Part shown: positions 1 to 33,098 of the stretch, piece after piece
Layout: each line of letters opens with the position of its first letter
Numbering within the stretch: the stretch's first letter is position 1
Assembly: GCA_022684035.1 (NCBI GenBank)
Contig: JAJHSB010000058.1
Coordinates: forward strand, 1-33,098
DNA: 33,098 nucleotides
Direction: 5' to 3'
Source of the DNA: Candidatus Acetothermia bacterium
GTDB lineage: Bacteria > Bipolaricaulota > Bipolaricaulia > UBA7950
Position numbers and translations under genes: made by a program
The notes under the pieces: model-generated
The model's database searches: none
Seen by the model: only the letters and a program-made list of their open reading frames with translations
What the model was told of the DNA's origin: nothing

Positions 1-34
1 CTTCCATGCTTAAATGCTCATACCTCTTTCCCAT

Positions 35-77
35 AACACTTTAGGATAACCTTTCCTTTCCTGCTTCCTAAAGTGTT
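35..77. repeat. Perfect 12-bp inverted repeat
   Basis: Arms AACACTTTAGGA (35-46) and TCCTAAAGTGTT (66-77) are exact reverse complements around a 19-nt pyrimidine-rich spacer. It could be a hairpin terminator for an upstream gene outside the window, or one end of a small non-autonomous element. There is no strong T-run after either arm. Confidence 0.6.
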
Positions 78-101
78 GCACTTCATTGTTGAACCTGCGA
101 G

Positions 102-158
102 GATAAATAGTTGCGCCCGCAACGAGCGCCTAATACGTCCGTTTGCGATTTCGGCCTA
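102..158 (+). repeat. Dispersed 57-nt repeat, copy 1
   Basis: This 57-nt block is identical to 19844-19900. Weaker similarity continues for about 40 nt (to about 198 here, 19940 there). That stretch includes a small C-rich/G-rich hairpin in both copies: AACCCC/GGGGTT with a TTT loop here, CCC/GGG with a TTC loop in copy 2. The block starts with a GTTGC/GCAAC stem-loop and contains CCCGCAACGAGCGC, the same 14 nt as the conserved 1100-region motif of 16S rRNA, possibly by chance. The copy lies upstream of the S55-like gene. Its function is unknown; a miniature mobile element or structured RNA is possible. Confidence 0.75.
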
Positions 159-352
159 ATGAAGTTTCCTAAACCCCTTTGGGGTTCACAGCCGGCGAAA
201 ACGTTAGATATTAACTAACAATACGTTAAGGTGTATAATCTTAACGTAGGAAAATAAGATTACACCTATCTGGGCCTGCCTGTTATGTTTGCAACGCAGA
301 TAGCGACGCATAGGCAGATAAACCCCGTCTTCTGTTGTCCTGTAGTCGATGC

Positions 353-381
353 TTGACTGATAGGAGGATATCTGCTACTAT
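353..381 (+). promoter_or_regulatory. Sigma-70-type promoter for the S55-like gene
   Basis: TTGACT (353-358) and TACTAT (376-381) are separated by 17 nt, each one mismatch from the housekeeping consensus. A leader of about 60 nt would then precede the ATG at 448, which has a strong AAGGAGG ribosome binding site. Confidence 0.55.
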
Positions 382-447
382 ACTTTTTCTAATTAAAATC
401 TTAGGTGAATAACTTCCCGGTTGGTCTCTGAAAAAGGAGGAGAGAAA

Positions 448-2287
448 ATGAAATTTACATTAGGAGCAATGTTGGCGGTAGTGATCATGGTTGGGGCGCA
501 AGGCCAGGAGATTATGCCCCTCTCCGAGGTAACCCGAGGAATGATCGGAATAGGAAAGACAGTGGTCGCCGGGGATGTGATCTCTCAGTTCACTATAGAG
601 GTAGTAGGGATCATCGACGAACCGGGCGAAGAATGGGATTTCATCGTGGTACGGGCAAGTGGGGGTGCCATCACTGCGGCTGGTGGGGTGGCGATGGGCA
701 TGTCCGGCAGCCCCATCTTTATCGATGGCAAACTGGTGGGAGCGCTTAGCCGGGCTGCAGTCTGGGCTAAATCTCCTACGCCGATCGCTCTAATCACCCC
801 GATTGAGCAGATGCTGAAGTTAGTGGGGACTTTAGAAGGCAATCCCTCTCAGCCTCAGCCGGAGGCGACGCTCCCGGGCGTAAAGATGATCGAGGTCGCC
901 GATCTCACCGGTCTTATTCCCGAAGATCCTCAAGTGATCTACGCCCTCCCGGTGAGACTCCCCTTGGTCGCCACCGGTATCCGTGGTCGGGCACTGGAAC
1001 TGCTGCGCACTGGCGGGAGATTAGGCGGAGAGAACTTCGCTGGATTAGAAAGTATGGGGCTCCGGTTTCTCCCTGTCAGTGGAGGAAGAGTCAGTCCTGG
1101 AGAGGGGAGCCCCCTGCTCCCCGGCGGAGCTGTGGGGGCCGCGCTGATTACCGGCGATGTCACTATTGGAGCCCTGGGCACCCTTACCTGGCGGCGAGAT
1201 GATCTGATACTGGCCTTTGGCCATCCATTCCTCTTCGGCGGCGAGGTCTCCTTACCACTGAGCCGGGCCTCGGTGATAGACAACCATAGAAGCATACGAC
1301 ATTCCCTGGAAACTAGGAGCGTTAGGCGAGACCGTGGGGGCGGTTCTCCAAGATCGCCTGGCAGGAATCGGTGCTCGTCTTCAGACCGTCCCGGATACCA
1401 TTTCTGTGGAGATCGTCGTCCAGGACCTTGATCGTCAACGGGTCCGAGAATTCCAGGTAGAGATCGTTCGTATTCCAGGAGTAACCGACTTTCTCCTTCT
1501 TCTTATGAATCTGTATGCCTTCGAAGCTACTCTCGAGCGGGTGGTAGGCCCGGGTACGATTATCTGGCGCAGTGAATTGGTGGGGGAGGGATTGCCCCGA
1601 CCGCTGATTCAGGAGAATCTCTTTACCTGTCTCTCCGACGTATCTCTTGCGCCGGTCTCTGCCATGGAACAACTTCTACGCGAAGTCCGGCAAAACCCGT
1701 TTGCTAAGGTGGAATTAGAGCAAGTACGGGTTGAGTTTGCAGTCAGTCAGGAGATTCGGGCGATCCAGATTATGAATCTTACTCTGGATCGAGAGTATTA
1801 CTCGCCTGGCGATGTAATCGAGTTCGCGGTGGATCTGCAGATATTCTATGGAGAACTGCAGACCGTAACCGGTCAACTCCAGATCCCAGCAGAGCTTGAC
1901 GCCTTTCAAATCGAAGTGCGGGCCTATGCGGGAGTGCCTTTGGGCTATTTCCCTTCTCCGCGGAGTATGGAGGAATTTGTGGCTGAACTTGAAGGTCGAC
2001 CAACCAATTCCATGCTGGTGATCGAGCTGGTGACTTGGGATATCGAGATGGGGCCTGTCGGCTTGACGCAAGAGGCTGCTCTAAAACAGAGGAAGGAGAA
2101 CGCTTTCGTCTTAGTCTTTGATTTCGAAGCGATGAGCTGGAAAAACCTCGGCAGGGGCTTTGTCAATGGGATGCTGACCTTAGACCGATTTGAGCAGGAG
2201 TTCCCGGGCTTTCATATCTGGGGACAGGCTACAGAATCGGTGACACTTACGCAGGAATTCGACTTTAAGTTGCCTAAAGGCTATTAA
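448..2287 (+). pseudogene. SpoIVB/S55-peptidase-like exported protein, split by one frameshift
   Basis: The start is the ATG at 448, 7 nt after AAGGAGG. The first ~20 residues form a signal peptide. A GMSGSPI motif (Ser86) and a downstream AFGHP motif (His259) match the S55 (SpoIVB) serine-peptidase domain. In Bacillus SpoIVB the His motif precedes the Ser motif, so the order here is reversed. The reading frame breaks near 1276-1280: the first frame ends at 1431, while homologous-looking sequence (KLGALGETVGAVLQDR) continues in the second frame from about 1280 to 2287. Removing one base, for example G1279, joins them into a protein of about 612 residues. The C-terminal part looks like beta-sandwich sequence of unknown role. 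The break may be a sequencing error, a real mutation or a programmed +1 shift. The gene appears monocistronic, with its own promoter and terminator. Peptidase activity is inferred only from the motifs. Confidence 0.75.
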
Positions 2288-2298
2288 ACACAGGAGAG

Positions 2299-2329
2299 CG
2301 CAAGTGGTCGCCTAAGGTGGCCACTTGCG
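2299..2329 (+). terminator. Intrinsic terminator-like hairpin after the S55 gene
   Basis: Arms 2299-2312 and 2316-2329 pair over 14 bp with two G-U wobbles around a TAA loop. It starts 12 nt after the stop codon. The following T-tract is weak, so it may rely on Rho or act mainly as an mRNA 3' stabiliser. Confidence 0.65.
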
Positions 2330-2543
2330 TCAAACTTTGTCCACTCCCAGAAGAATGGACGTGGTTGGTTCTGCGGTGCTTTTTCTTTTTGAAGGGGAAT
2401 CACTATCACCTACATATCGAAACTTTAAGCTATCATCTAAAACGGGGTTTACCCTTCAAAGGTTAATCGCAAATAGAAGCGGGTCGACCACGTTCGTTAA
2501 GGTCGTTTCAAGTCAATACTGGGGCAAAATTTTGGAGGAGAAT

Positions 2544-3329
2544 ATGACCAATCCGATCTTACAGTTGAAAAATGTAACAAAGCGCTTCGGAAGCCTGACG
2601 GCGGTTGATGACCTCTCTCTTACCGTTTTTCCAGGCGAGGTGTTCGGCTTTCTCGGGCCGAACGGCGCCGGTAAGACGACGACGATCAAGATGTGCACCG
2701 GGCTCCTTAGGCCGAACAGCGGCATGGTGAGATTAGGTACGCATGATATTGTCCAGGAACCACTCCTTGCCAAACGTCTCCTCGGTTATGTTCCGGATAA
2801 TCCGTTCCTCTATGATCAGCTTACCGGACGAGAGTTCGTTCGCTTCGTTGCCCGCCTGTACGACCTCGATGGCGGTAGCAGCTCGAGCGTTGTCGAGAAG
2901 AGGATCCAGGAGATGTTCGAACAGTTTGAGATGCCGGAGAAGGCAGACGAGCTGATCAAAAGCTATTCGTTCGGGATGCGCCGCAAAGTCGCCATCGCCG
3001 CGGCGCTGATCCACAATTCGCAGATCGTCTTCTTGGACGAGCCGACCTCAGGCCTCGACCCGAAATCGGCCCGTTGGGTGAAGGACCTCTTCCGCAAACT
3101 GGCCGGAGAAGGGGTGGCGATTTTGATGACCACCCACATCATGGAGATCGCCGAACGGATCTGCGACCGCATCGGAATCATCCATCAGGGTAAGCTCGTT
3201 GCGTTGGGAACACTTGCCGAACTGAGAGAAGAGGCCGGCCGCAGCGACTCCACATTGGAGGATATCTTCCTTCAGATCACCGGGGAATTGGACAGCGAGA
3301 CACTCGATCTTCTCGATGCAAAGAGGTGA
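2544..3329 (+). CDS. ABC exporter ATP-binding protein (CcmA/NatA type)
   Basis: This is a 261-residue nucleotide-binding subunit that would power the membrane protein encoded next to it. Walker A is GPNGAGKTTT, Walker B is IVFLDEP followed by TSGLDP, and the H-loop is in MTTHIMEIAERI. The ABC signature is degenerate (SYSFGMRRK in place of LSGGQ), as is common in ABC-2-type exporters. The start is the ATG at 2544, 6 nt after GGAGGAG; a longer open frame upstream has no ribosome binding site and no domain. The stop is 4 nt before the GTG start of the permease, so the two are co-translated. The exported substrate cannot be told from the sequence. The 256-nt gap before it contains a TTTGAAGGG/CCCTTCAAA inverted repeat (2388-2396, 2452-2460). 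Confidence 0.92.
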   Translation: MTNPILQLKNVTKRFGSLTAVDDLSLTVFPGEVFGFLGPNGAGKTTTIKMCTGLLRPNSGMVRLGTHDIVQEPLLAKRLLGYVPDNPFLYDQLTGREFVRFVARLYDLDGGSSSSVVEKRIQEMFEQFEMPEKADELIKSYSFGMRRKVAIAAALIHNSQIVFLDEPTSGLDPKSARWVKDLFRKLAGEGVAILMTTHIMEIAERICDRIGIIHQGKLVALGTLAELREEAGRSDSTLEDIFLQITGELDSETLDLLDAKR

Positions 3330-3333
3330 TGCC

Positions 3334-5004
3334 GTGACGACATTCTTCGTGCTGCTGGCCAATGAATGGTTGATCTTCAAGAACACCTATTTCCGGACGA
3401 GGCGGCGGACTCTGCTGACCCTCGGTCTATTGCTGCTCGCATTGGGGGCAATGACGGGAATAACGCTGGGCGCCGTCGGCGTGTTGCGCGCGGCGTTCGC
3501 GGCCTTCGGGGGGATGGTGGAGATAGTCCTACCACTCGTACTGAACGGTCTGTTCCTTTGGCTGATGATGGCTGCATTTTCATCTGGAGTTCAGGTGGTG
3601 CTGCCGCGGTTTTACAGGAGCCCCGACCTAAACCTGCTCATCTCGCTCCCTGTGTCAGCGCAAGCCCTCTTTGCCGCCCGGTTCTTGTTCACCATGTTGT
3701 ACATTCCCCGGGCTCAGCTCTTCCTCATTCTGCCAATATTGATCGCTGCCGGCATCGTTGCCGAGGCGCAGATCGCGTTTTATGCCCTTGTTTTACCGGT
3801 ATTCTTCCTGGTCTGCGCCGTTCCAGCCGCGTTGTCGATCGCGCTGATAATCGCGCTGGTACGTTGGTTCTCGCCGAAACGGATCATGATAGCCGGCGGA
3901 ATCCTGGGGATGCTATCCTGGTTATTTTTCTTCGTTCTGTGGGGCGGTGAGGGAGATGGGCTAATCCGTATCTTAACGCTTCTTGAGGCAGCTCCGCTGT
4001 GGCTGCTACGGCTTTTCCCGCCTGGAATGGCGGCTGAGTCTTCCACTGCCGCTGCATTAGGAGATTTTGCGGGGATGATCCTCCCTACCGCCAAACTGCT
4101 CGCACTCGGGGCGATCATCACCGTCGGTTCGCTCTTTCTTATTCAGCGGCTCTACCACCGCGGGTTTGCCCGTCTGCAAGAGATCGCGCCGCGAAAGAAG
4201 CAAACCGCTGCCAAACCGGTTCTTGCGATCTCGCCAAAACGCCGCATTCCTTTCTTGGGACGATGGAGCAATCTCGTCGTCGTTCAATGGCAGCAAGGGC
4301 TGCGCAATCACGAAGCAGCACTGACTGCGCTTCTCTTTTTGCTAATGCTCATTGGGTATGTCATTACCATGGCGCTGTTCGAGCTGCCGCTCGGGCCACT
4401 GGGAAGCGATCTGATTCTCTTTGGCCATATTGGAGTGATAGTCTTCCTCAGCAATACGGCTGTCGGTATATTCTTATTCCCTGCATCAATCACTACGGTG
4501 GAGGCCAACCCGCGGATTATCAAAGAGCGCTATTGGCTGCATAAAGTGGCGCCGCTCAGTGGACACGCCTTGTTCTGGAGCGAGTGGCTCGCTAATTTTC
4601 TGCCGTCGGTTATTTTGGGAATCATCGCCCTTGCCGCGCTCAACATCGCCGTTGGCAATGGACTATGGATCAGTCTCGTTTCACTACTCGTCCTCGGCGC
4701 GCTGACAGTAGGTACGCACGCTCTCGATCATGGAAGCACTCCCTATGTACTAAATATGGATCTGCAGAAGCGAGAGACGGTCTTTAGCTTGATGCTCTTT
4801 ATTATTTTTTATCTGCTCGTGCTGGGACCGCTTACGATCGGGCAAGGAGGATATGCTCTTCTTGAACCGCTGCGGTTTATGGGGTATCTACCGCAATGGG
4901 CCTTGTATGCTGCAACAACGGCCTTCTCCATGGTGGTCGTCATTCTGACGATCTATTTATCAGCAAAATTAGGAGTAAACCATTGGGAAAAGATGGAGAT
5001 GTGA
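3334..5004 (+). CDS. ABC-2-type exporter permease
   Basis: A protein of about 556 residues with roughly a dozen hydrophobic segments spread over its length, in two halves separated by a basic cytoplasmic stretch (about residues 285-310). This matches the large integral permeases that pair with NatA/CcmA-type ATPases. The GTG at 3334 is chosen because AGAGG lies 7 nt upstream and the preceding gene stops at 3329; an in-frame ATG at 3316 would overlap that gene and lacks a site. It should form a two-gene exporter with the upstream ATPase. No substrate-defining motif is visible. Confidence 0.85.
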   Translation: MTTFFVLLANEWLIFKNTYFRTRRRTLLTLGLLLLALGAMTGITLGAVGVLRAAFAAFGGMVEIVLPLVLNGLFLWLMMAAFSSGVQVVLPRFYRSPDLNLLISLPVSAQALFAARFLFTMLYIPRAQLFLILPILIAAGIVAEAQIAFYALVLPVFFLVCAVPAALSIALIIALVRWFSPKRIMIAGGILGMLSWLFFFVLWGGEGDGLIRILTLLEAAPLWLLRLFPPGMAAESSTAAALGDFAGMILPTAKLLALGAIITVGSLFLIQRLYHRGFARLQEIAPRKKQTAAKPVLAISPKRRIPFLGRWSNLVVVQWQQGLRNHEAALTALLFLLMLIGYVITMALFELPLGPLGSDLILFGHIGVIVFLSNTAVGIFLFPASITTVEANPRIIKERYWLHKVAPLSGHALFWSEWLANFLPSVILGIIALAALNIAVGNGLWISLVSLLVLGALTVGTHALDHGSTPYVLNMDLQKRETVFSLMLFIIFYLLVLGPLTIGQGGYALLEPLRFMGYLPQWALYAATTAFSMVVVILTIYLSAKLGVNHWEKMEM

Positions 5005-5022
5005 AAATCAAGGTGAAACGCA

Positions 5023-5045
5023 GGATTAGGGATTAGGGGATTAAG
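5023..5045 (+). repeat. Three tandem heptamers (GGATTAG type)
   Basis: GGATTAG is repeated twice and followed by a slightly altered third unit, in the gap after the exporter genes. It belongs to the 7-nt-word repeats seen at 22553-22702, 23517-23634 and 27832-28022. It is too short here to form a hairpin by itself. Confidence 0.5.
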
Positions 5046-5106
5046 AGGAGAAGGATTTACGGAGATATGGATCTCTTCGTGTCAATAACTTCCAACGGAG
5101 AATATC

Positions 5107-5712
5107 ATGAATATAATAACTCATTGTCTTTGGTGTAAAGAACGAAAAGGCCGCCGCCGTTGTCCGACGTTGGCTGGACCGATCTGCTCCCGCTGTTGCG
5201 GCGAGAATCGTCTGCTCCGCTTCGATTGTCTCTCTAATTGTGCGTTCCTGGTGCACCACGAGGAATTACAGCAGGAAAGAGAATGTCAACGCTATCAAGC
5301 AGAATGGAGCAAAGTCAATCGGACAGAGAAAGACGATACAATTCATCAGAGTTGCTTTTACATCACTTATTTGTTATATCAAGCGAGTAAAGAGATAAGA
5401 AGATTAACCGACGACGATGTTATCAATACGGTAGAGTTTCTCATTACCCAGGTTAGTCCGATAATCATTATCGCACGTGTACCATCGCAATTGAGTAAGC
5501 TGTTGTGGAATAAGCTCGCCTCCGCGCTGGAAAGAGGTGAGATTCGGCGCGATGAACTCATAGAAGCACTTAACCGTATCCAGAAGATTGTCACAGCGAT
5601 GAAGAATGATAAAAACAGACGCGCCTTTCTCCAGGGGATGATCACTTTTTATGATAAAACGCTTCCTGCTGCGGAAAAGACCCCTTCTAGTCTGATCTTT
5701 ACACCTAACTGA
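5107..5712 (+). CDS. Small protein with N-terminal Cys cluster, function unknown
   Basis: A 201-residue protein that I do not recognise. The first 45 residues carry eight cysteines (C7, C10, C19, C27, C30, C31, C41, C45), including two CxxC pairs, which suggests a zinc-binding treble-clef or HIT-like finger. The rest is mainly alpha-helical, charged and without membrane segments, with a helix-rich region at about 75-190. A GGAG site lies 9 nt before the ATG. It sits alone between the ABC exporter and the EamA transporter, with about 100 and 170 nt of spacing. The role is unknown; metal-dependent protein or nucleic-acid binding is only a guess. Confidence 0.7.
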   Translation: MNIITHCLWCKERKGRRRCPTLAGPICSRCCGENRLLRFDCLSNCAFLVHHEELQQERECQRYQAEWSKVNRTEKDDTIHQSCFYITYLLYQASKEIRRLTDDDVINTVEFLITQVSPIIIIARVPSQLSKLLWNKLASALERGEIRRDELIEALNRIQKIVTAMKNDKNRRAFLQGMITFYDKTLPAAEKTPSSLIFTPN

Positions 5713-5885
5713 TGACAAAATTCCGGTTCGGTGGCGGAGTGAAAGATCTCCACTGATTGTGACAGCAGCTTACTGCAGCGTAAATTGGGGTTAAAGCTCG
5801 TTTCGATCAATGACTGTTAACCAGGTTAGGGTTACATTTCCGACAAGTTGGACGTGGATTCAATGAAGAGAAGAAGGACTACATA

Positions 5886-6785
5886 ATGCGTCTATTTGCA
5901 GCTTTGGCTCTATTGTCGATCACCGTAATTTGGGGATGGACATTTGTTGTCGTACGTGAGGCATTGGCCTTTGTTGGCCCTCTGACCTTTATTGCCGGAC
6001 GGTTCGTTCTCGCCTCATTTATCTTAGTGTTGCTATTTTACCGCGTTATTCCGAAAATCAACCGCCGTACTCTGTTGCGGGGAATATTGATCGGATTAAG
6101 CCTATTTGGTGGTTATCTTTTTCAAACTTGGGGGCTTGTCTACACTACCGCGACTAAGAGCGGCCTTATCACTGGACTGTACGTTATTATCGTTCCGCTT
6201 ATTGCCTTCTTTTTTCTCCACGAACGGATACGCCGTATCGTTTGGCTGGGAGTCGGTGTGGCTCTGCTTGGGTTAATCCTTCTGCTGTTAGGAGCAGGCG
6301 GCGTGGAGTCGCCCGCGCTCAATATCGGTGATCTTTTAACTCTTATTTGCGCTCTCTGCTTCGCGTTGCATATCATCCTTATTGATCGCTTCATCAAAGA
6401 TGACGATTATCGTGGAATACTGCTGGTTCAAGTGGTGGTAGTAATGGCGCTTGGTCTGCTCGGGGCCGGAACAATAGAAGTCCTTCCCACTTATTTTCCT
6501 GCACAGTTAATCGAAGCTCTCTTAATCACTGGCTTGCTGGCGACTGCACTTGCGTTCTATGTCTTAAATCGGTTCCAAGCCTACTCAACCTCTACTTATA
6601 CAGCTATCATACTAACGATGGAGCCGGTCTTTGCTGTGCTCTTTGGCTTCTTACTACTCAACGAGATGCTGTCAGTGGTGCAAGGGATTGGCGGACTCTT
6701 TATTCTCTTCGGAATGATTATCCCACGATTGAAAAAGCAGCATAATGGCGATACTAAGCAAAATCCGTTGCAAAAAGCATCATAA
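5886..6785 (+). CDS. EamA/DMT-superfamily transporter
   Basis: A 299-residue membrane protein with about ten hydrophobic helices in two repeated EamA halves (roughly residues 5-140 and 150-285). Typical DMT features include an early ITVIWGWTFVVVREAL helix and the LTMEPVFAVLFGFLLLNE motif in the second half. Family members export or import small metabolites such as amino acids, purines or sugars; the substrate cannot be predicted here. An AAGAAGGA site precedes the ATG. It ends 21 nt before valS on the same strand and may be the first gene of that operon. Confidence 0.9.
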   Translation: MRLFAALALLSITVIWGWTFVVVREALAFVGPLTFIAGRFVLASFILVLLFYRVIPKINRRTLLRGILIGLSLFGGYLFQTWGLVYTTATKSGLITGLYVIIVPLIAFFFLHERIRRIVWLGVGVALLGLILLLLGAGGVESPALNIGDLLTLICALCFALHIILIDRFIKDDDYRGILLVQVVVVMALGLLGAGTIEVLPTYFPAQLIEALLITGLLATALAFYVLNRFQAYSTSTYTAIILTMEPVFAVLFGFLLLNEMLSVVQGIGGLFILFGMIIPRLKKQHNGDTKQNPLQKAS

Positions 6786-6806
6786 TTAGCTATCATTCAG
6801 CCTAAT

Positions 6807-9443
6807 ATGGAAAGTAAAATGGAACTTCCGAAGCGCTACGATCCGACTGAAGTAGAGGACAAAATCTATTCGTTCTGGGAAGAGCAGGCTCTCTTTGACG
6901 CTGATATCGACTGGGACAAAGAACCGTTTACAATGGTTATCCCGCCGCCGAACATTACTTCGGTAATGCATATCGGAAATGCACTTATATACACTCTGCA
7001 CGATGTACTTATTCGGTACAAGCGGATGGATGGCTATGTTGCCTGTTGGTTCCCAGGGATGGACCATGCTGGAATAGCAACACAGAACGTGGTAGAGCGA
7101 AGACTGGCCACAGAGAATTGCACTCGCCATGATCTCGGCCGCGAGAAGTTCGTCGAACGAGTTTGGGAGTGGAAGAGAGAGTATGGTGGACAGATTCAGC
7201 GGCAGATGAAAGCACTCGGCACCTCACCTGATTGGCGGCGTGAACGGTTCACGCTCGACGACGATCTCTCCATGGCGGTCTGCGCAGCATTCGTCAGGCT
7301 CTATAATGAGGGCTACATCTACCGGGATAAGCGACTGATCAATTGGTGTCCACGATGTCAGACCGCCATCTCCGATATCGAAGTAATCCATCATGAGATT
7401 GATGGCAATCTTTACTATATTCGGTATGCATTACAAAATTCTGCCGATTATATTACGATCACCACCACCCGGCCGGAGACGATGCTCGGAGATAGTGCTA
7501 TTGCAGTTAATCCGTATGATCAACAAAAAAAATCATTGTTGGGGAAGATAGCGATTCTACCCATATTAGAACGGGAACTTCCGATTGTCGATGCGGTGGA
7601 GGTCGATCCAAAATTCGGCACCGGCATACTAAAAATCACTCCGGCCCATGATCCACTCGACTTTGAAATCGGTAAACGGCATAACCTACCGCAGATAAAT
7701 ATCTTCACCAATGATGCCAATCTAAATGAGAATGCCGGTCCGTATGCCGGTCTCGACCGTTATGCCGCTCGCAAGCAGATCGTTGTTGATCTGAAAGCGT
7801 GCGGTCGAATAGAGAAGATCATCCCCTATCGCCATGCTATCGGTCATTGCCAACGGTGTGACACACTAATCGAGCCACTTATCTCTATGCAATGGTTCGT
7901 TGCAATGGCCGATCTCGCTGCACCAGCGATCGAGGTGGTCCGTACTGATACGATCAAATTCATTCCCTCACGTTGGAAAAGCCTCTACTTTGACTGGTTA
8001 GAGAAGATCAAAGACTGGTGTATCTCACGACAACTATGGTGGGGACACCGGATTCCAGCTTGGTACTGTGCTGATTGTAAAGAGATCACGGTGGCGATTG
8101 CGCCTCCGCAAAGGTGCAGTGCTTGTCAGAGCAGTAAGATTGAGCAAGAGACCGATGTACTCGACACTTGGTTTAGTTCAGCTCTGTGGCCTATCTCAGT
8201 GATGGGATGGCCGCAGCAGACAGAGGAGCTCAAATATTTTTATCCTACTTCACTCTTGATTACTGGTTTTGATATCATCTTCTTCTGGGTTGCACGGATG
8301 ATTATGATGGGGCTCTATTTTCAAGGTATTATTCCCTTCAAAGAGGTTTACTTTACACCGCTCGTTGAGGATGAACATGGAGTCAAGATGAGTTCCTCAC
8401 GCGGCAATATCATTGATCCATTGGAGATCAAAGAGCGCTATGGCATGGATGCATTGCGATTTTCGCTTACTCAAGCCTCTTCGAAAGGGCGGGGTATACG
8501 CATTGCGATGCGAGATATCGAAGCGAGCCGCAACTTTTTGAACAAGGTCTGGAATATGGCACGCTTCATTCTCCTTGAAATAGGCGATGACAGGCCGAAT
8601 GAATTGCCGCAATTAGTCGAGATCGAAGATCGATGGATCATCTCGCAGTTGGCTAAGACGACCGAGTTGGTACGTAACTATTTTGCATCTTACAGTTTTA
8701 ACCAAGCTGCTGATACCATCTATGACTTTGTTTGGCATCAATGCTGCGATTGGTACCTGGAGATAGTGAAGCAGCGTCTTAACGAAGCAGATAATAAAGA
8801 TGCTGTAGCGGTCATCTACTACCTGTTGCAGGAGATATTAAAACTGCTCCATCCATTTGTCCCGTTCATTACCGAGGAGATATGGCAACGGATCAATAAT
8901 CGACGATCACCGATCGCCATTGCACACTTTCCCTGTGCTGATCATAACCAGATCGATCGAGAAGCAGAGAAGCTGGTCGAGCTCTTTCAACGGATGGTCA
9001 CAGCAGTGAGAAGAGTACGTGCCGAGCTGCGTATCCCGCAGCAGGCGTTGATTCAGGTTCTCATCAGCACAGAAAATAAAATGATCAACACGATGATGGA
9101 AAAAAAGAGCAGAGTCTTTTCCGCATTGGTCGGTGCCGATTACGTAAAGATCGACCAGAGAATCACACCCCCGGCCAACGCAGCCAAACAGATTGTGGAT
9201 GAAGCTGAGATCTTTATCCCTTTGACCGGGTTGATCGATATAACAAAGGAGAGAGCGCGCCTGGAGGGCGTACTGACAAAGATTTCTAAAGAACTCTATG
9301 CTTTGCAGAAACGCCTTAATAATCAGGCTTTCCGCGTCAACGCACCGGCCGAAATTATCGCCAAAGAAGAGAGTAGAGCAGCAGAATATACGGCGATGGA
9401 AGCTCAATTACAAGCATACATAGTCGCACTCAAGGAGAAATAG
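6807..9443 (+). CDS. valS: Valyl-tRNA synthetase
   Basis: This enzyme charges tRNA-Val with valine in the cytosol. At 878 residues it has the full class I layout: PPPNITSVMHIGNAL carries the HIGH-type motif, GMDHAGIATQ is the ValRS-specific segment, an editing (CP1) domain with TTTRPETMLGDSA follows, then ISRQLWWGHRIPAWYC. The second signature reads KMSSS, not KMSKS. An anticodon-binding domain and a C-terminal coiled coil (about 810-875) complete it. ATG 6807 or ATG 6819 could be the start; GGAAAG lies just before the second. It abuts folC with no gap, the usual bacterial order. No T-box leader is visible upstream. Confidence 0.97.
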   Translation: MESKMELPKRYDPTEVEDKIYSFWEEQALFDADIDWDKEPFTMVIPPPNITSVMHIGNALIYTLHDVLIRYKRMDGYVACWFPGMDHAGIATQNVVERRLATENCTRHDLGREKFVERVWEWKREYGGQIQRQMKALGTSPDWRRERFTLDDDLSMAVCAAFVRLYNEGYIYRDKRLINWCPRCQTAISDIEVIHHEIDGNLYYIRYALQNSADYITITTTRPETMLGDSAIAVNPYDQQKKSLLGKIAILPILERELPIVDAVEVDPKFGTGILKITPAHDPLDFEIGKRHNLPQINIFTNDANLNENAGPYAGLDRYAARKQIVVDLKACGRIEKIIPYRHAIGHCQRCDTLIEPLISMQWFVAMADLAAPAIEVVRTDTIKFIPSRWKSLYFDWLEKIKDWCISRQLWWGHRIPAWYCADCKEITVAIAPPQRCSACQSSKIEQETDVLDTWFSSALWPISVMGWPQQTEELKYFYPTSLLITGFDIIFFWVARMIMMGLYFQGIIPFKEVYFTPLVEDEHGVKMSSSRGNIIDPLEIKERYGMDALRFSLTQASSKGRGIRIAMRDIEASRNFLNKVWNMARFILLEIGDDRPNELPQLVEIEDRWIISQLAKTTELVRNYFASYSFNQAADTIYDFVWHQCCDWYLEIVKQRLNEADNKDAVAVIYYLLQEILKLLHPFVPFITEEIWQRINNRRSPIAIAHFPCADHNQIDREAEKLVELFQRMVTAVRRVRAELRIPQQALIQVLISTENKMINTMMEKKSRVFSALVGADYVKIDQRITPPANAAKQIVDEAEIFIPLTGLIDITKERARLEGVLTKISKELYALQKRLNNQAFRVNAPAEIIAKEESRAAEYTAMEAQLQAYIVALKEK

Positions 9444-10727
9444 ATGGAATATAGCGAGGCATGCGCGATTCTGAAACGACTACCCTTTCGCGAGGTTAAA
9501 CCAGGGATAGAGAGAATATCCTATCTTCTCTCCGGCATAGGCGATCCTCAGCAATCGATTCCGGTGATCCATATCGCGGGAACGAATGGCAAAGGTTCGG
9601 TAGCCGCAATGCTCGCAACGATCCTCCAATCTGCTGGTTACCGGGTCGGCTTTTACATCTCGCCCGAGTTGATTGATATTCGCGAGCGGATTCAAGTTAA
9701 TAGCGAATGGATCAGTAAAGAAGATTTTGCAAGATGTGTGGCAGAGCTCGCACCACTCTTGGCGGCGGCGGAAGATAAACCGACTATCTTTGAAGCATTA
9801 ACTGCGATGGCGTTTCTTCATTTTTTCCGTCGAGGAGTTGAGATTATCGTACTTGAAGCCGGACTGGGCGGTCGTTTCGATGCAACGAATGTTGCGACAC
9901 CGCTGCTGACAATCATTACCAACACAGACCGTGATCATCTGGAGATCCTCGGCGGCTCAGTGGAGACGGTCGCATGGGAACATGCAGGGATCGCTGCGTA
10001 CGGTGTTCCGTTGCTGATCGGAGATCATAGCGCGCCGCTTGAGGAGATTATATCGCAGGAATGCGACCGCATCGGCGCCTTGTTAACTTTAACTACTGGT
10101 GTCATAGTTGAGCAAGCAGAATTTGATTGGCATCGCGCGGTATACAATCTCGAGTGGAAAGATTTTTGTCACCGTGTTGATATACCGCTCCTGGGCGGAT
10201 ACCAACAGAACAATCTCAGGATAGTCGGCAAGTCAATTGAAATTCTACGCCGACAAGGATTATCTCTTCCCGATAGTGCGGTTTTACGTGGTCTGTCATG
10301 CGTTCGCTGGCCGGGTCGGTTCGAAGTGGTGCACCACAGACCGTATATCGTAATTGATGGTGCGCATAATGTTGCAGGAGTACAGGCGTTAGCCAGTGAT
10401 GTGATTCGGTATAGCAAAGAATTTCTGCCTAGCAAACCGCGTTACCTTATATTTGGTGTACTTGATGATAAAGAAGTCGAGGAGATGTGCCGTATCCTCT
10501 TCCCGTTGTTCAGCAAAGTTATACTGACTATGTCGCAGAGCGAACGCGCAGTTCGTTTAGATCGATTAATCACTGCTGCAACCTCGCTTGCTGTTCCTTA
10601 TACTGCGACTGAATCAGTGACGGCAGCGGTCCACTTAGGCTCCAAGTTATTGACTGCAGAGGATCTATTGGTCGTTGGTGGATCGCTTACCGTTGCTGGT
10701 GAGGCAAGGAAGTTATATGTCAAGTAG
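9444..10727 (+). CDS. folC: Folylpolyglutamate synthase / dihydrofolate synthase
   Basis: FolC adds glutamate to dihydropteroate and/or to folates, retaining the cofactor in the cell. The 427-residue protein has the P-loop HIAGTNGKGS (about residues 46-55), a Mur-ligase-like central domain with LEAGLGGRFDATN, and VIDGAHNVAGVQAL in the C-terminal domain. Its length is normal for the family. The ATG follows the valS stop directly, and the last 11 nt overlap uppS, so translation is probably coupled. Whether it has both activities cannot be read from the sequence. Confidence 0.96.
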   Translation: MEYSEACAILKRLPFREVKPGIERISYLLSGIGDPQQSIPVIHIAGTNGKGSVAAMLATILQSAGYRVGFYISPELIDIRERIQVNSEWISKEDFARCVAELAPLLAAAEDKPTIFEALTAMAFLHFFRRGVEIIVLEAGLGGRFDATNVATPLLTIITNTDRDHLEILGGSVETVAWEHAGIAAYGVPLLIGDHSAPLEEIISQECDRIGALLTLTTGVIVEQAEFDWHRAVYNLEWKDFCHRVDIPLLGGYQQNNLRIVGKSIEILRRQGLSLPDSAVLRGLSCVRWPGRFEVVHHRPYIVIDGAHNVAGVQALASDVIRYSKEFLPSKPRYLIFGVLDDKEVEEMCRILFPLFSKVILTMSQSERAVRLDRLITAATSLAVPYTATESVTAAVHLGSKLLTAEDLLVVGGSLTVAGEARKLYVK

Positions 10728-11451
10728 TGAGTGGCGCAACGATCAACCGTTGCCTTACCATGTGGCAATGATCATGGATGGCAATGGCCGCTGGGCTCAA
10801 ATGCATAAACTGCCGCGGATTGCTGGCCACCATGCCGGCGCAAAGAGAGCGGAAGAATTGATTCGCTTCGCTGGAGACACATTAAATCTTCCCTATTTGA
10901 CTCTCTTCGCATTATCAGCAGAAAATTGGCACCGTCCAAAGAGTGAGATCAATCTTCTCATGCAACTCCTTGATCAATTCATTACCGACAAGTTGAATGA
11001 ATTCGTTGCCAATAATGTTAGATTACTCGTCATTGGTGATCTTTCCGTCTTGCCTGTGAGCTTACAACGAACGATTGAGCATGCTATCGCCTCTACAGCA
11101 GGCAATAGCGGGCTTGTCCTCAGCGTAGCCCTCAACTATGGCGGACGGCAGGAGATCATCCGCGCTTGCAGAAAGATCAATGCGGAGATCACGGCGGGAA
11201 CGATTGACCCAGAGAGACTCGATATAACGACTTTCCGCTCATATCTATATGCTCCTCATGTTCCTGATCCCGACCTGATCATCAGAACAGGCGGAGAACA
11301 ACGAATCAGTAATTTTCTGATCTGGCAATTAGCGTATGCAGAACTTTATTTCACCAAAACGATGTGGCCTGATTTTACTGTGAAGGAATTTCTACAGGCG
11401 ATCAGTGACTTTCAAACAAGAGACCGCCGGTTCGGCGCTACAGAGGAGTAA
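10717..11451 (+). CDS. uppS: Undecaprenyl diphosphate synthase (cis-prenyltransferase)
   Basis: It condenses isopentenyl diphosphate onto farnesyl diphosphate to give the C55 lipid carrier used for peptidoglycan and wall polymers. The 244-residue protein shows MDGNGRWA with the catalytic Asp21, HHAGAKR, SAENWHRP, and the C-terminal RTGGEQRISNFLIWQ and WPDF motifs. The ATG at 10717 is chosen because AAGGAAG lies 5 nt upstream and residue 21 then aligns with the family; a farther in-frame start at 10675 is buried in folC. It overlaps folC by 11 nt and is followed at once by cdsA. Confidence 0.96.
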   Translation: MSSSEWRNDQPLPYHVAMIMDGNGRWAQMHKLPRIAGHHAGAKRAEELIRFAGDTLNLPYLTLFALSAENWHRPKSEINLLMQLLDQFITDKLNEFVANNVRLLVIGDLSVLPVSLQRTIEHAIASTAGNSGLVLSVALNYGGRQEIIRACRKINAEITAGTIDPERLDITTFRSYLYAPHVPDPDLIIRTGGEQRISNFLIWQLAYAELYFTKTMWPDFTVKEFLQAISDFQTRDRRFGATEE

Positions 11452-11453
11452 TG

Positions 11454-12287
11454 ATGAATCTTATTGAACGTCTTGCTACTTCAGTGATCCTTATTCCAAC
11501 AATACTTGGACTCTTATACATTGCAGCACGTTACGGTCTACCGTGGATAATTGGGATAATACTCATGGTGGTAGCAATCCCCGCTGGTTTGGAATATATC
11601 AAATTAATGCATAAAACCGATATCAAAATAGCACGTTGGGAATTCTTAGCTTCAATACCGTTTATCATCTTCGCTTATATTGTCTTTGACGGCCGGTATG
11701 GAGATATCGCGCTCCTGATAGGAATCTCATATCAAATATTGCGTTACCTCAGGGGAGGCAAGCATCGTCAGGGGCTGGCTGCGATCGCGGCCGGCGCATT
11801 CGGTCTGCTATACATACCGTGGATGCTTCATTTTTTCTATCGTATCTTTGCCAGTGGTCCCACGGGCTGGATCTATGCGTCAAGTGTCTTTTTGATGGTA
11901 TGTGCATATGATGCGGGGGCGTATGCGGTCGGGTCTCGTTTTGGTCGTCACCGCGTTTTCCCATTGGTCAGCCCGAATAAGACTTGGGAAGGACTGCTTG
12001 GAGGGTTTATCTTGACGGTGATCATTACCGCGCTCTCTCTGCTATGGATCGGTGAGCTTACTGTTGGACAAAAGGTTCTTCACATTCTGCTCTTATCAGG
12101 TCTGATTAGCGCCGCGACCCAGATTGGAGATCTATTCGAATCCAAACTCAAACGCGCTGCCGGAGTCAAAGACTCTGGCATATTCCTACCCGGCCACGGC
12201 GGAGCACTCGATCGTCTCGATGGATTCCTCTTTGCTCTACCGGCATTTTATTTTTACTTCTACGAGGTACTCGGATTTATCTACTAA
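11454..12287 (+). CDS. cdsA: Phosphatidate cytidylyltransferase
   Basis: CdsA makes CDP-diacylglycerol from CTP and phosphatidic acid, the branch point of phospholipid synthesis. The 277-residue membrane protein has about eight hydrophobic helices and the C-terminal family signature SKLKRAAGVKDSG followed by LPGHGGALDRLD. ATG 11454 sits 5 nt after GAGGAG; ATG 11451, which overlaps the uppS stop, is an alternative. It closes the valS-folC-uppS-cdsA operon and converges with the minus-strand gene ending at 12311. The uppS-cdsA pair is standard; dxr and rseP, which often follow, are absent. Confidence 0.95.
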   Translation: MNLIERLATSVILIPTILGLLYIAARYGLPWIIGIILMVVAIPAGLEYIKLMHKTDIKIARWEFLASIPFIIFAYIVFDGRYGDIALLIGISYQILRYLRGGKHRQGLAAIAAGAFGLLYIPWMLHFFYRIFASGPTGWIYASSVFLMVCAYDAGAYAVGSRFGRHRVFPLVSPNKTWEGLLGGFILTVIITALSLLWIGELTVGQKVLHILLLSGLISAATQIGDLFESKLKRAAGVKDSGIFLPGHGGALDRLDGFLFALPAFYFYFYEVLGFIY

Positions 12288-12310
12288 GTAGGCCGGCACA
12301 AGGAGAGGTG

Positions 12311-14011
12311 CTAAGTTCCTCTCTGCTGCACCAGATAGAGCGCGATATCCCTCACTTTTGCCGAGATTGCTTCCCAGCGCTCGAACTGTTCACTGACGGC
12401 ATAGCCGATGAGCCATGTACCGGTGGTAATATCGACATCCACTTTTTTAAATAACCGCTGAAGATCTTTCGGCCAGTAGGCAGCGATAGCTGCCGCTAAA
12501 GACGTTCCCATTTTATTTCCATAAGTTACGATACTTGTTCCCGGCATGATCGCTTGTAAAGGGTAAGCCCGCCCATCTTTGATAAGGAACGCTCGGCGCA
12601 GTGATCGCGGCAGATCATTGGTCACGGTAATGGCTGCATCGCTGTTTTGTTGGAACTTGATCGGTATAGACCTGATACGCTCTACCACCAGGTAGCAGCG
12701 CTCACCGTCTCGCATTGTGATTACAACTTGGTCGTCATCTCTTCGCACCAGTGAGGGTGGTCTTCTGTCCAGCACAAAATGAATCTGGTCGTTATCTCTC
12801 ACTTTCAGGCTGATATTCGTTGAATTGGGAGTAAATAATCCGTATGAAATAACAGAGAAACCATATAAGACTTGCACATTAAATGATGTTCTATTAACAT
12901 ATACATCTAATAAGAAGGCCAGCCGGTTTGAGTATAAACCGGATAAAACTGCAATAATAATCGTCGTTCCAATCAAAGACGGCAGTACTAACCGTCGTTG
13001 CCGCATATAGAGTGTAATGAGTGAAAAACTGATCAGAATAGCACCGATGATTGCGAGTGCCGCCCACCGGGATGGCCGTTCTATGATCATTTGCGCCAAT
13101 TGATCTGCTGTCAGTCGAATATCAGGCGCAGGGCGAGGCGCAACAATCAAAAGTGGAACGAGAGCTGCGCGCTGTTGGAGAGAGAGATCGAATGAGCGCC
13201 GGGTGATGAGTAATAATTCGCCATTACCATGGCGGGTAGTAATGAATAGTGGCCAGTCTCCGTCGCGTAATTTTACAAGCGCATTGTTGCGGAGCTCACC
13301 GGTGAGGATTGTTAGACCGGCAGTATCAGTCGTTACAATTGGACTTTCAAGTGGTAAGAGAGCGCGTAGAATCGGTGCATCGTGGAGAAAGAAGTCACTG
13401 CCGGTAAAGAGAACGAGTCGACCGCCGGTATAAATCCATTGAGCAATCGCTGCCCACTGCGCTCGGTTGAGAAGCGGTGGTGTAAGACGGCCAATCAGGA
13501 GGGAGGAGATTGATCCATAAGCGCGCCAATCACTCGGAAGGGCGCCCGCGGCGAGGACGATTGGATCTTTATCATTCACATCGACTGCGATATCGCCAAC
13601 GATGAGTGGAAATCGCTCTTCCCGCAAAAACGGACGTAAATCATGTTGCCAAGAAGCAACTGGATTTTCCATGTCGTCATATAAGATAATCTCAAATAGG
13701 TGATTCGAACGATGCAAAACGATCGCTGTTTGCCGGGAATAGATTCCACTTATACCGGCAGTAATTACAAGTCGTCTCTCCATCGTCCCCTCGCCGATCC
13801 ATGGGTTGCCGATTATCTGACGTAAAACGAGCGAGCCGCTAAAGAACGGAGTAACTCCTGATAATGTCACTTTAACCAATGCTGATTGACTAGCGGCATG
13901 GAATCCACTAAATCCGATCTCGGCAGTAATCGTCGGATTAGCAGCGCCACAGTTACCGAAGAGAATTAACCAAAGTCCCCCGATAATAATCGCTCGGATC
14001 CATTTATGCAT
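12311..14011 (-). CDS. Large exported protein of unknown function with C-terminal membrane segments
   Basis: I do not recognise this 566-residue protein. From the ATG at 14011 (AGGAG 8 nt upstream) it starts MHKWIRAIIIGG, a clear signal peptide with a possible lipobox-like LFGNC at about residues 18-22. The body is beta-rich. The stretch with WIYTGGRLVLFTGSD (about 200-215) recalls class I glutamine-amidotransferase-like or ThuA-like folds seen in some cell-surface proteins. Two hydrophobic helices follow at about 315-360, then a second beta-rich domain. It probably sits at the cell surface. It lies downstream of the recombinase gene on the same strand but 245 nt away. Open sequence continues upstream to 14074 without a ribosome site. 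Confidence 0.75.
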   Translation of the reverse strand: MHKWIRAIIIGGLWLILFGNCGAANPTITAEIGFSGFHAASQSALVKVTLSGVTPFFSGSLVLRQIIGNPWIGEGTMERRLVITAGISGIYSRQTAIVLHRSNHLFEIILYDDMENPVASWQHDLRPFLREERFPLIVGDIAVDVNDKDPIVLAAGALPSDWRAYGSISSLLIGRLTPPLLNRAQWAAIAQWIYTGGRLVLFTGSDFFLHDAPILRALLPLESPIVTTDTAGLTILTGELRNNALVKLRDGDWPLFITTRHGNGELLLITRRSFDLSLQQRAALVPLLIVAPRPAPDIRLTADQLAQMIIERPSRWAALAIIGAILISFSLITLYMRQRRLVLPSLIGTTIIIAVLSGLYSNRLAFLLDVYVNRTSFNVQVLYGFSVISYGLFTPNSTNISLKVRDNDQIHFVLDRRPPSLVRRDDDQVVITMRDGERCYLVVERIRSIPIKFQQNSDAAITVTNDLPRSLRRAFLIKDGRAYPLQAIMPGTSIVTYGNKMGTSLAAAIAAYWPKDLQRLFKKVDVDITTGTWLIGYAVSEQFERWEAISAKVRDIALYLVQQRGT

Positions 14012-14256
14012 TACAATCGCTCCTACTTGACACTTATCTCTCACTTTAGTCTTTAGTGCGGTTATTCGGCACATATCGTATTGTATGACAAATCCAGCGT
14101 AAGTACGAGTAATAGGTTCGTCTCTACTCTTTCTTTCCCCTCTTTTTCGGAACCACTCACCCTCTAAAACAGTGACCCCGCCACTATAGCCAGGCGCGTC
14201 CCTGAGCCCACCCTGATTGGAGCCCGCTTGGGTGCAGGTAGGCAGAGAGGTTGCCG

Positions 14257-14886
14257 CTATTGCGGTAGATTGTTCACTGCCAGGTGAGCATCTTCGTCAA
14301 ATACATCTGCGTAAATCTGGGTCGTCTGCACTGATGCATGTCCCAGTTGTTTCTGCACTAAACGGAGGTTGTATGTACTGGCGCGATAAAGACGAGATGC
14401 ATAGGTGTGTCGACACGAGTGAATCGAAAAACGTGGCGGTAAACCGGCGGATTGAGCTTTCTGTTTAAAGATGCGGTAGATAGCGGTGCGAGTCAATGGT
14501 AGGCCTCCTCCCCGGCTGGAAAGGAAGAGATATGCATTACGAGCAGTCGATTCACCGGTCTTCTTCTTCCACACCAAAAAATCGCTGAGATGACTCCGCA
14601 GCGATTCTCCAATCATCACACCACGTCTCTTATTACCTTTTCCATTTTGCACTACCACAACTGAGTAATCGGATTCTAATAGTAAGTCACCTATCTTTAG
14701 GGAGCAGATCTCTGAGACACGTAGTCCGGTATCGAGCGCGAGATGGATGATTGCCCAATCTCTGCGCGCTTGGCGGGTATTGTGCTGATTATTTACGCCT
14801 CGGACAGCGGCGGCGCGACAATGACCTTTTAGTCGTTTTACTTGTGCATCGGTCATGAAATCCTCGATTGTGAGCTGCAGTGCCAT
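14257..14886 (-). CDS. Tyrosine recombinase, catalytic domain only
   Basis: A 209-residue site-specific recombinase of the XerC/D and phage-integrase type. All catalytic residues are present: R56 (GLRVSE), K83 (NGKGNK), H156 and R159 (IHSCRHTYASR), H183 (LGHASV) and nucleophile Y192. XerC/D are near 300 residues; here the N-terminal core-binding (SAM-like) domain is missing, leaving only about 40 residues before the catalytic fold. No upstream fragment of that domain is visible, so this is either a natural short form or an old truncation. GGAGCCCGC lies on both sides (14219-14227 and 14914-14922) with further partial similarity. It may serve a small mobile element or inversion system rather than chromosome dimer resolution. 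Confidence 0.88.
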   Translation of the reverse strand: MALQLTIEDFMTDAQVKRLKGHCRAAAVRGVNNQHNTRQARRDWAIIHLALDTGLRVSEICSLKIGDLLLESDYSVVVVQNGKGNKRRGVMIGESLRSHLSDFLVWKKKTGESTARNAYLFLSSRGGGLPLTRTAIYRIFKQKAQSAGLPPRFSIHSCRHTYASRLYRASTYNLRLVQKQLGHASVQTTQIYADVFDEDAHLAVNNLPQ

Positions 14887-15208
14887 TACTCCTCCTCATG
14901 ATTCAGTTTGCCTGGAGCCCGCCTGAGCTTGGGCCGGCTACCTAAGTTCCGTGAATCATATCCTATCAATTTTGGCTCGATGCGCAAAAGACATCTGTCG
15001 CAACAAAAGAGTCCTTTTGTTGCGACACGAGGATAAATAACACGTAAAGTGCTACTAAGTCAGGGTTTCAGCGTTTCAAGTCTCTGGCGTATGCCTACCG
15101 AAAGCCAGCTTTAGTCCGGGCAAGCAAGCAGACGACTCTGATCATCGAGAAGAAGGGTACTATATAATAAAACCTAGATGGAATCGCTGGAGGGCAAATA
15201 CGGCCATC
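14887..15208. other. Non-coding region upstream of the recombinase
   Basis: There is no gene here. It holds an ATGATTCA/TGAATCAT inverted repeat (14898-14905, 14952-14959) that encloses the GGAGCCCGC repeat and an imperfect AGCCCGCC/GGCCGGCT palindrome. It also holds a very stable hairpin at 14996-15027. The arrangement next to a tyrosine recombinase makes the left part a candidate recombination site. The rest has no feature I can support. Confidence 0.5.
14996..15027 (-). terminator. Perfect 14-bp hairpin downstream of the HD gene
   Basis: TGTCGCAACAAAAG (14996-15009) and its exact reverse complement (15014-15027) enclose a 4-nt loop. It lies about 180 nt beyond the stop of the minus-strand HD gene, so it may end that operon, though only a short T-run (TCTTTT) follows on that strand. 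The perfect palindrome beside a recombinase gene could also be a recombination or protein-binding site. Confidence 0.45.
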
Positions 15209-15982
15209 TTACTCGATCGTATAGTGTTCAACGATCTTTTTCTCCTCCCCGCGGATTTCCGCGATCACTTCAAAATATTGCGCAATACCAGAACGTTGGA
15301 GTTTCTCTTTGAGTAGATTATCGAGCTGGAATATGCCGGCCGAATTGGTCATCCGTACTTCGATTCTGACCGGCTTATTCTTTCCGGCAGTAAGCTTAAC
15401 TTTGGTGATCGCTAGCGCAGATACAGCATGGATCGTCGGTGCACCGGCGGTAAATGGAATACGGGCACGACCTTTTTCCATGTCGAGCGCATCGGCGATC
15501 TTCACTACTCCGGCCTCAACGGTAAACGGCAGCACGGCACGGCGATGCGAAAAGATAGCGTGCAAGACCTCAGATTCAATGATTGTGCGCGCCGAACCAG
15601 TGTAGATATTTTCAATCAGTTCAGCGATCAGTGGTGGCGCCAGTACGACAGACATCTCTTCATGCTGCTCGCGGTGGATAGCGTGACCGATGTCATGGAG
15701 GAGCGATGCAAGAACGACGATTACTTCCGCATCGGCAACTTCTAAGTTATAGTCCTTAACTACACTGGGAACCACCCCGTATTCGATGAGCAGGCGCATT
15801 AGTTTAAGAGCAATATTTGTGATGATTTTGATATGAACAGGTCCATGGTCGTTTAAGTTCAACCGATTGAGCGCATTAATATTAGAGCATTCCCATAGTG
15901 TCTGAAGTCGCGTTGATTTACAAACACGTTCCATAATCTGTGCCAAACGCGTGTTATCGCGTGTCGGTATACTAAATTCCAT
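15209..15982 (-). CDS. HD-domain metal-dependent phosphohydrolase
   Basis: A 257-residue soluble protein with HD-family metal ligands: His in NDHGPVH (about residue 46), LLHDIGHAIHREQH (HD pair at about 94-95), a later His in FSHRRAV and Asp in KIADALDMEKGRARI. Such enzymes cleave phosphoester bonds in nucleotides or second messengers; the substrate is unknown. The C-terminal ~70 residues form a separate alpha/beta unit. GAGGAG precedes the ATG, and the gene overlaps the upstream MerR-like gene by 11 nt, so the pair should be one operon with related jobs. Confidence 0.88.
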   Translation of the reverse strand: MEFSIPTRDNTRLAQIMERVCKSTRLQTLWECSNINALNRLNLNDHGPVHIKIITNIALKLMRLLIEYGVVPSVVKDYNLEVADAEVIVVLASLLHDIGHAIHREQHEEMSVVLAPPLIAELIENIYTGSARTIIESEVLHAIFSHRRAVLPFTVEAGVVKIADALDMEKGRARIPFTAGAPTIHAVSALAITKVKLTAGKNKPVRIEVRMTNSAGIFQLDNLLKEKLQRSGIAQYFEVIAEIRGEEKKIVEHYTIE

Positions 15983-16445
15983 TGCTATCTCCTCTTAATC
16001 GTTCCCACCATTGTGGTCTATCTTCTCGCTGCTGCTGTTGCTTATCCTCAGTCTTGACGCGTTCGAGATAACGAATCCGCTCACGGAGAAATTCAATTTC
16101 ACTGATCAATCTTTCGATCAGTTGTGAGTCGTGGCTGTGGGGTTCGATATTCTCCTGTTTGTTGCGGTTTAATATAAAACCGTCAACTGTCCTGGAAGCT
16201 GTAGTTGCGTCTAATTCCAGCGAAGCACGTAAAGCCTCACTTGCTTCAGTAATAGTTAGTCCGCTATCGTATAAATCCTGGAGTCGACGAAGAATCTCTA
16301 CGCCCTCTTCGATGATTAAAATTTGATTATTGGTTCCGCGGCGGATCAGGCCTGATAGTAAATCCTTAACCACTTCTATTCGGTTGCGTACCTGATTGAT
16401 TGTCTTAAGTCCTAATATGGCACGCAAATCATTGATCGTGTGCAT
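15972..16445 (-). CDS. MerR-like helix-turn-helix and coiled-coil protein
   Basis: A 157-residue protein. Residues 1-75 (AILGLKTINQVRNRIEVV, LTITEASEAL) look like a MerR-type winged helix. Residues about 105-140 form a charged coiled coil (LIERLISEIEFLRERIRYLE), followed by a Gln-rich tail. TAGGAGGT lies 6 nt before the ATG. It is the first gene of a two-gene operon with the HD phosphohydrolase and is divergent from mutL, with which it shares a promoter region. It may be a dimeric DNA-binding regulator of its own operon, mutL, or both; this is inference. No effector-binding domain is seen. Confidence 0.65.
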   Translation of the reverse strand: MHTINDLRAILGLKTINQVRNRIEVVKDLLSGLIRRGTNNQILIIEEGVEILRRLQDLYDSGLTITEASEALRASLELDATTASRTVDGFILNRNKQENIEPHSHDSQLIERLISEIEFLRERIRYLERVKTEDKQQQQREDRPQWWERLRGDSNGI

Positions 16446-16465
16446 CTAAAACCTCCTATTCCCTT

Positions 16466-16494
16466 AGGATACCGCAGATCACATGCGTTGACAA
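16466..16494 (-). promoter_or_regulatory. Promoter for the MerR-like/HD operon
   Basis: On the minus strand TTGTCA (16489-16494) and TATCCT (16466-16471) are 17 nt apart. The -35 box overlaps the mutL -35 box on the other strand by five bases, so RNA polymerase could serve only one direction at a time. Confidence 0.5.
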
Positions 16495-16515
16495 CTAATA
16501 CTATAATTTGATAAT
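16488..16515 (+). promoter_or_regulatory. Promoter for mutL, nearly leaderless
   Basis: A perfect TTGACA (16488-16493) is followed after 16 nt by GATAAT (16510-16515). A start about 7 nt downstream would leave only some 5 nt before the mutL ATG at 16527. No ribosome binding site is visible there. A TATAAT at 16502-16507 is an alternative -10 but has no good -35 partner. Confidence 0.6.
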
Positions 16516-16526
16516 TTCTTATCAGT

Positions 16527-18305
16527 ATGAAAATAAAGCGACTTGAACAAAGTTTATATCGCAAAATCGCTGCCGGAGAGGTAATCGAGCGTCCGGCCTC
16601 AGTACTCAAGGAGTTATTAGAAAATGCTATCGACGCAAAAAGTGAGAGTATCGAGGTCGATATCGAGCAGGGAGGAATTACGCGGATCGTTGTACGTGAT
16701 AACGGCGAGGGTATGGATGAGGCGGATCTACAACTATGCGCACAACGTTATACGACTAGCAAGATCGCCAGCGAAGCTGACCTTGATTCGATCACCACAT
16801 TGGGGTTTCGTGGCGAGGCGTTGGCAAGTATAGGTGCGGTATCGCAACTGATCATCACTTCCCGGCCGGCTATCAGCAAAATAGCTTATCAGATTACGAT
16901 CGATGGCGGAATAATCAGCAAGTTGACTCCGGCAGCACGGGGAGTCGGGACAAGTGTCGAAGTGAGAAATCTCTTTTTCAATTTGCCGGCTCGCCACCGT
17001 TTTCTCAGTCCTCCGCGGACAGAATTTTACCATTTAGCACGGATAATGCGGCGTATTGCATTGGCATATCCCCGATTGGGATTCCGTCTTCGCCATGATC
17101 AGCGGATAATCGTCGAAGCGCCGCGCGTCGAGGAACTTCGCGAGCGGATCGGGCAAATTTACAATGCCGAGGTCAGTCGCGCGCTGATTGAAATCAATGC
17201 GGAAGAATCTAAGATCAGAGTTAGTGGCTTTATCAGTCGGCCAGAGATTACGTATGCAGATCGACGTAATCAACTACTGGTAGTCAATGGCCGGCCGATT
17301 ACCGACGCGATGCTCTCTTACACTTTGTCACAAGCGTATCGCGGTCGCATCCGTAGTGGTGCGCATCCGCTGGTAGTTATTCATATTGATCTTCCGGCGG
17401 ATAAACTCGATGCAAATGTTCACCCGCGTAAGGAAGAGATTCGCTTTTTTGATCAGCAAAAAGTGCAACAGGTGTTGATGCGCGCATTGCAGGTTGGATT
17501 GACTTCGCCTCATCTCCGTGATGCCGCGCCTTTTTTGATTGGCAAACCACAGCGGGAAGTGGCGCAACAGATCGCTGAACCGCTTCGTAATCGATATCAC
17601 GCAAGCGATCGTCCTCTGCCGCTGAACCTCAAAGCCGAACTGCAACGGACAAAGGAGATGAAATCAAGTCTTGCCGAATCCTCTCTCGATCCGCTCTTAC
17701 CCGACAAAGTGAGCCGGCAGGCAATCGGACAGTTGCACAATATGTATATCCTTGTGCAAACAGAGACCGGGTTAGTAATCGTCGATCAACACGTGGCCCA
17801 TGAACAGATTCTCGTTGAGCAGCTCCAGGCGGATATCGATATAAACCACCTTGACCGGCAACGATTTCTTACACCAGTGAGAATTGAATTGCCATTCGAT
17901 AAAGCAGCGCTACTTAACGATCATCTTGTAATATTAGCTCAGATAGGGATCGCTCTCGACGACTTCGGTGGCGGGACGTTTTTACTGCGTGAGTACCCCG
18001 CGCGATTGGTCGATCGTCAAGCCAAAGAGGGATTTGATACGGTGATCGATCGATTACTCTCCCTGTTTGCGATGCAGTCGGGTGATCACGCTGAAATTCT
18101 CACCGATGAATTGTTACATGAAATGCTCTCCGCCATGGCCTGTGCCGGCGCAATAAAAGCCGGCATGGCGCTAACATTACGCGAACAACAGGATCTAATT
18201 GACCAGCTCTATAAACTGGAGAATCCGTATATCTGCCCGCACGGCAGGCCGATCATTATTGAATTTTCCCGACACGATTTAGACCGACGGTTTAAACGCA
18301 GCTGA
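16527..18305 (+). CDS. mutL: DNA mismatch repair endonuclease MutL
   Basis: MutL couples mismatch recognition by MutS to strand incision. The 592-residue protein has the GHKL ATPase motifs KELLENAIDA (E29, N33), DNGEGM and GFRGEALASI. The C-terminal domain carries DQHVAHEQILVE, matching the DQHA(x)2E(x)4E endonuclease motif, plus ACAGAIKAG and CPHGRP. It is therefore of the nicking type found in bacteria without MutH. Its usual partner mutS is not in the window. It starts about 12 nt after a -10 box with no Shine-Dalgarno sequence. A TCCGC/GCGGA stem follows the stop, possibly a weak terminator. Confidence 0.96.
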   Translation: MKIKRLEQSLYRKIAAGEVIERPASVLKELLENAIDAKSESIEVDIEQGGITRIVVRDNGEGMDEADLQLCAQRYTTSKIASEADLDSITTLGFRGEALASIGAVSQLIITSRPAISKIAYQITIDGGIISKLTPAARGVGTSVEVRNLFFNLPARHRFLSPPRTEFYHLARIMRRIALAYPRLGFRLRHDQRIIVEAPRVEELRERIGQIYNAEVSRALIEINAEESKIRVSGFISRPEITYADRRNQLLVVNGRPITDAMLSYTLSQAYRGRIRSGAHPLVVIHIDLPADKLDANVHPRKEEIRFFDQQKVQQVLMRALQVGLTSPHLRDAAPFLIGKPQREVAQQIAEPLRNRYHASDRPLPLNLKAELQRTKEMKSSLAESSLDPLLPDKVSRQAIGQLHNMYILVQTETGLVIVDQHVAHEQILVEQLQADIDINHLDRQRFLTPVRIELPFDKAALLNDHLVILAQIGIALDDFGGGTFLLREYPARLVDRQAKEGFDTVIDRLLSLFAMQSGDHAEILTDELLHEMLSAMACAGAIKAGMALTLREQQDLIDQLYKLENPYICPHGRPIIIEFSRHDLDRRFKRS

Positions 18306-18456
18306 AAACCTCCGCAGCCATGAGCCAGCGGAAAGTCCCCTCTTTTAAGGTTTGTCAGTAGTGGTGTCAGGTCGCAACACATGTGGCGTACGAGAAGATC
18401 AGAGGTACTGAATTTAAGGTTCTTCTCCAATTTAGTTGCTAGAAAGGATTAAAATT

Positions 18457-18657
18457 TGGAGTGCACCCTTATTAGTATACAACCAGTTAAGAAATACTAC
18501 TACTACTATTTAAACACGCCTCCATTTCGAAGTCTATCGGTGAACGGTAACCCAGGGATGAATGGAGTCTCTTTTTGTTGTATACCTCTTCTATGAATCT
18601 GGGTAGGCTTTCTAAGGCGTCTGAGAAGTATGGACTGCACCCCCATGATTGGACAGG
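18457..18657 (-). mobile_element. IS3-family remnants: transposase C-terminus plus two IS ends
   Basis: TGGAGTGCACCC (18457-18468) resembles an IS3-family terminal repeat. Just inside it, on the minus strand, is a 47-codon relic of the transposase (stop at 18487-18489). Its FIEEVYNKKRLHSSLGYRSP is the characteristic end of IS3 OrfB after the last catalytic Glu. The similarity stops abruptly at 18630. At 18631 a second IS end begins, TGGACTGCACCCCC then ATGATTGGACA, facing right. This looks like one IS truncated by, or recombined with, another. No complete element remains. Confidence 0.82.
18487..18630 (-). pseudogene. IS3 OrfB transposase fragment
   Basis: Forty-seven codons remain of a DDE transposase of about 280-300 residues, reading YFSDALESLPRFIEEVYNKK and then RLHSSLGYRSPIDFE before the stop. 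The DDE catalytic residues are lost. The frame is intact over the preserved part, so the loss is fairly recent or was a clean deletion. Confidence 0.85.
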
Positions 18658-18799
18658 TAGGGTTAGGAGAGTCTGGCGGGGACTCTTGTTATGTTAAGAT
18701 GCTGGAGACACGATCGATGGTCGGTGATTAACCTCCGGCAGAGAAGGTTTTTAGCGAGCCAGTATTTGACATTCTTTAACTAAGAAGGAGGAGTTCAGC

Positions 18800-19852
18800 A
18801 TGTTATTCCAAGCGATCGTAGCCACAGTGAGAGAAAACGTGGAAGCCAAGAAGATGGAAGGAAGGTATGTTTATCAGTTTTGCTTAAGCGGGGACAATGG
18901 AGGGGATTTCTTTATCAGCATTGCGAACAACAAATGCGAGGTAAGAGAAGGCCTTGCTGTAACAGCTAACCTGACAGTGAATGTTTCTGATGCAAATTTT
19001 GTCTCTTTCCTGGACGGAAAATTAAATCCGACTACTGCTGTTATGACCGGTAAGATTAAAATCAAGGGGGATATATCTCTGGCCATGAAATTGCAATCTC
19101 TATTGGGGCAGGAGATGACGGCTGAAGGATCGGCTGGTCCTCGGGTACAGAAAGTAGGGGCCCATACCTATGCCGTGACTAACCTATACCACACCGGCTT
19201 GGTCGAGGTCAATGCTGGGTTTGTGGTCACACCATCTGCAGTGATCTCTATCGACGCAGGCATGACTGTGTCCGATGGGGCATTCCTCTGGCAAGTCTCC
19301 CACCAGCTTGTCCCTGATCGTAGGAAGTCCCTCCTGATCCTCACACATCACCACTCTGATCATACATTTGGCATGCGAATCTTCCGCGAGCAAGGCGCCG
19401 AGGTGATTGCCCATGCTCATGTGCGTGAGTTTCTGGAAGAGGATCAGGGTCGGTACAAGGCATTTATAATCGAGCACTATATGGCGAGTCAGGAGGAGGG
19501 GGATCGGATCCTGGGCGAGGTGGTTCTGTCGCTACCCGATCGTCTCATCGAGGAGGACACTCTCCTGGATTTGGACGGCGAGGAGATTCACCTGTTGGCC
19601 ACCCCGGGACATGTTTCATCGGAACTCTCTGTCTATTGTCCGGGTAGCAAGGTATTGTTCGCCGGTGACACCATCTATGAGGGGATGCCGCCCAACACAC
19701 AGTTTGCGGGAGCAGCCGAGAAGGCCGAATGGGTACGACAACTTCGCCGTCTGAGAAAGTTAGAGATTAAGGCGATTGTGCCCGGACATGGTAAAGTTTG
19801 TGGTAAAGACGAGATTGATCGGAACATTGCCCTGATAGAAAGCGATAAATAG
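18800..19852 (+). CDS. SCP2 domain fused to metallo-beta-lactamase-fold hydrolase
   Basis: A 350-residue two-domain protein. Residues 1 to about 105 look like an SCP2 sterol-carrier domain, a hydrophobic ligand pocket (VTANLTVNVSDANFVSFLDGK, then TGKIKIKGDISLAMKLQSLL). Residues about 115-345 are an MBL fold with all metal ligands: H183, H185, D187 and H188 in THHHSDH, His in ATPGHVSSE, Asp in FAGDTIYEG and His in VPGHGKV. Alkyl sulfatases of the SdsA1 type have these domains in the opposite order, so a lipid-like or alkyl ester substrate is plausible but unproven. GAAGGAGGAG precedes the ATG. The last two codons and stop lie inside copy 2 of the 57-nt repeat. IS ends lie on both sides, suggesting acquisition. 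Confidence 0.87.
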   Translation: MLFQAIVATVRENVEAKKMEGRYVYQFCLSGDNGGDFFISIANNKCEVREGLAVTANLTVNVSDANFVSFLDGKLNPTTAVMTGKIKIKGDISLAMKLQSLLGQEMTAEGSAGPRVQKVGAHTYAVTNLYHTGLVEVNAGFVVTPSAVISIDAGMTVSDGAFLWQVSHQLVPDRRKSLLILTHHHSDHTFGMRIFREQGAEVIAHAHVREFLEEDQGRYKAFIIEHYMASQEEGDRILGEVVLSLPDRLIEEDTLLDLDGEEIHLLATPGHVSSELSVYCPGSKVLFAGDTIYEGMPPNTQFAGAAEKAEWVRQLRRLRKLEIKAIVPGHGKVCGKDEIDRNIALIESDK

Positions 19853-19900
19853 TTGCGCCCGCAACGAGCGCCTAATACGTCCGTTTGCGATTTCGGCCTA
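19844..19900 (+). repeat. Dispersed 57-nt repeat, copy 2
   Basis: This copy is identical to 102-158. It supplies the last two codons and stop of the SCP2-MBL gene, so it has either been captured at a gene end or inserted by replacing one. Similarity continues weakly to about 19940, including a small CCC/GGG hairpin. A strong inverted repeat follows at 19943-19983. Confidence 0.75.
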
Positions 19901-20209
19901 TTAGACTTCCCCAAAACCCTTCGGGCTTCGCAAACGGCGAGGCCGATATTCGGGAATTCGCTGCCTACATTTCCGAATATCGGTGCGCTTGAGGAGCTTG
20001 TGAGCGAGCGAAACAAGACAAGATAAGGGGCCATCTGATATGCTAAGGAGGATGAGAACTAAACTTTGAACAGTGGAGCCTTTGGACGACTTGGATAGGT
20101 AAGTCTTCCCCCACGAAAAGTCAGAAACGCTTGATAGAGTGGAGAGTGACATATTGTGGGCTAAGATTTTAGAAAAACTAAACTATTACAATAGGAGGTA
20201 GTAATTCAA
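19853..20209. other. Non-coding region between the SCP2-MBL and methyltransferase genes
   Basis: It contains most of repeat copy 2, an exact inverted repeat CCGATATTCGG/CCGAATATCGG (19943-19953, 19973-19983; extendable to 14 bp with one G-U) and about 200 nt with nothing I recognise. The hairpin could terminate the SCP2-MBL transcript, but no T-tract follows it. Confidence 0.55.
19943..19983. repeat. Perfect 11-bp inverted repeat downstream of repeat copy 2
   Basis: The arms are exact and separated by 19 nt, the same spacing as in the 12-bp inverted repeat at 35-77. It may be part of the same element as the 57-nt repeat, or a terminator. Confidence 0.6.
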
Positions 20210-21034
20210 ATGAAACTTGAAACCCTCGGATATCTTTGCTGCCCGGCTTGTAGAGGCGAGTTTGAGATCATGATTGAGGCGCAAACGGAATCGGAGGTCC
20301 TGGTGGGAAGGGTCGTCTGCCACGGGTGCCAGAGGAGCTATGAGATCAATTATGGCCTGCCCAATCTTGTTTACCCTGATCCTGAGGAGCTTCCGGTGAT
20401 AGATGCAATGTTTCTCAAGCAGTATGAGCGTATCGCAACCTCATACGACCGCACTCTGCGGCTGATGCTGCTTGTCCTCGGTATCCGGGAGCCGCGGACA
20501 AGGAAGCGTGATCTCGTCGCACCGCTTGAGCTTGCACCTGGCGACTGCGTTCTGGAGGTGGGCGCCGGCACCGGAAGCAACCTGCCGATCATCGCTGAGC
20601 AGATCGGAAAAGAGGGTAAACTCTTCGCTCTCGACCTCTCTCCAGGGATGCTCGCTGTAGCACGAGAGAAGCTCAAACGGAAAGGAATCGAGGCCGAATT
20701 TGCCCTGGGCAATGGGGCATATCTGCCGTACAAGGACGATCTGTTTGACGCTGTCCTCAACTTCGGCGGAATCAATACTTTCGGTGAGAAGGAACGGGCG
20801 ATCGCGGAGCTGGTCAGAGTGACCAAACCCGGAGCGAAGATCGTGATCGGGGATGAAGGGCTCGCTTCGGGGAAGGAGAATACGTGGTTCGGTCGCCGGC
20901 TCCTGAAGATGAACACCCTCTTTGCCAACAAGCCGCCGAAAGAGTTTGTACCTAAACAGGTCGAGGACTTTCAGCTCAAGTGGATCTGGCGTGGGACGTT
21001 CTATGTCATGGAGTTCAGGAAGACTTTAGCTTAA
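20210..21034 (+). CDS. SAM-dependent methyltransferase with Trm112-like zinc ribbon
   Basis: A 274-residue protein. The first ~60 residues form a Trm112-like zinc ribbon with two cysteine pairs (CCPAC at about residues 9-13 and CHGC at about 42-45) ending in NYGLPNLVYP. A class I methyltransferase of the UbiE/Methyltransf_11 type follows, with LEVGAGTGSN (motif I), LDLSPGMLAVAR (motif II) and FDAVLNFGGINTF. The acceptor substrate is unknown; relatives act on quinones, lipids or small metabolites. AGGAGGT lies 9 nt before the ATG. It sits between the SCP2-MBL gene and an IS-like end at 21075 and may belong to the same acquired segment. Confidence 0.88.
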   Translation: MKLETLGYLCCPACRGEFEIMIEAQTESEVLVGRVVCHGCQRSYEINYGLPNLVYPDPEELPVIDAMFLKQYERIATSYDRTLRLMLLVLGIREPRTRKRDLVAPLELAPGDCVLEVGAGTGSNLPIIAEQIGKEGKLFALDLSPGMLAVAREKLKRKGIEAEFALGNGAYLPYKDDLFDAVLNFGGINTFGEKERAIAELVRVTKPGAKIVIGDEGLASGKENTWFGRRLLKMNTLFANKPPKEFVPKQVEDFQLKWIWRGTFYVMEFRKTLA

Positions 21035-21074
21035 GACAAATCGGAGGCAAATCGGGGACGCCATACTTGTTTAT

Positions 21075-21098
21075 TGGAGTGCACCCCAAGATAATTGC
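21075..21098 (+). mobile_element. IS3-type terminal repeat, solitary
   Basis: TGGAGTGCACCCC followed by AAGATAATTG matches the IS end at 18457 for 12 nt and resembles the end at 18631. No transposase is attached. All three ends face the same direction, bracketing the SCP2-MBL and methyltransferase genes. Confidence 0.55.
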
Positions 21099-21190
21099 CT
21101 CCTGCTTATTATTATACATGCACCGGGGCTTTTATCATTCTTCTTTTAAGCTATAATTACGAAACGCATCCATTTCATCGGAGGAAGATG

Positions 21191-22246
21191 ATGGAAATTA
21201 TCGATTTACGCAGTGACACTGTCACGTTACCAACGTCGGCGATGCGAGAGGCCATCTATCACGCTCCGTTGGGCGATGATGTCTTCGGCGAGGACCCCAC
21301 AGTTAACCGCCTCGAGGAGATGGCCGCCGAACTAACGGGAAAGGAAGCAGCATTGCTTGTTCCCAGTGGCACGATGGCCAACTTGGTCTGCGCCCTTACG
21401 CATTGCGCTCGAGGAGAGGAAGTCATCTTGGGGAAGCGGTCGCATATGTTTATTAACGAAGCCGGGGGCGTGTCCGCCCTGGGGGGAATACACCCGCATC
21501 TTATCCCTAATCAGCCGGACGGCACAATGCTGCTGCAGGAAATCGAGGATGCCATTCGTGGCGATAATCTGCACTATCCCCGCACCCGGCTGATATGTCT
21601 TGAGAATACCCATAATCAGTGTTATGGATCTCCCCTGACAGCCGTGTATACCGGTTCAGTGGTAGCGCTGGCCAAGCACCGTGGTCTCTCAACGCACCTT
21701 GACGGTGCTCGGATATTCAACGCTGCTGTTGCTCTCGGTGTGGACGTCAAGGAATTGACGCGCGGGATCGACTCCGTAAGCTTCTGTCTGTCCAAAGGAC
21801 TTGCTGCACCGGTGGGGTCGATGGTCTGCGGCTCTCGTGCCTTCATCGCTGAAGCGCGGCGGAATCGCAAGGTACTGGGCGGTGGTATGCGCCAGGTCGG
21901 GGTAATTGCGGCCGCGGGAATTGTTGCTCTGGAAGAGATGGTTGATCGTCTGGCAGAGGATCATGCTAATGCTCGTCGCCTCGCCGAAGGGATCGCTCAG
22001 ATACCTGGATTATCGATTGACCTTGCGAGGGTGCAGACTAATATCATCTATTTCGATTTAGAGAGTGACCGACTGGCCGCCGATGAGTTCTTAAGCCGGC
22101 TTGACAAGAAAGGAATAAAGCTGCTACGTACCGGGAGCTCCCGCTTTCGGATGGTGACTCACCACGGAATCAGCTCTGCAGAGATCGACACGGTTTTGAC
22201 AGTGTTAGGAGCGGTAATAAAAAGAGTCGCACAACTTCAATCGTAA
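21191..22246 (+). CDS. ltaE: Low-specificity L-threonine aldolase
   Basis: This PLP enzyme cleaves L-threonine or allo-threonine to glycine and acetaldehyde. The protein of about 351 residues starts with the family hallmark IDLRSDTVTLPTSAM, then GDDVFGEDPTVNRLE, LLVPSGTMANLVC, LENTHNQCYGS and HLDGARIFNAAV (the Asp that holds the PLP ring nitrogen). The Schiff-base Lys is in FCLSKGLAAPVGS. ATG 21191 is 6 nt after GGAGG; ATG 21188 is equally possible. A longer open frame upstream is hydrophobic and overlaps the IS end, so it is not used. It stands alone, with gaps on both sides. Confidence 0.95.
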   Translation: MEIIDLRSDTVTLPTSAMREAIYHAPLGDDVFGEDPTVNRLEEMAAELTGKEAALLVPSGTMANLVCALTHCARGEEVILGKRSHMFINEAGGVSALGGIHPHLIPNQPDGTMLLQEIEDAIRGDNLHYPRTRLICLENTHNQCYGSPLTAVYTGSVVALAKHRGLSTHLDGARIFNAAVALGVDVKELTRGIDSVSFCLSKGLAAPVGSMVCGSRAFIAEARRNRKVLGGGMRQVGVIAAAGIVALEEMVDRLAEDHANARRLAEGIAQIPGLSIDLARVQTNIIYFDLESDRLAADEFLSRLDKKGIKLLRTGSSRFRMVTHHGISSAEIDTVLTVLGAVIKRVAQLQS

Positions 22247-22405
22247 CTACATGAAGTTCAAGAAGGAAAACGGGGTCACATCTTAAATCCTACAATATAA
22301 ATTTAACCAATTTGATGGTATAGATGATAAGACCATGACGGATGAAGTACTCTGGCGCATATTATCATGTGACTAATTTGGGAAACGTTGTTAAGAACAT
22401 ATTGA

Positions 22406-22562
22406 ATAGCATTCGGAACTGTGAAGGTTTATGAAGTACCTCCCGGGAGAGGTGGAAGGTGAGGCGATAGATATAGACAAGGACGGGACGCTTATCCTTC
22501 GAAAGGCAAAGAGTGCTCTCAAAAGAGTCATCGCTGGGGATATTTTGGGATCTAAAATCTAA
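22406..22562 (+). pseudogene. birA: Biotin-protein ligase C-terminal fragment
   Basis: Translation of 22440-22562 gives LPGEVEGEAIDIDKDGTLIL and then a segment ending RVIAGDI before a stop. This matches the small SH3-like C-terminal domain of BirA-type biotin ligases (VEGxAxxIDxDGxLxL ... VxxGDI). One base out of frame, 22406-22439 reads IAFGTVKVYEV, which fits the start of that domain. The catalytic domain is absent and a frameshift is present, so this is a relic. Its last codons run into the heptamer repeat element that follows. Confidence 0.65.
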
Positions 22563-22702
22563 AATCGTGTGCAAAATGGCAAGGAAATGAGAAATTCTAA
22601 GCACCAATAACCAAATAATAACTAATGAACAAATCATCACTGATCAAGACGGATGTTTGAAGCTTCGGTCATTGGAAAATTGGGATTTGGTTATTAGAAT
22701 TT
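22553..22702. repeat. Heptamer-based intergenic element A, with long imperfect hairpin
   Basis: Two TCTAAAA units at the left are followed by a run of degenerate 7-nt words such as AAATTCT and AAGCACC. The blocks AAATTCT (22592-22598) and AATAACCAAAT (22606-22616) are exactly reverse-complemented at 22685-22702, giving an 18-bp stem with a 7-nt bulge. The element lies between the biotin-ligase relic and the 3' end of tpiA. Element B at 27832-28022 shares the same first words in the same phase. Confidence 0.7.
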
Positions 22703-22728
22703 CGGATCATCTCCACAAAAGTAAGCGT

Positions 22729-23484
22729 TCACTCTGAAGCAATTACGATTGCGGCAAATGAATGCGGATCGAGTGATGCTCCGCCGACCAATAATCCGTC
22801 GATATCGGGTTGAGCAAGAAGATCTCGTGTATTTGCTGCGGTGACGCTACCGCCATAAAGAATCGGCACCATATCAGCAGAGGCAGCGTTATATTTACCG
22901 GCAATCCATTGTCGGATATATTCGATTGTCCGTTGCGCTGTCGCTGGGGCAGCGGTCTCACCAGTTCCGATCGCCCATACCGGTTCATAAGCAATCAATA
23001 TTGAGGCAAGCTGGGAGGGATCAATTTTGCTTAACCCGCCGGAAAGTTGAGCCTCGAGTCGCTGCTTAGTTGTTCCCGCACGATACTCAGTGATCGTCTC
23101 CCCGATGCAGATAATGGGTGCGAGATTACCATGTATTGCAGCAACTAATTTACGGTTTACAATGGTGTCACTTTCCTGGAAATGGGTACGGCGTTCCGAA
23201 TGTCCTACCAAAACATAATTACCACCACATTCTTTGATCATCGAACTTGCTATCTCGCCGGTGAACGCTCCGTTATCGTGAAAATGAACATCCTGTGCTC
23301 CCAGCTCCACTGTGGTTGGAGCAAGGAAGCGACCGGCTCGTTCTAAGCTGGTAAAAGGTGGGAAGATTATTACCTTACAGCTCGGCTCTTTGGGAACCAG
23401 ATCAAGAAATTTCCGGATGAATCTTTCTGTCTCGGATGGAGTTTTGTGCATCTTCCAGTTTCCCGCGATTATTTTGCGCCGCAT
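22729..23484 (-). CDS. tpiA: Triosephosphate isomerase
   Basis: It interconverts dihydroxyacetone phosphate and glyceraldehyde 3-phosphate in glycolysis and gluconeogenesis. The 251-residue length is normal. The substrate-binding GNWKMHKT has N9 and K11, the catalytic His is in VLVGHSERR, the catalytic Glu is in AYEPVWAIGTG, and the phosphate-binding ILYGGSV and LLVGGASLD loops are present. AGGAG lies 6 nt before the ATG. It stands apart from gap and pgk, which are not in the window, and is divergent from the efp operon. Confidence 0.97.
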   Translation of the reverse strand: MRRKIIAGNWKMHKTPSETERFIRKFLDLVPKEPSCKVIIFPPFTSLERAGRFLAPTTVELGAQDVHFHDNGAFTGEIASSMIKECGGNYVLVGHSERRTHFQESDTIVNRKLVAAIHGNLAPIICIGETITEYRAGTTKQRLEAQLSGGLSKIDPSQLASILIAYEPVWAIGTGETAAPATAQRTIEYIRQWIAGKYNAASADMVPILYGGSVTAANTRDLLAQPDIDGLLVGGASLDPHSFAAIVIASE

Positions 23485-23516
23485 ATCGTTCTCCTATTGA
23501 TGAAAGTGATAATTCT

Positions 23517-23634
23517 GTAACTACGTAGCTATTTAGGTTGAAGACCGAAGGCTGAAGTATCTTCGCATTCCGTGATCACGCATAATTTGTCCCTATTCGT
23601 CTTCCACCTTCAGTCTATCCGCCTAAGTAGTTAC
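23517..23634. repeat. Heptamer-based intergenic element C, with long imperfect hairpin
   Basis: GTAACTAC (23517-23524) and TTAGG (23533-23537) are reverse-complemented at 23627-23634 and 23622-23626. Between them the left arm runs in 7-nt words of the form NNGAAGN, and the right arm repeats this pattern on the other strand. The loop holds the perfect palindrome CGTGATCACG (23571-23580). It lies between the divergent tpiA and efp genes. Confidence 0.6.
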
Positions 23635-23745
23635 CACTATCTTATCTACATCGTCCTCGCTTTTCCAATTTCGGCTTCCGGTGTAATCGTTAATGCAGAA
23701 GAATCTTCTCATTAAGAGACTAATGAAATTTAACTCCTTTTCTTT

Positions 23746-23775
23746 ACGTAGCTTATGTTGTATAATAAGCTACGT
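23746..23775 (+). promoter_or_regulatory. efp promoter -10 box inside a perfect inverted repeat
   Basis: ACGTAGCTTAT (23746-23756) and ATAAGCTACGT (23765-23775) are exact reverse complements with an 8-nt spacer. A consensus TATAAT (23761-23766) overlaps the spacer and right arm. No good -35 box is visible at the proper distance. The layout suggests an operator that blocks or recruits polymerase, or a hairpin at the very 5' end of the transcript. Confidence 0.55.
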
Positions 23776-23792
23776 GAGGATGGTGATTATTG

Positions 23793-24365
23793 ATGGGGCT
23801 CTCGATAAGTGATCTGCGTAGTGGGATGACGATCTTATATAATGGCGAACTGTACGAGATAATCGAATACGCGCACTCCATGCGGGGACGCGGAGGCGCG
23901 ATCGCCAAGACTAAGTTACGACATGTATTAACAGGACGTATACGCGAAGAGACTTTCCGGGGGGCTGAGAATACGGAACATGCTTTCCTTGAGGGTCGTC
24001 CGCTACAATACTTGTACAAAGATGGTGATCAGTATATATTTATGAATACGGAAGACTTTGAGCAGTCTATTGTAAGCGCAGATTTACTGGAAAAGAAAAT
24101 AGACTATATGATTGAAGGAATGGAGGTTACCGGTTATTTCTATCAAGATCTTTTAGTCAAAGTAGAGTTACCCAACTTTGTTGAACTGCAAGTTGAATAT
24201 GCCGAACCAGCAGTCAAAGGAAATACTATCTCCAATGTAGACAAATCAGTGAAATTGGAAAGTGGCGTCACTGTCAATGTCCCGTTATTTGTGCAACAGG
24301 GAGATCGAATCAAGGTTGATACCCGTACAGGAAGATACGTGGAGCGAGTACAAAGGGAGGAATGA
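23793..24365 (+). CDS. efp: Translation elongation factor P
   Basis: EF-P binds the ribosome between the P and E sites and relieves stalling at consecutive prolines. The 190-residue protein has the normal three beta-barrel domains; LPNFVELQVEYAEPAVKGNT is the usual start of domain III. The tip loop of domain I reads HSMRGRGGAIAKTKL where many EF-Ps have KPGKG, so the residue normally lysylated or aminopentanolylated is Arg33. ATG 23793 is used; a TTG sits one codon earlier, and GAGG lies 14 nt upstream. It leads the efp-Asp23-Asp23-amaP operon and overlaps the next gene by 1 nt. Confidence 0.95.
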   Translation: MGLSISDLRSGMTILYNGELYEIIEYAHSMRGRGGAIAKTKLRHVLTGRIREETFRGAENTEHAFLEGRPLQYLYKDGDQYIFMNTEDFEQSIVSADLLEKKIDYMIEGMEVTGYFYQDLLVKVELPNFVELQVEYAEPAVKGNTISNVDKSVKLESGVTVNVPLFVQQGDRIKVDTRTGRYVERVQREE

Positions 24366-24778
24366 TGGGAGAAAAGACGATCGAAATCAATGATGTAGAC
24401 GGCCGGATTACTATATCGAATGATGTTCTCACTGCAATCGCTAAGACTGCAGCAGAACAAGTAGATGGAGTCGTACTCACCCAAAGGCGAGGAGTAGGTG
24501 GGATTATGGGACTCTTCGGCGGTGAAGATCCAAGTCCGACTGTCAGCGTAGAGACGAGTGATAATGATGTGAAGATCAGTATCACAATCATGACTAAGTA
24601 TGGCGATCCAGTACATCAAGTCGCCCAAGGTGTTCAGGAAAATGTAAAGGCTGATATCGAACGGCTGACCGGAGTAGCAGTAAGTAGTATCGATGTTTAT
24701 GTAACGAAAGTCGTTCCTGCGTCCGATAATGTGGCAGTAGAAGCAGCACAGGGAGATAATGATGATACAAAAGGATGA
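24365..24778 (+). CDS. Asp23/Gls24 family envelope stress protein, copy 1
   Basis: A 137-residue protein of the Asp23/Gls24 family. The domain spans about residues 5-115, with ITISNDVLTAIAKTAAEQVDGV at its start and GDPVHQVAQGVQENVKADIE plus LTGVAVSSIDVYV at its end. A Gly-rich insert (GVGGIMGLFGGED) follows the first helix. In staphylococci Asp23 is held at the membrane by AmaP and its loss triggers a cell-wall stress response. ATG 24365 is 4 nt after GGGAGG; ATG 24362 is the alternative. It overlaps both neighbours, so expression is coupled. Confidence 0.92.
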   Translation: MGEKTIEINDVDGRITISNDVLTAIAKTAAEQVDGVVLTQRRGVGGIMGLFGGEDPSPTVSVETSDNDVKISITIMTKYGDPVHQVAQGVQENVKADIERLTGVAVSSIDVYVTKVVPASDNVAVEAAQGDNDDTKG

Positions 24779-25154
24779 TATTATCAGCGAAAAAGGACGA
24801 GTCAGCATTGCCAAAGATGTAGTTGTGTCGATTGCAGCGATTGCAGTCACCGACATAGAAGGAATAGTCCATGCACGCCGTGGTGATAAACCTTTCCGCC
24901 ACGGTGAGGGAATGAAACGACAGATCGACGTTCAGGTAGAAGAGGAGAACGTCAAAATCAATGTGCAGGCAATGGTGATTCAAGGTTTTCCTGTACACAA
25001 GGTGGCCAAAGAGGTGCAGACTCACGTTAAAACTCAAGTAGAGAAGATGACAGGCTTGACAGTGAGCGGAGTTAATGTCGATATTCAACGCCTTGTCCAG
25101 GTTGAAGAGGCTGCTGCAGCACCAGTTGAACGAGAAGTAAGGAAGAGATCATGA
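24762..25154 (+). CDS. Asp23/Gls24 family envelope stress protein, copy 2
   Basis: A second, diverged Asp23-like protein of 130 residues. It has the same pattern as its neighbour: GRVSIAKDVVVSIAAIAVTDIEGI, IQGFPVHKVAKEVQTHVKTQ and MTGLTVSGVNVDIQ. It lacks the Gly-rich insert but has a basic stretch at about residues 40-55 (RRGDKPFRHGEGMKRQ). GGGAG precedes the start by 6 nt; ATG 24759 is also possible. It overlaps copy 1 by 17 nt. The two copies probably arose by tandem duplication and may form mixed assemblies. Confidence 0.92.
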   Translation: MIQKDDIISEKGRVSIAKDVVVSIAAIAVTDIEGIVHARRGDKPFRHGEGMKRQIDVQVEEENVKINVQAMVIQGFPVHKVAKEVQTHVKTQVEKMTGLTVSGVNVDIQRLVQVEEAAAAPVEREVRKRS

Positions 25155-25708
25155 TTATGGTCTTAGGCACTTTGCTATATAGTAGCCTGGCGTTCATCCT
25201 TGCGGGTGTGGGAATAATTCTCATACTATTTGGCATTAATGTACTATTGCTCAGTGCCGCACTGCCGTATCTTGACACAACCGGCGGCATCATCATCCAG
25301 ATTCTAATCGGAGTAGTCCTGCTTGTCACTGCGGTTTATTTCAGTTTCTTAGTCTATCGTAGACATTTAGAGCGCATACGTTTTTCCTATCAGGAAGAAG
25401 CAGGGCGAATTGAGATATCTTCTTGCGCAATCAAAAATCTGATCAAGGAAATGCTTTTCAGTAAGATCGGCCTCGCAGGGTTAAACGCTGTCTCCTTATC
25501 CCCACAAGGAGATGGAATGGCTATTGCGATCGACGCCTCGATCTCCTCGCAAGAGAAGGTCACGGAAATAGGACATAGAATTCAAACGTTGTTGACCGAG
25601 CAATTGAAAGAGCAGACAGGCATCAAAGTTGAGGAAGTCTCGGTCTTTATCCGTACCATTCGGACTGATCCCAAACTCATTACTGCGAAAAAGAGCGACA
25701 GTGAATAA
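25151..25708 (+). CDS. amaP: AmaP-like membrane anchor for Asp23
   Basis: A 185-residue protein with two N-terminal membrane helices (about residues 7-35 and 45-68), a basic stretch (YRRHLERIRF) and a soluble C-terminal part that itself resembles an Asp23 domain (IEISSCAIKNLIKEML, then ITEQ-type helices and VEEVSVFIRTI). This is the layout of AmaP, which anchors Asp23 at the membrane. It overlaps the second Asp23 gene by 4 nt. The small DUF2273 protein that often accompanies these genes was not found. Confidence 0.87.
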   Translation: MIMVLGTLLYSSLAFILAGVGIILILFGINVLLLSAALPYLDTTGGIIIQILIGVVLLVTAVYFSFLVYRRHLERIRFSYQEEAGRIEISSCAIKNLIKEMLFSKIGLAGLNAVSLSPQGDGMAIAIDASISSQEKVTEIGHRIQTLLTEQLKEQTGIKVEEVSVFIRTIRTDPKLITAKKSDSE

Positions 25709-25857
25709 CAGAAGTCGTTGCGCATGTAATCGGCCTTTGCCGCAGCCTTATCTCTGCTTGTGTGGTGCAGAAAGATATTGCTCGTCATCTCTCCTTTCTC
25801 GGAAATCTGCTCAATCGTTGCCTTAAGGATGTGCAAATTCCCGCCAGATCTCTTTGA
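25705..25857 (+). other. Short open frame between amaP and nusB
   Basis: The 155-nt gap between amaP and nusB is open in one frame for 50 codons, giving VVAHVIGLCRSLISACVVQK and later HLSFLGNLLNRCLKDVQIPA before TGA. It has a plausible amphipathic helical character. There is no ATG, GTG or TTG near its beginning (the first codon after the upstream stop is ATA), so it may be a decayed gene, or chance. A 42-codon Cys-rich frame from GTG 25701 overlaps it and is no better supported. Confidence 0.25.
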
Positions 25858-25863
25858 ATAACG

Positions 25864-26328
25864 ATGCGTAGACGAGAAGCACGCAGATTAGTTTTACAGT
25901 CTCTTTATCAACGAGAGTTCCTTGATATCTCTGACAGCGAGTTATTGGATGAGGTCGATTTAGGCGATCAAGAAAGTTACATCAGACTTACTTTAAGCGG
26001 TATCAGCAAACATCTACAGACTATCGATACAATGATCGCGGCCAAAGCAGAGGGATGGAAAGTAGAGCGTCTTGCGCTGATCGATCGTAATATTCTCCGT
26101 TTGGGAATATTTGAAATTATGTATTGTAATGAGATTCCGGCTGAAGTGACGATTGATGAAGCAGTGGAATTGGCGAAAGAGTATGGGAGTGATAACGCGC
26201 CTTCATTTATCAATGGTATTCTCGATCGCCTGTGGAAGGAGAACAGCCCGATTGTGAGAGAAGATTGCACAAAGAAGAACTTCCTGCCGACCCGACTGGA
26301 AAATGATAAGCAGAGAGAGGAACGATGA
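25864..26328 (+). CDS. nusB: Transcription antitermination factor NusB
   Basis: NusB binds boxA RNA with NusE (S10) in antitermination complexes on rRNA operons. The 154-residue protein has the all-helical NusB fold, with RRREARRLVLQSLYQREF at the start, DRNILRLGIFEIMY in the middle and PAEVTIDEAVELAKEYGSD plus FINGILDRL at the end. A charged tail of about 25 residues extends beyond the usual end. No ribosome binding site is visible before the ATG, so it may depend on translation of the genes before it. It ends inside the start of the wecB relic. Confidence 0.95.
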   Translation: MRRREARRLVLQSLYQREFLDISDSELLDEVDLGDQESYIRLTLSGISKHLQTIDTMIAAKAEGWKVERLALIDRNILRLGIFEIMYCNEIPAEVTIDEAVELAKEYGSDNAPSFINGILDRLWKENSPIVREDCTKKNFLPTRLENDKQREER

Positions 26329-26823
26329 AAATCTTATTGATTTTGGGTACGCGACCGGAGGCAATCCGACACGAAAGCTTGGCTGGTGGTATCAGCTCCA
26401 TTTGCCGGAGTCTGCTTGAGACCGTCCGATGAAATAAAGATGTCAGAGTTATCTATTCTGTCCATCCAAATCCCAATGTGCAACGAGAGGTACGAGAACG
26501 ACTGGCAGAGATCAAGCAAATCACATTACTTGATCCACTGAATTACGCATCGTTTGTACACCTGATGGCTGATTCTTACCTTGTTATGACCGACTCGGGC
26601 GGAATTCAGGAGGCAGTTCCTTCGCTGAAGATTCTGGTACTCGTAGTACGGAATCAGAGAGCAGAGAGAAGAGAGAAGGATTAAAGACTGGAGTGGTAAA
26701 GTTAATCGGGACTGATCCAAAGCTGATTATCGCTGCGAATAAACACCTGCTACACAATCCCTGGCATACACCGCAATGGCGCAAGTAGATAATCCGTATG
26801 GAGCCAACAAAGCAGCTGAGTAA
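26325..26823 (+). pseudogene. wecB: Decayed UDP-N-acetylglucosamine 2-epimerase gene
   Basis: The start is intact: AGAGAGG before ATG 26325 and MKILLILGTRPEAI, the usual WecB N-terminus. The frame then jumps straight to HESLAGGISSICRSLLETV, corresponding to the HRRES region near residue 200, so about 190 codons are deleted. An in-frame TGA follows at 26430. The same frame then reads VIYSVHPNPNV and TDSGGIQEAVPSL. A purine-rich expansion of AGAGAGA words (about 26655-26675) shifts the frame. GVVKLIGTDPKLI and finally DNPYGANKAAE appear in other frames. The enzyme would make UDP-ManNAc for wall or surface polymers; this copy cannot. Confidence 0.88.
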
Positions 26824-26852
26824 ATAATCAAGATATTACAAACAAAAGTGCA

Positions 26853-27725
26853 TTGCCGATAGTGAATCAAGCACGCAATAGAGGCAGAAGTTATGCCGAC
26901 CTCCATCTACACACCCGTGCATCCGATGGAACGCTTTCCGTCACTGACATGGTCGCGCGGGCAAGAGAACATAACCTCACGACCATTGCCATAACCGATC
27001 ATGATACGATCGCTCCTCAACTCCATACACGGCTAACATCGATCGACAGAGTAGAGGTAATTACCGGCATAGAGATCAAAGCGGATATACACGGATACCA
27101 TGGGGAGATTCTCGGTTACTTTATTGATCCACATAATGAGCAACTACGACGTATTATTCACTCTTTAACTGTAGCGAGAATTAGCCGCATGGAAGAGATG
27201 GTTATGCTATGTCGCCGTCGGGTGGGGAAGAGAATCTCGTTTGACGAAGTGCGATCATGCGCGGCTGGTACGATCGGCAGGCCTCATTTAGCTCATATCC
27301 TCAAAGAGAAAGGGATCGTCGCTTCGACTACAGAGGCATTTGAACGTCTTATCGGCCGCGGAAAACCTTGTTATGTTCCACTGGCGCGACTTTCTTTTGC
27401 CGATGTGGTTGCGGCGATACAGGTTGCCGATGGACTAACCTCGTTGGCGCATCCTTGTTTGATACAAATCAATGATTGGGAGAATCTACTTCCTATTTTG
27501 AAAGAGGAGGGGCTCGACGGAGTAGAAGTTTTTTACCCCTATTTAAACTCAAGCCAACAGCTCGGCACCGCTCCCGAAGATCTCGTGAGGTTAGCAAAGA
27601 GATATGGCTTTCTCCTTACCGGCGGATCAGATGATCACGGTCCTGGTTCTGTGCGCGAGAGTATAGGAGTGGTCAAGCTTCCAATGAAAGACGTCGATGC
27701 GCTGCGCAGAGCAGCACGCCTTTAA
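26853..27725 (+). CDS. PHP-domain phosphoesterase (TrpH/YciV-like)
   Basis: A 290-residue metal-dependent phosphatase of the PHP superfamily. YADLHLHTRASDGTLSV holds the first metal ligands, ITDHDTI the next, then GIEIKADIHG, TIGRPHLAHIL, SLAHPCL and the C-terminal GGSDDHGPG. E. coli YciV (RNase AM/TrpH), which has this layout, trims RNA 5' ends and removes 3'-phosphate from 3',5'-bisphosphonucleotides; the same is likely here. The start is uncertain: TTG 26853 and GTG 26862 are in frame, neither with a good ribosome site. It follows the wecB relic by about 30 nt. Confidence 0.9.
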   Translation: MPIVNQARNRGRSYADLHLHTRASDGTLSVTDMVARAREHNLTTIAITDHDTIAPQLHTRLTSIDRVEVITGIEIKADIHGYHGEILGYFIDPHNEQLRRIIHSLTVARISRMEEMVMLCRRRVGKRISFDEVRSCAAGTIGRPHLAHILKEKGIVASTTEAFERLIGRGKPCYVPLARLSFADVVAAIQVADGLTSLAHPCLIQINDWENLLPILKEEGLDGVEVFYPYLNSSQQLGTAPEDLVRLAKRYGFLLTGGSDDHGPGSVRESIGVVKLPMKDVDALRRAARL

Positions 27726-28116
27726 GTTTTTTGGCACACATACTGCCTGCATGCCGAGAGAACCACAGTGGTCACTTAAGAGGAGAAAGGAGTCAAGATC
27801 GAGGAAAAAGATTAAGAATTAGTCTCTAAAATCTAAAGTTTTACCTACTTGTTGGCAAAGAGGCGCGAAATGGAAAAGAGTTGCAATTACAAATTCCAAG
27901 CACTAACCACCAGAAAGAGTGACTCGTGACTCGTGACTGGTGACTGGAGGGGAAAATCCTACGAGCCACGAGATACCAGCCACGAGCCACCAGCCGAAGG
28001 CGGGGATTGGTTAGTAGAATTTAGTTATCGTTTAAAAATTGAGATTCATTGGGATTGCCGGCTTCTCCTGGTTAGGGAGTAGGGTTGAATTTTAAATCAA
28101 CATCGGACGCTTAAGC
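27726..28116. other. Gap between the convergent PHP and MFS genes
   Basis: There is no gene in these 390 nt. The first ~100 nt are unremarkable. Heptamer element B fills 27832-28022. The last ~95 nt are GT-rich on the plus strand and lead to the MFS stop codon. Confidence 0.6.
27832..28022. repeat. Heptamer-based intergenic element B, with nested hairpin
   Basis: After a TCTAAAA-type start the sequence runs in 7-nt phase: AAATTCC, AAGCACT (27891-27904), then two intermediate words and four tandem GTGACTS units (27919-27946). ACTAACCA (27902-27909) and AAATTC (27891-27896) are reverse-complemented at 28008-28015 and 28017-28022. The GTGACTS run faces a complementary GTGGCTS-type run at 27962-27994. 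The mismatches are G-U pairs in minus-strand RNA, so folding would be best in the MFS transcript. It lies between convergent genes. Confidence 0.72.
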
Positions 28117-29349
28117 TTATTCCTCTTTAATCGTTGGCACTTGTTCCATACTCCGTAATCCTTGACCATTCTTCCTCGTTTCTTGCTTCATTACAAGTAC
28201 GAATGCAGCGAAGATCGACAACGCACCGGTAAGGATAAACGGGGCTCGGGGTGCAAGATCATAAAGAAAGCCACCGATAAGTGGTCCAATGCTTTGTGCG
28301 ATGCTGACCAAGAAAAGATAGAGCGCAAACCCCATTCCGGCAGTCTTGGCCGGAATAAGAGGATAGATGACCGGGCGATGTAATGTTCCAGAGACACGAT
28401 CAGCGCCAAAGAAAAATACTGCTAAAAAGGCGCCAAAGAGCAGTGGAGTAAGGATCAAGCCCAACGCTGCGATACCGACGAAGATTAATCCCCAAGTGAG
28501 AGCCCTCCATGCCTGCTGGCGATCGCCGATCCACCCTAAAAGGACTGCAAGGATAAATTCACCGATACCGATTATCGCTCCGATCCGCAACAAAACAGCT
28601 TCGTGAAGCGTAAATCTGTCCTGAAGGAATGGAGCGATAAATGGCCGGGAAATAGAGATGACAAGCGCTGTCAAGCAGAGAAAACTAATCAGCGGCAGGA
28701 GTTTACGTGTACACACAAGATGACGCATCTCCTGCCACTGTAGAGTTTTCAATGATTCCTTTTGTTCGTTCTCTTCTTTCGGCAATGGTCGTTGTGGGGA
28801 AATAAAGAAGAAGACAATAGTTGAGGCGCAGAAGAGAATAAATGCTAATATAAAGAGATAATTAATTGGGAATCGTTGCAAGATCACTGATCCGAGGAGA
28901 GGACCAAGCACGACCCCAGCAGCAAAGCCAGCATAGGTAAGGGTAAAGGCGCGTGTTACCTCTCCGCGGCGTGCCGCTTGCGCAATGTAAGCCTCCAATG
29001 CCGGCCAACCGATAAAAATACAGTAAAGTATCGCACCAGGAATCAGATGATACCATGCATCCGCAAAGATGTAAATCAACGGCGCCGGTGCGGCGATTAG
29101 CCAGGTGATGAGGATCAGCTTTTTTCGGTCGTACCGATCAGCGAGAATTCCACCGGGGATTATGGAGAGGGCGACCGTCAAAAACATAATCGACGAAATA
29201 ATCCCGATCTCACGTGCTTCTCCGCCTAGATCACGAATAAAGATTGGCCAGATGAACTGGAAACTCATTGCCCCCAGGCTCCATAAAAAATTGCCCCAGA
29301 GGATCAATTGCAAATCTTTGGGAAGAGAGATCAACTGCGTTATCTTCAT
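28117..29349 (-). CDS. Major facilitator superfamily transporter
   Basis: A 410-residue membrane protein with about 12 hydrophobic helices and a central cytoplasmic loop (about residues 190-215, KEENEQKE). The MFS motif A is GGILADRYDRKKLIL between helices 2 and 3. It most resembles drug or small-molecule efflux members, but the substrate cannot be assigned. No ribosome binding site precedes the ATG at 29349. It is flanked by non-coding debris on both sides and is not in an operon. Confidence 0.9.
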   Translation of the reverse strand: MKITQLISLPKDLQLILWGNFLWSLGAMSFQFIWPIFIRDLGGEAREIGIISSIMFLTVALSIIPGGILADRYDRKKLILITWLIAAPAPLIYIFADAWYHLIPGAILYCIFIGWPALEAYIAQAARRGEVTRAFTLTYAGFAAGVVLGPLLGSVILQRFPINYLFILAFILFCASTIVFFFISPQRPLPKEENEQKESLKTLQWQEMRHLVCTRKLLPLISFLCLTALVISISRPFIAPFLQDRFTLHEAVLLRIGAIIGIGEFILAVLLGWIGDRQQAWRALTWGLIFVGIAALGLILTPLLFGAFLAVFFFGADRVSGTLHRPVIYPLIPAKTAGMGFALYLFLVSIAQSIGPLIGGFLYDLAPRAPFILTGALSIFAAFVLVMKQETRKNGQGLRSMEQVPTIKEE

Positions 29350-29423
29350 ATAAAGTGTAAGTAAGTATTTACCGTTGGAATCAGCGGGGTAGTTTGGTTC
29401 ATAGGTTATTGGTCATCGATGTC

Positions 29424-29446
29424 TGAAGTGCATCCCAATTTGGCTA
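29424..29446 (+). mobile_element. Possible IS3-type end
   Basis: TGAAGTGCATCCC followed by AATTTGG differs at two of the first 13 positions from the IS end at 21075 and has the trailing TTGG seen in that family. It lies next to a truncated gene, as expected for IS-driven loss. The match is short and could be chance. Confidence 0.35.
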
Positions 29447-29615
29447 TTTAAATCTATTTATCGGTGGAAATCTTGTACCAGTTTATTCTCTAATTTACGT
29501 TAAGTCAAATACCGCATTGCCTCAAGCTGCAATCGGTGAGGATGATTATCGCGTAGTCGACGATTCAGCAACGCCTGTACGCCATTTTGGGGTTACTATT
29601 AACAACGGACGAAGC

Positions 29616-29849
29616 TCACGCCCCCACCTGAATGAGGTGGATTTGCGGCTTATCACCTCGGAACAAGAAGAAAGCAGTCTGCTTGCCATCAGGTGACCAC
29701 ACAGGTTTGTTCGCGGGCCAGTTCGACAGTAAATTAATATGACTTACTTGCCTTTAGCGATAAGTAGCAGATGGAAATATATTCTCTTTCTCGGCATCAA
29801 TGTGGAAAACGGTGCAGACAAGGGTATTACCGTCGGGAGAGAGCTGTAC
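29616..29849 (-). pseudogene. S9 prolyl-oligopeptidase-family relic (beta-propeller part)
   Basis: Two minus-strand frames hold propeller repeats of the TolB/PD40 type. 29754-29849 reads VQLSPDGNTLVCTVFHIDAE, and 29616-29732 reads PVWSPDGKQTAFFLFRGDKP. The pairing of a 'SPDG..LV..V..ID.E' blade with a 'WSPDGK..AF' blade is typical of the N-terminal propeller of acylaminoacyl peptidases and dipeptidyl peptidases. Each frame ends in a stop, and no catalytic domain is found, so this is a remnant. A TolB-like protein is the alternative origin. Confidence 0.65.
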
Positions 29850-30040
29850 GTTTTACAAGAATTTATGACAAAAAAACATCCGCCGGCTTAACTGTTTGGA
29901 GTTCGTCTTTCTGTTCAGATAATTTCTTCTTTAATAATTAGCCGATTTGACTTGCAGTGCAAGTTTATCGCCTTTTTCAACAATGACAGAGCACAATTTC
30001 CGTGCCCGACAGCTTGCGGGCGGTCTCTTAAAGGTTTTTT

Positions 30041-30934
30041 CTATTTGATCTCTATCTCCTGCCGAGGATCCAAAGCATCGCGTAAGCCGTCCCCAAGGAA
30101 GTTAAACCCTAAAACGGTGATCATGATGGCTATTCCAGGAAAAGTGGCAATCCATGGTGCGCGGCGTAAAAAGTCACGTCCAGCGGCTAAGATTGCTCCC
30201 CAACAAGGTTGAGGTGGTAGGGCTCCCAGTCCTAAGAAGCTCAATGCAGAAGCGGCCAGGAGTGCTCCAGCCATCCCCAGGGTTGCCATCACAATGATCG
30301 GAGCTACGATATTGGGCAGAATATGACGCACCATTATTCGGAAATTACTTGCCCCTACTGCTCTCGCTGCCTCAATGTATTCATTTTCTTTAGCCGCCAA
30401 GACTTGCCCTCGCGACACCCGGGCATAGCCGCTCCAACCGATCACTCCCAAGGCCAACATCGCATTAAACAATCCAGCCCCTAAAACTGCGGCAACAGCC
30501 AACGCCAGCACAATAGCCGGAAAGGCCAGCATTATGTCTACTATTCGCATTATTAAATTGTCAAGAACCCCTCCATAAAAACCGGCAATCAACCCTAAAC
30601 TTACTCCGAGCGTTACTTGGATGCCTATTATCACAACCCCTACCATCAACGCAAGCCGTGAACCAAATATAATTCTGCTGAAAAGGCATCTACCGAGGTT
30701 ATCAGTTCCCAGAGGATACTCCCAGCTTGGAGGTTGAAAACGATCTCTCAGAACTTGTGTACGATAATGTTGCGGGGCGATCCAAGGTGCAAAAATAGCT
30801 GCAAAGATAATCATTGCAATTATCCCAGCTCCGAATACTGCCAACCTGTTTCCTTTCAATCGCCGCAATGCTATTCTTAGCTGGCTCTTTGATTTGATCT
30901 GCTCTACTGCGTCCTTGTCGACTGCGCTCTTCAT
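30041..30934 (-). CDS. Oligopeptide/dipeptide-type ABC importer permease (DppC/OppC)
   Basis: A 297-residue inner-membrane permease. An N-terminal cytoplasmic stretch leads to helix 1 (LAVFGAGIIAMIIFAAIFAPWIAP), then HPLGTDNLGR-like EYPLGTDNLGRCLFSRII, and the EAA loop (ENEYIEAARAVGASNFRIMVRHILPN) that docks on the ATPase. About six helices are present. AGAGG precedes the ATG. It is the last gene seen in the binding protein-DppB-DppC order on the minus strand; ATPase genes (DppD/F) do not follow here, so they must lie elsewhere. The family also imports nickel, sugars or glutathione; the substrate is not evident. Confidence 0.93.
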   Translation of the reverse strand: MKSAVDKDAVEQIKSKSQLRIALRRLKGNRLAVFGAGIIAMIIFAAIFAPWIAPQHYRTQVLRDRFQPPSWEYPLGTDNLGRCLFSRIIFGSRLALMVGVVIIGIQVTLGVSLGLIAGFYGGVLDNLIMRIVDIMLAFPAIVLALAVAAVLGAGLFNAMLALGVIGWSGYARVSRGQVLAAKENEYIEAARAVGASNFRIMVRHILPNIVAPIIVMATLGMAGALLAASALSFLGLGALPPQPCWGAILAAGRDFLRRAPWIATFPGIAIMITVLGFNFLGDGLRDALDPRQEIEIK

Positions 30935-31066
30935 ATATCATTACCTCTTTGATTTAGGCCCTCTAATCACTAACTGTTAGTAAGACCGTCTCTTCGATCG
31001 TCAAACGATGCCAACCACTATTAGTGTTGAGCGGGTTGGTAACTGTTAATAGTTACAAAGACTGAT
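30935..31066 (-). promoter_or_regulatory. Intercistronic region with several small hairpins
   Basis: Between the two permease genes are ACTAAC-T-GTTAGT (30969-30981), an ATCGT/ACGAT stem, CCAACC/GGTTGG and GTAACT/AGTTAC (31039-31044, 31051-31056). Such clusters may slow decay or set the ratio of the two products. No promoter is obvious. Confidence 0.35.
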
Positions 31067-31987
31067 TTAAGCGTACCTTATTCGCGGATCGAGAAAAATA
31101 TATAAGATATCAGCAAGTAGGTTACACAAGACAACAAGTATCGCGATAATCAGCACGGCGGCTTGCACTACGGGGAAATCTCGTACAAATATTGAGGTTA
31201 CGATGAGCCTACCCATGCCGGGCCAGGCAAAGACAGTCTCGGTTATCACTGCTCCTCCAAATAATACTGGAAGTTGTAATGCCACGATAGTAACTACCGG
31301 CATCAAAGCATTCTTTAAAGCATGCTTGATAATTACAATTTTTTCCATTAAACCTTTAGCTCTAGCGGTTCTGACATAATCCTGTCGAATAACTTCGAGC
31401 ATACTCGATCTGGTCAACCGAGCAATCAGAGCCGCCTGGCTCGTTCCCAGAGTGATAGCCGGTAGTATCAAATGACTGATCGTCCCGCGTCCCGAGATCG
31501 GCGTCCAGCCAAGAATAAAACTGAATATAAGTATCATCATCAGCCCTTGCCAGAATACCGGCATGGAGACTCCAAAGAGCGCTCCTACCATACCACTGTG
31601 ATCGATGATCGAATATTGTTTGGTTGCAGAGATAATTCCTATTGGGATTCCGATTAATAACGATATTATCATACCTGTAAGGGTCAGCTCTACGGTCGCT
31701 GGAGCTCTTTGCAATACCATTTCTACTACTCTCTGTCGGGTATGAATCGATCGACCAAAGTCACCCCTTATAATTCTACTTAACCATCTGAAATACTGGA
31801 TATATATAGGATCATCGAGGCCGAGTCTGTCGCGTAACTCCGCGATAGCCGTCGGTGTAGCATGATCACCGAGTATTATCGTTGTCGGACATCCCGGAGT
31901 AAGATGCAGTATTGAAAAAACCACTATTGTTACTCCTAAGACTATCGGAATTATATAGATTAATCTTTTTGCAATTAGCACATGCAC
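31067..31987 (-). CDS. Oligopeptide/dipeptide-type ABC importer permease (DppB/OppB)
   Basis: A 306-residue permease. It begins with helix IAKRLIYIIPIVLGVTIVVFSILHL and the family's PGCP segment, then RLGLDDPIYIQYFRWLSRIIRGDFGRS, and the EAA loop RQDYVRTARAKGLMEKIVIIKHALKNALMPV. Six helices are present, and it ends DPRIRY, as is usual. The start is GTG 31987 with AGAGGTG about 8 nt upstream; there is no nearby ATG. It forms the heterodimeric channel with the DppC-like protein. Confidence 0.93.
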   Translation of the reverse strand: MHVLIAKRLIYIIPIVLGVTIVVFSILHLTPGCPTTIILGDHATPTAIAELRDRLGLDDPIYIQYFRWLSRIIRGDFGRSIHTRQRVVEMVLQRAPATVELTLTGMIISLLIGIPIGIISATKQYSIIDHSGMVGALFGVSMPVFWQGLMMILIFSFILGWTPISGRGTISHLILPAITLGTSQAALIARLTRSSMLEVIRQDYVRTARAKGLMEKIVIIKHALKNALMPVVTIVALQLPVLFGGAVITETVFAWPGMGRLIVTSIFVRDFPVVQAAVLIIAILVVLCNLLADILYIFLDPRIRYA

Positions 31988-32032
31988 TGGTCTTCACCTC
32001 TGCATATTGTATTCGTCGGTAGTTCGCTTGAA

Positions 32033-32063
32033 GGGGCCTCCTCCTGCTACTGAAAGAGGCCCC
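32033..32063 (-). terminator. Stem-loop between binding-protein and permease genes
   Basis: GGGGCCTC (32033-32040) and GAGGCCCC (32056-32063) form an exact 8-bp GC-rich stem in the 89-nt gap. It is followed on the transcript by TTCAAG, not a T-tract. In binding-protein importers such stems typically protect the upstream mRNA so that more binding protein than permease is made; partial termination is the other possibility. Confidence 0.6.
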
Positions 32064-32076
32064 ATTCTTGATTACT

Positions 32077-33098
32077 CTACTCCCTGACATATAGGTCTAA
32101 GGCAGCGATGTACACTGACCAATGGGGATGCGCCCCGAGGAGTTCCAGACCTCCAATAGCCATCGATGCGAAGAAAAAGGACAAATCGTGCCACTGGGGA
32201 ACGAATGGTGCCAACTCGAGAATGCGCACGTGCGCCGCATTCCATGCCGCAGCACGCACCTCAGGGTCAAGGTCTCTAAGTGCTATATCGATCTGCTTAT
32301 CTACCTGTGGGTCTGAGAAGAAGCTAAAGTTTAAGCCACGAATCTGGCGAGTATGCCAGAGATCGAATCCCAACGTTATATCAGGCCAGCCGTAACCTAT
32401 CTTATACAGCTCATACACCCCTTCTCTCGCCCTGGCCACAGAGGCTGCGGGCTCGAGGATCGTTATCCTGATCTCTAATCCCACTTCTCTTAACTGCTCC
32501 TTTATCGCCTCTGGTTCTCCTACATGTCCTGTATGGGCCAATAGCCTAAACTCCGCTCGCCTGCCGGTCTCCTGGTGAACCAGAATCCCATCAGGACCTG
32601 GTAGCCAGCCAGCCTCAGCGAACAACGCCAGTGCTCTTTCAGGATCGAACGGGCGCCGGATCGCGGGGGGATAGGCCCCACAGCAAGCGCATAGTCTATT
32701 TGCGTAGGCGATATGAAGGTGTACGCCGGAACTGCTAATCCCTCCAGCACATATTCAACGACCGGCCGTGTATCGATGGCGTGAATGAGCGCCTCTCTCA
32801 CCCTGAGATCGTCAAAGGGCCAGATAGTGGTATTGATGAAGAGAATATCTGCCCCACTAACAAGCGTTGTCAGTGTCTGTATGTCTGGATCAGCCTTTAG
32901 CCTTAGAACATCGGCCGGTGGAATCATGGCCGTAACAGCATCTCCTCTTGCAGCTCTGTCCTCAAACTCCATTACCCGCGTCATGGCCTCGGGGATGACC
33001 TTAAGGACAATCCGCTCTATATGCGCAGGACCGGGGTTTTTCACGAAAGCTGGCCCCCAGGTGTATTCTTCGTTCCTCACCATCGTAACTCTATCACC
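32077..33098 (-). pseudogene. ABC importer substrate-binding protein, frameshifted and partial
   Basis: A family 5 (Opp/Dpp) extracellular solute-binding protein; the N-terminal part lies beyond the window. Visible parts include GDRVTMVRNEEYTWGP at the window edge, DDLRVREALIHAIDT (the family's 'VRxAxxxAID' motif) and AEAGWLPGPDG. The frame breaks at a run of six G (32665-32670): the first frame gives AVGPIPPRSG, but one more C on the coding strand would give AVGPIPPAIRRPFDPERALA and then run on unbroken to 32077. A homopolymer sequencing error is quite possible; otherwise the gene is dead. It heads the importer operon and would deliver the ligand to DppB/C. Confidence 0.85.

Follow-up and report, generated by a model that had tools for sequence, protein, structure and literature searches.

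Background

Heptamer repeats are found in several bacteria, including Nostoc and Calothrix, Xanthomonas (GGGAATC), Beggiatoa (TAACTGA) and Geobacter (GGGACCG and MTYCTGA). These STRRs and related repeats are intergenic runs of tandem, degenerate 7-mers. Reports of them have accumulated singly over decades with no cause being given, and they were described without a link to the protein family PF05635 (IVP). In Xanthomonas about 70 inverted heptamer pairs occur per genome, with no general mobile-element association reported (PMC4692102).

The PF05635 gene is very common and has been read as encoding a ribosomal protein, as a gene that may be linked to cas (PMC3936711, PMC10910872) and as a DGR partner (PMC10053308). 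The same protein family is encoded by the S23/IVP gene of the 23S rRNA IVSs of Leptospira and Coxiella, where the gene lies between the arms of a long terminal inverted repeat. The Coxiella IVS, whose mobility was proposed earlier, carries, immediately ahead of the ORF, two to three tandem GACAGAT heptamers and one degenerate unit (PMC4990558). The DGR protein Avd has a four-helix-bundle fold homologous to that of IVP (PMC10053308), and DGR homing likewise requires a hairpin or cruciform (PMC3240598). MITEs and the REPIN/RAYT system offer a further parallel, in that small hairpins are dispersed over the genome and these non-autonomous copies outnumber a related copy that carries one gene.

Here we analyze heptamer hairpins of a Candidatus Acetothermia genome and propose that they are probably what is left, in non-autonomous and MITE-like form, of a widespread mobile IVP element, in which a PF05635 gene lies between mirrored arrays. 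No earlier statement linking heptamer hairpins to mobile IVP elements was found in the literature. A sequence-only reading of this DNA knew of no heptamer repeats that form hairpins, but inverted GGGAATC arrays are known in Xanthomonas (PMC4692102), and the tRNA-Leu intron of Nostoc has a heptamer stem, P6b (PMC4476775).

Results and discussion

The window is a stretch of 33,098 nucleotides, in which four gaps had been described as holding sequence in 7-nt phase. This holds for three places. Lag-7 identity reached 0.47 in both element A and element B, where the remaining lags gave about 0.2-0.4, and it was weak (0.34) in element C. The fourth stretch, three GGATTAG-like units at 5023-5045 of the forward strand, is weak, too short and of mixed 7/8 period; neither a hairpin nor a family link was found for it, and its membership of the family is not established. 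A 430 kb sample of the genome was then scanned with one threshold for every lag. The scan revealed 35 lag-7 regions, 32 of them in intergenic DNA, which makes up only 17% of the sample, whereas other lags gave 0-6 regions and shuffled sequence gave none at lag 7. Tandem degenerate heptamers in non-coding DNA, as in STRRs, are present here, and the further copies together with the 7-nt excess over shuffled sequence exclude the outcome that would have spoken against the sequence-only reading.

Elements A and B had been noted to begin with the same heptads, and this likeness proved far more extensive: the core word of their family, AAATTCYAAGCACY, occurs at about 48 exact places in this genome and at none in 39 relatives. 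Element B is a full-length family member with outer ends TTAGTCTCTAAAATCTAAAG and GGGATTGCCGGCTTCTCCTGGTTAGG, both of which recur in the copies L024, L016 and L032. Because these ends are common to other members, the limits of B on the forward strand were set at about 27819-28076 instead of 27832-28022. Its left arm is AAATTCC AAGCACT and its right arm GATTGGTTAGTAGAATTTAG...AAAATTGAGATT; the inner cassette, also found in L024 by alignment, consists of the words GTGACTC/GTGACTG together with the inverse words CCACGAG/CCACCAG. Element A (22551-22706, forward strand) comprises, judging from periodicity, copies, fold and alignment, the 5' half and stem of the family, its 3' end being truncated or diverged. 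With inverted repeats, no full gene and about 50 dispersed copies with common ends, the A/B family shares these traits with MITEs. The word AAATTCYAAGCACYAAA was carried by this genome alone among 100 genomes of the phylum. When empty sites of A and B were sought in G001, a genome of the same genus, the neighbouring gene, triosephosphate isomerase, was not found there.

Three of the four gaps had been said to close into hairpins. This was borne out beyond chance for C, a strong hairpin (z -5.7, 0/200 shuffles as good), and for A, a moderate one (z -2.1). Element B also folds, but no better than its own dinucleotide shuffles (z -0.1), probably because such shuffling preserves the words of which the arms are composed, and fold energy is uninformative for B. 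Comparison with other copies, and not energy, shows the arms of B to be real inverted arrays. Element C is a 118-bp hairpin (23517-23634) with no IVP gene left; it is bounded by perfect 8-nt ends (GTAACTAC/GTAGTTAC), and its arrays are of the degenerate GACCGAAGGCTGAAG type. Its ends are of the same kind as those of the IVP element L051 (GTAACTAC/GTGGTTAC), and from ends and layout C would belong to the IVP elements.

No PF05635/TIGR02436 gene was found within A, B or C themselves. Elsewhere in the genome, L051 matches PF05635/TIGR02436 (5e-34); both L051 and the PF05635 matches L052/L053 have inverted 7-nt arrays on both flanks, and the PF05635 fragment L054 adjoins a GGGGTCAA array of period 8. 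L051 lies in an ISL3 transposase gene, the middle of which is missing around it, so that L051 is not a clean insertion; no intact copy that would provide a clean empty site was found in the genome or its relatives. In the 430 kb sample, tblastn (E 1e-9 to 1e-12) placed the first 24-30 codons of an L051-type gene in five heptamer elements, of which four lie within A/B-family copies, between inverted heptamer arrays, and one stands alone. The 31-residue IVP remnant by itself has no HMM support and was identified by tblastn. Another hairpin with related words, L248, carries a possible IVP N-terminus (LYDLERRTEEFAREII), also without HMM support.

These remnants could in principle be passengers, the A/B family being a separate MITE moved by an unrelated transposase with IVP cassettes hitchhiking. 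Such an origin would concern A and B only and leave the general IVP-array finding untouched. The common 5' and 3' ends of the A/B copies are long, non-repetitive and not heptameric, as expected of such a MITE, and no intact IVP gene with A/B words was found in 40 relatives or 100 phylum genomes. The arms, on the other hand, are themselves IVP-type inverted heptamer arrays, and inner cassettes have been swapped at the hairpin apex among copies. We therefore regard a separate MITE as unlikely. The outer A/B core (AAATTCC AAGCACC words) would itself descend from an IVP unit.

The association of IVP genes with arrays was determined at 76 PF05635 loci from many phyla, taken from GTDB genomes by a protein-only search, with 27 S15 loci as controls and period-7 to 9 arrays accepted at p<0.01. 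Arrays were present on at least one side of 67/76 PF05635 loci and on both sides of 46/76, against 0/27 S15 loci in either case, and the period was equal on both sides at 63/76 loci compared with 4/27. The words are mostly of 7 nt, sometimes 8 or 9, and the arrays are inverted; clear arrays were absent at a few loci (e.g. L166, L182 and L193). Arms paired with their own partner in 92/107 cases (score of at least 14), whereas only 20/214 paired with an arm of another locus. Word similarity tracked IVP protein identity (Mantel r 0.16, 0/1000 permutations as high): words were common to 8/9 protein pairs above 70% identity and to about 0.5% of pairs below 50%. This extends across phyla, since L051 and a Trichormus plasmid copy have 73% protein identity and common words. 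When several heptamers from the literature, GGGGAYT among them, were compared with IVP flanks, Geobacter MTYCTGA matched the L051/Trichormus word class and GGGACCG matched the Xanthomonas IVP arrays L163/L174.

Filled and empty sites were found in cyanobacteria. On plasmids with flanks 96-98% identical, T. variabilis and Scytonema have an IVP unit that three relatives lack and that is decayed in Nostoc C052. The empty alleles are array-free, reading GTAATTAACAAATAAAT in N. linckia and Microchaete and differing by one base in N. carneum. At this one plasmid site GTAATTA(A) (GTAAT[T/A]AA) stands on both flanks of the unit, resembling a 7-8 bp duplication. A second plasmid site is filled, empty or occupied by an IVP-less array. 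Between cas6 and cas4 the unit is present in Anabaena and Pseudanabaena and absent in Nostoc, which shows directly how a cas-IVP association can arise. The mobility of IVP elements is thus well supported.

The same alleles bear on whether the arrays could instead be pre-existing host repeats (STRR-like and grown by slippage) or hairpins into which IVP genes insert as a target. In keeping with a target, IVP cassettes are nested within A/B hairpins, CAGGAGTC arrays lie within CATTGCGAG...CTCGCAATG palindromes, and 23S IVSs sit in rRNA helices (PMC4990558). However, the empty plasmid alleles have no array, gene and arrays come and go jointly, and the words follow the IVP sequence even between phyla, all of which makes insertion into ready-made arrays improbable.

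Still less credible is an origin of the hairpins as STRR-type repeats born by slippage, without mobility, and kept or tolerated between genes. Slippage does alter array length inside a unit, as the left array differs by 14 nt between the T. variabilis and Scytonema alleles, and whole-unit changes also occur among Coxiella strains (PMC4990558). It yields direct repeats, though, not paired inverted arms around one gene family, and for A/B it is further disfavoured by dispersed copies with common long non-repetitive ends. The suggestion that the elements form a repeat family spreading by slippage and inversion is accordingly retained for the spread and the hairpin structure, but not for the process, since the arrays flank a PF05635 gene and form with it a unit that occupies a given site in some genomes but not in others and that decays through loss of the gene. 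Host-functional elements, either bidirectional terminators, as had been suggested for A and B, or regulator sites under selection, are very improbable: A and B do lie between convergent genes, there is a weak convergent excess (7/26 array gaps vs 21/163 overall) and Geobacter heptamer sites are annotated as putative regulator sites (PMC2700814), but 16/26 array gaps are tandem, B is no more stable than its shuffles, and neither the genome of the same genus nor the other relatives had copies of the A/B family.

The remnants within copies, the IVP-array association and the plasmid alleles together make a MITE-like remnant of an IVP element the most likely identity of the hairpins. In the proposed course of events, a unit composed of a PF05635 gene between two inverted arrays of short words would insert at new sites, mostly intergenic, its words evolving jointly with the IVP protein. 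Internal deletion would remove the gene and leave a bare hairpin, and bare hairpins may nest in one another and be amplified, as in the A/B family. The IVP protein presumably recognises the arrays and drives mobility, and the intermediate may be a folded single strand of DNA or RNA.

Such IVP units differ from the 23S rRNA IVSs, which are rRNA elements removed by RNase III, in lying between protein genes and in plasmids, in the generality of their heptamer arrays and in their gene-less offspring. Rfam matches were found neither in the window nor at diverse IVP loci (0/20), and a location in an rRNA gene was not encountered there. Unlike MITEs and REPIN/RAYT, the IVP unit has no detected transposase or Y1 domain, and the short, degenerate words arrayed in its arms vary by element. 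As for Avd, the Pfam bAvd model was matched by 8/22 IVPs and the NCBIfam Avd model, weakly, by 11/22; TIGR02436 scores far better, and neither a template/variable repeat pair nor a reverse transcriptase was noticed in the IVP units. A solved homologue of the IVP protein is available (2gsc).

Conclusions

A broader proposal, which we put forward tentatively and rate somewhat below an even chance, is that PF05635 marks a large unrecognised class of mobile elements that move with no known transposase, integrase or RT of their own. On a folded single strand, an Avd-like ring protein might bind the heptamer arrays, each subunit or contact taking one word, and direct the copying of that strand into new sites, including hairpin loops; 23S rRNA IVSs, many STRR-type repeats and the P6b stems of tRNA-Leu introns could then be members or remains. 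If PF05635 and the heptamer repeats are one mobile element, two old puzzles would merge and become testable. The questions would then be how protein and word are paired, how the element moves without a transposase, and what share of "regulatory" repeats and "associated" IVP genes hitchhike. If true, reading the hairpins as IVP elements would account for the IVP gene and for many unexplained heptamer repeats of bacteria.

Heptameric repeats and the A/B family

The sequence-only reading had seen a clear 7-nt phase in several gaps, and autocorrelation confirmed this for elements A and B, delimited here as 22551-22706 and 27819-28076: identity at lag 7 was 0.47 and most other lags lay well below. 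The periodicity was analyzed in 430 kb of the 1.56-Mb draft genome (the window and 20 further stretches). This sample held 35 lag-7 regions, 32 of them intergenic (intergenic DNA makes up 17% of the sample), compared with 0-6 regions for each of lags 5, 6 and 8-12 and none at lag 7 in block-shuffled sequence. The proposal that such elements fold into hairpins held for C (23517-23634), which folds strongly and whose ends match perfectly over 8 nt; the GGATTAG stretch (5023-5045) was unconvincing. Judged by its ends and layout, C probably belongs to the IVP-type elements, in which a PF05635 ("23S rRNA intervening sequence protein", IVP) gene lies between inverted heptamer arrays. The sequence CGGATCATCTCC[A/C]AAAAAG, found directly after A (22703-22718) and before an IVP fragment in locus L054 (about 1410-1430), is possibly another short dispersed repeat.

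Further copies of A and B had been predicted, and AAATTCYAAGCACY was indeed found 48 times exactly in the genome. A genome of the same genus lacks it, as do effectively all of 39 relatives (a single one-mismatch match in G029), so the A/B family was probably amplified recently in this lineage. Contig ends often carry AAATTCYAAGCACY, and numerous contigs start or end within A/B copies (C3, C19, C32, C33, C45, C56 and C59, first ~90 bases). The family has thus interrupted the assembly and is probably present in more copies than were counted.

A/B copies have common outer ends and variable middles; B is a complete copy with these ends and A a partial one. The middle can be a core of TGACCAA type; in B, L024, L027 and L045 it is a GTGACTC/CCACGAG cassette; and in other copies it is a cassette CAGGAGCCAGAAGCCAGAATTCAGGAGTCAGA ATG..., which encodes MKREPAKHFQDWIVWQKAHQFVLS, the beginning of a PF05635 protein, and then enters the inverted array TTCTGGCTTCTGACTTCTGACTCCTGA. 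This last cassette occurs both ways round within A/B copies (L036 vs L038) and once apart from them (L250). Nested hairpins were also seen: GTCATTGCGAG...CTCGCAATGAC, a second dispersed palindrome, carries CAGGAGTCAGGAGCC-type arrays in its loop (L258 18335-18433, L247 1885-2118, L249 12493-12724 and L256 554-738).

The genome has a single intact gene of the MKREPAKHFQDWIVWQKAHQFVLS type, L051 (PF05635, E 5e-34), and tblastn revealed five truncated starts of this gene in the 430-kb sample; the copies carrying them are gene-deleted offspring. A and B themselves showed no IVP trace, and their tie to IVP is suggested by family membership and by the IVP cassettes in sister copies. The A/B core is more probably an old IVP unit than an unrelated MITE invaded by IVP units, because its arms are themselves inverted heptamer arrays.

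The intact L051 unit (1125-2520, contig C21) is flanked by the N-terminal (Zn_ribbon_ISL3) and C-terminal (DDE_Tnp_ISL3) parts of a transposase of the ISL3 family. That gene lacks its central part, so either a deletion accompanied insertion or the transposase gene decayed around the IVP unit. At L248 (5694-5964) a hairpin of AAATTCTAAATCC words has a loop reading LYDLERRTEEFAREII, which resembles the N-terminal residues in a second subfamily of IVP proteins (L069, L071); the loop peptide had no HMM support.

Inverted arrays flank PF05635 genes in general

PF05635 was present in 22 of 40 related genomes, its flanks showing a period of 7, 8 or 9, usually identical on both sides, and DNA 700-900 bp away mostly lacking such a period. 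A further 80 loci, the best matches to one PF05635 subfamily, were taken from GTDB genomes by protein pattern only, ignoring the flanks. They came from Acidobacteria, Planctomycetes, Bacteroidetes, Firmicutes, several proteobacterial classes, spirochaetes, Chloroflexi, Nitrospirae, Gemmatimonadetes, Fibrobacteres, Kiritimatiellae, Akkermansia, SAR324 and CPR. Of the 76 testable loci, 67 were flanked by a significant array on one or both sides (both in 46), and 67 had an inverted complementarity score of at least 14; the corresponding numbers for 27 S15 control loci, drawn solely from relatives of this genome, were 0, 0 and 1. Arms paired with their own partner in 92 of 107 cases, versus 20 of 214 with a swapped partner. 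None of 20 such loci matched Rfam. Inverted arrays thus accompany PF05635 genes in general.

Filled, empty and decayed sites

To find empty sites, the two flanks of each of three plasmid copies from cyanobacteria were joined and searched for. Site 1, on conjugative plasmids (flank identity 96-98%), is filled in T. variabilis ATCC 29413 and Scytonema NIES-4073 and empty in N. linckia, Microchaete and N. carneum, which read GTAATTAACAAATAAAT or differ by one base; in Nostoc C052 the left array and first part of the IVP gene remain. GTAAT[T/A]AA at each side of the unit may represent a 7-8 bp duplication. Site 2 is filled in N. edaphicum and C052, empty in two C057 plasmids, and in ATCC 53789 holds inverted GGGAAC-type arrays without an IVP gene. 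Site 3, the cas6-cas4 gap of type I-D operons (L225/L241, L242, L234, L243), is filled in Anabaena 90, empty in Nostoc UHCC 0302, and filled in Pseudanabaena galeata by another IVP, one whose words are AAAAGCT; in Pseudanabaena ABRG5-3 the gap contains just an AATTACG array. In Dolichospermum UHCC 0315A (L233) another inverted repeat, GTTGGGTTGACGCAAGGAAACCCAAC..., takes this gap.

Given these states at sites 1-3, arrays and IVP gene arrive as one insert, from which the gene can be lost. The window elements probably had the same history, insertion of arrays with a gene followed by gene loss. IVP genes have been counted as cas-associated (PMC3936711); because different IVP units fill the same gap and Nostoc UHCC 0302 has none, this association may reflect insertion rather than function.

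Relation to earlier reports

Parts of this pattern have been described: GACAGAT heptamers before the S23 ORF of the Coxiella IVS, whose authors cite earlier proposals of IVS mobility (PMC4990558); inverted GGGAATC pairs in Xanthomonas, with no mobile-element link reported (PMC4692102); Geobacter heptamer families GGGACCG and MTYCTGA, annotated as putative regulator sites (PMC2700814); heptamers that make up stem P6b in the tRNA-Leu intron of Nostoc (PMC4476775); and TAACTGA arrays in Beggiatoaceae (PMC4679880). Among the open-licence papers searched, none linked heptamer arrays with PF05635 generally. Three IVP units of Xanthomonas/Lysobacteraceae (L163, L174, L133), with GGGACCG or GAGGCCA words, lie just before an apparent carB start (MPKRTDLKTILIIGAGP); in Geobacter metallireducens, 49 elements likewise have GGGACCG as their word.

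Array words track the IVP protein

Similarity of flank words rose with IVP identity: words were shared by 8 of 9 pairs with identity above 70%, by 14% at 60-70% and by about 0.5% where identity was below 50%. A Mantel test gave r 0.16, with 0 of 1000 permutations as high. L051 and a Trichormus variabilis plasmid copy, from different phyla, have 73% protein identity and CAGAATTCAGGAGTC words in common. This co-evolution fits a unit inherited and transferred whole, and would also fit array recognition by the IVP protein.

The unit that is present or absent whole consists of inverted arrays and gene, and the IVP protein may act on its flanking arrays. Profile comparison showed homology of the IVP family to Avd, a diversity-generating retroelement protein, as reported (PMC10053308); the target of the Avd retroelement has to contain a DNA hairpin (PMC3240598). 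The solved homologue Xcc0516 (2gsc) is described as having five four-helix bundles arranged in a ring (Lin et al. 2006, cited in PMC10053308). IVP proteins might form a ring or chain with one word per contact, which would account for a period that is constant although the words themselves vary freely.
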